Below, piece after piece: positions 1 to 55,985 of a stretch of DNA of 55,985 bases. Both the position numbers and the translations under genes were made by a program. The notes under the pieces were generated by a model that was not told the DNA's origin, did not search any database, and worked only from the letters and a program-made list of their open reading frames with translations. This DNA comes from Syntrophales bacterium. Lineage in GTDB: Bacteria > Desulfobacterota > Syntrophia > Syntrophales > UBA2210. Position 1 is the first letter of the stretch. Every line of letters starts with the position of its first letter. Location of the stretch: the NCBI GenBank assembly GCA_028718565.1, contig JAQULO010000006.1:1-55985 (forward strand), written 5' to 3'.

Positions 1-129
1 CGTCAGCAAAACACGTTCCTTTATGAAGACCCTACAGAAGCGACCGCAGCATGTAAAAAAATACTTCAAGCATCCGGCGGTTGCATATGCAGCATGATGG
101 ATCTATTCAACCACCGGAGCAATACATAA
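1..129 (+). CDS. C-terminal fragment of an unidentified gene, cut by the window start
   Basis: Frame 1 is open from the first base to a TAA at 127-129, giving 42 residues that end in FNHRSNT. The stop directly abuts the ATG of the excisionase-like gene at 130, as expected for an upstream gene of the same integrated element. A second frame (from base 2) is open to about base 98 and could be the coding one instead. No domain can be recognised in so short a piece, so both the reading frame and the function are uncertain. Confidence 0.35.
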   Translation, partial: RQQNTFLYEDPTEATAACKKILQASGGCICSMMDLFNHRSNT

Positions 130-426
130 ATGGATTCTTTGGCTGATTGCCCCGACCTTCTCACGGTTAATGAAGTGGCGGAAATTCTCAGGCTAAAACC
201 GAACACTGTTTACAGTTTAAAGGAACTGAGGAAAACACACATCGGAAACGGACGGGCCATGCTTCGTTACAGAAAGATTGACCTGATCAGCTACATAAAT
301 GCAGGGGTGGAAGAGGAGGTAACGCTCGATGATAATCAAAAAACGGAAAGATACCCAAAAATGGGGCTACGCGATCTCGTTCCGTGGAAGGAGATTCAGG
401 AAGAGCGGATGGAACACGCGGGATGA
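130..426 (+). CDS. Excisionase-like helix-turn-helix DNA-binding protein
   Basis: This 98-residue protein has an N-terminal helix-turn-helix of the MerR-like/excisionase type (HTH_17 style): LTVNEVAEILRLKPNTVYSL at about residues 12-31, then a basic wing and a segment resembling the RYRKIDLISYI that ends such domains. Small proteins of this kind next to a tyrosine integrase usually steer recombination towards excision or regulate the integrase. The gene overlaps the integrase start by about 98 bases in another frame, and its last 30 or so residues look less constrained, so the overlap probably trimmed or extended its tail. The role is inferred from domain and neighbourhood; it could also be a simple transcriptional regulator of the element. 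Confidence 0.65.
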   Translation: MDSLADCPDLLTVNEVAEILRLKPNTVYSLKELRKTHIGNGRAMLRYRKIDLISYINAGVEEEVTLDDNQKTERYPKMGLRDLVPWKEIQEERMEHAG

Positions 427-1489
427 TGCCCATAAGGCAGGCGAAGAACTTCTCGGCAGACTTAGAAGAGAAATATCAATGGCTGAAAGGGGGCCTAGCC
501 TGTCGTTAGTCGAGGCAGTCAACGGGTTCATGAAATATTCGGCCCGAATCGGAAAATCTGAGAACAGGCTCCGGGGTCTGTATTCCAATTTTAAAAGCTT
601 CGTTCTCCCCTTCTTCACGGCAGAAAAGAGGCTGAAAGACATAACCCATAAGGACATTGAGACATTCATTGATCATCAGATGAAGCGGGACATATCAAAG
701 ACAACGATCAACCACTATGTGACTGACCTTAACGCCCTTCTGAACTGGGCGGTAAAAGAGGAATTGATTGGTTCTAATCCGATGATACGGGTGGTACGAA
801 AAAGAATACGACCGGAACGAGTTATCAAAAAGGGCTTCACACCGGATCAGATAAAAGTATGTGAGGCGGCGCTTGAAGGTGAAGAACAGCTCTTCTTTAG
901 GATTTTGCTGTTTACGGGCGCCAGACTCAAGGAAGCACTTTCCATATCATGGGATGACGTGGATTATGAGGGCAGAGAGATCATTTTAAGGGGAACCAAG
1001 ACGGAAGGGTCTCTAAGAGTAATTGCGATGTCTAACGGCCTTTATGGGACTCTCAAGGCCCTTGAGGATTACAGGATTAACACCCCTTGGATTTTTCATC
1101 ACCCGGACGGAAAGAGAATCTTGCGACGTGACAAGCTTTTCAAGAAGATCACGAAAAGAACAGGGATCAGGATCACGGCAAAAGACCTTCGTGATGTCTT
1201 TGCATCTACCATTGCAATGGGAAGTGAGAAAACAAGGCCCGATGTGCAGACAGTCAGCGACCTGCTCGGTCATACAAATCTTGCTACCACGAAGAAGTAT
1301 CTCTACTCCTTAAAGGAGAATCGGAGGGCTGCGGTCAGCGTTTTGGATGACGTTTTCACGGAAGGAAATGACACGAAAAGTGACACGGAAAACGAAAAGG
1401 ACTTAGGAGGGTTCCTAAGTCCTTGTTTTTATGGTGGCGGTGCCCCGGATCGAACGGGGGACACTACGGATATGAGCCGTATGCTCTAA
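329..1489 (+). CDS. Tyrosine recombinase / integrase of an integrative element
   Basis: This 386-residue site-specific recombinase has an N-terminal SAM-like core-binding domain (about residues 60-150) and a C-terminal catalytic domain. Visible catalytic elements are the first arginine in FTGARLKEALSISWDDVD, the box-II segment AKDLRDVFAST, LLGHTNLATT and a tyrosine in the following TTKKYLYS. The first histidine of the usual HxxR motif is lysine here (KDLR). The start is fixed by a strong ribosome site, GAGGAGGT at 313-320. The gene runs into tRNA-Met: its last 19 or so codons, including the TAA at 1487-1489, are the antisense of the tRNA 3' half, and a perfect hairpin terminator lies inside its 3' end. 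It therefore most likely catalyses integration into this tRNA. The rest of the element lies to the left, outside the window. Confidence 0.9.
   Translation: MIIKKRKDTQKWGYAISFRGRRFRKSGWNTRDDAHKAGEELLGRLRREISMAERGPSLSLVEAVNGFMKYSARIGKSENRLRGLYSNFKSFVLPFFTAEKRLKDITHKDIETFIDHQMKRDISKTTINHYVTDLNALLNWAVKEELIGSNPMIRVVRKRIRPERVIKKGFTPDQIKVCEAALEGEEQLFFRILLFTGARLKEALSISWDDVDYEGREIILRGTKTEGSLRVIAMSNGLYGTLKALEDYRINTPWIFHHPDGKRILRRDKLFKKITKRTGIRITAKDLRDVFASTIAMGSEKTRPDVQTVSDLLGHTNLATTKKYLYSLKENRRAAVSVLDDVFTEGNDTKSDTENEKDLGGFLSPCFYGGGAPDRTGDTTDMSRML
1397..1430. terminator. Bidirectional intrinsic terminator inside the integrase 3' end
   Basis: A perfect 12-bp stem (arms 1397-1408 and 1413-1424, loop GGGT) is followed by GTTTTT on the plus strand. 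Read on the minus strand it is followed by TTTTCGTTTT, so it would also end the tRNA-Met transcript about 8 bases after CCA. It lies within the integrase coding region. Confidence 0.8.
1432..1489. other. Probable attachment site junction (tRNA-Met 3' end)
   Basis: The 3' half of tRNA-Met, including CCA, is shared between the tRNA and the end of the integrase reading frame. tRNA 3' ends are classical attachment sites for tyrosine integrases, and integration restores the tRNA. The crossover core probably lies in this interval. The second copy of the repeat should lie beyond the left edge of the window and cannot be seen. Confidence 0.6.
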
Positions 1490-1508
1490 CCATCTGAGCT
1501 ACACCGCC
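1432..1508 (-). tRNA. tRNA-Met (CAT), elongator type
   Basis: The reverse strand folds into a complete cloverleaf: acceptor stem GGCGGTG/CACCGCC, D-arm AGCTCAGATGGTTAGAGC, anticodon loop CTCATAT with CAT at 1472-1474, and a T-arm containing GTTCGATCC. CCA is encoded (1432-1434). The anticodon stem lacks the three G:C pairs of an initiator, and position 1:72 is paired, so this is the elongator. The loop sequence is against the tRNA-Ile2 (CAT) alternative. A plausible promoter lies upstream, and the terminator at 1397-1430 is downstream. Confidence 0.95.
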
Positions 1509-1527
1509 TCTGTGAAATTGCGACGTA

Positions 1528-1556
1528 CTCCTACCCCATCTTTACACGCGTGTCAA
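1528..1556 (-). promoter_or_regulatory. Candidate sigma-70 promoter of tRNA-Met
   Basis: On the minus strand TTGACA (1551-1556) is followed by a 17-base spacer and TAGGAG (1528-1533). The -35 box is perfect and the -10 weak. It sits 20 bases before the tRNA 5' end, and the -35 box overlaps the stop codon of the upstream gene. The tRNA-Thr promoter at the other end of the window has a similar layout. Confidence 0.5.
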
Positions 1557-3253
1557 GGGGCTTGTTCGGCCTCTAGGTCGTAAGCCACTATCGCGCTCCT
1601 TGTCATGGCCGTCCCAAGTCCTACGGCAAGGACGACCTCGTCTCTACCATCATTATCTATATCCTTGATCTGGTAATCGGCGACGTATCCCTGGATCTTC
1701 TTTGTCTTCCAGTTCTCGGCCAAACCCAGCCCGTCCCACTCAAGATCGTATACCTCACTGCTCGTGAAGATCCGCACGTTCTTGAATACCCTCCCTGTGG
1801 GGGACAGGTTTTTGATGACAACCATCTCCCTCTTTCCATCCCCATCGGTGTCGTATGAAAGGATCCGCCCCTTGACATATACGCTGGCATCGGTCTCCTC
1901 GCCGTCTGTATCGGCTGGCTGTCTTATAAAGTCGAGCTTATTGTTGCTGCCCCCGAACACATCATCGCTTCTCCATATAAGATCATCGCTCCCGCCGATG
2001 ATCTGGATCTTTGAGAGGGGCGTTTTAGTCTTTCGAAAGATGTTGATATGATCGTATTCATCAAGGGCGAGGACTCGTTCGGTATCCCCGTCGACCTTTG
2101 CGACCAGCACTCCAAAGACCGACAATCCCCTGGGTACGAACATCTCCTTCCCCTCTCTATAGGTGTTATTCTCCCATACGACCTCGTAAATCGGACCTGA
2201 GAAGGGGTGGCCTCCGACCACCAGTTCCTGTCCCATCAGGACGGGGCCCTCATCCGTGTTAATAACCCTAAAAAACCACTCCAGATCGGAAGCGATCTTC
2301 ACAAATTTCCCATCCCGGAACTCCATAACGAAGGAGGTGGGACTGTCCTTCGTAAAATTCGTCACGATAATCTCCGCGATCCCGTTGCCGTTTATATCTG
2401 CAACGTCCACGGCAAGGTACTGGTCATGGAATCCCCCCGACAGCTTATTGCGCAGCACGAAGGCTGTTTCAGTTTTCTGATAGATCATTACCGTGTTGCG
2501 GTCAATTACGACAACTTCGTTCTTCTTGTCACCATCCACATCCCCTATATCCATCCCCTTGAAGGTCTTCTTGTACTGCGGGCTTATCCAGAACCCCTTT
2601 TGGGCAAGCGGGTTGGCGTCCGTTATAAAGTCGGGATTGAGATTGGTCGCAGAGGTAAAAGTGCCCCGCTTGGCCTGTATAACCTTGCCCTCATCCGTGC
2701 CCGGTAAAGGGATGTCGGGAGAACGAACCTGTCCGGTCGGCGGCAGGGTCGCGGCCTCGGTAACCGGAGGAGTTATCCCAAGAACATGGTACTGTATCTT
2801 TTGCGCAAAATCGGTTATCCGGGGTATAACATCATCCATCCCCCGACACTGTTCAAAAACACCCACCGTCGTTTTATAGGTGGACACATCGAGGAGTTTC
2901 GCGTCAAGGCTTATGCTGTTGCCGATCTTCGTTATACTTCCCCATACCGCGTAATCGAGGTTCAGCCTCTTGCCGAGGCCGTAGACATCAGCAGCTGTCG
3001 GCTCCTTCCCTTCTAATTTTTCCAGGGCCTCCTTGACCTCCTGTTTGGCGCTGACGCGTATCCCGTCGCCCACAGAGAGACGGGAGATCAACATATCCCA
3101 TATACCGTCCCGTACATAATTTATGTCCTCAGAGCTATGTACCGAAAAGGGGAGAACCGCCACCCTTTTCGCCTGGTTCTTTGCCTCCTCAGCCCAGACC
3201 AGTCCGGAAAAAATGACACCTAAGATACAGAAAAAAAACACAAACCTCTTCAT
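1553..3253 (-). CDS. Secreted FG-GAP/VCBS repeat protein with N-terminal TolB/CsgG-like domain
   Basis: This 566-residue exported protein has a signal peptide at residues 1-21 (hydrophobic core FVFFFCILGVIFSGLVWA). Residues 25-160 resemble the TolB/CsgG-like N-terminal fold found in envelope lipoproteins (VAVLPFSVHSSEDINYV, LISRLSVGDGIRV, then a GxxxLDYAVWGSITKIG strand). The C-terminal half carries acidic FG-GAP/VCBS-type repeats: DIGDVDGDKKNEVVV, VDVADINGNGIAEIIV, DTDGDGKREMVV and IKDIDNDGRDEVVL. Such DxDxDG loops usually bind calcium and build a beta-propeller. It probably acts in the periplasm or at the cell surface; the ligand is unknown. It stands alone between tRNA-Met and endonuclease IV, with only 21 bases separating it from the latter. 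Confidence 0.75.
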   Translation of the reverse strand: MKRFVFFFCILGVIFSGLVWAEEAKNQAKRVAVLPFSVHSSEDINYVRDGIWDMLISRLSVGDGIRVSAKQEVKEALEKLEGKEPTAADVYGLGKRLNLDYAVWGSITKIGNSISLDAKLLDVSTYKTTVGVFEQCRGMDDVIPRITDFAQKIQYHVLGITPPVTEAATLPPTGQVRSPDIPLPGTDEGKVIQAKRGTFTSATNLNPDFITDANPLAQKGFWISPQYKKTFKGMDIGDVDGDKKNEVVVIDRNTVMIYQKTETAFVLRNKLSGGFHDQYLAVDVADINGNGIAEIIVTNFTKDSPTSFVMEFRDGKFVKIASDLEWFFRVINTDEGPVLMGQELVVGGHPFSGPIYEVVWENNTYREGKEMFVPRGLSVFGVLVAKVDGDTERVLALDEYDHINIFRKTKTPLSKIQIIGGSDDLIWRSDDVFGGSNNKLDFIRQPADTDGEETDASVYVKGRILSYDTDGDGKREMVVIKNLSPTGRVFKNVRIFTSSEVYDLEWDGLGLAENWKTKKIQGYVADYQIKDIDNDGRDEVVLAVGLGTAMTRSAIVAYDLEAEQAP

Positions 3254-3274
3254 TCCAATCTCCTTTACATTTGG

Positions 3275-4126
3275 TTAAGCAAAACTTTTGAGCAGTCGAA
3301 TATTTTCAATATCACCAGGGGTTTCTATAATCTTTGGAACACCAGTGAGAGATGTATCCCGCATCACCAGTCTGAAAAGTCCCTCTCCAATCATCCCCTC
3401 TCCAATGTTCTCGTGCCGGTCCACCCGGGAACCCATTTCCCTTTTTGAATCATTCAGGTGAATAACCCTCAGCTTCTCCCTGCCTATTGTATCATCAATA
3501 CTTCTAAAAAAATCAAGATAGTCCTGCTTCGTCCGAAGGTTGTATCCTGCCACAAACATATGGCACGTATCAAGACAAAATACCAGACGGGATTTTTCCT
3601 TCACCCGCTCGATAATATGGGCGATTTGCTCAAGACTCCCCCCGAGGGCGGTCCCCTGTCCCGCTGTCGTCTCCAGGGCTATTTTTACTTTTACCCCCGC
3701 GGTATCGGTGTGGACGCGGTCGAGTGCGTCGATTATCCTGCCAAGCCCCCATGCCTCGCCGCATCCCTTATGAAAACCGGGATGGACGACCAGATAGTCA
3801 ATGCCGAGCTGTTCACACCGGAGGATCTCCTGTACCATGGCATCCAGGGATTTCGTATATATCTCTTCGTCGGGCGAAGCGAGATTGATCAGATAACCGG
3901 CATGGGAGATAACAGGATCGATCCCCGTTTGTTCTCTCACCTCCCGGAACAGCTGTGTCTGGGATTCCTTAAGGAACCGCTCCCCCCATTGGTTCGAACT
4001 CTTGGTGAACAGTTGGACCGTCGTACACCCAAGAGCTTGTCCCCTGAGGAGCGCCTTCTCAAGGCCGCCCGCGATGGATATATGCGCCCCTAGGAGGGGC
4101 TGTGCCAGAACCGTCTGCTTATCCAT
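3275..4126 (-). CDS. nfo: Deoxyribonuclease IV (endonuclease IV)
   Basis: This 283-residue AP endonuclease cleaves DNA 5' to abasic sites in base-excision repair through a tri-zinc TIM barrel. Family signatures are clear: LLGAHISIAGGLEKAL near the N-terminus, VVHPGFHKG, LDTCHMFVAGYNL and HLNDSKREMGSRVDRHENIG, which supply the zinc-binding His, Asp and Glu residues. The length matches the E. coli enzyme (285). An in-frame ATG lies 11 codons upstream, but the ATG at 4126 has GGAGGG nearby and gives the family's usual N-terminus, so it is preferred. The gene precedes the VCBS gene on the same strand and may be co-transcribed with it. Confidence 0.95.
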   Translation of the reverse strand: MDKQTVLAQPLLGAHISIAGGLEKALLRGQALGCTTVQLFTKSSNQWGERFLKESQTQLFREVREQTGIDPVISHAGYLINLASPDEEIYTKSLDAMVQEILRCEQLGIDYLVVHPGFHKGCGEAWGLGRIIDALDRVHTDTAGVKVKIALETTAGQGTALGGSLEQIAHIIERVKEKSRLVFCLDTCHMFVAGYNLRTKQDYLDFFRSIDDTIGREKLRVIHLNDSKREMGSRVDRHENIGEGMIGEGLFRLVMRDTSLTGVPKIIETPGDIENIRLLKSFA

Positions 4127-4201
4127 GCCTGTCTCCCTCCGGAGCGCAACGCCACACAATCATCCACCGGCTCAGTCAATGACATGGCAATCGTTAGCAG
4201 T

Positions 4202-5692
4202 CTATAATTTCGGTACAGCGAAATCGATGACATTGACGATGATGGATTGGTTGTAAAGACCGATGAGAATGATTGCCGCGGCCACGATATAGGTGGGGAT
4301 CAGCATACTCAGGGGTGCCTCACTCACCAACGAGCCCTCCTCATGGGCGTGCCCCGACCCGGAGGCACCAAAATCGTAGTAGCCGGTCTCAATGATCCTG
4401 AAGAACAGGACGATATTGACCAGACTGGAAAAGAGGAGCGCGATCACAAAAGTCCAGTTTCCGGCCATGACGGACCCCTGAATCAGATACCACTTGCTGA
4501 AAAAGCCGCAGGTGGGCGGTACGCCTATGACCGACAGGGCCACAACGAGGAAGGCGGCCGTGGTGAACGGCATCTTTTTGAATATATTTTTGAAGGCCGA
4601 AATATCGTGACTCTTCATCTTATAGGTCAGGATACCGGCCACGGCAAAGAGGCCGAGTGTCATCACTACATCGTTCATAACGTGCAGGATTGCTCCTTTG
4701 ATCGCTACGGCGTTGGCTACACCCACGCCGCCAACCATATAGCCGACTTCGGCTATCACGACATAGCACAGCATCCGCTTGAAGTCTCTCTGGGCCAGGG
4801 CCATCACCGCCCCAAAAAAGATGGCTATGATTCCGGCATACAGCATGATCTTCGTCACGGGCAGGAGGTCTATGGAGAAATAGGGCCTGAAGACGGTGAA
4901 CATGACCCTGAGCATGATATAGATGGCAACCTTGGTCATCAGTGGCGCTATCAAGGCGCTGGCGGCTGAAGGAGCCTTGGTATAGGCATCGGGCAACCAC
5001 ATATGCAGGGGGAAAAGGGCCATCTTGAGGGCTATCCCTACCATAAAGAAGGCAAAGGCGACAAGTATCACCTTGGACCCGTAAAGTCCGGGCAGGATCT
5101 CGGCCAGATCCGCCATATTCAGAGAACCGGTGACCATGTAAAGATACCCGACGCCGAGGAGATAGAAGCAGGCCCCGATGGTGCCCAGGATAAGATATCG
5201 GAAGGCGGCAAAGGGGGCTCCCTCCTCTCCCGTCGCTATCAGGGCATACCCGGACAGGGATGCTATCTCGAGAAACACGTAGAGGTTGAACACGTCCCCC
5301 GTGATGACGATCCCCAAAAATCCCGTCACCTGCAGAAGAAAGAGGGTGTAAAAATAGACCGTCCTGTCAGGCAGTTCCGCCTCAAGGCTCTTCTTGGAGT
5401 ATATCGCAACGAGCAGAGAGGCGCCGGTTATCAGGACCAGCATCATGGCGTTCAGGTGGTCAATCACATACTCAATGCCCCAGGGCGGGAGCCAGTTGCC
5501 CAGGTAATAGTGAATGACCCCTTCGTGTATAACGGTGTTCAACACCAGGACCGAGCAGAGGGTAACGATCAGGAGGACAAGGATAACCCAGGGGTAGCAC
5601 AGGTCCTTTCTCAACCAACCGATCAGCGGCGTGGCAACCGCGGACATCAGCGATATGACAACGATCAGGACGGGGGCTTGTTCTATAATCAT
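4202..5692 (-). CDS. mrpD: Mrp-type Na+/H+ antiporter subunit D (NuoN/NuoM-like)
   Basis: This 496-residue, roughly 14-helix membrane protein belongs to the proton-conducting family shared by complex I NuoL/M/N and MrpA/D. The core motif HMWLPDAYTKAPSAASALIA is intact, including the helix with the conserved lysine in LMTKVAIYIMLR, and the EIASLSGYALIATG segment carries the conserved glutamate helix. In Mrp and Mbh complexes this subunit forms one of the ion channels. The start ATG overlaps the mrpC stop by 4 bases, so the two are translationally coupled. It is the last gene of the cluster and is followed by nfo after about 75 bases. Confidence 0.9.
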   Translation of the reverse strand: MIIEQAPVLIVVISLMSAVATPLIGWLRKDLCYPWVILVLLIVTLCSVLVLNTVIHEGVIHYYLGNWLPPWGIEYVIDHLNAMMLVLITGASLLVAIYSKKSLEAELPDRTVYFYTLFLLQVTGFLGIVITGDVFNLYVFLEIASLSGYALIATGEEGAPFAAFRYLILGTIGACFYLLGVGYLYMVTGSLNMADLAEILPGLYGSKVILVAFAFFMVGIALKMALFPLHMWLPDAYTKAPSAASALIAPLMTKVAIYIMLRVMFTVFRPYFSIDLLPVTKIMLYAGIIAIFFGAVMALAQRDFKRMLCYVVIAEVGYMVGGVGVANAVAIKGAILHVMNDVVMTLGLFAVAGILTYKMKSHDISAFKNIFKKMPFTTAAFLVVALSVIGVPPTCGFFSKWYLIQGSVMAGNWTFVIALLFSSLVNIVLFFRIIETGYYDFGASGSGHAHEEGSLVSEAPLSMLIPTYIVAAAIILIGLYNQSIIVNVIDFAVPKL

Positions 5693-6069
5693 CTGATTGC
5701 CTTTAGTATCTCATCCTCTTCCAGGGTATGGTATTTCCGGTACATCATGATGGCGATGGCCAGGGCAACACCCAGCGTCGCTATGGAGACGACAATCGCC
5801 GTCAGCATCAGGACATGCGGCAGGGGATTCAGGTACTGGGCGACCTGTATGGCATGTTCACCATGCGCGTCCGCGTGTGTCAGGATCGGCAGGTCAGCCC
5901 CCCCCTTCTTATAGGCGATGGAGACGAAAAAGAGAATGATCGCCGTCTGAAAGATATTCATCCCGATGATCTTTTTGATCAGGTTGCTCTTGGCTATCAT
6001 CGCATAGAAACCTACCATCATAAGGATGATATATATCCAGTAGTTGTACTTCGCCATGATAAAGTCCAT
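5689..6069 (-). CDS. mrpC: Mrp-type antiporter subunit C (NuoK-like)
   Basis: This 126-residue protein has three transmembrane helices and is homologous to NuoK: YIILMMVGFYAMIAKSNLIK, then IGMNIFQTAIILFFV, then LMLTAIVVSIATLGVALAIA. The KKIIGMNIFQTAI segment is typical of MrpC. Between helices 2 and 3 is a loop that is longer than usual and rich in His, Ala and Asp (ADAHGEHAIQV). Ribosome site AGGGAGA lies before the ATG at 6069. It overlaps mrpD by 4 bases. Confidence 0.9.
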   Translation of the reverse strand: MDFIMAKYNYWIYIILMMVGFYAMIAKSNLIKKIIGMNIFQTAIILFFVSIAYKKGGADLPILTHADAHGEHAIQVAQYLNPLPHVLMLTAIVVSIATLGVALAIAIMMYRKYHTLEEDEILKAIR

Positions 6070-6081
6070 CGACTGTTCTCC

Positions 6082-6372
6082 CTACCGTCTGGCCTTCCTG
6101 ACCCCGCCACGTCTTCTCAACAATAAGATACACGCCATGCCCGCCGTGAATATGACCGTTGTTTCGCCGAGGGTGTCATACCCCCGGTAGTCGGCGAGGA
6201 CGGACGTGACCATATTCGACGTCGCCGTTTCTATCTCGGTATTCGTGATATACCGGGGCGACACATGAATGCTGGCCGGCGAATTGGGATCACCCCAGTC
6301 GGGCATGTCAATGGTGCCGTACATAAGAAAGGCCCCCGCAATTATCGACACAATCAGGCCCAGGGTCTTCAA
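6082..6372 (-). CDS. MbhE-like small antiporter subunit (MrpA C-terminal domain homologue)
   Basis: This 96-residue protein starts at a TTG codon (6372) that overlaps the previous stop as TTGA; GGAGG lies 8 bases upstream of the TTG. It has one hydrophobic helix at the N-terminus (LGLIVSIIAGAFLMYGTID), a soluble segment with YITNTEIETATSNMVTSVLA and DYRGYDTLGETTV, then a second helix ending in a basic tail (RRRGGVRKARR). The DYRGYDTLGE motif is characteristic of the MbhE/MrpA C-terminal unit. In canonical Mrp systems it is part of MrpA; here it is a separate gene, as in the Mbh membrane-bound hydrogenases. Confidence 0.85.
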   Translation of the reverse strand: MKTLGLIVSIIAGAFLMYGTIDMPDWGDPNSPASIHVSPRYITNTEIETATSNMVTSVLADYRGYDTLGETTVIFTAGMACILLLRRRGGVRKARR

Positions 6373-6614
6373 TCTTTTGTCCTCCTTGTCGTCTTCAGCA
6401 CGGCGGCAACCAGGAGGATGGTTCCTATCCCCGCGCTCACCGATGCCTCCGTAAAGGCGACATCGACGGCGCCGAGTTGCGCCCACATAAGACACATAAA
6501 GAAGCTGTACGCACCGAGGATCATAACCGCGCTCAGAAGATCCCTGACGGTTATCGCCGCGATGGCGCACATAACCACAAATAACTGAATAATAATATCA
6601 AAGGGTATGTTCAT
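6369..6614 (-). CDS. MbhD-like small antiporter subunit (DUF4040; MrpA C-terminal region)
   Basis: This 81-residue protein is almost entirely hydrophobic (three helices): FDIIIQLFVVMCAIAAITV, LLSAVMILGAYSFFMCLMW and ASVSAGIGTILLVAAVL. The segment LGAVDVAFTEASVSAGIGT is the hallmark of the MbhD/DUF4040 unit, including the conserved glutamate. The ATG at 6614 overlaps the mrpG stop (ATGA) and is preferred over an in-frame codon eight residues upstream. In Mrp complexes this segment joins the lateral ion path to the quinone-module-like part; here it is a stand-alone gene. Confidence 0.85.
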   Translation of the reverse strand: MNIPFDIIIQLFVVMCAIAAITVRDLLSAVMILGAYSFFMCLMWAQLGAVDVAFTEASVSAGIGTILLVAAVLKTTRRTKD

Positions 6615-6928
6615 TGTCGTTCTTCCCCTTTTACCCACGGTTTGAGTCCATGCCGTATCCCCGCCCTGGAAATGGCGTGCGTTGCCGTCGGCTGGGCCAG
6701 AAACATGAACACCGCGATAACCACGATCTTCATGGCGGTAAGGGACAATCCTTCATGGATTGCAAACCCGATCAGGCACAGGAAAACGGCCAGCGTATCG
6801 CCCTTCCCCGTGGCGTGGAGCCGCGTAAAGAAATCGGGGAAACGCAGAAGCCCGATCGTCGCGGTCGCGAAAAAGAACAGGCCACCAAGAAGGCACACTA
6901 CCGAAAGAGCAGCTATTATATATCCCAT
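6611..6928 (-). CDS. mrpG: Mrp-type antiporter subunit G
   Basis: This 105-residue protein has three predicted transmembrane helices. The family motif GLLRFPDFFTRLHATGKGDTLA is present (residues about 26-47), followed by a helix with IAVFMFLAQPTATHAISRAG, also typical of MrpG/MnhG. The C-terminal tail is basic and cytoplasmic. Its stop codon overlaps the ATG of the MbhD-like gene, and the spacing to mrpF is 4 bases, so it is embedded in a translationally coupled operon. Confidence 0.92.
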   Translation of the reverse strand: MGYIIAALSVVCLLGGLFFFATATIGLLRFPDFFTRLHATGKGDTLAVFLCLIGFAIHEGLSLTAMKIVVIAVFMFLAQPTATHAISRAGIRHGLKPWVKGEERQ

Positions 6929-6932
6929 ATTT

Positions 6933-7193
6933 CTACCGTTCCATTTCCAGGTATTTTGCCGCGGCGATACACCCGATGAAATTCAGGAGGGCGTACACCA
7001 TGCTGATATCGATAAACATATCAACCCGGTTGTACACATAGCCCAGGACAAGGAGTATGATCAAGGTCTTGGTGCCGACAGCGGAGATGGCGGCTATCCT
7101 GTTGAACACCCCCGGACCGAATATAACCCGGTAGAGCACCAGAAAAACAAGGAGGCACAGACCGAGGCCGACCGCAACAAAAAATTCATTCAT
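6933..7193 (-). CDS. mrpF: Mrp-type antiporter subunit F
   Basis: This 86-residue protein has three helices and the MrpF/MnhF pattern: LVLYRVIFGPGVFNRIAAIS, VGTKTLIILLVLGYVY and a final helix ALLNFIGCIAAAKYLEMER. The ATG at 7193 is preceded by GGGG at a suitable distance; an in-frame TTG four codons upstream is a less likely start. In Mrp complexes F packs with G and the MrpA C-terminal segments. Confidence 0.9.
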   Translation of the reverse strand: MNEFFVAVGLGLCLLVFLVLYRVIFGPGVFNRIAAISAVGTKTLIILLVLGYVYNRVDMFIDISMVYALLNFIGCIAAAKYLEMER

Positions 7194-7216
7194 ATGGAAC
7201 CCCAAACGTCAGTAAT

Positions 7217-7699
7217 CTACCCGTTATCTTCCAACTCTCCGTTTAGCTTGTCATCCCCAGGCAGTATTCCGCCTGTCGATATATCAAAAAATATGGAGTA
7301 CATGATCGCCATGACCGTGAACCCGACGCCCAGCTCAACACCCAGTATCCCCAGAGACCGGGCATGCGCGGGTTCGACATGCAGGATGACGGACAGCTGA
7401 CCGTAGTCGAGATAATTTCCGCCGAGAAGGAGACAGGTGAGCCCGATCCCCGCATAAATCAGGACGCCAACGCTCCCCATCAGGAGGACAACGTTTTCTG
7501 GAAACCGCCTCTTTACCTCGTCATAGCCGTGGGTTATCAGGAGCAGAGCCATACTTGCACCCAGGATAACACCCCCCTGAAACCCTCCCCCCGGGCTGTA
7601 GTGGCCATGCATGATAACGTACAGGGCGTACAGCTGTATAAAGGGAACAAAAATTCTCGCAATTGTCTTTATGATAATGTCATCGCTACTGGCAATCAT
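7217..7699 (-). CDS. mrpB: Mrp-type antiporter subunit B (MnhB family)
   Basis: This 160-residue protein has four transmembrane helices. The MnhB signature YVIMHGHYSPGGGFQGGVIL is unmistakable, followed by a second helix pair (LLMGSVGVLIYAGIGLTCLL) and a last helix with ELGVGFTVMAIMYSIFFDI. It begins one base after the mrpE stop. In most Mbh and Mrp clusters the MnhB gene sits after the MrpA-derived genes; here it directly follows mrpE, so the order is rearranged. Confidence 0.92.
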   Translation of the reverse strand: MIASSDDIIIKTIARIFVPFIQLYALYVIMHGHYSPGGGFQGGVILGASMALLLITHGYDEVKRRFPENVVLLMGSVGVLIYAGIGLTCLLLGGNYLDYGQLSVILHVEPAHARSLGILGVELGVGFTVMAIMYSIFFDISTGGILPGDDKLNGELEDNG

Positions 7700-8422
7700 C
7701 TACATACCCCTCTTCAAGGCCGCAAATACACGGGATACGTCAAGCACGTCCTGAATATATATGTGGTCAGCTTCCATGAAGATATGTGCCACCCTGTCCT
7801 CCATTTCGCCAGTATCTAAGTCACCAGCCACCTTTCTGTCCAGAGCATGCACAATGAATTCACGATTCTCTATATCTATCGTTATGGTGCCCGGGGTAAG
7901 GGTTATGGAGTTGGCCAGCGCCACCCATGATATGTCGCTTTCCAGTTTCGTCCTGAAGGTAATGATCTGAGGATCTATCGGCATCCTTGGCGATAGAGCC
8001 AGATAGGCGACATAAAAATTGGCCGTCACGATTTCACGCAGGAGCCAGGGGATATAAAAAAGAAATCTCTGAGCAATAACACGGCCATCCCCTACCCTCA
8101 CATTGGCGAACAGCAGATCGTGGCTGAGATACGCGACGATCAGCGAACAGATGACGCCGAGAGAGAGGTGAAAGGTATCGAACTTCCCGGACAGCAGCGC
8201 CCAGAATGCCAGCAGCATCACGAAGGTGGCAAAGAAGTTCTGGAAACCGGACCGTGTCGCCTGGGCACCCTTCAGGATGCCCTGAACCTTTTTCTCCTCC
8301 ATCCATCGCGTCTCGGATGTCAACCTCGTGGCCGTATCAAGCAGGCCGACGGCCTGCACCTTCGCGTTTTCCAGGATACGAAAGGCATCATCCGCCGCAT
8401 GGATAAAAAGCGTTACTTCCAT
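7700..8422 (-). CDS. mrpE: Mrp-type antiporter subunit E with N-terminal extension
   Basis: This 240-residue protein contains the MrpE core in its C-terminal two thirds: two hydrophobic helices (FFATFVMLLAFWALLSGKF and LSLGVICSLIVAYLSHDLL), then YIPWLLREIVTANFYVAYLAL and the SITLTPGTITIDIE motif diagnostic of MrpE. Usual family members are about 160 residues. The extra 70 or so residues at the N-terminus are soluble and partly helical (HAADDAFRILENAKVQAVGL) and match nothing I recognise. The ATG at 8422 lies 4 bases after the stop of the upstream stress-protein gene; an in-frame ATG at 8476 would overlap that gene by 50 bases and is less likely. Confidence 0.88.
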   Translation of the reverse strand: MEVTLFIHAADDAFRILENAKVQAVGLLDTATRLTSETRWMEEKKVQGILKGAQATRSGFQNFFATFVMLLAFWALLSGKFDTFHLSLGVICSLIVAYLSHDLLFANVRVGDGRVIAQRFLFYIPWLLREIVTANFYVAYLALSPRMPIDPQIITFRTKLESDISWVALANSITLTPGTITIDIENREFIVHALDRKVAGDLDTGEMEDRVAHIFMEADHIYIQDVLDVSRVFAALKRGM

Positions 8423-8426
8423 AGTC

Positions 8427-9170
8427 TCAATCGCCCTCAGCGGTAAGCGGTACAAAGAATACCGGAACAGCCGCATTTCTTATAAGAGTATCGACCTTGC
8501 TTTTTTTGAATATTCGCTCCATGACGGATCTCCTGGTGTCTGATCCCACGACAATAACGCTTCCCCGGTAATCCTCGGATGCCGTTACGATCTCTTCCGC
8601 CACATCGCCGGCATAGATATGCGACTCCGCGTTGATACCTTCGTTCAAACAGATCTTACGGGTATGTTCTAACCGCTCTTTCAGCTCTCTCATATCTTTT
8701 ACGGTGAGCTTCTCGCTGATAACGTGGATAATATCAAGTTCATATACAAATTCACCGAGCTCAAGAATCTGTACCATGGCCTTTTCAGAGGCGGGGGACC
8801 AGTCGGTGGCGAAGATGACGTGGTCCAACAACCCGTCGCCTGAGGTGCTCCGGTCTATGACAAGGACCGGCAGCGGTGATTTCAGGGCGAGATCTCTGAA
8901 GGTGGCCTCATGAAACCCCTTGTCAAGGTCGATTACGATACAGGACACCCTCTCCTGCTGTGCGGCAGCCATAATCTCTCTATAAGAGAAAGCCCTGATT
9001 GTCTTTGTTTTGAATTGAATTTCCAGATCGGGGAACTCGTTCGTCCGCCCCTCCGAGGAGGCAGGCAACGCGAATACAACACGGTCGAACAGCTTCTTTT
9101 TCAGCGGCAAGAGTCCCTTAAAGAGACCAAAAGGCGAATCGCACTCACTCAGATCAGTCACATACAGCAA
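8427..9170 (-). CDS. Universal stress protein family protein linked to the antiporter operon
   Basis: This 247-residue protein has two UspA-like halves. The N-terminal half is degenerate; the C-terminal half has the full alternating beta/alpha pattern (HVIFATDWSPASEKAMVQIL at about 115-134, IHVISEKL, then VIVVGSDTRRSVMERIFKKS). The ATP-binding G-2x-G-9x-G(S/T) motif is not complete. It appears to start at TTG (9170) after GGGGGAAAAGG. It ends 4 bases before mrpE and so is probably the first gene of the antiporter transcription unit, suggesting it senses or modulates the transporter; that role is inference. Confidence 0.8.
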   Translation of the reverse strand: MLYVTDLSECDSPFGLFKGLLPLKKKLFDRVVFALPASSEGRTNEFPDLEIQFKTKTIRAFSYREIMAAAQQERVSCIVIDLDKGFHEATFRDLALKSPLPVLVIDRSTSGDGLLDHVIFATDWSPASEKAMVQILELGEFVYELDIIHVISEKLTVKDMRELKERLEHTRKICLNEGINAESHIYAGDVAEEIVTASEDYRGSVIVVGSDTRRSVMERIFKKSKVDTLIRNAAVPVFFVPLTAEGD

Positions 9171-9212
9171 TTTTACCTTTTCCCCCTTGGTGAAAATATA
9201 CCCTATGTAGCC

Positions 9213-10094
9213 TTACAGTGTGACACTCGCAGGAACCAGCAGACTAGGAAGCACTGAATGTTTGGTCAATTTTGTAGCAACAGATCCCAATAACATCTCT
9301 TTCAGGGGGCTTTTACCTGTCGTACCTGCAACAATCATTGTGGCCTCCCGTTCACTCGCCGCCTTTTCTATCTGCTCGAATGTACTGCCCACATAGAGAT
9401 GCGACTCGGCTTCTATGCCCTCTTTCTCAAAACGGGAGCAAACCTCCTCCAGCTTCTGCTTGTTCTCCTTCCGAAGGGACTGTATCTCCATCGCCGACGG
9501 ACTCTTGAATTCCTTCTCACCAATCACATGAACGGCTATCACCTTCTTCAAAACACCCTTGAACGAAAGGAGATACTCCACGGCTTTTTCACTGGCGGGA
9601 GACCAGTCCATGGTAAGCAGGGGCCTCTCGAACGGACGCTCGTTCACCTTTCCGGAGGGAAGCATGTATTTGTACACCAGGACCGGGGTAGACGTTCGCT
9701 CAAGTATTTCCAGGGTCTCGGAACCGCCATACAGTTCTTCAAATGTCCCCCTCTTGTGGCGGCCCGTAACGATGAGGTCCACTTTTTCTTCAGCCGCCGT
9801 AGATATTATCTTCGGAAGCGGGTTCCCTACAACAATATAGGCGCCTACTTCCATTCCCTGCTCAAAAAGACTCTCTGCCCAGTCTATAAAGCGGACGTTC
9901 GCCATCTCACGGAGCTTTACCTCCTCATCCTTGAGGTATCCCTTGCCGCGGTGCATGGCAACCTTGTCCCGCCCTATGACATGTAGAAACACCGCATGGT
10001 TAAAACCCGCCTTTCTCAGATCCATCAAAGACTGGAGGGCATCAAACCACAACTCCTCAAACTGGGTCACAAAAAGCAATTTTTTGTCTTTCAT
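9213..10094 (-). CDS. Tandem-domain universal stress protein
   Basis: This 293-residue protein has two Usp domains. Domain 1 covers residues 1-145 (KKLLFVTQFEELWFDALQSL; DLIVTGRHKRGTFEELYGGS). Domain 2 covers 155-290 (LLTMDWSPASEKAVEYLLSF; MIVAGTTGKSPLKEMLLGSV), which carries a G-x2-G-like nucleotide loop. The second domain is similar to the C-terminal half of the neighbouring stress protein (shared WSPASEKA), so the pair probably arose by duplication. AAAGGA precedes the ATG. It lies between a receiver protein and the antiporter operon on the same strand. Confidence 0.88.
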   Translation of the reverse strand: MKDKKLLFVTQFEELWFDALQSLMDLRKAGFNHAVFLHVIGRDKVAMHRGKGYLKDEEVKLREMANVRFIDWAESLFEQGMEVGAYIVVGNPLPKIISTAAEEKVDLIVTGRHKRGTFEELYGGSETLEILERTSTPVLVYKYMLPSGKVNERPFERPLLTMDWSPASEKAVEYLLSFKGVLKKVIAVHVIGEKEFKSPSAMEIQSLRKENKQKLEEVCSRFEKEGIEAESHLYVGSTFEQIEKAASEREATMIVAGTTGKSPLKEMLLGSVATKLTKHSVLPSLLVPASVTL

Positions 10095-10127
10095 TGTATC
10101 CTTTGCCTACCGATATTCTATTAATTT

Positions 10128-10520
10128 TTAACCTATCAGACCCTTTACGGTCTCCGCCAGTTCCAGCGGTTCAACCGGCTTTTCCATGTAAACATCCGGT
10201 TCCGGTATTGGTTGATCGCCAAACTCCGTGAGCGCCTCCTGAGAACGGAGGAAGGTGCGTTTCGCGATTCCGGACAGGATAATAACCGGGATATTCTTGA
10301 GGGACTCATCACTCTTAAGCTCCCGATACATACGGATACCACTCTGTTTCGGCATCAGGACATCCAGTATTATCAGATCGGGGGACTCGTCTCTCGCCAT
10401 GGAGAGTCCTGCCTCACCGTTTCTTGCTACCAGGGGAGTATATCCATTCTCTTCCAAAACCGTTTTGACAAACATGGTAATATCGGGATCATCATCAACG
10501 GTAAGAACTCTTCTCGACAT
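10128..10520 (-). CDS. Single-domain response regulator (CheY-like receiver)
   Basis: This 130-residue protein is a receiver domain with no output domain. Acidic pocket residues are in VLTVDDDPD (D10-D11), the phosphoacceptor is D53 in LIILDVLMPKQSG, the conserved Ser is in VIILSG, and the lysine is in MEKPVEP. Between these is an insert of about ten residues (TEFGDQPIPEPDV). It follows two histidine kinase genes on the same strand, so it is a likely phosphorylation partner. AGGAGGCCTGT precedes the ATG. Confidence 0.9.
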   Translation of the reverse strand: MSRRVLTVDDDPDITMFVKTVLEENGYTPLVARNGEAGLSMARDESPDLIILDVLMPKQSGIRMYRELKSDESLKNIPVIILSGIAKRTFLRSQEALTEFGDQPIPEPDVYMEKPVEPLELAETVKGLIG

Positions 10521-10550
10521 TACAGGCCTCCTTTATCCCTTAATTGTTTC

Positions 10551-10572
10551 GAGTCTCGCGTTGTGAGTCTCG
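10551..10572. repeat. Direct repeat GAGTCTCG upstream of the receiver gene
   Basis: The octamer GAGTCTCG occurs at 10551-10558 and 10565-10572, 14 bases apart from start to start, 31 bases upstream of the receiver start codon. Tandem repeats in such a place may be a regulator binding site, but 8-base repeats can also occur by chance. Confidence 0.35.
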
Positions 10573-10641
10573 GAATTTTTATATCTGACTTTGGTCCTAT
10601 CTATGGTCCACGAGGACCAGGAAACTGTGCCCTTACCCTCC

Positions 10642-12162
10642 CTACGGCACCTTCCTATAGGGAAGCCGTACGGTGAAGGCGGATCCCTTCCCCACCTCGG
10701 ACAGAATATCTATGCTGCCGCCGTGTTCATATACCAACTTCTGAATGACCAACAGGCCCAGGCCGGTGCCCTTCCCCCCCTTTGTGCTGAAGAAGGCCGT
10801 AAATATCTTGCTTCTGACCTCTTCGTCCATTCCGCAGCCGTTATCGGCCACCTCAAATCTAATGATATTGCCCTTCTCAAGCCGCGTCTTCACCCTAACT
10901 TCATGTTGCTTGGTATTGTCATAATCGAATATACAGGCATCAATGGCATTCGACACCAGATTAAGCAGCGTGCGATGAACCATGTCCGGGTCCATCGACA
11001 CCTCTCTTACACGTGGACCAAAATCCCTCACAACCTTAATCTGGTTCTCCATTGCCATCCCCTCCATCAGTTCACAGACATCTTCGACAATGTCATTGGG
11101 ATGGCAACTTCTGTATTCCGGCGCACGCTCCCTAGAATATGCGAGAAGATCGAAAACGAGGGAAGAAATCCGCCCTACATTCTTCTCGACCATACACCAG
11201 CCCGCTCTTAGCTTATCGGTGTCATTCTTGTCAAGACCAATATTGACGATATAGGTCCCCCCCTTGAGACCGGTCAATATGTTTTTGATGTAGTGGGCCA
11301 GCCGGGCAACCGTCTGGCCGATCGCCGCCAGTCTTTCGGACTTGACCAGTTCCTGTTCAAGGTGCTTTATCTCGCTGAGATCCTGGAAAAAACCGACACT
11401 TCCGATGATATCTTCACCATCATACAGGAGCGTTGTGGAAAACCTCACGGGCACATCACTCTTATTCTTCCGGCAAATGGTGATCTCTTTCCACCCCACA
11501 TCCCCCATATCCTTTCCGCTCTTGAACATCAGACTGAAGACATCCGCTATCTCCGGGGGGAACAGATTCGCAAAATCCGTCTTCCGCACAACTTCAATTC
11601 GGGAAACACCAAAGATGGCTTCCGCCCCCGGGTTAAATACAACGATGATGCCGTTTTCATCAGTGGCGACAATCCCATCGTTGGAACTGGTTATCAGTTT
11701 ATCCTGGAAATCGGATTTTCTCTTTACCTCCCCTATGGCTATATGACACATGTTTTCCAGATCCAGCGTGTACGCCCTGAGCTTTTCCCGTATAACAAGC
11801 TTTTCCTTGGCCCTCTTCAGTGCTATCTGTAGCGCTTCTTCTCTGACCGGCTTGTTGACAAAATCTGAAGCACCATACCGCAGGGCATCTATAGCGGAAT
11901 CCATATCTCCGTGACCGGTAATAACAATAACCTCGGCGTCAGGGTTGGTGTTCTTCACCCTCTTCAGGACATCAAGCCCATCAATACCCGGCATCCTCAG
12001 ATCGGTCAGGACAATCAGAGGAGATTCCCTCTCGAAGGCCTCGAGACCTTTCTCGCCGGAGGCGGCGGTGATAACATCATACCCGTCACTCCTAAGAGAA
12101 AGGGAAAGGACTTCGAGGATATCCTCTTCATCGTCGATCAATAAAATTTTGTCCATCTTCAT
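10642..12162 (-). CDS. Hybrid receiver-PAS-histidine kinase
   Basis: This 506-residue cytoplasmic signalling protein has a receiver domain at 1-120 (acidic residues D10-D11, phosphoacceptor D54 in VLTDLRMPG, lysine in NKPV), a coiled linker, a PAS domain at about 155-265 (GIVATDENGIIVVFNPGAEA), a HisKA region with H290 in VARLAHYIKNILTG and an HATPase domain (N box NLVSNAIDAC, G1 VADNGCGMD, G2 GKGTGLGL). With the receiver at the N-terminus it is a receiver-controlled kinase. ATG at codon 1 or 3 may be the start. It lies between the larger kinase and the single-domain receiver, so the three may form a phosphorelay upstream of the stress-protein/antiporter genes. Confidence 0.9.
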   Translation of the reverse strand: MKMDKILLIDDEEDILEVLSLSLRSDGYDVITAASGEKGLEAFERESPLIVLTDLRMPGIDGLDVLKRVKNTNPDAEVIVITGHGDMDSAIDALRYGASDFVNKPVREEALQIALKRAKEKLVIREKLRAYTLDLENMCHIAIGEVKRKSDFQDKLITSSNDGIVATDENGIIVVFNPGAEAIFGVSRIEVVRKTDFANLFPPEIADVFSLMFKSGKDMGDVGWKEITICRKNKSDVPVRFSTTLLYDGEDIIGSVGFFQDLSEIKHLEQELVKSERLAAIGQTVARLAHYIKNILTGLKGGTYIVNIGLDKNDTDKLRAGWCMVEKNVGRISSLVFDLLAYSRERAPEYRSCHPNDIVEDVCELMEGMAMENQIKVVRDFGPRVREVSMDPDMVHRTLLNLVSNAIDACIFDYDNTKQHEVRVKTRLEKGNIIRFEVADNGCGMDEEVRSKIFTAFFSTKGGKGTGLGLLVIQKLVYEHGGSIDILSEVGKGSAFTVRLPYRKVP

Positions 12163-12313
12163 AACGGTATCTCAACCGGGTAAAGTGCGGTGCTGAAAGC
12201 TACCACAAAAGCGCAAATATCAGAAGTACTAAAAAGGGCATAAAAAGGTAACTATTTCTTGTTTTTCTCGTGCCCCCTGTTTTCTCAGCGAGCTTTTCAC
12301 CTCACGACAGACG

Positions 12314-14779
12314 TTAAGGAACTGCGGGAAAGGTCAATCTGAACGTTGTTCCCACGCCGGCCTCGCTGTCCACCGCAATGGTGCCGCCATAACCGGTGAC
12401 GATACCGTAGCTGATGCTCATTCCCAGTCCCGTCCCTTCTCCCGGCTTTTTGGTTGTAAAAAAGGGTTCAAATACCTTATTCTTTACATCCTCAGACATA
12501 CCTGTTCCATTGTCGGAGACGGTGACAATAACCAGACCCTTTTCCAGGAAAGAGCTTATCCTCAGCATTTTCGCGTCCCCTTCACCATGTTGGCCGCTTT
12601 CGTCCAGGGCGTCCCTCGCATTGACAACAAGATTCATAAAGACCTGTTCCAACCTGTTGTGATCGGCCAGGATAGGGGGAAGCCCTTCGGCAAGGGTCAG
12701 GTCCACCTCTATCTCGTGCACCTTAAGCTGTTGCCCCAGTATCTTGAAGATATCTCTAATGGGGTTGTTTATGTCTATCCTCTTCCCTTTGACATCCGAT
12801 TTTCTGACAAAGTCCTTCATGTGTCGTATAGTTTGGGCCGCCCTCTGGACATTTTTCTCAATCTGCCCGGCAATGGTATAGAGATCCTCTTTTTTTATTT
12901 CTTCGTTTTTTTTAACTGTTTTTGCCAGAAAGTCTGACGCTACCTGGATCACATTGAGCGGTTGACTGATCTCGTGGGCAATCCCTGAAGCCATCGTCCC
13001 AAGGGTGACCATTTTGCTGGCCTGTATCAGCTGTGTCTCTTTCTCCACGCTCTCGCTGACATCGGGCGTAACCACAATCAGACAGTCCCTCCCCATAAAG
13101 ATGACCGCGCTGACATGCAGGTTGACATAGAAGGAGGTCCTATCCTTTTTCCGGTAGAGTTTACTGGAATAGAAGGCTGACTGATTGGAAGAGATCGCCT
13201 CAAGCCCCTCAAGCACCTCCTGATCAATATTGGCCCCAAGGTCCGCAAATGACATCTTCAGGAACTCATCCTTCGAGTATCCGTAGCACCCAAGAGCGGT
13301 CGCGTTCACGTCCAGGATCTTCAGGCTCTCCCGGTCGACGATGATGATGGGGCTTGGATCGGCGTTAAACATAGTCCGGTATTTTTCTTCAGATTTTTCC
13401 AGCTCGTGATACGACTCCTCCAGTTTTCTCGTCTTCTCTTTGACCTTTCGCTCCAGTCTCTGGCTGAACCTTGCGGTCGCAGAGTGGAGTCCGGCATTTT
13501 CAATCGCCAGGGCGACGTGATTACAGATAACGGGGAACAGGTTTTTGTCATCTTCAGAAAACCGGGGTGATGTGTGGCTGGACACCCTCATGACGCCGAA
13601 GACGCGCTCCTTTGACGCGAGGGGCATATATGCCGCCGATTTTAATCCTTCGTCCAGGAATTCCCTGCAGGGCGCATTGTCGCCGGTTATCTCCTCAAAA
13701 AACAACATCTTATTTTTCTCGGCCACTTGAGCGATAACGACATCGGGACCGACATCGTTTCCTTCCCGATAAAATTCCTGGGTATATCCGAAGGAATATG
13801 TAGCGCGGAACACGCCTCCCTTCCTGCGCATATATATCCCCAGGCTATCGATATCATCAAAACTTCTGAAGATCCCCACACCGGCTACGCGGATTCTCTC
13901 AAAAGGGTCAAGCGTGGCGCTCAGGGCCGAGGTCACATTCCACAAGATCGAGAGATACCGGAGGTTTTTTTCGCGTTCATCATCCAGGAGCTTGGAATCG
14001 GTCCTGTCCCAGAAGGTTTCAATGGCGCCGTAAATATTTCCATCGGGGTCCTTTATCGGGGCGGCCGTGAAGTACAGCCATCTGCCGCCCTCGCCCATCT
14101 GGGGGTAAAAGTCCTCCGACTCGTAGCCCCCTTCGATGAGGAGGGACCGGCGTCCCCGGTCGCCATAATATTTCCGTATCTCGGCCTCACCGGCGCCATC
14201 CACTATCAGATCCGCCATTATAGGCTTCTCTCCCGTGTAGAATGCCTGCCAGTGTCTCTTCGTCCCTATCATCTCTTCGGCCCTGTGACCGGTGAGCCTT
14301 TCAAGAGCGGTGTTCCAGTGTGTGATCGCGTGGTCTTCATTGATAACAAAGGTGGGGATGGTGCTCCCTTGGACTATCTGTAGGAGGGTCCTCTCCTTTT
14401 CCTCAAATTTCAGCTCCATTATGCCAAGATGACGAGCCCTCTCTTTGACAATGACCCGGTACTGCCGGGATATGCCCCGGGAGAGGAGCGCGGCTATAAG
14501 GAGAAGGAGAATAACGGAAAGGATAAGGATTATGACAACGGCTTTAAGCCAGGCCCTGGTATCGCGCTCTCCCCCCTCGGTGGTAATGCCTGCCGCTTGG
14601 CCTCCATTCTGGAAGGTCGTATCATGCTTCGTCAGAGGTTCTTCTATCGTGAAGACGCCCTCGATCAGGAGAAGGGCTATAAGCGCCAGGGGGATCACGA
14701 TAAGCAGAAAGAATATCTTCGCCGTATCAAAGGCCCGTGCCTTTGTCAGTATGCGCTCGTCTTTATCGATATCCGTCAT
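12314..14779 (-). CDS. Membrane-anchored PAS-GAF-PAS sensor histidine kinase
   Basis: This 821-residue kinase has two membrane helices (about 21-43 and 78-100) flanking a short outside loop of about 35 residues, too small for a typical periplasmic sensor. A PAS domain (130-265), a GAF domain (about 280-430), a coiled coil (435-470) and a second PAS (470-580) follow. HisKA has H602 in ASGIAHEISQPLNVI, and HATPase shows NLVVNARDALDES, VSDNGTGM and GEGTGLGMS. GAF and PAS suggest sensing of small cytoplasmic ligands or redox state. It lies 50 bases downstream of the MrpA/NuoL-like gene on the same strand, which points to control or monitoring of the ion-translocating system; that is inference. 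Confidence 0.9.
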   Translation of the reverse strand: MTDIDKDERILTKARAFDTAKIFFLLIVIPLALIALLLIEGVFTIEEPLTKHDTTFQNGGQAAGITTEGGERDTRAWLKAVVIILILSVILLLLIAALLSRGISRQYRVIVKERARHLGIMELKFEEKERTLLQIVQGSTIPTFVINEDHAITHWNTALERLTGHRAEEMIGTKRHWQAFYTGEKPIMADLIVDGAGEAEIRKYYGDRGRRSLLIEGGYESEDFYPQMGEGGRWLYFTAAPIKDPDGNIYGAIETFWDRTDSKLLDDEREKNLRYLSILWNVTSALSATLDPFERIRVAGVGIFRSFDDIDSLGIYMRRKGGVFRATYSFGYTQEFYREGNDVGPDVVIAQVAEKNKMLFFEEITGDNAPCREFLDEGLKSAAYMPLASKERVFGVMRVSSHTSPRFSEDDKNLFPVICNHVALAIENAGLHSATARFSQRLERKVKEKTRKLEESYHELEKSEEKYRTMFNADPSPIIIVDRESLKILDVNATALGCYGYSKDEFLKMSFADLGANIDQEVLEGLEAISSNQSAFYSSKLYRKKDRTSFYVNLHVSAVIFMGRDCLIVVTPDVSESVEKETQLIQASKMVTLGTMASGIAHEISQPLNVIQVASDFLAKTVKKNEEIKKEDLYTIAGQIEKNVQRAAQTIRHMKDFVRKSDVKGKRIDINNPIRDIFKILGQQLKVHEIEVDLTLAEGLPPILADHNRLEQVFMNLVVNARDALDESGQHGEGDAKMLRISSFLEKGLVIVTVSDNGTGMSEDVKNKVFEPFFTTKKPGEGTGLGMSISYGIVTGYGGTIAVDSEAGVGTTFRLTFPAVP

Positions 14780-14829
14780 GATATCTGCCCCCTATTCCCC
14801 GCAAACGGCAAGGAATGACAAGAAAAACA

Positions 14830-16311
14830 CTATCCGCCCATGACGGCCCTCGCGGTCATCCGCGCAAGTTCAAGAAAGAACCCGGGACGGACAAACAACA
14901 GGAACGAGAGGGCGGCGGTCAGTACGGGTGGAATAACCGCGCAGATGTGGGCCTCGTTGAACCGCGTTGAGGCATCAAAGTTGGGTCCGCTGGAGAAGAA
15001 GGCGTTGTACGTTATCGGCAGGAAGTAGGCCGCATTTAAAAGAGAGCTGGTCAGGATAACGACCAGGATAGGAATCTGGCCTGCCTCGATGCAGCCCAGC
15101 GCGAGGTACCACTTGCTGATGAAACCACCCATCGGGGGTATGCCGATGACACTCAGTGATCCGAAGAAAAACGCCGTCATGGTGACGGGCATCATCTTTC
15201 CTATCCCCTTAATCTCACTGATCTTCTTGAAACCGGTATGGGCAATGATGGCGCCGGCGCAGAAGAAGAGGGTTATCTTCCCGAAGGCATGCATGACGAT
15301 ATGGATAACACCTCCCGTCATCCCCATGACGCTGAGCAACCCTCCGGCCATGACGACGTATGAAAGCTGGCTTACCGTCGAGTACGCAAGCCGCGCCTTC
15401 AGGTCATCCTGTTTGAGGGCGAACAGGGAACCGACGATAATCGTAACGGATATGAGGTAGAGGAGAAACACATCGAGAGAAAGGGCGTGCATGAGATCGA
15501 TCCCGAATATGTGAAAGCACACCCGCAGAACGGAAAAGACTCCCACCTTGACAACCGCGACGGCATGCAGAAGCGCGCTGACCGGTGTCGGGGCCACCAT
15601 GGCGGAGGGGAGCCATGAGTGTGTGGGCATGATGGCGGCCTTACCGATACCCGCGATGAAGAGCACGAAGGTAAGGATGAGTATCGGCCCTCCCGCCTTC
15701 CCCGCCAGGATGCCCTGGTCCGCGAAATCCAGAGTGCCTGCAAAATAATATGTGATGATCATCGCGGGAAGAAAAAACGCTATGGATGTCCCCATAAGAT
15801 AGGTCAGGTACTTTCTTCCCGCAAACCGAGCCTCCGGGTCCTGATGGTGGGTGACCAGAGAATAGGTGGAAAGCGACAGCATCTCGTAAAACATATACAG
15901 CGTGAGGAGGTTGGCGGAGAACGCGACACCGACAGCCGAAGAAAGTGCCAGCGCGAAGAACGCGAAGTATCTCGTCTGCGAGTGCTCCTTTAGCGTCCGC
16001 ATGTAACCGATCGAATAAATGGTCGTGACGATCCACAGAGAGGAGGCCACCAGCGCAAACAGGAGCCCGAGAGGATCAACCCTAAGGGCGATACTCACAC
16101 CCGGAAGAACCTCGATAAGGTTGAAGGCCAACGTCTTTCCGGCGAGGACCACCGGCAGCATGGAAACAATGATACCGAATTTGATCAGCGCGATCGTAAT
16201 AGAGCAGGACTCTCTCAGATTGGAGTTCCTCCCGCAGAGGATAATAAGAAGTGAGCCAAAGAGCGAAACGACAACAGCCAACAGTGGTTTCAGAGATACA
16301 ATGGTTTCCAT
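14830..16311 (-). CDS. MrpA/NuoL-like proton-channel subunit (detached from the antiporter operon)
   Basis: This 493-residue protein has about 14 membrane helices. The motif THSWLPSAMVAPTPVSALLH matches the NuoL/MrpA subtype (PTPVSAL), unlike MrpD in this window (APSAASAL). The conserved lysine helix AVAVVKVGVFSVLR and the ALKQDDLKARLAYSTVSQLS segment are present. It ends before the MrpA C-terminal region, whose equivalents are encoded separately at 6082-6372 and 6369-6614. It is thus the likely channel part of a split MrpA, although it is separated from the other subunits by two kinases, a receiver and two stress proteins, all on the same strand. It could alternatively serve another complex. 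Confidence 0.85.
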   Translation of the reverse strand: METIVSLKPLLAVVVSLFGSLLIILCGRNSNLRESCSITIALIKFGIIVSMLPVVLAGKTLAFNLIEVLPGVSIALRVDPLGLLFALVASSLWIVTTIYSIGYMRTLKEHSQTRYFAFFALALSSAVGVAFSANLLTLYMFYEMLSLSTYSLVTHHQDPEARFAGRKYLTYLMGTSIAFFLPAMIITYYFAGTLDFADQGILAGKAGGPILILTFVLFIAGIGKAAIMPTHSWLPSAMVAPTPVSALLHAVAVVKVGVFSVLRVCFHIFGIDLMHALSLDVFLLYLISVTIIVGSLFALKQDDLKARLAYSTVSQLSYVVMAGGLLSVMGMTGGVIHIVMHAFGKITLFFCAGAIIAHTGFKKISEIKGIGKMMPVTMTAFFFGSLSVIGIPPMGGFISKWYLALGCIEAGQIPILVVILTSSLLNAAYFLPITYNAFFSSGPNFDASTRFNEAHICAVIPPVLTAALSFLLFVRPGFFLELARMTARAVMGG

Positions 16312-16475
16312 GAAATGACGTTATCCCCCCTTGTGGCTACAAAAGAAGTCCCAGTCTTCATTTTCACATGCGCTACTTAGCAATTATCCCCGGGGTTTTT
16401 CAAGCACTTTTTAAGGCGCCGGTCACGATTGCATACCCGGAGGTGATTTTTTGAAAAAGCAACGCGGGAGCGATC

Positions 16476-17597
16476 TCATGAAACCCGGCATGCGGCCCTG
16501 CGGGCACATTCTTTCACTATCATCGCCATCTTCTCGACCACCCCCTCTATGTCTATGCCGGTGGTGTCGATAACAACAGAATCGCCCGCCGGCTTCAGCG
16601 GGGCTATCTCCCTTGTAGTGTCCTGATGATCTCTCACCTCTAATCCCCGCTTGATCTCGCCACGGTCGGCATTTTTTCCATTTTCTACCAACTGGAGATA
16701 CCTGCGTCGTGCGCGTTCATCGGCATCGGCATCCAGGAAAAACTTCACATCCGCATCGGGGAATACCACCGTTCCCATATCTCTTCCCTCAGCCACGATT
16801 CCCCCCTGCCATCCGGCGCTTCTCTGAAGCGGGAGAAGGGCCTCCCGCACCGCAGGGATCGCCGAAACCGAAGAGGCCAGCATCCCGATCTCCTCGGTCC
16901 TGAGATCTCCCGAGACATTCTCCCCCTCTACCAGTACCCTCATCTGGCCATTCGTCTCCATGTGAATGGTGATGCCGTTGCACACCTCCCCCAGCGCCTT
17001 ATCGTCCGCTATGGGTACGCCCCGCTTCATCACCCGCCAGGCAACCGCCCGGTAGAGGATTCCCGTATCCAAATACGTATAGGATATCCTTTTCGCGAGT
17101 ATCCTGCTCACCGTGCTCTTGCCGGAACCCGCAGGGCCATCCACCGTAATGACCAGTTTCCTTTTTCCCGCTTCAATCACGTCTTCTACTCTCCTTATCC
17201 ATTTCACCCTGCGCCTGGCAAGCCGGTACGTGGCGACAGCGATCACAATACCGAGTATGTCGAAGAGGACATCATATACCGACGCGTCCCTCCCGGGGAC
17301 AAAAGACTGATGCCACTCATCGCTTATTGCGTACATCATTCCAAAGGCAATCGCAAAGACAGCGGGAGCACTCGTAAAGACAGTGCGTGGGGATGTGACC
17401 AATACCCTCATGAACAGGTAGCCCAGGATGTAATACTCGATTGTGTGGATGAATTTGTCAAGATTGAAAATCTCAGGGAGGATCTCCGGATAGCGCGAAA
17501 CGGAGGAAAGGACATAGATCAGAAGCATGTACAGAAAAAGGGGGAGGACATAAAAACAGAGTCGCTCCCCACCGATTCCACGAACAGGCTTTCTCAT
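16476..17597 (-). CDS. cmk: VanZ-like membrane domain fused to cytidylate kinase
   Basis: This is a single 373-residue frame. Residues 14-125 form a VanZ-like domain of four helices with ISDEWHQSFVPGRDASVYDV, the conserved core of that family. Residues 147-373 are a complete cytidylate kinase (CMP/dCMP to CDP/dCDP): P-loop VDGPAGSGKST, YLDTGILYRAVAW, VAEGRDMGTVVFPDADVKFF and the lid arginines DERARRRYLQL. No stop separates the parts. An in-frame GTG at 17180 has AAGGAG ten bases upstream, so kinase alone could also be translated from inside the gene. The stop of the upstream decarboxylase beta gene is 39 bases away. Confidence 0.9.
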   Translation of the reverse strand: MRKPVRGIGGERLCFYVLPLFLYMLLIYVLSSVSRYPEILPEIFNLDKFIHTIEYYILGYLFMRVLVTSPRTVFTSAPAVFAIAFGMMYAISDEWHQSFVPGRDASVYDVLFDILGIVIAVATYRLARRRVKWIRRVEDVIEAGKRKLVITVDGPAGSGKSTVSRILAKRISYTYLDTGILYRAVAWRVMKRGVPIADDKALGEVCNGITIHMETNGQMRVLVEGENVSGDLRTEEIGMLASSVSAIPAVREALLPLQRSAGWQGGIVAEGRDMGTVVFPDADVKFFLDADADERARRRYLQLVENGKNADRGEIKRGLEVRDHQDTTREIAPLKPAGDSVVIDTTGIDIEGVVEKMAMIVKECARRAACRVS

Positions 17598-17636
17598 ATA
17601 GAACTCTTTAATGCCGTATCAGTCCGGCCCATACGG

Positions 17637-18983
17637 CTATCCCAGTATTCCCAGAAACACCCCTCCCGCAATCGCCGCCCCGATGGCGCCGGCGACATTC
17701 GGTCCCATAGCGTGCATCAGGAGAAAGTTCTGTTTGTTTTCCTTCTGCCCCATCACCTGGACGACCCGCGCGGACATGGGAACGGCGGATACACCGGCGG
17801 CCCCTATCATCGGATTGATCTTCTCCTTGAGAAACAGGTTCATGATCTTCGCAAGGATCACGCCCGCCGCTGCGGCGCTGGCAAATGAGATCACACCCAG
17901 GATGAGAATGAGCAACGTCCGAGACTGCAGAAAGATCTGTGCCGGCATCGAGGCCCCGATGGCAAGGGTCAGAAATATGGTGATAATATCAATAAAGGTC
18001 GTCTGGGCGGTCTTGTTGAGCCGTTCTGTAACACCGCATTCATTGAAGAGGTTCCCCACCATGAAACACCCAATCAGGGGAGCGGAGGAGGGGACGATCA
18101 ATATGACAACAATGGTCGTAATCAACGGAAAGAGTATCTTCTCCAGCTTCGACACCTTCCTGAGAGAGGGCTTCATATATATCCCACGCTCCTCCTTCGT
18201 GGTCAAGAGCCGTATCACAGGGGGGAGGATAATGGGGACCAGAGCCATGTACGAATAACACGCGACTGCTGTGGCGCCTATGATATGCGGGGCGAGCAGT
18301 GAGGTGACATATATAGTCGTGGGCCCTTCGGCCCCCCCTATTATCCCGATGGATGCCGCCTCCGTCATGCTGAATCCGACGATCAGGGCCAGGAAGAATG
18401 CCAGGTAGACGCCGAACTGCGCAGCGGCCCCCAGAAGCATGGTCTTGGGATTGGCAAGCATGGGCCCAAAATCGGTCAGCGCTCCGAGGCAAAGAAACAT
18501 CAGAGGTGGAAGAATCTGCCACATCACCCCGAACTTGAATATCCGGGAGAACAATCCTACGGGGTGTGTGGGTACCTCCGCCTGGTTGGTCTGTTCCATC
18601 GTTATGAGAGAAGCCAGGGGTTGCCCCTTCTCAACGCTCTGCCCCTGGGACACCTTCAGACTGTCAACCCGTCCGAAAACGGGAGCCGTCACTTCCCCCG
18701 TATCGAGTTTATATATAACGCCGCCCTTCTCGAAGGCATCCCCCTCATGCATCGGCACCTCCATTACAATGCCGGCCTGCGGGGCCTTCAGCGTCATCTC
18801 GTAGTCCATCATGCCCCCGAGGGGCAGGTTGACCAGTATCATCCCGAACCCTATGGGGACCAGCAGAAGGGGTTCCATCTTTTTGGCAATAGCCAGGTAT
18901 ATGAACCCCAGGCCTATGACTATCATAAGTGCGTTCCCCCAGTAAAACAGGGGAAATCCGGTCTCAAGTAATCCCAAAAGCAC
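17637..18983 (-). CDS. Na+-translocating decarboxylase beta subunit with inserted lipoyl/biotinyl-like domain
   Basis: This 448-residue integral membrane carboxybiotin decarboxylase subunit (OadB/MmdB/GcdB family) couples decarboxylation of carboxybiotin to Na+ export. Family motifs: FYWGNALMIVIGLGFIYLA, LPPLMFLCLGALTDFGPMLA, SIGIIGGAEGPTTIYVTSL, AYSYMALVPIILPPVIRLLT and the C-terminal HAMGPNVAGAIGAAIAGG. The family's conserved aspartate in GGADGP (D203 of the Klebsiella oxaloacetate decarboxylase) is Glu219 here. Residues about 60-143 are an insertion resembling a barrel-sandwich (lipoyl/biotinyl) domain (APQAGIVMEVPMHEGDAFEK; VTAPVFGRVDSLKVSQGQSV) without an MKM biotinylation motif. It is encoded with the gamma, biotin carrier and carboxyltransferase subunits. 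Confidence 0.92.
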   Translation of the reverse strand: MLLGLLETGFPLFYWGNALMIVIGLGFIYLAIAKKMEPLLLVPIGFGMILVNLPLGGMMDYEMTLKAPQAGIVMEVPMHEGDAFEKGGVIYKLDTGEVTAPVFGRVDSLKVSQGQSVEKGQPLASLITMEQTNQAEVPTHPVGLFSRIFKFGVMWQILPPLMFLCLGALTDFGPMLANPKTMLLGAAAQFGVYLAFFLALIVGFSMTEAASIGIIGGAEGPTTIYVTSLLAPHIIGATAVACYSYMALVPIILPPVIRLLTTKEERGIYMKPSLRKVSKLEKILFPLITTIVVILIVPSSAPLIGCFMVGNLFNECGVTERLNKTAQTTFIDIITIFLTLAIGASMPAQIFLQSRTLLILILGVISFASAAAAGVILAKIMNLFLKEKINPMIGAAGVSAVPMSARVVQVMGQKENKQNFLLMHAMGPNVAGAIGAAIAGGVFLGILG

Positions 18984-19016
18984 GGCTGTTCCTCCTCTCA
19001 GAACCCTTCATCCAGT

Positions 19017-19151
19017 CTATTTCTTGTTACCGGCAATCTTTTCGGTAACTACCCTCGTCAACTCCACCGATACCCACAGCAGCATCAGTATGCCAAACAC
19101 CAGGCCGAATCCGCCGATCGCCGTCTTTATCGCCAGGCCCCAGTCGATCAT
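19017..19151 (-). CDS. Small gamma subunit of the Na+-pumping decarboxylase (OadG-like)
   Basis: This 44-residue protein begins MIDWGLAIKTAIGGFGLV and contains one transmembrane helix (GGFGLVFGILMLLWVSVEL), followed by a basic tail VTEKIAGNKK. OadG/MmdD-type gamma subunits are short single-span proteins that tie the biotin-carboxylase side to the beta subunit. It has this form and lies between the beta and biotin carrier genes, 33 bases upstream of the beta gene. The ATG at 19151 has GGAG about 11 bases upstream. Confidence 0.8.
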   Translation of the reverse strand: MIDWGLAIKTAIGGFGLVFGILMLLWVSVELTRVVTEKIAGNKK

Positions 19152-19267
19152 GTCAATACAAGCTCCTCTCGTCCGGACAAGCCAGACCCGGATAGTTTGA
19201 ACGATTAATTAAAAACAGAAAGGGACACGAGGATCATGTCACCAACTCTTATCCCTTCTCCTTTCAG

Positions 19268-19483
19268 CTATTCCATGACTATCAATAGCTGACCGGCCTC
19301 AACGGAATCCTTTTCCTTTACCCTGATCTCCTTGACCATCCCATCGGACGGCGCAAAGATGGGGTTCTCCATCTTCATCGCCTCGAGGGTTATCAACTCG
19401 TCGTTCTCCTTGACCTCATCGCCGACCTTCACCAGAATCCCGACAATGCTTCCCGGCATGGGTGCTGATATCTCTACGCTCAT
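19268..19483 (-). CDS. Biotin carboxyl carrier protein of the decarboxylase
   Basis: This 71-residue protein is a minimal biotinyl domain: ISAPMPGSIVGILVKVGDEV, the biotinylation motif LEAMKMENPI, and the closing strands GMVKEIRVKEKDSVEAGQLL. The lysine in AMKM is the expected biotin site. No proline/alanine linker precedes it, unlike many carrier subunits. ATG at 19483 with GGAGG seven bases upstream is preferred over a GTG two codons earlier. It carries CO2 from the carboxyltransferase to the beta subunit and lies between their genes. Confidence 0.93.
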   Translation of the reverse strand: MSVEISAPMPGSIVGILVKVGDEVKENDELITLEAMKMENPIFAPSDGMVKEIRVKEKDSVEAGQLLIVME

Positions 19484-19634
19484 CTCCACTCCTCCCGATA
19501 AATTTAACTACATACTGTGTTATCTGCGCAAGCAACCGGCGCTGAAGATCACATACACACACGGCGACCGATTCTACCATATTTCTATCTATATTTCCCC
19601 AAACTGTCGATGAATCGATTGCTCCCCTGTATTC

Positions 19635-21170
19635 CTACAGGGGGATGTTACCGTGCTTCTTGTAGGGACGTTCCTCTTCTTTGTTCTCCAGCATCTTCAA
19701 TGCGCTGATGATCGTCGGTCTCGTTTCTCTCGGTTCAATAACCTGCTCAATCAGGGCATGCGAGGCTGCCCGGTATGGGGTGGCGAATTCTTCAATATAC
19801 TCATCTTTCATCTGCTGTTTTACGTCGGCAGATTCAGTCCTGAATATGATATCCGCCGCGCCGTCAGCCCCCATCACGGCAATCTCGGCCGTCGGCCAGG
19901 CAATCACCATATCGGCGCCGGCCTCATTATTGCACATCCCCAGGTAGGCTCCTCCGTAGGCCTTACGGGTGACGATCGTTATTTTGGGAACCGTTGCTTC
20001 GGGATATGCGTACAGCAGTTTTGCCCCATGCCTGATGATCCCGCCGAACTCCTGATTGATTCCAGGCAGATACCCGGGGACATCGACAAAGGTAAGAAGC
20101 GGTACGTTGAAACAGTCACAGCACCGGATGAAACGGGCCGCCTTATCGGAGGCATCTATATCCAGGCACCCCGCCATGGAAAGCGGCTGGTTCGCTATGA
20201 TCCCCACGGTAGAGCCATCCATGCGGGCAAAACAAGTGATCATATTAGTGGCAAAGAGGGCCTGGCTCTCATAGATTTCACCGTTGTCCACTACCATCCT
20301 GATCAGCTTCTTCATATCGTAGGGGCGTTTACTGCTCTCGGGAACGATCGTGTTGAGTTTCTCTTCCCGGCGATCGACCGGATCATCACAGGCAATGACG
20401 GGCGGCCGCTCGTTGTGGCTTGACGGCAGGTAACTCAGCAATTGTTTGATCTGACCGATGCAGTCCTCATCGCTGTCCGCAACAAAGTGAGAATTTCCGC
20501 TCTTCTGGTTGTGTGTTATAGCACCCCCAAGTTCGACGGCGGAGACCTCTTCACCCGTTACGGACTTCACCACGACCGGGCCAGTTATGAACATCTGGGA
20601 ATAATCCTTCTTGACCATATAGACAAAGTCCATCAGCGCCGGCGAATACACCGCCCCACCGGCTGAAGGGCCCATAATAGCGCAGATCTGAGGAATGACA
20701 CCGGAGGCCATGGTATTCTTGTAGAATATTTTGCCATATCCAGCGAGTGCATCAATTCCCTCATGAATACGGGCACCACCGGAGTCGTTCATGCCGACAA
20801 CCGGACATCCCGTCTTGGTGGCCTGCTCCAGGCACTTAACAATCTTGGTGGCGTGCATCTCGCCTAATGATCCACCCATGACGCCAAAGTCCTGGGCGTA
20901 TGAGAATACCGTGCGCCCATTGACGGTGCCGTAGCCGGTTACCACCCCTTCCCCCGGACTCTCTTTTGTACCCATACCGAAGTTCGTGCATCGGTGCTCG
21001 ACAAATTTATACAGCTCCACAAAACTGCCTTCATCAAACAACAGGGCCAATCGCTCCCGAGCGGTCAGTCTCCCACTTGCGTGCAGCTTTGCGATGGCCT
21101 TCTCTCCGCCACCCGCTTCGACCTTCTTTGCCTTTTCCTTCAGTAAATCAAGCTTTTCCTGATTCGTCAT
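19635..21170 (-). CDS. mmdA: Carboxyltransferase (alpha) subunit of methylmalonyl-CoA-type decarboxylase
   Basis: This 511-residue acyl-CoA carboxyltransferase of the PccB/MmdA family moves CO2 from an acyl-CoA to biotin. Typical motifs are SGRLTARERLALLFDEGSF, NDSGGARIHEGIDAL, GPSAGGAVYSPALMDF, GAITHNQKSGNSHFVADSD and KAYGGAYLGMCNNEAGADM. Length (about 510) and these motifs fit methylmalonyl-CoA decarboxylase; glutaconyl-CoA-specific alpha subunits are usually longer, so that substrate is less likely. The start at 21170 is chosen because GGGAGG lies nine bases upstream and MTNQEKLDLL matches the family N-terminus; the longer open frame upstream runs into decayed sequence. It probably forms a Na+ pump with the three genes downstream. 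Confidence 0.9.
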   Translation of the reverse strand: MTNQEKLDLLKEKAKKVEAGGGEKAIAKLHASGRLTARERLALLFDEGSFVELYKFVEHRCTNFGMGTKESPGEGVVTGYGTVNGRTVFSYAQDFGVMGGSLGEMHATKIVKCLEQATKTGCPVVGMNDSGGARIHEGIDALAGYGKIFYKNTMASGVIPQICAIMGPSAGGAVYSPALMDFVYMVKKDYSQMFITGPVVVKSVTGEEVSAVELGGAITHNQKSGNSHFVADSDEDCIGQIKQLLSYLPSSHNERPPVIACDDPVDRREEKLNTIVPESSKRPYDMKKLIRMVVDNGEIYESQALFATNMITCFARMDGSTVGIIANQPLSMAGCLDIDASDKAARFIRCCDCFNVPLLTFVDVPGYLPGINQEFGGIIRHGAKLLYAYPEATVPKITIVTRKAYGGAYLGMCNNEAGADMVIAWPTAEIAVMGADGAADIIFRTESADVKQQMKDEYIEEFATPYRAASHALIEQVIEPRETRPTIISALKMLENKEEERPYKKHGNIPL

Positions 21171-21327
21171 TCCCTCTATCCTCCCAATATAGTGGCCACC
21201 CCCGCTTCCCGCCTCGGAGATGACCGGTGTCGAGACACATGAAAAACTTCGACTCCACCGCCGAAAAGCGACCGAGCAGAGCCTTTCCGGGACATGCCAA
21301 TACTTTAAAAAGACCGGTCGATTCAAC

Positions 21328-21715
21328 TCAACTCCTCTGACACAATTCCAATAATGTCCGACCGGTGACCCTTGGGTGTACGAACGCAATCTTTGTGCCA
21401 CCCGCATTAAGCCGTTTTACCTACCAACCTGCCCTCGTCCCCCGCCAGTTCCTCAAGAGCCGATTCGATATGGCAAATCCGCAGGGCTCTTGCCGTATAC
21501 CATTATTATTCTTATAGATATACCGGCCAACAGGACCGTCTAACTACCGTATCCGAAGCCCCGATTCTTCGACCTACAGGAACGACGTCCGGACATTTTG
21601 CTCCGCAACCTCCTCGGACCTGGCCATTTTCATACCCAGTATCTGCGTATGAAAATTCACACTTCCATCTATGGTACCGGTCGCAACGCCTATACCGGAT
21701 CGGACCGCCTGAGGG
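21328..21715 (-). pseudogene. Remnant of methylmalonyl-CoA epimerase
   Basis: Read on the minus strand in shifting frames, the region encodes recognisable epimerase segments in order: IRSGIGVATGTID-like start (21706), FHTQILGMKMARSEEVAEQN, VRTSFL, then after frame changes DGPVGRYI, IESALEELAGDEGRLVGK and finally LNAGGTKIAFVHPRVTG with LLELCQRS (ending at the TGA at 21328). Intact epimerases have these blocks in one frame. At least three frame changes and internal stops are seen, so it is not a functional gene unless sequencing errors explain them. It sits directly upstream of mmdA, the place of an epimerase in methylmalonyl-CoA clusters. Confidence 0.8.
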
Positions 21716-21833
21716 TCCTCTCGTCGACCACTTTTCCCGTGATGACCGGATCGACACCAGCCGGCTTCTTACAGATGAATCGCGAGCGGGTCTTCTCCCG
21801 GAAAAAGGTTATGGTAGGTTGCGATATTGGCTT

Positions 21834-22049
21834 CTATCGAGGATGATACCATCGTAGATGCCGGGGCCTGATGGGCATTAATATGGGCGCTAAGCACACC
21901 TTCAGACCGGCACCGACAGCCCGCAGGGCAAGCCCCGGGACCACCGTAGTCACCCCCTTTTCGTCTCCCGTGTAAACCTGTACACATCCCCACACAATAG
22001 CCCCAACGGGGCAAAGCCTGGTCTCTACGAAGGGTAACATATCCACCAA
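21834..22049 (-). pseudogene. Remnant of cob(I)alamin adenosyltransferase (CobO/BtuR-like)
   Basis: An open stretch of 71 codons contains VQVYTGDEKGVTTVVPGLAL followed by RAVGAGLKV, which corresponds to the N-terminal P-loop region of CobO/BtuR (usual pattern VYTGDGKGKTTAALGLALRA). The Walker lysine of GDGKGKTT is changed to valine, and the remaining 130 or so residues of the family are missing. It is followed after about 120 bases by the epimerase remnant. An adenosyltransferase would supply the cofactor of methylmalonyl-CoA mutase, so this fits a decayed pathway cluster. Confidence 0.65.
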
Positions 22050-22169
22050 TCAGGTCCGCGGTTCCTAATGAGAGCGCGATGGGGCATGAACGTCTTGAAA
22101 ATAGATCGGATCCGATAACCGGGTGAGATCCGTGGAACATTCCTGAGGGGCCGCTGCTACGGGTATCGT

Positions 22170-22776
22170 TTACACCTTCAGGGTATTTAATCTCCCCAGC
22201 ACTGCTTCCGCCTCTACGATGATCCGATCGATCAGTTCCTTCGTCGTGGTGATATCCTTCATCCCACCGCAGGACTGACCGGCAAAGAGGATGCCGCCCT
22301 CAACATCACCCTCGTTGAGCGCCTTCATGTGCTTCATGTTCCCCACCGCCTGCCGGGCCAGGACAAGGAGCGGATGCCCTTCCTCGGCCCGCATCATCTC
22401 GATGGACAGACCCATAAACTTCCAATAGGACATCTTGAACAGCTTTTTGACTAGGAGCGCCCCCTTGATTGACTCGACAATCGGGAACCCCCGTTTCATC
22501 ATCGCCTCGGCTTCCTTGGTCTTAAAGACCCGGCCGTCCATCCCGTCAAAAACGTTGTCGTAGAGCGTGTCCTGCTCCGTGGTCTACAGGCACAGCTGTT
22601 TGAAGTTGTCGTGGACCATGCTCTCCTTGACCACCATGAACCGGCTTCCCATCGATATGCCGTCGGCCCCCAGGGCGAACGCCGCCGCCAGTCCCCGGCC
22701 GTCGTAAAAACCACCTGCCGCGATCAATGGGACATCCACCATGCTTGCCACCAGGGGTATCCTCCCCCGAGAGAGT
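22170..22776 (-). pseudogene. C-terminal remnant of a nitronate monooxygenase-like flavoprotein
   Basis: The minus strand reads, in one frame, VDVPLIAAGGFYDGRGLAAA, FALGADGISMGSRFMVVKES, then a TAG at 22584-22586, then TTEQDTLYDNVFDGMDGRVF and about 105 further residues to a stop at 22170. This is the C-terminal half of the nitronate monooxygenase/enoyl reductase II family. The N-terminal FMN-binding half (about 170 residues) is missing. The TAG replaces what is probably a lysine codon (AAG). The fragment begins right at the stop of the neighbouring old-yellow-enzyme gene, so a deletion probably removed its front. Confidence 0.85.
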
Positions 22777-22786
22777 TGCCAGAAGG

Positions 22787-24724
22787 TTACAGTTCCCAGG
22801 CAGCCCTTGCCCCCTCTTCCGTGGCTTCGATAATCCTCCGGGCGCTGGAGGCGTCACCGATCACCGTGTAGGGAATCCCCGCCTCCTTGAGGACCTCCGT
22901 GAGATGGTCCCTCGGTTTGAGCCCCACGGCAACTACCACCTGGTCGATAGGGGACACCGTTGACTTCTCTCCTGCCGTCTCGATATCCACGCTCCGGTCG
23001 CCGATGGACTGTACCGTCGTGCTGAAGAGCAAGATGGCGTCCTTGTCACGCAAACGGCCGTGCAGCATGTACCCATGAGCAGTACTCTCCTGTACCGGTG
23101 AGGACTTGAGCATCTCAACCAGGGTCACTTTGCTCCCCTGCTCGCTCAGGTAGTCCGCCGTCTCCATTCCGATCAGGCCGCCGCCAATGACCAGGGCGTT
23201 CTTTCCCGGCTTTACGGTACCGCCCAGAATCTGCCAGGCGTCACAGACGTGGGGTCCGTCGATCCCAGCTATCTCGGGTCTGATCTTTTCGCCACCCGTG
23301 GCTAGGATAACCGCCTCGGGGCTCTCCTCACTTAGCATCACCGGCGTGACCTCCGTACCCGTCACAATGGTAATCCGCGCCTTTTTAACCTGGCCGATCA
23401 GCCAATCGATCCAGTCACCGTAGACTGCCTTGTGCGGCGGTTTTCTGGCATACCGGATCTGCCCGCCCAATTCTTCAGCCCTTTCATAGAGGGTCACGGT
23501 ATGCCCGAGCCGCGCCGCCTCGAAGGCCGCCGTCAGACCGGCGGGGCCGCCCCCAACAACCCAAACATTCTTCGGGTTCTCCGTCGGTCCTTCGGGATAG
23601 ATCGTCTCCTGCCCCGTCTCAGGGTTGATGGCACAGCGGATATTCCCCTCGCCGAGCATCACCCGTTCGATACACCCCTGGTTGCAGGCAAGACACGTTC
23701 TGATATCCGTTGATCGCCCTTCACGGGCCTTGATCAGGAAGTCAGGGTCAGCAAGGAACTGCCGCCCAAAAGCGACCATGTCGGCATCCCCCCGGCCGAT
23801 CACCTCGTCGGCCAGCGCCGGATCGCTGAAACGTCCCACGGCAATGACCGGCACGCCCGCCACGTCCTTTACCTTCCGGGCAAGCCAGGCGTTGAAGCCC
23901 GGTTTGTACTCTATGGGGGCGATGGCAATGCTTCCGGGGCTCCCGTGGGTCCCAAATGAAGCATGAACGATATCGACCCCTGCGGCAACAAAATCGGGGA
24001 GAATTGTCTGCATATCATCGGCCGTGTAGCCGCCATTGATGAATTCCTCTGTCGAGATCCTTATCGATACGGGAAAGTTATCTCCCACTTCCCCGCGAAC
24101 CGTCCGGATGACCTCAACGACAAAGCGAGCCCGCTGCTTCAGGGTGGTCCCGCCGTACTCGTCGGTCCTCTGGTTCGACAGGGTCGAGAGAAACTGGGTA
24201 AGAAGGTAGCCGTGTGCGCCGTGAAGTTCCACACCGTCGAAGCCCGCCTCACGGGCCCGCCGTGCCGCTGATCCGAAGGCGGCGATCGTCTCCCCGATGT
24301 CATCGACAGTCATCTCCCGCGGCGGTATCTGATAGATGAGACTGGGAATCGCTGAAGGCCCCACGGCCCTCCCCTTCCTCAACATATACAGACTCTCACG
24401 CCCCGCATGGTGGATTTGCATGAATATCCTGCTTCCCGCCTTGTGGGCAACGGACGCCAGCTTCGCGAGACTCGGTATATACCGGTCATCGTAGGCCCTG
24501 ATCTGCTTATTGTTTGCTATCCCGTCCGGGTGGGCGGCAACGATCTCGGTAATAATCAGCCCTGGCCCCCCCCGGGCGCGCCGTTTAAGATAAGCGATAG
24601 TAGCCTCGCTCACCGTTCCGTCCGCGTTGCCCAACTCCGTCCCCATTGGAGGCATAACGACGCGGTTCGGTATCTCCATTTTTTTCAAGGTGATAGGAGA
24701 CAAGATATTGTTCAGTTCACTCAT
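22787..24724 (-). CDS. NADH:flavin oxidoreductase / 2,4-dienoyl-CoA reductase family protein
   Basis: This 645-residue iron-sulfur flavoprotein has an N-terminal old-yellow-enzyme TIM barrel binding FMN (IPNRVVMPPMGTELGNADGT; GFDGVELHGAHGYLLTQFLS; AVGRFSDPALADEVIGRGDA), a [4Fe-4S] motif CLACNQGCIERV plus a cysteine 12 residues later (residues about 350-370), and a C-terminal FAD/NAD(P) domain (VVGGGPAGLTAAFEAARLGH; VIGGGLIGMETADYLSEQGS). This matches FadH-type reductases and related enoate reductases acting on enoyl-CoA or small electrophiles. Start ATG at 24724 follows AAAGGAG. A MarR regulator lies upstream, and a shared operator-like motif suggests repression by it. The substrate cannot be deduced. 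Confidence 0.93.
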   Translation of the reverse strand: MSELNNILSPITLKKMEIPNRVVMPPMGTELGNADGTVSEATIAYLKRRARGGPGLIITEIVAAHPDGIANNKQIRAYDDRYIPSLAKLASVAHKAGSRIFMQIHHAGRESLYMLRKGRAVGPSAIPSLIYQIPPREMTVDDIGETIAAFGSAARRAREAGFDGVELHGAHGYLLTQFLSTLSNQRTDEYGGTTLKQRARFVVEVIRTVRGEVGDNFPVSIRISTEEFINGGYTADDMQTILPDFVAAGVDIVHASFGTHGSPGSIAIAPIEYKPGFNAWLARKVKDVAGVPVIAVGRFSDPALADEVIGRGDADMVAFGRQFLADPDFLIKAREGRSTDIRTCLACNQGCIERVMLGEGNIRCAINPETGQETIYPEGPTENPKNVWVVGGGPAGLTAAFEAARLGHTVTLYERAEELGGQIRYARKPPHKAVYGDWIDWLIGQVKKARITIVTGTEVTPVMLSEESPEAVILATGGEKIRPEIAGIDGPHVCDAWQILGGTVKPGKNALVIGGGLIGMETADYLSEQGSKVTLVEMLKSSPVQESTAHGYMLHGRLRDKDAILLFSTTVQSIGDRSVDIETAGEKSTVSPIDQVVVAVGLKPRDHLTEVLKEAGIPYTVIGDASSARRIIEATEEGARAAWEL

Positions 24725-24892
24725 GGCCAAACTCCTTTCATGGTGTGCTGCCTCACCTGCTATTTCTCAGTGTGGGATGAAGTTCATCCCCCCATTTTTT
24801 TCTTTGTCCCAGAATCGAACCTCTCATACCCTTTTGACCGGACAGGCAACTGGTCACCGAATTCTCCGATCTTATCCCCACATCTTCCCCCC

Positions 24893-24911
24893 TATATAGT
24901 TTGCATACAAA
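24893..24911 (-). promoter_or_regulatory. Candidate MarR operator and -10 box of the oxidoreductase gene
   Basis: The near-palindrome TTTGTATGCAAA (minus strand, 24900-24911) lies next to a TATATA -10-like hexamer (24893-24898). A near-identical element, TTTGTACGCCAA, lies at 25366-25377 just upstream of the MarR gene. The -35 box is weak, as often at regulated promoters. Confidence 0.45.
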
Positions 24912-24970
24912 ATATAAATCCCGAAAAATCAGCGCTGCATGTCCTTCAGAAGCCGCTTGAGCAGCAACCT

Positions 24971-25351
24971 TTACTCAAGCCCGAAACTGCTCAGTGCCTC
25001 CTGGTTTGACTCACTGGTTTCCCTTTCCAGTAGAGGTATCTGCTCCTTTGCCTTGGTCGTAAGGCAGAGCTTCAGCGTCCTCTTATCCTCTTTAGAGAAC
25101 TCCTTGATGACCCACCCGCCGTCGGAAAGCCGATCCAGCATCCCTGAAAGGGTTGAATTGTCAAGGGTTAACCGTTTCCCCAGCTCGCCGGCTGAGACAC
25201 CCTCCTCTTCGGATAGTGCAAATATTACCAGATGCTGAGACGGGGTAAGACCATAGTTCTGGAGCCGTTTTTTGTATTTTCCATAGACATTCTGATGGGC
25301 CTTCGAGAGAAGAAAGGGTATGCAGTCGTCGCAGCAATGCATAACAGACAT
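24971..25351 (-). CDS. MarR-family transcriptional regulator
   Basis: This 126-residue winged-helix protein begins MSVMHCCDDCIPFLLSKAHQ. The wHTH core is GLTPSQHLVIFALSEEEGVS, AGELGKRLTLDNSTLSGMLD and RLSDGGWVIKEFSKEDKRTL, with the DKR wing typical of MarR. Three cysteines cluster in its first ten residues (CCDDC), which could act as a redox or metal sensor. The start is uncertain (ATGs at 25363, 25351 and 25342). It lies 246 bases upstream of the old-yellow-enzyme gene on the same strand and probably controls it and itself via the TTTGTAyGCmAA motif. Confidence 0.85.
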   Translation of the reverse strand: MSVMHCCDDCIPFLLSKAHQNVYGKYKKRLQNYGLTPSQHLVIFALSEEEGVSAGELGKRLTLDNSTLSGMLDRLSDGGWVIKEFSKEDKRTLKLCLTTKAKEQIPLLERETSESNQEALSSFGLE

Positions 25352-25364
25352 CAAACCCCACACA

Positions 25365-25377
25365 TTTTGTACGCCAA
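25365..25377 (+). promoter_or_regulatory. Candidate MarR operator (second copy)
   Basis: TTTTGTACGCCAA, 14 bases upstream of the MarR start, shares 11 of 13 positions with TTTTGTATGCAAA upstream of the oxidoreductase gene. This position is suited for autoregulation. It is a candidate only. Confidence 0.4.
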
Positions 25378-25703
25378 GTAGCAGAGAAAAATCGGGCCGT
25401 CAACGGCAAAATGAGCGGGTGTCCCTCAATGTCGTCTCCTCTTCCACCAGGCGCCCCTACTCTTTTTGAGATCTTTTCGTTGCCAATCCGGTCCGGGGAT
25501 GGCACCGTCGACGTTGTATCACCAGGTGGCTCCAAAAACATTGACATGATCGTAGCCTCATGCTAGTAGAAGCCGGTTTCTTTAGCAGGAAAGTTCACCC
25601 TCTTCTGCCATTTTGTTTCGGCTTGCAAATTGCCTCACCGGGAGACCTTCCTGGGGGTAGAAACCGGAGCAGAGGGGCACTGACAGGGAAAAGAGGAAAA
25701 AAG
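25378..25703. other. Intergenic region between MarR and the DRTGG operon
   Basis: This 326-base divergent intergenic region carries no convincing gene. Open frames inside it lack coding features and overlap the real genes on either side. It contains the candidate promoter at 25541-25569 for the plus-strand operon. The leader from there to the first start codon is about 130 bases, and I see no recognisable riboswitch in it. Confidence 0.6.
25541..25569 (+). promoter_or_regulatory. Candidate promoter of the DRTGG-NuoEF operon
   Basis: TTGACA (25541-25546), a 17-base spacer and TAGTAG (25564-25569). The -35 box is perfect, the -10 weak. It is 135 bases upstream of the first start codon of the plus-strand operon. 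Confidence 0.4.
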
Positions 25704-26084
25704 ATGACCCTTCGCGAGATAGCTGAGCTATTGGATGCCAAGATTCTGGTAGGAGGGGATCACCTGGGCATAGAGGTAAAAACCGCCTTCAGCGCCGATC
25801 TGATGAGCGATGTCCTCGCCTTTGCAAAGCCCGGAAGCATAATGATCACCGGCCTTACCAATCCCCAGATCGTCAGGATCGCGAGCATCGTGGATAATTC
25901 GGCAATCCTGGTAGTCCGGGGTAAGATCCCCCCCCGGGAGACGCTGGCTCTGGCGGAAGAACTGGACATTCCCGTTCTTTCCACAAAGTACATACTCTTT
26001 GAAACATCGGGGAGATTGTACGCAAGCGGGATAGTCGGTTGCGTCAGAAAAATCGAAGGTCCGGAAAGCATTGTCCCGTTATGA
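25704..26084 (+). CDS. DRTGG-domain protein 1
   Basis: This 126-residue protein begins MTLREIAELLDAKILVGGDH. The whole protein is one DRTGG-type domain: FSADLMSDVLAFAKPGSIMI, then TNPQIVRIASIVDNSAILVV, then LALAEELDIPVLSTKYILFE. Such stand-alone domains accompany NAD-linked [FeFe]-hydrogenase genes (HydABC) in many anaerobes, where they are thought to sense a ligand, but the ligand is unknown. AGAGGAAAA precedes the ATG at 25704. The stop overlaps the next start (ATGA). A related copy lies two genes downstream (26505-26846). Confidence 0.85.
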   Translation: MTLREIAELLDAKILVGGDHLGIEVKTAFSADLMSDVLAFAKPGSIMITGLTNPQIVRIASIVDNSAILVVRGKIPPRETLALAEELDIPVLSTKYILFETSGRLYASGIVGCVRKIEGPESIVPL

Positions 26085-26503
26085 CTCAAGGGCATAACTA
26101 CGTTTTCCCTGTTGAGGGCGAAAGATTTGATGAAGCCGGCAAGGTTTCCGTTCAAGTAAAACAGATATTGAAAAAGATCGGCATACCGGACGCCGTGCTG
26201 AGAAGGGCCGCAATCGCGATCTATGAATCGGAAGTAAATATCATCTCCTATGCCATTCATGGAACGGCCAGTCTTCAGGTGACAGATGACCACATATTGA
26301 TCGATATACAGGACGTCGGCCCCGGCATAACCGATATAGAACAGGCGATGGAACAGGGATATTCCACAGCGAACGATCATATACGGGCGATGGGATTCGG
26401 GGCGGGCATGGGTCTTTTCAACATAAAGAATTGTTCCGACATCTTTGAGATGTCATCGGAAGAGGGTAAGGGAACCCACCTCAAGATCACAATCAACAGG
26501 TGA
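26081..26503 (+). CDS. GHKL ATPase, anti-sigma-factor-like (RsbW type)
   Basis: This 140-residue protein is a lone HATPase_c domain: N box AIAIYESEVNIISYAIHG, G1 box DVGPGITDIEQ and G2 box GFGAGMGLFNIKN, closing with GKGTHLKITINR. There is no dimerisation/His domain, so it resembles the anti-sigma/serine-kinase group (RsbW-like). Such proteins occur between DRTGG genes in hydrogenase-linked clusters. The ATG at 26081 overlaps the stop of the preceding gene (ATGA), giving translational coupling. Function in this operon is inferred: ATP-dependent control or assembly. Confidence 0.88.
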   Translation: MTQGHNYVFPVEGERFDEAGKVSVQVKQILKKIGIPDAVLRRAAIAIYESEVNIISYAIHGTASLQVTDDHILIDIQDVGPGITDIEQAMEQGYSTANDHIRAMGFGAGMGLFNIKNCSDIFEMSSEEGKGTHLKITINR

Positions 26504-26504
26504 G

Positions 26505-26846
26505 ATGACAATGAACGTGGCTTTTTTGGTGGAAAAATTAGGCCTCAAGGTACGGTGCGGCGGTGACAGGCTGGACAGAGAGGTGTCAGGCGGGTACGCG
26601 GGTGATCTCTTGAGCAACGTCATGGCGGGCAGCAAGAGCGGCGACGTGTGGGTCACCTGTCAGGCGCACCAGAACATCGTGGCGGTGAGCGTACTGAAAG
26701 AGCACTCGGGCATCATCCTTACCCAGGGGAGGGAGCCGGATAAGGAGACCATCCAGCGGGCATCGCAGGAGGGAATACCACTCCTGGTAACCGAACTTTC
26801 CGGATTCGAGATAGCCGGCAGGATATACGGCCTCCTGCATCCCTGA
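26505..26846 (+). CDS. DRTGG-domain protein 2
   Basis: This 113-residue protein begins MTMNVAFLVEKLGLKVRCGG and is a paralogue of the first DRTGG protein: GGYAGDLLSNVMAGSKSGDV, then AHQNIVAVSVLKEHSGIILT, then IQRASQEGIPLLVTELSGFE. Start ATG 26505 follows AGGTGAG, one base after the stop of the ATPase gene; the ATG two codons later is an alternative. The pair may form heterodimers, which is speculation. Confidence 0.85.
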   Translation: MTMNVAFLVEKLGLKVRCGGDRLDREVSGGYAGDLLSNVMAGSKSGDVWVTCQAHQNIVAVSVLKEHSGIILTQGREPDKETIQRASQEGIPLLVTELSGFEIAGRIYGLLHP

Positions 26847-26926
26847 CGACATGGATGCCCTGTGCCCGGACACCTCGGAGAAGTCCGCTGCGGCACAACG
26901 CTTTTTCAGAATCAGGGTATGCGTCT

Positions 26927-27673
26927 ATGGTAAAGAAGGTAAAGGAGTTTCGGTGTGACCTTCACGTACATACCTGTCTTTCTCCCTGTGCCGATCTGGA
27001 CATGTATCCATCCGCTCTGGTAGAAAGCGCGGCCGCTAAGGGGCTGGATGTTATCGGCATCTGCGACCATAACGCCTCCGAGAACGTCCGGTATGTGATC
27101 GAGGCGTCCCGAGGAAAGCCGGTTCACGTCTTTCCCGGCATGGAGATATCCAGCAGGGAAGAGGCTCACGTTATCGCGCTCTTTGAAAATATCGACAAAT
27201 TGTTAAAGGTTCAAGAGGTCGTCTACGCCGCTCTTTCCGGCTCCAACCGGGAAGAGATATTCGGATGTCAGGCCGTCGTCAATGCGTCGGACGAGGTGGA
27301 GGGTTTTAATGACAGGCTGCTGATAGGTTCCGCTGATCTTTCGCTCCGGGAGATCGTCGAGGCGGTCCATGCCGCAGGCGGCATAGCGATCGCCGCGCAC
27401 ATCGACCGGGAGAGCTTCAGTGTCCTGGGCCAGCTGGGTTTTATTCCCCCCGATATACGATTCGATGCCCTCGAGATATCCCGCAGGATGGGGCTGGGGG
27501 AGGCGCGAAAGAGATATCCCGATCTGGGCGGCTACCCGTTTATCGAATCATCCGATGCCCACTTTATACGGGACATTGGAGAAGGGGTTACGAGGATATG
27601 CATGAAGGAACCCTCGCTCTCCGAGTTGAAGATGGCCCTCGAAGGGCGTGAGGGCCGGTACGTCAAGGAATAG
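26927..27673 (+). CDS. PHP-domain metal-dependent phosphoesterase
   Basis: This 248-residue protein of the PHP superfamily shows the metal-ligand motifs CDLHVHTCLSPCADLDMYP (H13 and H15), GICDHNASENV, FPGMEISSREEAHVIALF, AHIDRESF and a final ESSDAHF. PHP proteins hydrolyse phosphoesters or nucleotides with two or three metal ions. Members of this type sit in the HydABC satellite gene set. The ATG at 26927 is chosen as it precedes the conserved region; the frame is open for 24 more codons upstream. It follows the second DRTGG gene after about 80 bases and precedes a second ATPase gene by 3 bases. Confidence 0.88.
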   Translation: MVKKVKEFRCDLHVHTCLSPCADLDMYPSALVESAAAKGLDVIGICDHNASENVRYVIEASRGKPVHVFPGMEISSREEAHVIALFENIDKLLKVQEVVYAALSGSNREEIFGCQAVVNASDEVEGFNDRLLIGSADLSLREIVEAVHAAGGIAIAAHIDRESFSVLGQLGFIPPDIRFDALEISRRMGLGEARKRYPDLGGYPFIESSDAHFIRDIGEGVTRICMKEPSLSELKMALEGREGRYVKE

Positions 27674-27676
27674 CCC

Positions 27677-28225
27677 ATGCAGGAACTCTCCATGAACATC
27701 CTCGACATCGTCGAGAACTCTACAAGGGCGGGAGCGACCCTCGTACGGATCGGCATCACCGAAGACAGAACAAATGATATCCTGCGTATCGAGATCTCCG
27801 ATAACGGCGAGGGGATGGACCCGGATGTCGCCCGGAAGGCCCTGGACCCGTTTTACACATCCAAGACGGTACGTCGGGTGGGCCTGGGGCTTCCTCTTCT
27901 CTCACACGCCGCGAAGATCACCGGTGGAAGGTGTACGATCGAATCGAAAAAGGGAAAAGGGACGGCGGTGACCGCGGACTTCGGGTATCGTCACATCGAC
28001 CGCCAGCCCCTGGGGGATCTGCCGACAACCATGACAACCATGATAGCCGGTAATCCGGGGGTGGATTTTGTTTACACGCATCTGAGTGAGGGCGAGTCCT
28101 ATCTGTTGGACACGCGCGAGGTGAAGAATGAACTTGAGGATGTTCCCATCAATCATCCGACGGTGATTCAATTTCTAAAAGAAAATATACGGGATGGTCT
28201 GAAGGAGATCGGGGCCGGATATTAG
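27677..28225 (+). CDS. GHKL ATPase, HydABC-associated
   Basis: This 182-residue protein has an N-terminal HATPase_c domain (residues 1-105): N box LDIVENSTRAGAT, G1 ISDNGEGMD, a FYTSKTVRRVGLGLPLLSHA lid/G2 segment and GKGTAVTADFG. The C-terminal 75 residues (LPTTMTTMIAGNPGVDFVYT and beyond) are a family-specific extension. This protein is a regular companion of NuoE-like and NuoF-like subunits in clusters of [FeFe] hydrogenases. It begins 3 bases after the PHP gene and lies 40 bases before nuoE. Confidence 0.88.
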   Translation: MQELSMNILDIVENSTRAGATLVRIGITEDRTNDILRIEISDNGEGMDPDVARKALDPFYTSKTVRRVGLGLPLLSHAAKITGGRCTIESKKGKGTAVTADFGYRHIDRQPLGDLPTTMTTMIAGNPGVDFVYTHLSEGESYLLDTREVKNELEDVPINHPTVIQFLKENIRDGLKEIGAGY

Positions 28226-28265
28226 CTCCCCCCCTCCGGTCAGATCTTCCATCAAGGAGGAATAT

Positions 28266-28760
28266 ATGGATTTAGAGTACAACGAGCTTTTGGCGGAGTT
28301 TACCCCGGAACAGATCAACAAACTCGACGGAATCATTGAGAAATATAAGTGTCAGCCCGGGGGCTTGATCCCTGTGTTGGAAAGAGCTCAGGAGCTTCTG
28401 GGATTTCTTCCGGTCCCCGTACAGAAAAGGGTCGGAAGGGAACTCGGCATACCATTCAGCCACGTCTATGGCGTCGTCACCTTCTATTCTTTCTTTACCA
28501 TGCAGCCGCGCGGCAAGCACACGGTGCGGGTCTGTCTGGGTACCGCCTGCTACGTGAGGGGCGGGAAAAAGATCGCCGAAAACGTGGAAAAGATATTCGG
28601 CATAAAAGAGGGCGAAACGACACCGGATCGCATGTTCACGTACGAGACCGTCCGATGCCTCGGGGCATGCGGGTTAGGACCGGTCGTTGTGGTCGATGAA
28701 GACATCCACGGGCGGGTCAAACCCGACAAGCTGAAAGAGATATTACAACAATACAACTAG
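28266..28760 (+). CDS. NuoE/HydC-like [2Fe-2S] subunit
   Basis: This 164-residue thioredoxin-fold subunit binds one [2Fe-2S] cluster through C90, C95, C131 and C135 (VCLGTACYVRGG and VRCLGACGLGPV). The N-terminal helical part (EQINKLDGIIEKYKCQPGGL) is typical of the NuoE family. It would be the partner of the NuoF-like protein and corresponds to HydC of bifurcating hydrogenases and StnA of Stn transhydrogenases. AAGGAGG lies before its ATG. It is followed by a ferredoxin gene after 20 bases. Confidence 0.93.
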   Translation: MDLEYNELLAEFTPEQINKLDGIIEKYKCQPGGLIPVLERAQELLGFLPVPVQKRVGRELGIPFSHVYGVVTFYSFFTMQPRGKHTVRVCLGTACYVRGGKKIAENVEKIFGIKEGETTPDRMFTYETVRCLGACGLGPVVVVDEDIHGRVKPDKLKEILQQYN

Positions 28761-28780
28761 GCACGATAGAGGGACATGAC

Positions 28781-29155
28781 ATGGCGAAATTAAAGATAGA
28801 AGATCTGAAAAAGATCAAGGAACGCGTGCAGGGTGAGACCGCTCTGAGGGCTGGAGAGAGACGGGTCAAGGTAACCGTCCACATGGGAACCTGCGGTATA
28901 GCCGCCGGGGCGCGCGAGGTTATGGATACCCTGATGAGCGAGATTGAAGAGGCAGGAGTCAACGACGTCGTCGTCACCACATCGGGATGCATGGGGCTGT
29001 GCAGCAGAGAGCCGGAGATAACCGTTGAGATCCTGGGCCAGAACCCCATACTGTACGAGTTTATGAATCCCAACAAGATGAGGCAGGTTTTTAAGAGACA
29101 CATCCTCGAGGGTGAGGTTCAGACCCCCTTTGTCCTGGCCAAGGTAACGGAATAG
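28781..29155 (+). CDS. Thioredoxin-like [2Fe-2S] ferredoxin
   Basis: This 124-residue protein has the thioredoxin-like ferredoxin domain: VKVTVHMGTCGIAAGAREVM, then VVVTTSGCMGLCSREPEI. Only three cysteines are in cluster-binding positions (C38, C70, C74). The related domain at the N-terminus of the next protein has four (C11, C16, C48, C52), so the fourth ligand may be another residue. It is likely an electron-transfer or assembly component placed between NuoE and the NuoF fusion. The C-terminal 35 residues (FVLAKVTE end) are extra to the domain. Confidence 0.85.
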   Translation: MAKLKIEDLKKIKERVQGETALRAGERRVKVTVHMGTCGIAAGAREVMDTLMSEIEEAGVNDVVVTTSGCMGLCSREPEITVEILGQNPILYEFMNPNKMRQVFKRHILEGEVQTPFVLAKVTE

Positions 29156-29201
29156 GGCAGGGAGATATAACCAATCAATACTGAAGGAGGATACATATCC
29201 G

Positions 29202-32200
29202 ATGAAAGTTTTTCGGTCTCACATACTGATTTGCGGGGGTACCGGATGTCACGCCACGGGCAGCGCGAAGGTAAAACAGGCCCTCGTTGCGGAGCTGGAC
29301 AGACAGGGCCTTGCCGATGAAATAAAGCTGGTTGAAACGGGCTGCAACGGTTTCTGCGCCATGGGGCCCATCATGGTCGTCTATCCGGACGGGATCATCT
29401 ATATGATGGTGCAGCCGGAAGACGTGCCCGAACTGGTTGAAGAGCATCTACTCAAGGGGAGACCGCTGGCGCGCCTCCTGTATAAGGAACCGTCCACGGA
29501 GGAGACAATCCCCGCGATGAACAACATACCCTTCTTCGCCCTCCAGGAACTGCGGGTACTGCGGAACAAGGGCCTTATCGACCCGGAGGTCATCGACGAA
29601 TACATCGCACGGGACGGCTACGCCGGTGCGGCAAAGGCCCTCACCGAGATGACGTCGGAGGAAATCATCAAGGAGGTTCTCGACTCCGGTCTTCGAGGCC
29701 GCGGCGGTGCCGGGTTTCCGACCGGTCTGAAGTGGAAGTTCGCCTCCCAGTCACAAAACGACGTCAAATACGTCCTCTGCAACGCCGACGAAGGCGATCC
29801 GGGGGCGTTCATGGACAGGAGCGTCCTTGAGGCGGACCCGCATGCCGTCCTTGAAGGGATGGTAATCGCCGCGAAGGCGATCGGAGCCCACAAGGGGTAC
29901 ATTTACTGCCGGGCGGAATATCCGCTGGCGCTTCGCAGGTTGGATATCGCGATACAACAGGCCAAGGAATACGGCCTGCTCGGCAAAAACATACTGGATA
30001 CCGGCTTTGATTTCGACCTCGAGGTCTATCAGGGCGCGGGCGCCTTCGTCTGCGGCGAGGAGACGGCCCTCATGACATCGATCGAGGGGAACCGTGGAAT
30101 GCCGCGGCCCAGGCCCCCCTTCCCCGCCGTCGCCGGCCTCTGGCAGAAACCGAGCGTCCTGAACAACGTGGAAACCCTGGCCAGCGTCGGCCAGATAATA
30201 GCGAAGGGGAGCGCGTGGTTCTCCAATGTCGGGAACGAAACGAGCAAGGGGACCAAGGTCTTCGCCCTCACGGGGGACGTCAACAACGTCGGGCTCGTCG
30301 AGGTGCCGATGGGGACCTCCCTCGGAACTATCGTATACGATATCGGCGGAGGAATACCGCGGGGGAAGAAGTTCAAGGCAGCGCAGCTGGGAGGCCCCTC
30401 GGGTGGAATGATCCCCATCCAGCATCTCAACGCGCCGGTGGACTATGAGAACGTTGCCAAGCTGGGCGCCATCATGGGGTCCGGCGGTCTTATCGTCATG
30501 AATGAGGACATGTGCCCCGTCGACATGGCGCGCTTTTTCATGGACTTCTGCCAGGATGAGTCCTGCGGCAAGTGCACGCCCTGTCGCGAAGGGACGAAGA
30601 GGATGCTGGAGATCCTCACCAATATCTGTGAGGGAAAAGGCCGGGAGGGGGACCTCGAACGCCTGGAAGAGATGGCCGACGTAATCAAAAACTCGGCCCT
30701 CTGCGGTCTCGGCCAGACCGCCCCCAACCCCGTTCTGAGCACCCTCAGGTACTTCAGGGCCGAATACGAGGCCCACATCAGGGACAAACACTGCCCGGCC
30801 GGCGTCTGCGCGGCGCTCTTCAAATCGCCCTGTCAGAACGCCTGCCCGATCGGCATGGACGTTCCCCAATACATGGCGCTGGTACGTGCCAGGAGATTTG
30901 ACGACGCCTACCGGGTTATGATGAAGACGAATCCTTTCCCAGCCATCTGTGGGAGGGTCTGTGATCACCAGTGCCAGTTCAAGTGCCGGCGCAACACGCT
31001 GGATGAAGCGCTCGCCATCAAATTCGTCAAACGGTTTATCACCGACCATGCCGCCCATCCGGTGGTCAACCCCGTGCCGGCCGACAGAAAAGAGAAGATC
31101 GCGGTCATCGGAGCCGGGCCTGCGGGCCTTACTGCAGCGAAGGACCTGGCCCTGCGCGGCTACCAGGTGACCGTCTTCGAGGAACTCCCCGAACCTGGCG
31201 GGATGACCCGCTACGGCATCCCATCATACCGGCTGCCGCGGGACATCCTCGCAGGAGAGATCGACAGCATACGGGCACTGGGAGTGGAGATCAAGTGCAA
31301 TACCCGTGTCGGCAAGGATATATCATTCAAGGACGTAGAGAAGAAATACGACTACATCTATCTGGCTCCCGGAGCGCACAAGAGCCAGCGGATGAAGGTT
31401 GAAGGAGAGGACGCGACCGGTGTCTTCGGTGGTGTAGAATTCCTGAGAGACTTCAATCTCAACGAACAGGCCTGGTTGAAAGGCGAAAAGACGCTCGGCG
31501 CCAAGGTCGCGGTCATCGGGGGAGGCAACTCCGCCATCGACGCCGCACGGTGCGCGGTCCGTCTGGGTGCGGACGTCACGATTCTCTACCGGAGGACACG
31601 CGAGGATATGCCCGCGGCTGAGGAAGAAATCGTCGCGGCGGAGCATGAAGGCATAAAGATAGAGTACTTCGTGGCCCCCAAGAAGATCGTCGCGGAGAAC
31701 GGCAAGGTGACCGGCATTACCTGCGAGAGGATGAAGGCGGGAGATTTCGACAACAGCGGGAGGAGAAGGCCTGTCGTTGTTGAAGGTTCCGAGTTCACCC
31801 TCGGTGTCGACGCCGTCGTGGCCGCCATCGGCCAGACTTCGGATCTCTCATTCGTGCCGAAGAAGAGCGATGTGTCGGTCAATCGGTGGGATTGCTTCGA
31901 TCTCGCGGAAGGGAGCAAATCCCGGACCACCAGCGAGAAATTCTATGCGGGGGGTGACGCGGTAACGGGGCCATGGACCGTAGTCGGCGCCATCGCAGCG
32001 GGACACCAAGCCGCCCAAGATATCGACGGCGCGATACGCGCCAAGAATGGCGAACTTCCCTGGGAGGCGCCGGAGGAAGAAATCGACATACCCTTCGAGA
32101 TCGACGAAGAGACAACCGAGCAACCTCAGGCCGCAATGCCGGAACTGGATGCGGCACAACGGAAGACAAACTTCGACGAAGTGGAACTCGGCTACGACAT

Positions 32201-32255
32201 AGAAACGGCTATCAAGGAGGCGTCACGCTGCCTGCGCTGCGACGCCGAGGTGTAA
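29202..32255 (+). CDS. HydB/NuoF-like NADH-binding flavoprotein fused to a GltD-like NAD(P)H module
   Basis: This 1017-residue protein has four parts. Residues 1-95: thioredoxin-like [2Fe-2S] domain (C11, C16, C48, C52). Residues 110-520: NuoF core with FMN/NADH site GRGGAGFPTGLKW (166-178), ADEGDPGAFMD and a [4Fe-4S] motif (C455, C458, C461, C501). Residues 530-600: cysteine-rich segment (CPAGVC, CQNACP, CGRVC, CQFKC), as in GltD, for two clusters. Residues 632-1017: two Rossmann folds for FAD (AVIGAGPAGLTAA) and NADPH (VIGGGNSAIDAA, RRTREDMP). It probably exchanges electrons between NAD(H), NADP(H) and ferredoxin, together with NuoE and the small ferredoxin. It has no NuoG-like domain, unlike StnC. 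It ends the operon and is followed by a strong terminator. Confidence 0.92.
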   Translation: MKVFRSHILICGGTGCHATGSAKVKQALVAELDRQGLADEIKLVETGCNGFCAMGPIMVVYPDGIIYMMVQPEDVPELVEEHLLKGRPLARLLYKEPSTEETIPAMNNIPFFALQELRVLRNKGLIDPEVIDEYIARDGYAGAAKALTEMTSEEIIKEVLDSGLRGRGGAGFPTGLKWKFASQSQNDVKYVLCNADEGDPGAFMDRSVLEADPHAVLEGMVIAAKAIGAHKGYIYCRAEYPLALRRLDIAIQQAKEYGLLGKNILDTGFDFDLEVYQGAGAFVCGEETALMTSIEGNRGMPRPRPPFPAVAGLWQKPSVLNNVETLASVGQIIAKGSAWFSNVGNETSKGTKVFALTGDVNNVGLVEVPMGTSLGTIVYDIGGGIPRGKKFKAAQLGGPSGGMIPIQHLNAPVDYENVAKLGAIMGSGGLIVMNEDMCPVDMARFFMDFCQDESCGKCTPCREGTKRMLEILTNICEGKGREGDLERLEEMADVIKNSALCGLGQTAPNPVLSTLRYFRAEYEAHIRDKHCPAGVCAALFKSPCQNACPIGMDVPQYMALVRARRFDDAYRVMMKTNPFPAICGRVCDHQCQFKCRRNTLDEALAIKFVKRFITDHAAHPVVNPVPADRKEKIAVIGAGPAGLTAAKDLALRGYQVTVFEELPEPGGMTRYGIPSYRLPRDILAGEIDSIRALGVEIKCNTRVGKDISFKDVEKKYDYIYLAPGAHKSQRMKVEGEDATGVFGGVEFLRDFNLNEQAWLKGEKTLGAKVAVIGGGNSAIDAARCAVRLGADVTILYRRTREDMPAAEEEIVAAEHEGIKIEYFVAPKKIVAENGKVTGITCERMKAGDFDNSGRRRPVVVEGSEFTLGVDAVVAAIGQTSDLSFVPKKSDVSVNRWDCFDLAEGSKSRTTSEKFYAGGDAVTGPWTVVGAIAAGHQAAQDIDGAIRAKNGELPWEAPEEEIDIPFEIDEETTEQPQAAMPELDAAQRKTNFDEVELGYDIETAIKEASRCLRCDAEV

Positions 32256-32280
32256 ACAAGTAACCAACAAGGGCATTGCA

Positions 32281-32324
32281 AACCCCTGTCCGCGGCCCAG
32301 GAGCTGCGGACAGGGGTTTTAGTT
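32281..32324 (+). terminator. Intrinsic terminator of the DRTGG-NuoEF operon
   Basis: A perfect 13-bp stem, AACCCCTGTCCGC (32281-32293) and GCGGACAGGGGTT (32306-32318), with a 12-base loop is followed by TTAGTTT. It starts 26 bases after the stop codon of the NuoF-GltD gene and shows that the fusion gene is the end of the unit. Confidence 0.9.
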
Positions 32325-32365
32325 TGCGCTGCCCTGTTTATATTATATTGTAAGGAGGATGCATT

Positions 32366-32926
32366 ATGAAGGTCATCGGTGCCATCGGGCAAAACGGTTC
32401 GGGGAAGGACGAGGTCCTAAAATATCTAAAGGCCACCTGCAGAGTCCCCTTCTTCTCCACCGGCGACATGGTAAGAGAGATTGCGGGCAAGGAAGGGGTG
32501 GAGGCGACGCGGGACAACCTGCGCGCCATCTCGGAACGCTACTTCCGCGAACGGGGCGAGGGGTGCTTCGTCAGACTCCTGGCGGAGAAGATCGGCAGGG
32601 AAGAGGCTCAAATTGTCGGAATCAGCGGGATACGATCGCTTGCCGATGTCACCATCCTGAAAGATTTTTTCGGAGATGATTTTATCCTGATACACGTTAC
32701 GATGAATGATCCCAGGCAGCGCTACGAGCGGATGGTTACGAGGGGCGAAGAGCGCGACCCCCACAGCTATGAACAGTTTCTGGCCCTGGACAGGGCGGAA
32801 GAGGACCTCTTTCATGTCGAAGAAGCGGGGCGGCAGGCGAACTATTCCATAGCCAACAACGGCACCCTTGCCGACCTGCACCGGGCCATCGACCAGCTCG
32901 TAAGTGACAAGGGCATCCTGAAATAA
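32366..32926 (+). CDS. UPF0200-like nucleoside/nucleotide kinase family protein
   Basis: This 186-residue P-loop protein has MKVIGAIGQNGSGKDEVLKY at the N-terminus (Walker A GQNGSGKD), then FFSTGDMVREIAGKEGVE, SGIRSLADVTIL and a lid-like segment RYERMVTRGEERDPHSYEQF. This resembles the UPF0200/dephospho-CoA kinase-like branch known from archaea more than the canonical CoaE, which is present separately at 40500-41132. The substrate is unknown, probably a nucleotide. TAAGGAGG is seven bases before the ATG. It is separated from the previous operon by the terminator. Confidence 0.8.
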   Translation: MKVIGAIGQNGSGKDEVLKYLKATCRVPFFSTGDMVREIAGKEGVEATRDNLRAISERYFRERGEGCFVRLLAEKIGREEAQIVGISGIRSLADVTILKDFFGDDFILIHVTMNDPRQRYERMVTRGEERDPHSYEQFLALDRAEEDLFHVEEAGRQANYSIANNGTLADLHRAIDQLVSDKGILK

Positions 32927-33169
32927 TAAATAACAGATCGGCACCTTTTTCGAGTTTATCAACGGGTGTTTCATAATTTAATCAATCACATCTGTAGGGT
33001 TCGATCTTGCCGTTTATCTGCGGCCGGTACGAGATCGTCATATCTCATAGATGAGTTTTCCCTTTATAAAACAGATCAAATGAGTTACCTGGTTACTGAG
33101 CATCTACACGTAGTCCTGCCCGGCAACAAAGTCAGAGGCGTATGAAAAGAGGAATCAGGAGGTTCCGTA

Positions 33170-33646
33170 ATGATCGATCTTGCAAAGAAGTTTTTTGGAA
33201 AAAGTACAAAAAGTGCCCCCGCAGGGAGGGAAGAGGCCGTTCATGATCTTCGAATCGCGACCTGTGCCCTCCTGCTTGAAATGTCTCAGATAGACGGTGA
33301 GTTCAGCGAGTCCGAGAGAGAGGACATCATTTCCATCATTAAGAGGGATTATGGGTCGGACGATGAACATGTCACCGCGATCATTGAGGCTGCCGATAAA
33401 GAGTTGAAGGAAAGTCTGGATCTGTGGCAGTTTACCAATCTTATCAATCAAAATTACACACAAGAGGAAAAGATAAAGATAATCGAAACGGTCTGGCATA
33501 TTGCCTACACGGATGGCAGGCTCGACAAGCATGAGGATTTTCTTGTTCATAAACTGGCTAATCTGCTCCGCCTGACTCACCGGCAGCTCATTGACGCCAA
33601 GGTAAAGGTGCGCGAAGTTATCGGGATCGACGGCGGAAGTCGGTGA
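33170..33646 (+). CDS. TerB-family protein
   Basis: This 158-residue protein is mostly one TerB-like helical domain (residues 25-150): LRIATCALLLEMSQIDGEFS, the E(S/R)E-rich helix ESEREDIISIIKRDYG, then TVWHIAYTDGRLDKHEDFLV. The acidic residues in the two DGxxxxxE loops are conserved in TerB domains and bind divalent metal. Its biological role outside tellurite-resistance operons is unclear; no other ter genes are near. AGGAGG precedes the ATG. It seems monocistronic. Confidence 0.85.
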   Translation: MIDLAKKFFGKSTKSAPAGREEAVHDLRIATCALLLEMSQIDGEFSESEREDIISIIKRDYGSDDEHVTAIIEAADKELKESLDLWQFTNLINQNYTQEEKIKIIETVWHIAYTDGRLDKHEDFLVHKLANLLRLTHRQLIDAKVKVREVIGIDGGSR

Positions 33647-33656
33647 GGCTTATTCA

Positions 33657-33684
33657 TTGACAACCGATGTACTTACTTTGTTAA
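33657..33684 (+). promoter_or_regulatory. Possible promoter for mprF
   Basis: TTGACA at 33657-33662 is perfect, but the -10 hexamer (TGTTAA, spacer 16) is poor. It lies about 60 bases before the mprF start. Confidence 0.3.
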
Positions 33685-33746
33685 CGAGTGATTACCATGG
33701 TGAAGACCATAAAAGAAGTGGCCTAAGCCCACAATAAAGAGGCGTC

Positions 33747-36302
33747 ATGAAAAAGGGGATAGTGAAGTACATCGAACCCGTACTGGGGGTCCTGCTCTTC
33801 ACGGCGGCGCTGTGGGTCCTTGACCGTGAGCTAAAATCCTATCATTTTAGCGATATCCTCCATCATCTGCACGCCATTCCCGGTCGCAGCATCGTTCTGG
33901 CCATAACCCTTACTACCCTGAGTTATCTTATCATGACCTTTTACGATGCCCTGGCGCTACGCTACCTGCGTCACCCCCTTCCTTACAGAAGGATTGCCCT
34001 TGCCTCATTCACCGGATATGCCTTCAGTAACAATCTTGGCCTCTCTCTTGTCGCGGGGGGTTCCGTCCGCTATCGGCTCTATTCTGCCTGGGGTTTCTCC
34101 GCAATGGAAATAGCCAAAGTGATCGCCTTTTGCAGTATCACACTCTGGCTTGGGTTTTTTCTCCTCGGTGGTGTCGTGTTTCTCTGCGAACCCTTAGTGA
34201 TTCCTGAAATCCTGCACCTTCCATTTACCTCCGTCAAACTCCTGGGCGTGCTCTTTCTTGCCCTTGTGGCATCCTATCTGATCCTGAGCCTGATCCACAA
34301 AACGCCTTTTAAAATCAAGGATTGGGAGTTTACCCTGCCTTCGTCCCGCTTTTTTCTCGGCCAGATAGCGGTCGCCCTTTTGGATTGGGTTCTGGCGGGA
34401 GCTGTCCTTTTCGTCCTTCTCCCTGCCTCACCGCAATTGAATTTTATGTATTTTACGGGATTTTATCTTCTCGCCCAGGTCGCGGGCCTTGCAAGCCAGA
34501 TACCGGGGGGGCTCGGTATATTCGAAACAGTGATGATGCTCCTCCTGACTCCCGTACTCCCCGGACCGGTTGTGTTCGGATCCCTTGTGGCGTACCGGGG
34601 ACTCTACTACCTTCTGCCCCTCCTCATGGCGGCCGTCCTCCTGGGAATCGAGGAGATTATCCTCAGGAAAGAAGGGTTCTTCAAGATAGCCGGGGCAGTC
34701 GTCGCGTGGGTACCCTCGATGGTGGCGAATATATTTGCCTTCATCACCTTTGTGGGAGGCGCCATTCTCCTTTTTTCCGGAGCGACACCGGGACAGGCCA
34801 CCAGGCTGGCATGGATCAATGATTTGCTCCCCCTCCCGATCATCGAGGCTTCACACTTTCTCGCCAGTCTTGTCGGCGCTGGACTCCTGCTGCTGGCCAG
34901 AGGCCTCCAACGCCGGATTGACAGCGCTTACGTACTGACCGCTGTCCTCCTAGGAGGTGGTATCGCCTTTTCACTTGTCAAAGGCCTGGATTACGAAGAA
35001 GCGATTGCCTTGACAATCATGCTCGGCGCCCTCCTCAGTTGCCGAAAGTGTTTTTATCGTAAGGCATCCCTTGTGAGCGGCCCCTTCACCCCCGGTTGGA
35101 TCGCCGCTATTATTCTCGTCGTACTCACTTCGATATGGCTCGGATTATTTGCCTACAAGCATGTGGAATATTCGAACGAACTCTGGTGGCATTTCACCCT
35201 TGCCGGCCATGCGCCCCGTTTTCTCCGGGCCACCGTCGGCATATTCGTGATGCTGTTCTTTTTTGCTACCGCTCATCTGCTCCGTCCCCTGCCGGCGAGA
35301 CCCTCGCGGCCTTCGGCGGAAGACATGGAGCAGGGTGCCTCCATTGCCCGGCAATCACCGAAGACCTACGCCAACCTTTCCCTGCTACAGGACAAAACGT
35401 TCCTTTTCAGTAAAAGCAGAAAATCATTTATCATGTACCGAATCGAGGGGAGGAGTTGGATCGCCATGGGAGATCCCATAGGTCAGGCCGAAGAATTTTC
35501 CGAACTGGTGTGGCAGTTTCGCGAACTCTGCGAAGAGTACGATGGATGGCCTGTCTTTTACGAAGTGGACGGGGAAAAGCTCCCTCTTTACCTTGATCTC
35601 GGCCTCACGTTCCTGAAACTCGGCATGGAGGGCCGCGTCAACCTTGATAGTTTTTCCCTTGAGGGAAGCGCCCGTAAAAACCTGCGGCATACCCGGCACA
35701 AGCTTGAAAAAGAGGGCTGCCTCTTTGAGGTGATTCCCGCCGGGCAGGTTGCTTCGTTTCTGCCCGAATTGAAAAGTATTTCCGATGGATGGCTCGCAGA
35801 AAAAAATACCCGGGAAAAAGGATTCTCTCTCGGGTTTTTCCAGGAAGCTTACCTGAGCCGCTTTCCCGTAAGCGTGGCTAAAAAGGATGGGAAGATCATT
35901 GCCTTCGCCAATCTCTGGGAGGGAGCACAAAAGGAGGAACTCTCGATCGACCTTATGCGTTCTACTCCCGGGGCGCCTGAAGGCATCATGGAGTACTTAT
36001 TTATTGAGATACTGCTCTGGGGGAAGGCGCAGGAATACCGTTGGTTCAGTCTGGGCATGGCCCCTCTGTCGGGGCTTGAGGCGCGAGAGCTGGCACCGCT
36101 CTGGAACCGGATGGGAGCTTTTATATTCCAGTACGGAGAACATTTTTATAATTTCCAGGGATTGCGGCGCTACAAGGAAAAGTTCGATCCCGAATGGAGA
36201 CCGAAATATCTGGCGTCACCAGGAGGCTTTGCCCTCCCCAGGATTTTCACCAACCTCGCGTCCCTGATTTCAGGCGGACTTACGGGAACAATATCAAAAT
36301 AA
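33747..36302 (+). CDS. mprF: Phosphatidylglycerol aminoacyltransferase/flippase (MprF)
   Basis: This 851-residue bifunctional enzyme has an N-terminal membrane half (residues 1-510, about 14 helices) that flips lipid; it includes LASFTGYAFSNNLGLSLVAG and GGSVRYRLYSAWGFS, typical of the flippase. The C-terminal cytoplasmic domain (residues 530-840, DUF2156) transfers an amino acid from its tRNA to phosphatidylglycerol: WIAMGDPIGQAEEFSELVWQ, KNLRHTRHKLEKEGCLFEV, SDGWLAEKNTREKGFSLG and LIFQYGEHFYNF-type C-terminal motifs. Positive charging of the surface lowers sensitivity to cationic peptides. Whether lysine or alanine is the substrate cannot be told. A dehydrogenase that could make glycerol-3-phosphate is 420 bases downstream. 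Confidence 0.9.
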   Translation: MKKGIVKYIEPVLGVLLFTAALWVLDRELKSYHFSDILHHLHAIPGRSIVLAITLTTLSYLIMTFYDALALRYLRHPLPYRRIALASFTGYAFSNNLGLSLVAGGSVRYRLYSAWGFSAMEIAKVIAFCSITLWLGFFLLGGVVFLCEPLVIPEILHLPFTSVKLLGVLFLALVASYLILSLIHKTPFKIKDWEFTLPSSRFFLGQIAVALLDWVLAGAVLFVLLPASPQLNFMYFTGFYLLAQVAGLASQIPGGLGIFETVMMLLLTPVLPGPVVFGSLVAYRGLYYLLPLLMAAVLLGIEEIILRKEGFFKIAGAVVAWVPSMVANIFAFITFVGGAILLFSGATPGQATRLAWINDLLPLPIIEASHFLASLVGAGLLLLARGLQRRIDSAYVLTAVLLGGGIAFSLVKGLDYEEAIALTIMLGALLSCRKCFYRKASLVSGPFTPGWIAAIILVVLTSIWLGLFAYKHVEYSNELWWHFTLAGHAPRFLRATVGIFVMLFFFATAHLLRPLPARPSRPSAEDMEQGASIARQSPKTYANLSLLQDKTFLFSKSRKSFIMYRIEGRSWIAMGDPIGQAEEFSELVWQFRELCEEYDGWPVFYEVDGEKLPLYLDLGLTFLKLGMEGRVNLDSFSLEGSARKNLRHTRHKLEKEGCLFEVIPAGQVASFLPELKSISDGWLAEKNTREKGFSLGFFQEAYLSRFPVSVAKKDGKIIAFANLWEGAQKEELSIDLMRSTPGAPEGIMEYLFIEILLWGKAQEYRWFSLGMAPLSGLEARELAPLWNRMGAFIFQYGEHFYNFQGLRRYKEKFDPEWRPKYLASPGGFALPRIFTNLASLISGGLTGTISK

Positions 36303-36545
36303 GGGACTCGAATTCCTATGCTCCCCGTGAAAACAGCTCTTCACGGGCTGGTGCCCGCCTGGAAAGCGCTTGTGAAGCCGGAGGTGAAATCTTCTTAAGT
36401 GGCACCTGGAGCGGACGGGGAAGAAGCACCCGTCACCGGAGGGCGACCTGTTCCCCCGTGCCGACAATGAGCGAAAGCAGTGACTGCCTAAAACAGATCT
36501 CCTTCATTTCATTTATATCCCGTCATACGCAATCTATTTCGGTTG
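36303..36545 (+). other. Intergenic region after mprF
   Basis: There is no gene here. A hairpin with 8-bp arms (CCCGTGAA at 36324-36331 and TTCACGGG at 36340-36347) is 22 bases after the mprF stop, but it has no T-run, so it is not a typical terminator. GC-rich sequence follows that folds easily, and no known riboswitch core is visible. Confidence 0.5.
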
Positions 36546-36574
36546 TTGACAAAACGTCATTATCCTACTATTCT
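36546..36574 (+). promoter_or_regulatory. Sigma-70-type promoter of the GpsA-like gene
   Basis: TTGACA (36546-36551), a 17-base spacer and TATTCT (36569-36574). Both boxes are good. The start codon at 36722 is about 150 bases downstream, leaving a long leader without an obvious regulatory fold. Confidence 0.6.
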
Positions 36575-36721
36575 GCGACACCTCAGATGTAACCAGTCGG
36601 CTTTGCCGTGAAAACTAAAAAAGTCCCGATCCGCCGTGCCACCGGGATAAATCCAGGCACGATTTTCTTCGGTCCGCGGAACTTGCATCGAGTTGGTTAA
36701 GGTTTTTGAGGAGATATGCAA

Positions 36722-37897
36722 ATGGATCCATCCAGAGTGGCAATCATCGGACCCGGGAGACTCGGAACTTCCTTTGCCTACAAGTTCAGACGCGACGGCA
36801 AGGAGGTAACCATCTACTACCACGATGCCGATGTCTGCGCTGAGATCAACAGTACCCATCTCAATCCTCGGCACCTGACGGATGATCTTGCCCGGATGAT
36901 GGGGGGCAGGGATAAGGTTCCCCTGCTATCGAAGGTCCTCGCAACTAATGACCTGGAAAAGGTCATCAAGGAGAATGACTTTATTTTCCTTTCGATAACC
37001 ATGAGCAGGCTCAGGGATCTGCTGAGCCATCTGAGTCCCCTGATCGCAAAAAAGAGCGGAAAGACATGTCTTGTATCACCAATAAAGGGCCTAACCTCGA
37101 ATGAAAAGACCAGCGAACTGATAACCCCGTCTCAGATGATAAAGAACCACCTCTTCGACCTCAAACATAAATTTGATATCGTCTGTATCGGAGGCCCGTT
37201 TTTCGACGTAGACATCGCAATGGGCAGACCGGTCTGTGTGACGGCAGCGGGAGAAAAACAGGTGACAAAGCCATTTATCCACAACTTTCTTAACCTGAAC
37301 CGCAGGGAACTGAGTTCTTTTTACAATTTCGACATGGTGGGGATCGAGGCGTGCGGTGCCCTGAAAAACATCGTGGCGAATATAAAGGGGGTATCAGACC
37401 AACTGAACCTGGGAAGTTCCCTGCCTGGAACCATCTTCGCAAGGGCCGGCGTCGAGACAAGATCCCTGTCAAAACTGTTGGGAGGAAGTTTCCAGGCATT
37501 TCACAGCCAGGCGGGTGTCGGCGACATGTACGTCACCCTTTCATCCGAAGCCAGCAAAAACTATCGGTACGGTAGATATTTCTACGACTTACTTAACGGC
37601 AACCCTATAGAAACGGATATCCGATCCCGTAAAAAAATTGATGGAACCCCGGAGGGGCCGGACACGATAAAGAACGTCCACCGGTATCTTGAAAAGAAAA
37701 ACATGTACAGCCCCCTGTTTCACTGCGCCCACAAGATATTTCACGAATCGACCAGTAGAGATGAGATACCGGAGCATATCATACAGGCGTGCCAATTCGA
37801 CAAACGGAATAAGGAATACATCGGCCCTCTTTCAAAGCTGTTCTATAGGTTGTTTCCCAACACCTGGTACAGGAGACACAAGGGAATCTTCTCTTAG
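36722..37897 (+). CDS. NAD(P)-dependent glycerol-3-phosphate dehydrogenase-like protein
   Basis: This 391-residue protein resembles GpsA. Its N-terminal Rossmann domain has RVAIIGPGRLGTSFAYKFRR (GxGxxG as GPGRLG), DFIFLSITMSRLRDLLSHL and SPIKGLTSNEKTSELI. The C-terminal domain shows GIEACGALKNIVANIKGVSD, with the catalytic lysine of GALKN, and AGVGDMYVTLSSEASKNYRY. The family is usually about 330 residues; the extra 60 residues are at the C-terminus (IQACQFDKRNKEYIG...). It may make sn-glycerol-3-phosphate, but divergent residues leave substrate and cofactor open. The start is placed at the second ATG (36722), eight bases after GAGGAG; the ATG at 36716 is too near the ribosome site. Confidence 0.8.
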   Translation: MDPSRVAIIGPGRLGTSFAYKFRRDGKEVTIYYHDADVCAEINSTHLNPRHLTDDLARMMGGRDKVPLLSKVLATNDLEKVIKENDFIFLSITMSRLRDLLSHLSPLIAKKSGKTCLVSPIKGLTSNEKTSELITPSQMIKNHLFDLKHKFDIVCIGGPFFDVDIAMGRPVCVTAAGEKQVTKPFIHNFLNLNRRELSSFYNFDMVGIEACGALKNIVANIKGVSDQLNLGSSLPGTIFARAGVETRSLSKLLGGSFQAFHSQAGVGDMYVTLSSEASKNYRYGRYFYDLLNGNPIETDIRSRKKIDGTPEGPDTIKNVHRYLEKKNMYSPLFHCAHKIFHESTSRDEIPEHIIQACQFDKRNKEYIGPLSKLFYRLFPNTWYRRHKGIFS

Positions 37898-37911
37898 GTC
37901 TCGCGTAAATA

Positions 37912-38772
37912 CTACTCGGCTACCCGCAAGTGCAGCGTATTACCCACGACCGGGGTACGTCTCCCGGTTTTTTCCCTGATAGCGTCCAACCTTTCGAGAT
38001 ATTCGTTCTTGCGATCCATACCATTATACCGGGCGATATCGTCAATCAAAAGATTCACATGGGGCAGGATGTCCACACCACAGCGGTTCAGTTGCTTCGT
38101 ATTTGCCCTGTCAAGTGTAAGGATAGAGTAGTAGGTGAGCAAGATCCGGACCTGAGGGGCCCTCCGGAACAGGTACGCCTTCCCGGACATGGTATCCAGG
38201 AAGAAAACGGCATACTCGTAAAGGCCACCCATCGCGTCCTCCTTCCGCTGCGCCTCCCTCATACCCCATTCGTACAGCGCTGCCATGGTCCCCTCAATCC
38301 GCTCTTCCTCATTAGAGAGGATATCCAGCACCAGCGACACATCCCTCTTCCCCATAACCCTGAGCAAATGTGCCATATTGTTCCTCAGTACGGAGAGATC
38401 ATTCGTTTCGCCCGATACTATGGGGAGACGCGAGGAGAGGTTCGAGGCAATGCCCAGAAAATGCCGGTAGGATCCATCCGTGAGATTGTAGGCCTTTACG
38501 TACTCCTGCGTGTCGAGGTAGGCAAAAAACTCCTCTACTCTTTCCTGCACAATATCATGGTCGGGTTTTTTGGCATCGGACAGCCGGGGGGGCTCCTCCT
38601 TCGAGGGGGGGATCTCTATCTTTTTTCTGACGCTCTCACCGCGGCTTTTGGGTTCCTCTTGCAGCACCGTTTTTTCGCCGGGGAGGAATGAATCTCTGTA
38701 CAGGAAGAGCACAAAGACAAGGGCCAGAATCACTCCTGCCACAGCAATGACAACCCACCTGCTTTTTCTCAT
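37912..38772 (-). CDS. Membrane-anchored protein of unknown function
   Basis: This 286-residue protein begins MRKSRWVVIAVAGVILALVF with one transmembrane helix (residues 5-25), a charged linker rich in Glu, Lys and Pro (residues 35-70) and a mostly helical domain outside the membrane. Recognisable segments are VEEFFAYLDTQEYVKAYNLT (about 78-97) and a long helical run to the C-terminus. I do not recognise the family. The ATG at 38772 has GAGGAG six bases away; the frame is open 16 codons further upstream. It is convergent with the GpsA-like gene (14 bases between stops). Confidence 0.7.
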   Translation of the reverse strand: MRKSRWVVIAVAGVILALVFVLFLYRDSFLPGEKTVLQEEPKSRGESVRKKIEIPPSKEEPPRLSDAKKPDHDIVQERVEEFFAYLDTQEYVKAYNLTDGSYRHFLGIASNLSSRLPIVSGETNDLSVLRNNMAHLLRVMGKRDVSLVLDILSNEEERIEGTMAALYEWGMREAQRKEDAMGGLYEYAVFFLDTMSGKAYLFRRAPQVRILLTYYSILTLDRANTKQLNRCGVDILPHVNLLIDDIARYNGMDRKNEYLERLDAIREKTGRRTPVVGNTLHLRVAE

Positions 38773-38902
38773 CACCAACTCCTCTTTAGAAAATTCGGTT
38801 TGGACAGACACCTTCGGCATAGTATACCAGGATTGACAGTAAGTAAATCCATAAGAAAAGATTATTCCCCTTCCAAGATCGGCGGCATAGCCCCGGCATT
38901 TT

Positions 38903-38917
38903 GGTTGACAGTCAACC
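38903..38917. repeat. Palindrome in the rmlB upstream region
   Basis: GGTTGACAGTCAACC is a perfect 7-bp inverted repeat around a central base, 28 bases before the rmlB start, and includes a TTGACA hexamer. It may be an operator overlapping a -35 box; I see no good -10 box at the right distance. Confidence 0.35.
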
Positions 38918-38944
38918 GATAATTGAGGTAGTCATGCTGGAAAA

Positions 38945-40027
38945 ATGAGGGATGGGGTGGTGAAACGGGTGGACGTACAAAATCTGATGGTCACAGGCGG
39001 GTGCGGTTTCATAGGGAGCAACTTCATACGTTATCTTATGGAGCGGGCTGATTTCACAGGGAGAATCGTAAATGTGGACAAGCTCACCTATGCCGGAAAC
39101 CCTGACAACCTCAAGGGGATAGAAGATGACTACCCGGACAGGTACCTGTTCGAAAGGGCGGATATCTGTGATTTCGAATGTATGGAAGAGATCTTCTCCC
39201 GCCACGGGATAGACGCTGTATGCCACTTCGCCGCTGAATCGCACGTGGACCGGTCAATAAAGGACCCCGGGTCCTTCATCTACACGAATATCGTCGGCAC
39301 CTTCAACCTGTTGGAGGCGGCCCGCGCCCATTGCGAAAGTTTCGTTCTTTTTCACCACATCAGTACTGACGAGGTATACGGAAGCCTCGGTGCGGAGGGC
39401 CTGTTCACAGAGACCACTCCTTACCGCCCCAACAGCCCATACTCCGCGGCAAAGGCCTCGTCCGACCACCTGGTGCGAGCCTACGGCGCAACCTACGGGC
39501 TTCCCATTACCGTCTCCAACTGTTCAAACAACTACGGCCCCTACCAGTTTCCCGAGAAATTGATCCCCCTTATCATACTGAATGCGAAAGAGAGGGAAAA
39601 GCTCCCTGTCTACGGCGACGGCAGGAATGTCAGGGACTGGCTCTATGTGAAAGATCACTGCGCCGCCATCTGGACGATCATGAAATCGGGCAGGAGGGGG
39701 GAGACATACAACATCGGCGGCAATATGGAGATGGAGAACATCACCATCGTGGAGATGATCTGCGATACCCTGGATGCAAGAAAAGGCCTCGAAACGGGCA
39801 CCCCCCGGAGAGAACTAATCACCTTCGTCAAGGACAGACCCGGTCATGACCGGCGCTACGCCATCGATTTCACAAAGCTGCAAACCGAACTGGGTTGGAC
39901 GCCGGGAGAGTCATTCGAATCGGGGATCAGAAAGACGATATCCTGGTACCTGGAAAACAGCGAATGGGTGCGGCGCGTAAGAAATAACGAGTACCGCTCC
40001 TGGATATCAGAGCAGTATGGCGAGTAG
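38945..40027 (+). CDS. rmlB: dTDP-glucose 4,6-dehydratase
   Basis: This 360-residue extended short-chain dehydrogenase catalyses dehydration of dTDP-glucose to the 4-keto-6-deoxy sugar with bound NAD+. Motifs: nucleotide loop TGGCGFIGSNFIRYLM, HFAAESHVDRSIKDP, the catalytic ISTDEVYGS, PYSAAKASSDHLV (YxxxK) and NNYGPYQFPEKLIPLI. The start is uncertain: the ATG at 38945 gives 14 residues before the first strand; GTG codons four to five codons later are alternatives. No other rml genes lie nearby, which is unusual for a deoxysugar pathway. Confidence 0.92.
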   Translation: MRDGVVKRVDVQNLMVTGGCGFIGSNFIRYLMERADFTGRIVNVDKLTYAGNPDNLKGIEDDYPDRYLFERADICDFECMEEIFSRHGIDAVCHFAAESHVDRSIKDPGSFIYTNIVGTFNLLEAARAHCESFVLFHHISTDEVYGSLGAEGLFTETTPYRPNSPYSAAKASSDHLVRAYGATYGLPITVSNCSNNYGPYQFPEKLIPLIILNAKEREKLPVYGDGRNVRDWLYVKDHCAAIWTIMKSGRRGETYNIGGNMEMENITIVEMICDTLDARKGLETGTPRRELITFVKDRPGHDRRYAIDFTKLQTELGWTPGESFESGIRKTISWYLENSEWVRRVRNNEYRSWISEQYGE

Positions 40028-40063
40028 CGAGGCGCAGGGCTTCCTGGTTTCGGAGAGCTCCCC

Positions 40064-40399
40064 TCACTGATCGGCCGGTCTGGTATCCTCAACGACAAAG
40101 GGTGTGGAACGAACCCCGATGCTCCCCTTTCGCACCCAGATACGGCACATCTTAACGGACGTTCCTTCCGCGGTGACCAGATTCGGCAACTCCTCCACCC
40201 CGGCAACATCGGCGGAGGCAAATTCATAGTATGATATATTCGTGCTGAACGGGTCCGGGATAAGGATGATCTTGTCGACCGCGTAGGGATGCTTCTCAGG
40301 AGCTCCCATGAAGGAGACGTGACTCTTTCTGAAATCCTGGGGCTTGTACGTGTCTACCTCAAACCGTTCGGCATGCTTCAACAAGTTTTTTACCGTCAT
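40064..40399 (-). CDS. Conserved small protein of unknown function
   Basis: This 111-residue soluble protein begins MTVKNLLKHAERFEVDTYKP and contains SHVSFMGAPEKHPYAVDKII, LIPDPFSTNISYYEFASADV, LPNLVTAEGTSVKMCRIWVR and KGSIGVRSTPFVVEDTRPAD. I have the impression that similar 110-residue proteins occur in other Deltaproteobacteria, sometimes labelled as pyrophosphatase-like, but none of the motifs of a known pyrophosphatase is visible. The ATG at 40399 follows GGAGGGG; the frame is open 12 codons upstream. It stands alone between rmlB (convergent) and coaE (divergent). Confidence 0.65.
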   Translation of the reverse strand: MTVKNLLKHAERFEVDTYKPQDFRKSHVSFMGAPEKHPYAVDKIILIPDPFSTNISYYEFASADVAGVEELPNLVTAEGTSVKMCRIWVRKGSIGVRSTPFVVEDTRPADQ

Positions 40400-40499
40400 T
40401 TTCCCCTCCGACGCCTGTATACTTAATTTATTCATCCCAATATTGTCAAGCCTTCAATTTCTGTTTGATGGAAGACACGCCCTGTGCTAGAAGCGTCCC

Positions 40500-41132
40500 A
40501 TGATACGCATCGGACTGACAGGCGGAATAGGGAGTGGAAAATCAACCGTCGCTGACCTCTTCCGGAAAAGAGGCGCGCATATCATCGATCTTGACGTCAT
40601 CGCGCACCAGGTGGAAGAACCAGGCAGAGCGGCCTGGCAGGGGATCGTTGAATATTTCGGAAGGGAAATCCTGGACGCAGAGGGCAGAATAAACCGGGAG
40701 GCGCTCGGCGGGATTGTCTTCCGTGACAGAGCGAAGCTGGAAGAGCTGAACCGTATCGTGCATCCCGCCATATACGATGAACAGAGACGCAGGATCAACG
40801 ATATCCGCGGCAGGGACGGACAGGCCATCATCATATCGGATATCCCGCTTCTGATAGAGGGAGGGGGACACAAAAAGATGGATGTCGTGATTCTCGTGTA
40901 TGTGTCACCCGATGTGCAGATAGAACGGATTATGAAGAGAAACGGCTACACATACGAAGAGGCCAGGGACCGCCTCCATTCACAGATGCCCCTGGCCGAC
41001 AAGATACCCCTTGCCGACTTCGTCATATACAACGAAGGCACCCTGGAAGAGGCCGAGGCGGCCGTTGAAAAGATATGGAAAGAACTCTTAAAGAGAAACC
41101 GCTCGCAGAATGACAAGGAGATAAAACAATGA
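40500..41132 (+). CDS. coaE: Dephospho-CoA kinase
   Basis: This 210-residue P-loop kinase performs the last step of coenzyme A synthesis, phosphorylating dephospho-CoA at the ribose 3'-OH. Motifs: MIRIGLTGGIGSGKSTVADL (Walker A GGIGSGKS), HIIDLDVIAHQVEEPGRAAW and DIPLLIEGGGHKKMDVVILV, then the lid EEARDRLHSQM. The length is typical of the family (about 200). Its stop overlaps the start of the carbonic anhydrase-like gene by four bases. Confidence 0.95.
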   Translation: MIRIGLTGGIGSGKSTVADLFRKRGAHIIDLDVIAHQVEEPGRAAWQGIVEYFGREILDAEGRINREALGGIVFRDRAKLEELNRIVHPAIYDEQRRRINDIRGRDGQAIIISDIPLLIEGGGHKKMDVVILVYVSPDVQIERIMKRNGYTYEEARDRLHSQMPLADKIPLADFVIYNEGTLEEAEAAVEKIWKELLKRNRSQNDKEIKQ

Positions 41133-41746
41133 CGGGGAAAAATGTACTGGCGGATTTCAACGCCGGGGTGTCCGGGCCGCAGATTGATCCTTCAACCTAT
41201 GTCCACCCCCTGGCCTCGGTCATAGGCGGGGTCATCCTCGGAAAGAACATACTGGTCTCCCCGATGGCGTCAATTCGCGGTGACGAAGGACAGCCCCTGT
41301 TCATAGGAGATGATTCGAATGTCCAGGACGGGGTCGTCATACACGCGCTTGAAACGGAGATGAACGGAAACCCGGTCGAAAAAAACCTGCGGACGATTGA
41401 CGGAAAGCGATACGCCGTCTATATCGGGAAGAGGGTCTCCCTCGCCCATCAGGTCCAGATACACGGGCCGGCCGTGGTGCATGACGATACCTTCGTCGGG
41501 ATGAAGACCCTGGTGTTTAAATCGCAGGTGGGGGCGGGGTGCGTCATAGAACCCGGCTGTCTCCTTATGGGGGTTACCGTGCCGGACCGTCGCGTCATAC
41601 CGGCCGGTTCGGTCATAAAGACTCAGGAGGATGCGGACAGTCTTCCCGAAATCACGAAAGATTACCCGATGAAGGATATGAACAGAGGCGTCGTCCATGT
41701 AAACACCTCCCTGGCAAGGGGGTACCTGGAGTCGTCCCGGAAATGA
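41129..41746 (+). CDS. Gamma-class carbonic anhydrase (Cam-like) left-handed beta-helix protein
   Basis: This 205-residue protein is a left-handed beta-helix with hexapeptide repeats (IGGVILGKNILV, FIGDDSNVQDGVVIHALE). It resembles the Cam enzyme of Methanosarcina: the zinc histidines appear in VIHALE and HQVQIHG, and the acidic loop region between VIHALE and the following strands (EMNGNPVEKNLRTIDGKRYA) is present, as in Cam. It would hydrate CO2. It starts in the coaE stop (ATGA overlap). The decarboxylase in the same window produces CO2, but no link can be shown. Confidence 0.85.
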   Translation: MTGKNVLADFNAGVSGPQIDPSTYVHPLASVIGGVILGKNILVSPMASIRGDEGQPLFIGDDSNVQDGVVIHALETEMNGNPVEKNLRTIDGKRYAVYIGKRVSLAHQVQIHGPAVVHDDTFVGMKTLVFKSQVGAGCVIEPGCLLMGVTVPDRRVIPAGSVIKTQEDADSLPEITKDYPMKDMNRGVVHVNTSLARGYLESSRK

Positions 41747-41765
41747 GCCTCGAAAGGCGCGAGGG

Positions 41766-42281
41766 TTACAGGTGCCCAGCCCTCTTCAGGGCCTCCCTGA
41801 AGGTTTCGTAAAAGGCCTCATTGTCGGCGATACCGCGCCTTACGATGACTTCCGCATCGCCGATATTCTCCAGATTGATAATAAGGTTGACGCTTTTCCC
41901 AAAGGCGGCCATGTTATCCATCGTGCGGATGGTGGCGCTGAGCAGCACCACAAAGATATTCCTCCGGGCGCCCATGGGAAGACGCCGGATATAGTCCAGG
42001 ACTCCGCCATCATTCGACCCCTTCTCGTCGAAGCTGTTCCCCACCATGATCAGGTCATACAGATGGAACCGCATATTCTTCAGGGCATCAGGGGGAGTGG
42101 CGGATTTCGTAACGTAATACCCCATCTTTTCGAGGATACTACCGAGATTTTCCCGGGCAGTACGATCAGACTCACAGACAAGGGCCGTCTTTCCCCCCTC
42201 TTCAACAAAATCGAATGGTTTGTCAGACGCGTCGTACGGCCCCGGTTTTATCGCATCAGAGGATTTCTTCTTATCGTCCAT
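41766..42281 (-). CDS. Degenerate receiver-domain protein of the pilT/pilU cluster
   Basis: This 171-residue protein resembles a receiver domain in residues 30-165: TALVCESDRTARENLGSILE, then the segment YDLIMVGNSFDEKGSNDG. In normal receivers the phosphoacceptor Asp follows the DLI strand; here that position is Gly81 (DLIMVG). The threonine/lysine switch strand is also unlike the consensus (LLSATIRTMD, LIINLENIGD). It is a pseudo-receiver that probably is not phosphorylated. The ATG at 42281 follows GAGGGG. It begins 11 bases after the stop of the PilU gene. Confidence 0.7.
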   Translation of the reverse strand: MDDKKKSSDAIKPGPYDASDKPFDFVEEGGKTALVCESDRTARENLGSILEKMGYYVTKSATPPDALKNMRFHLYDLIMVGNSFDEKGSNDGGVLDYIRRLPMGARRNIFVVLLSATIRTMDNMAAFGKSVNLIINLENIGDAEVIVRRGIADNEAFYETFREALKRAGHL

Positions 42282-42292
42282 GCACCCCTCTC

Positions 42293-43441
42293 CTACCAAT
42301 CCACCTCAAGGTTTTTTATCTCCGTTGTGGCTTCACCTTTCGCGCTCTTGATCGAATCGATCCCGCGTCCCACAACTCCTCTTGTTGTCGCGTACGAAAG
42401 GGCCGTTTCCTGGGTAATAAACCCATCCCGGTACAGGCCTACGATATAGTCGTCAAAGGTCACCATGCCGAAGGCGTGCCCCGAACCTATGATATCCTGA
42501 TAGGTTTTTCCCTCCTTTTGTCCATTGAGGATGACATCCTTGACCCGCAGATTGGTTTTCATGATCTCAAAGGCGGCAACCCTCCCCCCGCCTATTCGGG
42601 GGAGAAGCTTCTGGCATATGATCCAGCGGATTGTATCGGTCAGGCGCGCCCTGATCTGAGATTCCTCCGCTCGGGGAAACATGCCGATAATTCGGTTGAT
42701 TGTCTGCCCCGCATTCATCGTGTGAAGGGTGCTCAAAACGAGATGTCCTGTTTCAGCGGCACTGAGACCGATCTCCATCGTCTCCCGGTCACGCATCTCC
42801 CCCACAAGGATAACCTTGGGCGCCTGTCTCAGCGCGGCACGAAGTCCGCCCGCAAAACTTGTAAAATCAACGCCGAGCTCCCGCTGATTGAAAGTTGCCT
42901 TCTTGTGTGAGTGTTTGTATTCCACGGGATCTTCGAGGGTTATGACGTGAACGGGCTGTTTTTCGTTTATCTCGTTCAGGACGGCCGCCAGCGATGTGGT
43001 TTTCCCGGTCCCCGTCGCACCGACAAACAGGACAAATCCGTTTTTCTCCTCAGCTATTTCGGAAAGGGCCTTCGGGAGGCCTAATTCCTCGCAGGTGGGA
43101 ATTCTGTCTTCCAGTTTCCTCAGAACGGTGGAATAGGCATCACCCCGGGAAAAGACGTTGATCCTGAATCGCGCCTTCCCCTGTAGTTCATAGGAGGCGT
43201 CGCAGGAACCATCCTCAGCCAGGGCCCGTACGAGATTTCGATCCCGATTGATAAGATTCAGCGCAAATATCTCCGCCTGGAAGGGAGTGATCTCGGAAGG
43301 GAGAAACTCCATTGCAACGGCCATCAGCTCACCGGAGCTCTCCACCTGGAACGGCCTCCCCACCGTGATATTCAGATCGGAGATATCCTCATGGGAATCA
43401 AGCATACGAGCAAGTATGTAGTCAATTTCCTGTTTTCTCAT
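42293..43441 (-). CDS. pilU: PilT/PilU-type twitching-motility ATPase (second paralogue)
   Basis: This 382-residue type IV pilus retraction ATPase has Walker A FVGATGTGKTTSLAAVLNE, an Asp box LEDPVEYKH, Walker B KVILVGEMRDRETMEIGLSA and a His box STLHTMNAGQTINRIIGM. In place of AIRNLIRE, typical of PilT, it has LRVKDVILNGQKEGKTYQDI, as expected for the PilU branch, so I call it PilU. The N-terminal domain (residues 1-110) binds the platform. It lies downstream of a PilT gene on the same strand, as usual for pilT-pilU pairs, with 69 bases between. Confidence 0.88.
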   Translation of the reverse strand: MRKQEIDYILARMLDSHEDISDLNITVGRPFQVESSGELMAVAMEFLPSEITPFQAEIFALNLINRDRNLVRALAEDGSCDASYELQGKARFRINVFSRGDAYSTVLRKLEDRIPTCEELGLPKALSEIAEEKNGFVLFVGATGTGKTTSLAAVLNEINEKQPVHVITLEDPVEYKHSHKKATFNQRELGVDFTSFAGGLRAALRQAPKVILVGEMRDRETMEIGLSAAETGHLVLSTLHTMNAGQTINRIIGMFPRAEESQIRARLTDTIRWIICQKLLPRIGGGRVAAFEIMKTNLRVKDVILNGQKEGKTYQDIIGSGHAFGMVTFDDYIVGLYRDGFITQETALSYATTRGVVGRGIDSIKSAKGEATTEIKNLEVDW

Positions 43442-43510
43442 GGTGGCCCTTCCTTTTCACCGTATACGTTCAAAAGTAAATCTTCAGGCACACAGTCTTT
43501 CCCTTCGGAC

Positions 43511-44593
43511 TTACATCTCCGTAAAATCAGTCGGGGGTATATTCAAGAAAGACCTGAACTTCAGCTTGTCATTGGCCTTGATATAGGCCTCCTCGCTGCT
43601 GATTCGCCCCTTCTGTAGAAGATCCATAATGGAATCGTCAAGGAGCTGCATGGCGTATTTTTTCCCCGTCTGTATCATAGAGGGAATCTGATAGGTCTTT
43701 GATTCCCTTATAAGATTACGTACCGCCGGGGTAGCGATCATTATTTCAAGCGCGGCGCAACGGCCCGGTTTATCCACGCGCCTGAAGAGAACCTGGGCCA
43801 GGACAGCGCGTATGCCGTCAGCCAGGATTGATCGTATCTGCATCTGCTCGCTGGCGGGGAATACATCTATCAGACGGTCTATCGTCTTCGGCGCACTCGA
43901 CGTATGAACGGTTCCGAACACAAGGTGCCCGGTCGATGCCGCTTCAATGGCAAGGGAGATGGTCTCAAGGTCTCTCAACTCGCCCACCAGTATGATATCG
44001 GGGTCCTCCCTCAGGGCGCCACGGAGGGCGGCGGCGAATGATCCTGTGTGCAGCCCCACCTCTCTCTGATTGACGATGCACTCTTTGCTCTCATGTACAA
44101 ATTCGATAGGGTCCTCAATGGTAATGATATGGTCCTTGCGCGTGCGATTCGCCTCATCAATAATGGCGGCCAGTGTCGTAGATTTACCACTTCCGGTTGG
44201 TCCGGTCACAAGGACAAGCCCCCTCGGAAGTGACGCGAGCTTTGCGACAACCGGAGGAAGACCCAGTTGCCCCGTCGTAAGAATCTTGTTGGGAATTTCC
44301 CTGAACACGGCCGCAACCCCCACCCTCTGCTGGAAGAAGTTGGCACGATACCGTGCAAGGTTTGGTATCTCGTACGCAAAATCCACATCGCCCGTCTCTT
44401 CAAACTGCTTGATCTTATGCTCCGGTGTTATTTCGTACAGCATAGACTTCAGCGCATCGCTCTCCAGAGGGGGATATTTTACCCGCTCTATCTCACCCCT
44501 GATCCTCAGGGCGGGTTGCTGCCCGGCGACGAGATGGAGGTCCGATGCACCCTGTTCATTCATTAACTTAAAAAAAGCGTCTATCTTCGCCAT
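43511..44593 (-). CDS. pilT: Twitching-motility ATPase PilT
   Basis: This 360-residue hexameric ATPase retracts type IV pili. It has Walker A TGPTGSGKSTTLAAII, Asp box IEDPIEFVH, Walker B IILVGELRDLETISLA, His box TVHTSSAPKTIDRLIDVF and AVRNLIRE, the specific PilT retraction motif, followed by KTYQIPSMIQTGKKYAMQLL. The ATG at 44593 gives MAKIDAFFKLMNEQGASDLH, which fits the PilT N-terminus; the frame is open 24 codons upstream without conserved sequence. Upstream is a good promoter (44638-44665). Confidence 0.95.
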   Translation of the reverse strand: MAKIDAFFKLMNEQGASDLHLVAGQQPALRIRGEIERVKYPPLESDALKSMLYEITPEHKIKQFEETGDVDFAYEIPNLARYRANFFQQRVGVAAVFREIPNKILTTGQLGLPPVVAKLASLPRGLVLVTGPTGSGKSTTLAAIIDEANRTRKDHIITIEDPIEFVHESKECIVNQREVGLHTGSFAAALRGALREDPDIILVGELRDLETISLAIEAASTGHLVFGTVHTSSAPKTIDRLIDVFPASEQMQIRSILADGIRAVLAQVLFRRVDKPGRCAALEIMIATPAVRNLIRESKTYQIPSMIQTGKKYAMQLLDDSIMDLLQKGRISSEEAYIKANDKLKFRSFLNIPPTDFTEM

Positions 44594-44637
44594 ACCTGTT
44601 CCCTTCCCGTAAGCATCGTTATCGTATGGATGTTCAC

Positions 44638-44665
44638 GATATAGAATAAGGGTAATAGTTGTCAA
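44638..44665 (-). promoter_or_regulatory. Promoter of pilT-pilU
   Basis: On the minus strand TTGACA (44660-44665), a 16-base spacer and TATATC (44638-44643). It is 45 bases upstream of the pilT ATG, a very plausible sigma-70 promoter. Confidence 0.65.
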
Positions 44666-44881
44666 GAAATAAGAAGACCGCGCAGGAATCTATTCCCTTA
44701 TGAATGCGAAAATCTTATGGAGATGATCTCATCCGATGCAGCAAAGTGAAGGCCCCCGACCCAAAATTCAACCGTACCGACTTAAGGAACAGGGCGTGTC
44801 GCCGGTTTCACTGCACCATTCTGATCTTCAGCATGAAGACTGAATTTTTACTCGAAAAAGCACATTAAATGCCCGCTCCAT
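44666..44881. other. Intergenic region between divergent pilT and DUF4301 genes
   Basis: There is no gene with coding features here. It separates the divergent promoters at 44638-44665 (minus) and 44882-44910 (plus). No repeat or recognisable RNA is visible. Confidence 0.5.
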
Positions 44882-44910
44882 TTGTTTTTCTCCCTTCCAT
44901 CGGATATACT
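44882..44910 (+). promoter_or_regulatory. Candidate promoter of the DUF4301 gene
   Basis: TTGTTT (44882-44887), a 17-base spacer and TATACT (44905-44910), a good -10 hexamer. The start codon at 44954 lies 43 bases downstream of the -10 box. Confidence 0.55.
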
Positions 44911-44953
44911 CGCAAGCGACTACAGCACAAAGAGATCGGCCAGGGAGCCACAG

Positions 44954-46483
44954 ATGCCGGAAAGACTGTTTACAGAAAAAGATCTAAAAACAATCAGGGA
45001 GGAAGGCCTGACGGAGAAGGGGGTCTTGTCTCAGCTTGAGATCCTCCGCGGTGAAACGATCCCCCTCAGCCTGGCCAGGGCCTGCTCAATCGGTGACGGC
45101 ATAGTAGCCATCCCGAGCTCTGACCGGGAGGCACTCATAGCAGAGCACGACATGGCTGCCGCGCAAGGAAGAACGGCAAAATTCGTGCCTGCTTCGGGGG
45201 CTGCCAGCCGCATGTTTCGCGGTTGGTTCGAATGGTACGAAACGGAAAACTTTAATACGACCGAAGATGCCAGGATACTTGAAAAGCAGATTCACCGGTT
45301 TGCCTTCTATGATGATCTATCACGCGCCATCTTACGCGATGGCCGTGACATCCGCGGCGTTTTGCGTGAAGATACCCGTGAAATACTGAAATACATTCTC
45401 ACACCGAAGGGGCTGAACTACGCACATGTGCCCAAGGCGCTCCTCAAGTTTCATGCATATCCTGACCTCAGCCGCACTTCCCTCGAGGAGCATCTGGTTG
45501 AGGCTGCCATGTACGTAAAGGATGACAGACGTATCTGCAAGGTGCATATCACCCTCTCCGCAGAGCACCTACGGGATGTCGAAGACTACATTGCGAGTAT
45601 ACGGGGACGGTACGAGACCGAATATAATGTGAGATTCGAGATCGCTCTCTCCATCCAGGCTCCGTCAACGAATACCATAGCGATTGACAGGGAGGGCGAA
45701 CCCTTTAGGGACGAGGCCGGCAGGATCGTGCTCAGGCCCGGAGGACATGGGGCTCTTCTGAAGAACTTGAGCCTCATCGAGGAAGATGTTGTTTTCGTAA
45801 AAAACATCGACAACGTCGTCCTCGACCGATTAAAACCGGAAACGGTCCTGTATAAGAAGATCCTCGGGGGATACCTGCTGAAACTCCAGGGGGATATATT
45901 TCATCATCTGCATTTTCTCAGCGGCGGTATGCCGGACAAGAAACAGCTTTCCGCAATAGCCGACTTCTGCCGGGGAAAGCTCTCCATCGGGCTGCCTTCG
46001 GGTTTTGACAAATTCCCGGCCTCGCAAAAAAAAGCCCTCCTTTTCGATATGCTGAACCGTCCTCTGCGCGTCTGCGGTATGGTGAGAAACGAGGGAGAAC
46101 CGGGAGGAGGACCCTTCTGGGTGGAGGGACAGGACGGGACACGATCGCTGCAAATCGTGGAGAAGGCGCAGGTCGAAGTGGGATCGAACCGGCAAAGGGC
46201 CATCTGGGAATCATCCACCTATTTCAATCCCGTTGACCTGGTGTGCGGCATCAGGGATTACCGTGGTGAAAAATTCGACCTGGAACGGTACGTCGACGGA
46301 AGCACCTGGACCATCTCACACAAGTCCTCCGGGGGACAGCCCCTGAAGGTCCTGGAACTTCCGGGACTGTGGAACGGATCCATGGCGAAGTGGAATACCG
46401 TCTTTGTGGCGGTGCCTTCTGCAACCTTCAATCCCGTAAAAACCGTTGAAGACCTGCTGAGGAGCGAACACCGGGGTTTGTAA
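44954..46483 (+). CDS. DUF4301 family protein
   Basis: This 509-residue cytoplasmic protein begins MPERLFTEKDLKTIREEGLT. It belongs to the DUF4301 family. FVPASGAASRMFRGWFEWYE resembles the G-rich loop of nucleotidyltransferase-like folds, and FEIALSIQAPSTNTIAIDRE, LRPGGHGALLKNLSLIEEDV (GGHGAL) and VFVKNIDNVVLDRLKP fit the nucleotide/sugar-phosphate binding pattern (GHGAL and IDN) of sugar nucleotidyltransferases such as UDP-glucose pyrophosphorylase-like proteins. The substrate is unknown. AGGGAG precedes the ATG at 44954; the frame extends 24 codons upstream without similarity. Confidence 0.85.
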   Translation: MPERLFTEKDLKTIREEGLTEKGVLSQLEILRGETIPLSLARACSIGDGIVAIPSSDREALIAEHDMAAAQGRTAKFVPASGAASRMFRGWFEWYETENFNTTEDARILEKQIHRFAFYDDLSRAILRDGRDIRGVLREDTREILKYILTPKGLNYAHVPKALLKFHAYPDLSRTSLEEHLVEAAMYVKDDRRICKVHITLSAEHLRDVEDYIASIRGRYETEYNVRFEIALSIQAPSTNTIAIDREGEPFRDEAGRIVLRPGGHGALLKNLSLIEEDVVFVKNIDNVVLDRLKPETVLYKKILGGYLLKLQGDIFHHLHFLSGGMPDKKQLSAIADFCRGKLSIGLPSGFDKFPASQKKALLFDMLNRPLRVCGMVRNEGEPGGGPFWVEGQDGTRSLQIVEKAQVEVGSNRQRAIWESSTYFNPVDLVCGIRDYRGEKFDLERYVDGSTWTISHKSSGGQPLKVLELPGLWNGSMAKWNTVFVAVPSATFNPVKTVEDLLRSEHRGL

Positions 46484-46555
46484 CATAATCAGGTCGGATT
46501 CCATCATGATGACGGGATGCCCGGTCATATCTCAGGCAGAGGCTTAATGCCTTTG

Positions 46556-46858
46556 TCATTCATCCTTTTTGGCGGAGGGTTTTGGATCCGGTGCGGTCGC
46601 CGTTTCTACTTTGGAGGCCGGTGCATCACCCGCGTCTCCCCCCCCCGTGTTACTGGCCGCTTCCTGTGCGGACGGTTTCTTTCCGCCGTAATCGGTCACA
46701 TACCAGCCCGATCCCTTGAGGTGAAATGAGGAAAGGGATATCAGTTTGTCAACCGACCCATCGCAAAACTTGCAGGCCTTAACCGCCCCGTCTGCGACAC
46801 CCTGAAAGACCTCAAATTTCTTACCACATTTCTTGCATTGATACTCATAAATAGGCAT
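46556..46858 (-). CDS. FmdB-type zinc-ribbon protein
   Basis: This 100-residue protein begins MPIYEYQCKKCGKKFEVFQG, with two CxxC pairs (residues 8-11 and about 29-32, ACKFCDGSVDKLI) that form a zinc ribbon, followed by SLSSFHLKGSGWYVTDYGGK, the usual second block of the FmdB/CxxC family. The last 35 residues are Ala/Pro/Lys-rich and disordered. These small proteins are often called putative regulators; their true role is unknown. It starts at 46858, 11 bases after GGAGG. Confidence 0.9.
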   Translation of the reverse strand: MPIYEYQCKKCGKKFEVFQGVADGAVKACKFCDGSVDKLISLSSFHLKGSGWYVTDYGGKKPSAQEAASNTGGGDAGDAPASKVETATAPDPKPSAKKDE

Positions 46859-46887
46859 ACTACCAAAAACCTCCAACAAACAATTTA

Positions 46888-47451
46888 TCAGTTTCCACCT
46901 GGTAAAATACTCATTTCTGGTGGGCAATCATTACAGATATCTCCTATTCGATAGCGGTTGTTGAAGCAATCGAGCACGAGATTAACATCCGTTCCGGCTA
47001 CCGGCTGGAGCATACTCCTGGTAATCGCATGCACCTTCTCTTCCTCGGCAATCTTTTCTTCCAGCGGGGCGTCAAAGTCGACCTCCCTGCTGTTAAACCG
47101 GATAACGTGAACAAGTTCATGAGCGGCTATGTACAGCATGAGAGGCTCCAGTCTGACAAAGGGTCCGCTTCTCTTCACTGCGTCAAGGATCCGGCCATCC
47201 TGGAGACAGATTTTGAAGAAATAGAAATTATCCGGATGATCCGCCTTGCCCTCTTTTTGATACAGATACCGGCACAGATGAGCAAAGGCCGCATCGTCCA
47301 CCTCGTGATCGCTGAGATGGGCGAGTGTTCTCACCTCGTATCGATGGGCCTTCAGTCCGCTTCTGCCAAGACGGAAATAACCTTCAGCCAATTCCCCGGC
47401 ATGACGAAACGCCTTCCCCACGAGGGATATCTCTGTCGGGCTGAAATACAT
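46888..47451 (-). CDS. Zincin-like protein of unknown function
   Basis: This 187-residue protein contains AAHELVHVIRFNSREVDFDA at about residue 109, a HExxH-like motif (HELVH) that suggests a zinc metalloprotease fold, followed by a run of acidic residues (EEKIAEEEKVHAI) that could provide the third ligand. There is no signal peptide, so it should be cytoplasmic. The family is unknown to me. It lies 29 bases upstream of the FmdB-like gene and is probably in one operon with it. Confidence 0.65.
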   Translation of the reverse strand: MYFSPTEISLVGKAFRHAGELAEGYFRLGRSGLKAHRYEVRTLAHLSDHEVDDAAFAHLCRYLYQKEGKADHPDNFYFFKICLQDGRILDAVKRSGPFVRLEPLMLYIAAHELVHVIRFNSREVDFDAPLEEKIAEEEKVHAITRSMLQPVAGTDVNLVLDCFNNRYRIGDICNDCPPEMSILPGGN

Positions 47452-47544
47452 TTTTCGAAGTCACTCCGGTAAATCCGGGGCTAATATATACACAAACCGG
47501 CAAATGTCAACATGCGGGATCAGCTCATCAGTCTATCAGCCCCG

Positions 47545-48975
47545 CTAGTTCGGCATAGGTACGCTGCCGAGGAGGTATTTCAGGTCTTCATCCTCAAATT
47601 TTATCGAGAATCCTACGAAGGGGGAGTCTCCACCCTCGTTGCTGATAAAGTCATCCCATCCGGCCGACAGGTAGATATGTTTCAGGAACCGGTATTCGGC
47701 GTATGTCTTGAGGTGCGCGTTCCGATCGCTGCCAAAGTCAAAGACCTCGAAGGTAAGCTGTAGCCTGTCATCAAGGGCAAAATAGTCCACCCCGACGCCG
47801 CCCGTTGATTCAAAGACACCTCCCCTGAGAGCTATATCCTTGAATCTCTTGCCGATTTGCGCGGTGAACAGGAGTTCGTCCCGCTCCCACGTCTCGGTTC
47901 GCGCTGTTGCTCCTCCCGCCGGGGTGGTGTCGGTTACCGTCAGTCTGCCATTGGGGTTGGTAACCAGGCCGAGGACATAGAATTTGTCTTCCTTCGGCCG
48001 TATCGTCAGGTCAATGTAACCCTTCCCGTCACCGCTGTCGAACAGGTATTCCCCCCGGTAACTGAGAAAAGTCTTAAACTGCTCGGACTTGGACACGTAC
48101 CGGTCTATCCCATCCATACTCTTTCCGATGCTCTTGAGGCTCGAATTCAGATTATCGACGGTATCTTCGTCATTGACCAGTTTTCCTATGGAGCCTTCCC
48201 CCCGGTTAATCTTTTCGGTAATGCCCTTGAGTGAGACAAGGGTCTGATTGAGGTTATCGAAGGCATCCCTGTTTTCAACCAACTGGCCGATGGTGCCCTC
48301 TCCACTATCGATCTTTTCCACGATACTGTTCAGCGTCGCAAAGGTCCTGCGCATCTCTGACGATGCCTCGCTGAGATTGTCAACCATCAGGTTGAGCTTC
48401 GCGTCGTTTTGTCTCACGATACGGGCAAGATCCTCCGTAATAGCCCTGGTGTTATCGATGATCGCCCTGATATTTTCCTCCCCCTTCGCGCCCCCCATGG
48501 AATTTTTCAGCGAGGCCGTAACCTCCATCACATCACCGGCTATGGTGCCGAGTTCACTGAGCAGCTTGTCGATATCGGCCTGCTGCTCTGTTCTGACGAT
48601 ATCTCCGCCGACCGCAATATAGGCCTCGCCCAATGTTCCGGGGACAATATCGACATACTTGTCCCCCAGTATGCCGTACGCCTTTATCTTGGCCTGCACA
48701 TCTTTCTCCAGCCTCACATTTGGAACTATCCGGAGCGTAACCAAGGCTTTGCCGTCCTTGAGGGATATATCCTCGACCCGCCCGACCTCTACGCCCGCTA
48801 TCTGCACGGAGGCATCCTTTTCAAGTCCCGTCGCGTTATCGAATACCACGTGCACCGGGTATCCCTTCTTGAGGCCGAACCCCTTCTCGCCGACCCTGAA
48901 TGACATGTATCCCAATATGATCAATGCCACCAGAACGAACAGGCCCACCTTTGCTTCCGTGCTGATTGAAGACAT
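47545..48975 (-). CDS. mlaD: MlaD/MCE-domain protein with beta-rich C-terminal domain
   Basis: This 476-residue periplasmic lipid-binding subunit of the Mla transporter has one transmembrane anchor (AKVGLFVLVALIILGYMSFR), an MCE domain at about 35-110 (GYPVHVVFDNATGLEKDASV; IAGVEVGRVEDISL; AYGILGDKYVDIVPG) and a long helical needle region (about 135-290) with repeated SGEGTIGQLVEN and RGEGSIGKLVND motifs. A beta-strand-rich domain follows to the end (GYIDLTIRPKEDKFYVLGL; LRGGVFESTGGVGVDYFALD). Short MlaD proteins such as E. coli's (183 residues) lack the last part. The start at 48975 follows GGAGAA. It is the last gene of the mlaEFD set. Confidence 0.88.
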   Translation of the reverse strand: MSSISTEAKVGLFVLVALIILGYMSFRVGEKGFGLKKGYPVHVVFDNATGLEKDASVQIAGVEVGRVEDISLKDGKALVTLRIVPNVRLEKDVQAKIKAYGILGDKYVDIVPGTLGEAYIAVGGDIVRTEQQADIDKLLSELGTIAGDVMEVTASLKNSMGGAKGEENIRAIIDNTRAITEDLARIVRQNDAKLNLMVDNLSEASSEMRRTFATLNSIVEKIDSGEGTIGQLVENRDAFDNLNQTLVSLKGITEKINRGEGSIGKLVNDEDTVDNLNSSLKSIGKSMDGIDRYVSKSEQFKTFLSYRGEYLFDSGDGKGYIDLTIRPKEDKFYVLGLVTNPNGRLTVTDTTPAGGATARTETWERDELLFTAQIGKRFKDIALRGGVFESTGGVGVDYFALDDRLQLTFEVFDFGSDRNAHLKTYAEYRFLKHIYLSAGWDDFISNEGGDSPFVGFSIKFEDEDLKYLLGSVPMPN

Positions 48976-49032
48976 CTTCTTCTCCATTCTTAGTAATTGG
49001 GGTTTTGGGTTTTCACCGCTACACCGGTTCTC

Positions 49033-49779
49033 CTACATAACACTGATCGGACCTTCAAGACTTCCGGAAAGAAACTGCCTGAGTACGGGATTGGATGATC
49101 CTCGTATCTCTTCGGAAGTCCCGTATTCCACGATCTTACCTTCATAGAGCATGGCTATTCTGTGCCCCACCTTGAAGATCGACTGGACATCGTGACTGAT
49201 GACCACACAGGTGAGTTCGAAACTCTTCTGCGTCTCAATGATGAGTTCGTTGATCGCCTCCGTCATCACGGGGTCCAGGCCGGTCGTGGGTTCGTCAAAG
49301 AGGACGATCTGCGGATGCAGGGCAATCGCCCTGGCGAGGCCAACTCTCTTACGCATACCCCCGCTCAGCTCCGAAGGCATCTTGTTTTCAACACCGGGAA
49401 GACCGACCGCCTTGAGCATCTCCGCCACTGTTTGCCTGATCTCCGCATCCTTCTTTTTGGTGTGCGCTCTGAGGGGAAAGGCGACATTCTCCATAACATT
49501 CATGGAATCAAAGAGCGCCGCCTCCTGAAAGAGCATCCCGAATTTCTTCCGTATCTCATTAAGATCTCTGTCGTTCAGCGAGGCAATATCCACACCGTCA
49601 ACGATGACCTGTCCGCTGTCGGGCCGCAGGAGGCCGATAATGTGCTTGAGGAGGACACTCTTCCCCCCGCCGCTCCCCCCGATAATAACGGTGGTCTTGC
49701 CGTCTTCTATATCGAGATTGATGCCGCCCAGGACCTTCTGCCGCCCAAACGACTTATGTACATCTACCAGCTTGATCAT
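49033..49779 (-). CDS. mlaF: Mla ABC transporter ATP-binding protein
   Basis: This 248-residue ABC ATPase drives lipid transport between the membranes. It shows Walker A VIIGGSGGGKSVLLKHIIGL, the signature LSGGMRKRVGLARAIALHPQ, Walker B IVLFDEPTTGLDPVM and the switch histidine VVISHDVQSIF. The GGSGGGKS Walker A and the KRVGLARA segment are typical of the Mla/Mkl family. It follows mlaE (52 bases) and precedes mlaD (57 bases) in the same operon. Confidence 0.95.
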   Translation of the reverse strand: MIKLVDVHKSFGRQKVLGGINLDIEDGKTTVIIGGSGGGKSVLLKHIIGLLRPDSGQVIVDGVDIASLNDRDLNEIRKKFGMLFQEAALFDSMNVMENVAFPLRAHTKKKDAEIRQTVAEMLKAVGLPGVENKMPSELSGGMRKRVGLARAIALHPQIVLFDEPTTGLDPVMTEAINELIIETQKSFELTCVVISHDVQSIFKVGHRIAMLYEGKIVEYGTSEEIRGSSNPVLRQFLSGSLEGPISVM

Positions 49780-49831
49780 CGTACCGCCCGGTTGAAAAAT
49801 ATAACTCGGCCCCTCGCGGAAGCCGACCTCC

Positions 49832-50611
49832 CTAAAACATAATCGCCGTCAGAAAATAGTCGCTTACCAGGATCGAAACGGACGCGAGGACCACCGCCTC
49901 CGTGGTGGCCTTTCCCACCCCCTCGGCACCCCCCGTCGTGTTGAAACCCTTGTAACATCCTACCAGGGACAGGATGAGTCCAAAGAATGCCGCCTTGATC
50001 AGGCCGTTGTAAATATCGCCCAGATCCACCATCTTTGTAATATTCTTTATGAAAGCTCCCGCATTGATATTCAGGATCGGCACCCCCACAAAATACCCGC
50101 CCAAGATCCCCATAAAATCGGACACGATGGTGAGGGCGGGGAGCATTATCACCCCCGCGATTATCCTCGGAACAATAAGATGTTTGACAGGGTTCGTGGC
50201 CATGACAGACAGGGCGTCGATCTGCTCGGTTACGCGCATTGTCCCCAGTTCGGCGGCCATGGCGGAGCCCGCCCTGGCGGTCACCATCAGGGCGGTGAGC
50301 ACCGGCCCCAGTTCCCTGGTCATCCCCAGCGCGACGGTGGAACCAACAAGGCTCTCGGCGTTGAACATCCTGAATCCGTAATAACCCTGGAGCGCCATGA
50401 CCATACCGGTAAACGTGCCGGTGAGAACGACGACAAAGATGGACTTGACACCGACGAATTCCATCTGTTTGAAGATCAGGCGAAGCTTCAGGGGGGGGCG
50501 TACCATCCACATCAGAACGGAGATGAAGAGGATAAATATCCTCCCCATCTCCTCGATGTTATCCAGGACGGCCCTTCCAAATCTGTCAACTGCCGCGGAA
50601 ATCCTATTCAT
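49832..50611 (-). CDS. mlaE: Mla ABC transporter permease
   Basis: This 259-residue membrane protein has five to six helices and the MlaE pattern: FVGVKSIFVVVLTGTFTGMV, GMTRELGPVLTALMVTARAG, AELGTMRVTEQIDALSVMAT, NPVKHLIVPRIIAGVIMLP and the C-terminal GAEGVGKATTEAVVLASVSI. The segment EQIDAL is the coupling-helix motif. It begins 12 bases after the stop of the second ddl gene. Confidence 0.95.
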   Translation of the reverse strand: MNRISAAVDRFGRAVLDNIEEMGRIFILFISVLMWMVRPPLKLRLIFKQMEFVGVKSIFVVVLTGTFTGMVMALQGYYGFRMFNAESLVGSTVALGMTRELGPVLTALMVTARAGSAMAAELGTMRVTEQIDALSVMATNPVKHLIVPRIIAGVIMLPALTIVSDFMGILGGYFVGVPILNINAGAFIKNITKMVDLGDIYNGLIKAAFFGLILSLVGCYKGFNTTGGAEGVGKATTEAVVLASVSILVSDYFLTAIMF

Positions 50612-50623
50612 ACACTACCCGGC

Positions 50624-51694
50624 CTACAGCGGTCCCTTTTTGCCTGCGTGAGCATCGAGCGATAGCTGTATAATTTTGCTGATTAACTCGGTCTGCGTAA
50701 TCCCCTCGGCCGCTGCCTGGTGAAAGAGCACCGTGGAGGGAGTCATCCCTGGCAGACTGTTCGGTTCAAGGACCACCACCCGCCCGTCGCCGGGGACAAA
50801 CATATCTATCCTCGCGTAGGCCTTCAGTCCCAGAACCAGAAACACCCTGACGGCCACGGCCTGTATCCTCTTGAGGACATCCTCCGGCAACCGCGCGGGC
50901 GTCTTGTTCTCCCCCTGACCATACAGGAATTTATCCTCCAGTGAAAGAATTCCTTTCGTCGGTATCGTCTCGGAGGGGATAAGGGCAACAGGTGCATCGT
51001 TTCCGATAACGCCACAGGTGACCTCCATTCCGGAGATGAATTCTTCAACCAGGGCCACGCTGTCCCATTCGAATGCCGCCAGGAGTGCACTTCCGATACC
51101 CTCCGGCGATATGACCTTTTTGACTGTCGTGCTGCACCCTTCCCGGGTCGGCTTTACCACACAAGGGAACCCAATATCCCTTTCGATTTCACCGAGGACA
51201 CTCTCTTTGTTCCTGTCCCATTCCTTTACGGAAACCGCCCTCGTCCGCGGGACATCCATCCCGCTCATGGCGATCACTTTCCGGGAGGCATACTTGTCGA
51301 TACCGAGCGCCGAACCCAGCACCCCGGACCCGGTATAGGGTATACCGAGCAGTTCCAACAGTCCCTGCAGGCAGCCATCTTCTCCATACTTGCCGTGAAG
51401 GCCTATGTAGACAAAGTCCACCGCCGACTTCAGCTCTTCATAGAAAATTCTCTTTGCATCTTCCGCCAGGTCCGCCTCGATATCCCCGGTGGAATTGCGC
51501 ATCAACAGCTTGATCGGGATTTCCCACAGCAAACCCCGGCTGTCCATAAAGATGGGCAGGGGATCGTACTTTTGCCGATCCATCTTGCTGAAAATATTCC
51601 TTCCGCTCTCGAGGGAGACCTCCTTTTCAGAAGACATCCCCCCCAGAATAACCCCAATCCTCATTTTCCCGGGTTTTGTTTTTTCCACAATCAA
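50624..51694 (-). CDS. D-alanine--D-alanine ligase-like protein, variant active site
   Basis: This 356-residue ATP-grasp enzyme has the Ddl fold: RIGVILGGMSSEKEVSLESG, LHGKYGEDGCLQGLLELLGI, VVKPTREGCSTTVKKV, ILSLEDKFL and VVVLEPNSLPGMTPS. Compared with E. coli DdlB, Ser150 of the loop is Cys187 here and the Tyr216 of the omega loop is Phe256 (DKF rather than DKY). Mg-binding Glu310 and Asn312 are intact. A Tyr-to-Phe change at this position gives DdlB the ability to make D-Ala-D-lactate and occurs naturally in Leuconostoc Ddl, so a depsipeptide or altered D-amino-acid product is possible. The start is TTG at 51694 (GGGAG before it); ATG at 51664 is an alternative. Confidence 0.85.
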   Translation of the reverse strand: MIVEKTKPGKMRIGVILGGMSSEKEVSLESGRNIFSKMDRQKYDPLPIFMDSRGLLWEIPIKLLMRNSTGDIEADLAEDAKRIFYEELKSAVDFVYIGLHGKYGEDGCLQGLLELLGIPYTGSGVLGSALGIDKYASRKVIAMSGMDVPRTRAVSVKEWDRNKESVLGEIERDIGFPCVVKPTREGCSTTVKKVISPEGIGSALLAAFEWDSVALVEEFISGMEVTCGVIGNDAPVALIPSETIPTKGILSLEDKFLYGQGENKTPARLPEDVLKRIQAVAVRVFLVLGLKAYARIDMFVPGDGRVVVLEPNSLPGMTPSTVLFHQAAAEGITQTELISKIIQLSLDAHAGKKGPL

Positions 51695-51706
51695 TTGTTA
51701 CTCCCG

Positions 51707-52489
51707 TCAAAAACTAATCGTCAGGCCGGCATACGGTCCCTTGAATTCAATGTCCGCGTACACATCACTGATATCATCCACATCCAGTTTCATGATCCTG
51801 TATCCCCCCTGAATATCCAGAAAGGGAAATGGCGTGTAGGAAACCTCGACCAGCCCTTCATAAAAGGTGTTGTCTGGGTACATGATGCCGGCTCCCCGTA
51901 CCCTCGCTTCCAGAATATCGGCAAGGATGCCCACATGCAACGCCAGGCCTACCATGGGGATAGGCGCCTTGAAGGACTCTTTCTCATCATATCCGAGGGA
52001 CGAAGCCCTCAGCCGGGCTTCCCCTTCAACATATTTGACCTTGCCGATGATCCCCAGAGAAAATCCGGCAAGGATGTTCTCTAAATCCATAACATCGTAC
52101 TGATATTCCAGATCGATCATCGTGAATTCCAGATCAGACTGAACAAGGGTACTGCTCGTATATGTCCTTCCCATAAAATTAATCGTTCGGTCCAGGTTCT
52201 TTTCACCCGAGTAATCGGCCTTTGTATACATGAGACTTACGTGGTGGCTTCCTATCCCGGCAAAGGCCTCGACAGAGGGATAGTTCTCATCGCCGATGCC
52301 GAGATCATTGTTCACATCAATGTTCGCCCCGACGACCCCGTTCTTGTCCACCCTGAAATCTCCGGAAAGTTCTGGCAGCCACCAGTATGCCCGTGCCCCA
52401 AATTCAAGGGCCTGCGCCGAGGCGGAAAAGATCAAGAAACCAATAAAAACAGCAAGTGCATATACAATCGTTGGTCTATTCTTTTTCAT
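51707..52489 (-). CDS. Outer-membrane beta-barrel protein
   Basis: This 260-residue protein has a signal peptide (residues 1-28, cleaved after SASAQA) and a mature chain of alternating strands, starting LEFGARAYWWLPELSGDFRV, and ends in the aromatic-terminal strand GPYAGLTISF, as expected for Bam-inserted barrels. Typical paired strands are SHHVSLMYTKADYSG and VEVSYTPFPFLDIQGGYRIM. It looks like the TIGR04219-type outer-membrane family. It lies between the two ddl genes (12 and 27 bases), which suggests a role in the same envelope function, though its cargo is unknown. Confidence 0.85.
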   Translation of the reverse strand: MKKNRPTIVYALAVFIGFLIFSASAQALEFGARAYWWLPELSGDFRVDKNGVVGANIDVNNDLGIGDENYPSVEAFAGIGSHHVSLMYTKADYSGEKNLDRTINFMGRTYTSSTLVQSDLEFTMIDLEYQYDVMDLENILAGFSLGIIGKVKYVEGEARLRASSLGYDEKESFKAPIPMVGLALHVGILADILEARVRGAGIMYPDNTFYEGLVEVSYTPFPFLDIQGGYRIMKLDVDDISDVYADIEFKGPYAGLTISF

Positions 52490-52516
52490 TGCGTACCCTT
52501 CCCTCTCATACTTACA

Positions 52517-53578
52517 TTATTGTAGCGGGCCTTTTTTCTCTCCATGAATCCCGGCCGAAGCCTCTACCAGCCCGGACAGTATCATGGAGGGAAGCATCCC
52601 GGCCTCAGCGGCCTGTTCAAAGAAAAAAGATGACGGCGCCATTCCCGAAGACGAATTGGGATCGGTAATCAGGACCCTGCCGTCGTCCAGGACAAACCCG
52701 TCTATGCGGCCGTACGACCTGAATCCCAGGGTTTCGAACGCCTTGATAACGCTCGCCTTGATCCGGTCAACCACATCGGCGGGGATATTCCGGGGGGGCG
52801 TAAATTTGCTGCACCTGCCCGGCATGTACTTATCGTCGTACGAGTAAAAATCGCTCTGCGGATGGATTTCGGTAACCCCAAGTATGGCGGGGCCCTCCTC
52901 TCCCTCCAGAACGATGCACGAAAATTCAACCCCTTCGAGGTATTCCTCGATCAGGGCAGCCCTGTCCCATTTGAAGGCCCCGGCCATCGCATCCTCCAGC
53001 ATGCCGGGATCTCTCACAATGGTCACCCCCATGCTCGATCCTTCCCTGACAGGTTTGACGACGAAAGGGATCGTGAATGCCTCCGTTATCCTTTGCCTGG
53101 CAACCTCTTTATCCTGCAGCCACGTATCTTCCCCCACCACCATACTCTCGGGCACATCGACACCCTCCGCCTTTAGTATCTTCTGCTGCACACTCTTATC
53201 CATACCCAGGGCGGAGGCCAGGACGCCGGGACCGGTATAGGGAATCCCCAGAATCTCAAGAAGCCCCTGGATGCACCCGTCGTCGCCATATTTCCCGTGG
53301 AGGGAGATGAAGGCAAAATCGATCTCATCCCTCAGCCCCTCGTACGATATCCGCCGCGCGTCCTGTGCGAGATGATCCGAGATATCGGCCGTTGTGTTCT
53401 GGGATACCAGTTGCCAGGGAATAATCCACAGCCTTCCCGCGCCATCCATAAAGATGGGAACGGCCTCATACCTCTCCCTGTCCAGGTTATCATAGACATT
53501 CCGGCCACTGTTCAGTGATACCTCTTTCTCAGAAGACATCCCGCCCAATATAATCCCGACTCTCAACAATTTTACCAA
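52517..53578 (-). CDS. ddl: D-alanine--D-alanine ligase-like protein
   Basis: This 353-residue ATP-grasp ligase makes the D-Ala-D-Ala terminus of peptidoglycan precursors. Motifs: VGIILGGMSSEKEVSLNSGR, LHGKYGDDGCIQGLLEILGI, VVKPVREGSSMGVTIV (Ser181), DFYSYDDKYMPG (Lys250-Tyr251) and RIDGFVLDDGRVLITDPNSS. The substrate Ser and Tyr are as in DdlB, but the Mg-binding Glu of LEAN is Asp306 here (TDPN). The start appears to be TTG at 53578 with AAGGAA upstream. It is 34 bases after alr and similar to the paralogue downstream. Confidence 0.9.
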   Translation of the reverse strand: MVKLLRVGIILGGMSSEKEVSLNSGRNVYDNLDRERYEAVPIFMDGAGRLWIIPWQLVSQNTTADISDHLAQDARRISYEGLRDEIDFAFISLHGKYGDDGCIQGLLEILGIPYTGPGVLASALGMDKSVQQKILKAEGVDVPESMVVGEDTWLQDKEVARQRITEAFTIPFVVKPVREGSSMGVTIVRDPGMLEDAMAGAFKWDRAALIEEYLEGVEFSCIVLEGEEGPAILGVTEIHPQSDFYSYDDKYMPGRCSKFTPPRNIPADVVDRIKASVIKAFETLGFRSYGRIDGFVLDDGRVLITDPNSSSGMAPSSFFFEQAAEAGMLPSMILSGLVEASAGIHGEKKGPLQ

Positions 53579-53612
53579 GGCACGTTTCCTTTAAGCATAC
53601 TCCCCCGACACG

Positions 53613-55571
53613 CTATAGGTCCCAGACAAAGGTCACTCCGCTGTTCGGGAACACCCACTCATCATCGTCAATCTTCAGGTCTATCGACCTTCCCTCACTC
53701 GTTGTTACCTTCGGATACGGACGCCGCCCCGCAAAGAAGCTGACGTCTCTGACGCTCTTCAGGCCCGTCCCCTCATAGTGAAACGAGATATTCATTCCCC
53801 GGGTGGGATACGCCAGATAGACGGGGAACATCCTGCCGCCTTTGTGCTGCTTCGTTTCTATCTCAATCTCCACCTTGACCTGCCGGTTCAAAAATTTCTC
53901 AAGCCCCTCACCGCCGCACAGCACCTCATAGCCCCTCTCCGTATTTTGCTCGCTGATGACCGGCACATCGGCGCTCTCGACCCTGACACAAGACACGCTG
54001 AAATCATCCTCCCGGAAGGGGGTGTTCGTACCGTTCAGGAGCCACCGGTATTCGCACTTCTCCTCCTCAAAGAGGGCCGAAAGCTGATCGTTATTCCTGG
54101 CACACCCAATGATGAAGAGCGTGTCCCTGAGTATCTTTGCATACTCGATGTGGGTTGTAACCTTGAAATAACCCTCATCCGGGCCAGTGGTCCCCTCCCC
54201 TCCACCGGGGAATTTGCTTATCCTGATATCATATCTGAAGCCCATCCTCAATTCCAGTTGACGGTTTTCCCTCCCGAAGAGCGCCTCAAACATCTCGTAA
54301 TAGATCGCGTCGGCGAACTGCGGGTCGGTGGTCCTGGCCTGGAGACAGCCGCGTATCATGGTATCGATCCGGGCGATAGACTTCTCCTCGCCCGGTATGA
54401 AGATCCTCCTCAGCTTCGGCTCGACCGCATCCGGTCTTCCCTTATCCACAAATATGCGGGGCGCCCTCTTGCCCAGGGCGCACAGAATTTCATAGCTTAT
54501 CGTCCCCGCCTTTTCGGCAATCTCACCGGCCGAGATATATTCGTCCCCCTGCCTTCCCATCAGGACGACCTCATCGCCCATTTCGCAGTCGGGGATATGG
54601 GTCACATCCACCGTGCACATGTCCATGGAAATTCGCCCCACGATGGGTGCCCTTCTACCCCTTATCAGGGCTTCTCCCTGATTCGACATGATAACGCCGT
54701 ACCCGTCAGCGTACCCCACGGGTATCGTGGCTATCCGCGCAGGCCCTTCGGTGACATGCGATCTGCCGTACCCGATGCTGTACCCCCCGGGGAAATCCTT
54801 GAGAATCACAATGCTCGTCTTGAAGGTCATCACCGGGGTCAGCTTTGCCTTCGACGTCATGCCGGGTCCGGGATATACCCCGTATGTCATGATCCCGGGA
54901 CGTACCATATCCAGGTCGAATGCGCGGAAGTTAAGCACGCCGCCACTGTTGGAGATATGCCGCATGGGAATGGATATCCCCTCCCCTTCCAGTCCCTTCA
55001 TAATTTCTCCAAAGCGTTTCCACTGGAGGGCGTTATATTCGTCGTCTTCCACCTCGCTCACGGACAGATGGGAGAATATCCCTTCCACCTCTACGTGGGG
55101 AAGGGCAATGACGCTCTTTATCATGGCGATTGCGTCGCTGGAGATGGCCCCTCCCCTGCCCATCCCCGTGTCAATCTCGATATGGACGGGGAGACGCGTC
55201 CCCTTTTCAACCAGTCTTCCGCTGAGCTGAACCGCAAAGTGGATATCAGACACCGAGGGGATAAGGTTGTACTTGATGATCTCATCAATCTCAGCATCCG
55301 TGGAAGGACTCAGTATGATGATAGGCGCTTCGATCCCGCCGACCCGGAGCTGCACCCCCTCATCCGCGTTGGCCACCCCCAAGGCGTACACACCGTTTTT
55401 CACGGCGGCCCGCGATATCTCAATCGCTCCATGGCCGTACGCGTCCGCCTTCACCACCTGAAGGACCTTGACACAGGGACCCACCAGCCGGTTTATTTCG
55501 TCCCAGTTATCCCTGAAGCTGTCCAGATCGATCTCCACCCAGCTTCTGTACCTCTGCCCCTGTAGCAACAT
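53613..55571 (-). CDS. alr: Alanine racemase with large C-terminal domain of unknown function
   Basis: This 652-residue protein has an N-terminal PLP-dependent alanine racemase (residues 1-375): VVKADAYGHGAIEISRAAV with the PLP lysine, IEIDTGMGRGG, SIGYGRSHVTE, GYADGY and VGRISMDMCTVDVT. Alr is usually about 370 residues. The extra 275 residues start near EEKSIARIDTMIRGCLQART and end in WVFPNSGVTFVWDL. I recognise no domain there; the tail is rich in beta-strands (FPVYLAYPTRGMNISFHYEG; DVSFFAGRRPYPKVTTSEGR). It is the first gene of the alr-ddl-OMP-ddl-mlaEFD unit. The ATG at 55571 is chosen; a GTG at 55580 is an alternative. Confidence 0.9.
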   Translation of the reverse strand: MLLQGQRYRSWVEIDLDSFRDNWDEINRLVGPCVKVLQVVKADAYGHGAIEISRAAVKNGVYALGVANADEGVQLRVGGIEAPIIILSPSTDAEIDEIIKYNLIPSVSDIHFAVQLSGRLVEKGTRLPVHIEIDTGMGRGGAISSDAIAMIKSVIALPHVEVEGIFSHLSVSEVEDDEYNALQWKRFGEIMKGLEGEGISIPMRHISNSGGVLNFRAFDLDMVRPGIMTYGVYPGPGMTSKAKLTPVMTFKTSIVILKDFPGGYSIGYGRSHVTEGPARIATIPVGYADGYGVIMSNQGEALIRGRRAPIVGRISMDMCTVDVTHIPDCEMGDEVVLMGRQGDEYISAGEIAEKAGTISYEILCALGKRAPRIFVDKGRPDAVEPKLRRIFIPGEEKSIARIDTMIRGCLQARTTDPQFADAIYYEMFEALFGRENRQLELRMGFRYDIRISKFPGGGEGTTGPDEGYFKVTTHIEYAKILRDTLFIIGCARNNDQLSALFEEEKCEYRWLLNGTNTPFREDDFSVSCVRVESADVPVISEQNTERGYEVLCGGEGLEKFLNRQVKVEIEIETKQHKGGRMFPVYLAYPTRGMNISFHYEGTGLKSVRDVSFFAGRRPYPKVTTSEGRSIDLKIDDDEWVFPNSGVTFVWDL

Positions 55572-55779
55572 CTTCAGCACAGCCCCATATCGTGAAATCT
55601 CGCAGGCTTATTCTCAGCCTGTTCATACCCCTTAAACCGCGAAGATACTACCAAAACAACGATGAAAGTCAAGGTAAAGGATATGGATATCGGAGGGAGC
55701 AGAGAATAAGTTGCACAACAGCACCGAAACATGCCGCATAAAACAGCAGACAGAGATGGGCAAACAATCAGCTAATCTC

Positions 55780-55808
55780 TTGACAATGCGACAGTGTTAC
55801 GATAGAGA
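55780..55808 (+). promoter_or_regulatory. Candidate promoter of tRNA-Thr
   Basis: TTGACA (55780-55785), a 17-base spacer and TAGAGA (55803-55808), 23 bases before the tRNA. The -35 box is perfect, the -10 weak, as in the tRNA-Met promoter at the other end of the window. Confidence 0.55.
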
Positions 55809-55831
55809 GTCACCGTTCGAATCATACGAGG

Positions 55832-55907
55832 GCCGATGTAGCTCAGCCGGTAGAGCAGCTGATTCGTAATCAGCAGGTCAGCGGTTCAAATCCGCTCATC
55901 GGCTCCA
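55832..55907 (+). tRNA. tRNA-Thr (CGT)
   Basis: A complete cloverleaf: acceptor stem GCCGATG/CATCGGC, D-arm AGCTCAGCCGGTAGAGC, anticodon stem GCTGA/TCAGC with loop TTCGTAA (anticodon CGT at 55865-55867), a T-arm with GTTCAAATCC and encoded CCA (55905-55907). Discriminator T is usual for threonine tRNAs of bacteria. Confidence 0.95.
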
Positions 55908-55966
55908 CTTTTCAACTAGTTACACTTAACAAAAACCTCTCAAAAAAGATAAAATTCAACACGACT

Positions 55967-55984
55967 CACCACCGAAAGGTGGTG
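55967..55984 (+). terminator. Possible terminator at the window edge
   Basis: CACCACC (55967-55973), a GAAA loop and GGTGGTG (55978-55984) form a stable 7-bp hairpin 60 bases after tRNA-Thr. The window ends at 55985, so any T-run cannot be seen. Confidence 0.4.
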
Positions 55985-55985
55985 G

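Follow-up and report, generated by a model that had tools for sequence, protein, structure and literature searches.

Two unlike genes of D-alanine–D-alanine ligase (Ddl), named here P1 and P2, lie in one apparent operon of a Syntrophales bacterium and probably encode one D-Ala-D-Ala ligase that is built from two different subunits, both of them obligatory. In the genome to which the window belongs (the window being the whole stretch of 55,985 nucleotides analysed) and in most Syntrophales this enzyme would be a heterodimer, and in Dependentiae and some Bacteroidota it would be a fusion of two modules, the P1-type followed by the P2-type. The two-part enzyme would replace the usual homodimeric Ddl and supply MurF. 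All descriptions of Ddl known to us present it as a homodimer that is sufficient by itself. A literature search of limited coverage, including few subscription papers, found no description of a heterodimeric, fused or duplicated Ddl, and the two-part complementary architecture appears to be new; the chemistry and the fold appear to be those of the known family. If this reading is correct, a near-universal step of cell-wall synthesis has a new architecture in much of a syntrophic order and in nearly all sampled members of the candidate phylum Dependentiae. Ddl is a validated antibiotic target (D-cycloserine).

Organization of the locus

P1, the gene of an outer-membrane barrel and P2 share a minus-strand apparent operon opened by alr in the window genome (Table 1). 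The gene order on this strand is alr, P1, barrel gene, P2, mlaE, ABC ATPase gene and mlaD, and the intergenic gaps from alr to mlaE are, in order, 34, 27, 12 and 12 bp. An earlier note on this DNA had placed both Ddl reading frames in one operon, and the ORF positions, on the minus strand, agree with it exactly.

Table 1. Features of the ligase locus in the window
Feature	Position (bp)	Strand	Remarks
alr, alanine racemase (residues 13–379) with a C-terminal extension of ~275 aa	53,613–55,580	-	First gene of the apparent operon; TIGR00492, 348.7 bits (cut-off 168)
P1, putative Ddl-type ATP-grasp subunit; S150/Y216 kept, E270D (S181, Y251, D306)	52,517–53,578	-	353 aa, TTG start; PF01820 and PF07478; P1-type clade 100/98
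P1 codon D306, Asp replacing the Mg ligand Glu270	52,661–52,663	-	D in 107/108 P1-type sequences
Outer-membrane beta-barrel protein between both ligases	51,707–52,489	-	TIGR04219, 94.1 bits, below the cut-off of 105
P2, putative Ddl-type ATP-grasp subunit; S150C, Y216F, S281T, E270 kept (C187, F256, E310)	50,624–51,694	-	356 aa, TTG start; PF01820 and PF07478; P2-type clade 100/99
P2 phosphate-loop motif R184-E-G-C187-S188 (canonical REGSS), Cys replacing Ser150	51,131–51,145	-	C in 109/109 P2-type sequences
P2 omega-loop motif E253-D-K-F256, Phe replacing Tyr216	50,927–50,938	-	F in 108/108 P2-type sequences
MlaE-type permease, neighbour outside the ligase	49,832–50,611	-	12 bp downstream of P2; PF02405, 286.6 bits
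ABC ATPase, probably of the same transporter as the MlaE-type permease	49,033–49,779	-	PF00005, 120 bits
MlaD/MCE-domain protein	47,545–48,987	-	PF02470, 72.7 bits

Both ligase proteins matched PF01820 and PF07478 with scores above the cut-offs (100.6 and 144.4 bits for P1, 95.2 and 154.4 bits for P2). The TIGR01205 scores of the window copies (259.0 and 248.3 bits) were barely above the cut-off of 245.65, and the NCBIfam subfamily models labelled each part simply as D-alanine--D-alanine ligase. The beta-barrel gene was found between P1 and P2 in many relatives and was missing from that spot in many others, and its product is probably outside the ligase function. The only Pfam matches of the alr protein were PF01168 and PF00842, spanning residues 17–376; its C-terminal extension had no Pfam match and is conserved at a similar length throughout Syntrophales.

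Another contig of the window genome (C73; L092, 5144–8956 bp) contains a gene of the KamA radical SAM family followed by two tandem genes for Ddl-like ATP-grasp proteins and a GNAT gene. The tandem proteins were considered as a third Ddl and rejected, since they match PF07478 and lack the Ddl N domain (PF01820), and since their genes stand beside the KamA-like and GNAT genes.

Active-site residues of the two types

Active-site positions follow the numbering of E. coli DdlB, whose sequence was taken from the MG1655 genome. The earlier note had named Ser181, Tyr251 and Asp306 in P1 and Cys187, Phe256 and Glu310 in P2; its numbering proved exact, and each set aligns to S150, Y216 and E270 of DdlB, with E270 changed to D in P1, and S150 to C and Y216 to F in P2. 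Further changes relative to DdlB are E68D, P275S and L282F in P1 and G153T, S281T and L282V in P2.

The signature of the types was determined using 109 sequences of each type, drawn from Syntrophales, Dependentiae and, in small number, Bacteroidota. The P1-type sequences contained S150 (109/109), Y216 (109/109) and D270 (107/108), and the P2-type sequences contained C150 (109/109), F216 (108/108) and E270 (108/108). Just five alignment columns were fixed differently in the two types, at a level of at least 90% in each: S/C150, T/S201, Y/F216, M/L217 and D/E270 (P1/P2). Three of them, namely 150, 216 and 270, are the positions that the earlier note had singled out, and their opposite states are not due to chance, being near-invariant across 109 and 109 sequences. 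All 16 classical Ddls compared had S/Y/E; their sources were E. coli, Desulfobacterota of other orders and those Syntrophales lineages that lack the pair. The Glu15–Ser150–Tyr216 triad together with Glu270, which the classical enzymes have in one subunit, is complete in neither P1 nor P2, as P1 lacks E270 and P2 lacks S150 and Y216. Active-site positions known from mutagenesis are fixed in opposite states in the putative partner subunits, which makes the pair a natural experiment.

Residues E15, H63, K97, K144, E180, E187, K215, R255, D257 and N272 are all present in both window copies and near-invariant across both types. Because each type retains the residues for ATP and D-Ala, neither of them resembles an empty scaffold. 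Both genes are under purifying selection, with similar dN/dS values of 0.08–0.10 for P1 and P2. The pocket of the second D-Ala also differed by type, with S281T and L282V/C in the P2-type and mostly S281 and F282 in the P1-type, and G153 was lost from most P2-type phosphate loops. In 18 of the 61 P2-type halves of Dependentiae the Gly of the PGM motif, invariant in all other sequences, was replaced by Ala (G276A).

In the most likely division of labour P2, keeping the full set of Mg ligands (D257, E270 and N272), would be the obligatory catalytic subunit, even though it lacks Ser150 and Tyr216, with which Glu15 forms the triad holding the omega loop in place. P1, which keeps the triad and has a shortened Mg ligand (E270D), would stabilise or regulate P2, and might itself be slow or confined to ligand binding. 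Catalysis by P2 is favoured, although the odds against catalysis shared by both subunits are about even. Among the readable P2-type sequences no exceptions were found at the charged catalytic residues; the exceptions in the P1-type were H63P with N272G (L205), N272Q (L266) and E180Q/D in four sequences. L205 and L266 are fusions of Dependentiae (genomes G603 and G636), in which the N-half has lost these catalytic residues and the C-half is intact. Genome G603 has no other Ddl, so the P2-type half is probably catalytic in that lineage.

Distribution in Syntrophales and other Desulfobacterota

P1 and P2 were two distinct conserved groups in the relatives and in class-wide searches, and the named relatives belong to Syntrophales. 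The genomes surveyed were mostly draft MAGs; the census of Syntrophales included 84 genomes with at least 95% completeness and was tallied by hand from the matches. Both types were present in 46 genomes and a classical Ddl only in 30, one type only was found in 2, and 6 had no full gene of either, two of these having fragments. The single P1-only genome (G032) and the single P2-only genome (G093) were rejected as true singletons because the gene is located close to a contig end in each. Thus, no genuine singleton of P1 or P2 was found among the 84 genomes, and none of the 46 pair-bearing genomes contained a classical Ddl. A third protein in genome G094 (L247) was rejected as a classical Ddl accompanying the pair, as it lacks the Ddl residues at H63, S150, E187, K215 and Y216. 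Genome G020 has kept both P1 and P2 though they are unlinked, at a distance of ~380 kb.

The pair was absent where one classical Ddl stands, i.e., both types were lost together. In genome G036 the classical Ddl gene is located directly after alr, in the P1 slot, and in G031 it is located between alr and the outer-membrane protein gene on the opposite strand. A C-terminal remnant of P2 (the last 42–56 codons) was found in genome G043 between the outer-membrane protein gene and mlaE (L082, 6081–6278 bp). An ORF similar to substrate-binding proteins occupies the expected P1 position in this genome. The pair was not seen in the 246 genomes sampled from Desulfobacterota beyond Syntrophales.

Fusions in Dependentiae and Bacteroidota

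A scan of genome contigs revealed both types in one ORF in one contig of Candidatus Dependentiae and two of Bacteroidota (L164, L170 and L173, with the P1-type half first and the P2-type half second), and overlapping genes in a fourth contig. The scan demanded exact conserved peptides, so further phyla may also carry the pair. Both types were found in 62 of the 67 Dependentiae genomes: 59 contained them in one ORF (one of these cut by a contig end), two as adjacent split genes (G341 and G631) and one across a run of N (G637). The latter was examined as an insertion within the fusion and rejected, as the gap is an assembly run of N. The other 5 of 67 genomes had no PF01820 match and no Ddl. MurF scored above the cut-off in 61 of the 67. 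Chromulinavorax, a member of Dependentiae, has a complete mur pathway (PMC6561590), and in Babela, of the same phylum, the pathway is absent (PMC4378268), so Dependentiae genomes without the ligase gene are also to be expected.

A full fusion was present in 4 of 247 Bacteroidota genomes and a truncated one in a further genome (G533). The order of the halves in Dependentiae and Bacteroidota was always P1-type to P2-type. The pair or fusion was the only Ddl in the genomes checked, namely the window genome and the tested Dependentiae and Bacteroidota carriers; in these carriers no protein other than the fusion contained the Ddl N domain. A PASTA-like gene was found just downstream of the fused ligase on the same strand in the five Bacteroidota carriers with flanks inspected (L170, L173, L241, L242 and L243; in L173 at 9241–10,062 bp).

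The G533 gene (L199, 1501–3174 bp) encodes a P1-type half and a vestige of the P2-type half and gave the sole PF01820 match in its genome. Its N-type module keeps Asp270 and has canonical P275 and L282; the latter two residues may mean that the module was re-adapted, and an N-type module may be able to work alone. This exception outside Syntrophales counts against an obligate pair.

Phylogenetic analysis and structure prediction

In the Ddl tree, one clade united P1 and the N-halves (support 100/98) and another united P2 and the C-halves (100/99), and the pair was separated from the sampled classical Ddls (98/92). Both halves showed the same topology, Syntrophales/(Bacteroidota, Dependentiae). 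The two type clades with matching internal topology point to one old duplication that preceded the spread to three phyla. Three lineages with a classical Ddl were placed on the alr tree, where they require three changes, two of them forced by well-supported branches, and the classical Ddls of these three Syntrophales lineages scattered to separate places among the classical Ddls in the Ddl tree.

AlphaFold 2 modeling of the natural L164 fusion gave a pLDDT of 83 and a pTM of 0.80. A pTM of 0.77 was obtained for an artificial construct, with no natural counterpart, in which P1 and P2 are joined across the intergenic stop codon; most rows of the P1–P2 alignment were joined by the same read-through. 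A mixed MAFFT alignment was left out of the folding, as P2 rows were seemingly placed on the N-half, judging by identities to the first row. For halves without a fixed arrangement a pTM nearer 0.5 would be expected by our estimate. The pTM values give a slight indication of a defined arrangement of the two halves, and they cannot tell a heterodimer from a homodimer because classical Ddls are already dimers. Foldseek matched single Ddl chains alone and was uninformative on the arrangement of the halves.

Alternative explanations

The earlier note had proposed that the two copies may differ in the terminus they produce. In this scheme P1 and P2 are independent ligases, P1 producing D-Ala-D-Ala and P2 producing D-Ala-D-Lac, D-Ala-D-Ser or another terminus, which we regard as unlikely. 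The residues that the note singled out are functionally important, and the link between the Tyr-to-Phe change and D-Ala-D-Lac synthesis, on which the proposal drew, agrees with the literature (PMC5996685, PMC7691350). Phe occupies the Tyr216 position in the D-Ala-D-Lac ligases of Leuconostoc (F261) and L. reuteri (F258) (PMC5996685), and DdlB with Tyr216-to-Phe and Ser150-to-Ala has weak depsipeptide activity (PMC7691350); 1IOW is the structure of Y216F DdlB. Positions 150 and 216 are those altered in the Leuconostoc D-Ala:D-Lac ligase, and the type-specific pocket of the second D-Ala would also suit different substrates. Joint retention and fusion are also compatible with two different products that are needed together. 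Against separate products stand the lack of a genuine singleton in the Syntrophales tested, the loss of both types where one classical Ddl is present, the status of sole Ddl, where checked, beside MurF, and fusion in the reduced genomes of Dependentiae.

The supply of D-lactate was evaluated via a PF02826 search in the Dependentiae and Bacteroidota carriers. Of 18 Dependentiae genomes searched, 13 had both types, paired or fused. Three of these (G590, G591 and G614) gave clear matches to 2-hydroxyacid dehydrogenases (~180 bits), and the others reached at most ~46 bits. No clear D-2-hydroxyacid dehydrogenase was thus found with PF02826 in 10 of the 13, which bears on D-lactate and says nothing on D-Ser or other acceptors. 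Bacteroidota carriers possess clear PF02826 dehydrogenases, so the D-lactate argument applies to Dependentiae alone. A D-Ala-D-Lac role for P2 was not favoured. The Tyr/Phe rule for predicting D-Ala-D-Lac synthesis should be used with caution for proteins of the paired type.

P1 and P2 could also each be a homodimeric D-Ala-D-Ala ligase, like DdlA and DdlB of E. coli, kept for dosage or regulation. The retention of nearly all Ddl ligand-binding residues in both window copies, the purifying selection on both genes and the N-type module standing alone in G533 fit such isozymes. However, a single loss would then be expected in some lineages, and neither a fusion in one order through a phylum nor three opposite active-site states near-invariant over three phyla would be expected, which makes this explanation improbable.

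A further scheme, suggested by analogy with carbamoyl-phosphate synthetase, is that both sites are catalytic and unequal. The enzyme would then link two different ligations or pass a product from one site to the other, and Syntrophales and Dependentiae would reach D-Ala-D-Ala in two steps or end their stem peptides in an unusual way; we consider it quite improbable. It is likewise quite improbable that one half serves purely as a pseudoenzyme scaffold and binds no ligand: E270D of the P1-type, the occasional loss of N272 and H63 from Dependentiae N-halves and the missing G153 in most P2-type phosphate loops would agree with it, but a scaffold does not need the ten residues, from E15 to N272, that are near-invariant in both types.

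Comparison with known systems

A comparison of the proposed two-part ligase with known systems indicated that P2 resembles the D-Ala:D-Lac ligase of Leuconostoc and Lactobacillus (LmDdl2, PDB 1EHI) in having Phe at position 216 and a residue other than Ser at position 150. However, the latter is Cys in P2 and is reported as Ala in LmDdl2 (PMC7691350), and P2 scored 123 bits with 1EHI versus 194.7 bits with 7U56 (Klebsiella Ddl). In addition, P2 has a constant P1 partner, and most pair-bearing Dependentiae tested are without a D-lactate-forming dehydrogenase. The Van ligases (VanA/B for D-Ala-D-Lac, VanC/G for D-Ala-D-Ser) belong to the same Ddl superfamily, but neither window copy exceeded 210 bits, whereas the NCBIfam cut-offs are 495–775; the best scores were 203–210 bits (VanG, cut-off 495). 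No van operon genes adjoin the pair according to the profile matches of the window neighbours.

Carbamoyl-phosphate synthetase CarB has two homologous tandem ATP-grasp modules that are functionally unequal; its substrates and family are different, and the analogy is one of mechanism only. The chlamydial MurC-Ddl fusion (NF011171) also includes Ddl in a larger fusion protein, but there a Mur ligase is joined to one Ddl, whereas here two unlike Ddl modules are joined.

With the classical homodimeric Ddl (E. coli DdlA/DdlB; TIGR01205, PF01820 and PF07478), the pair shares the two domains, the predicted fold, the ATP and D-Ala residues, the operon with alr and the status of the sole Ddl of the genome. 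Unlike it, the pair consists of two fixed complementary paralogues, found together or fused, with S150C and Y216F in P2 and E270D in P1, and forms a clade separate from the sampled classical Ddls.
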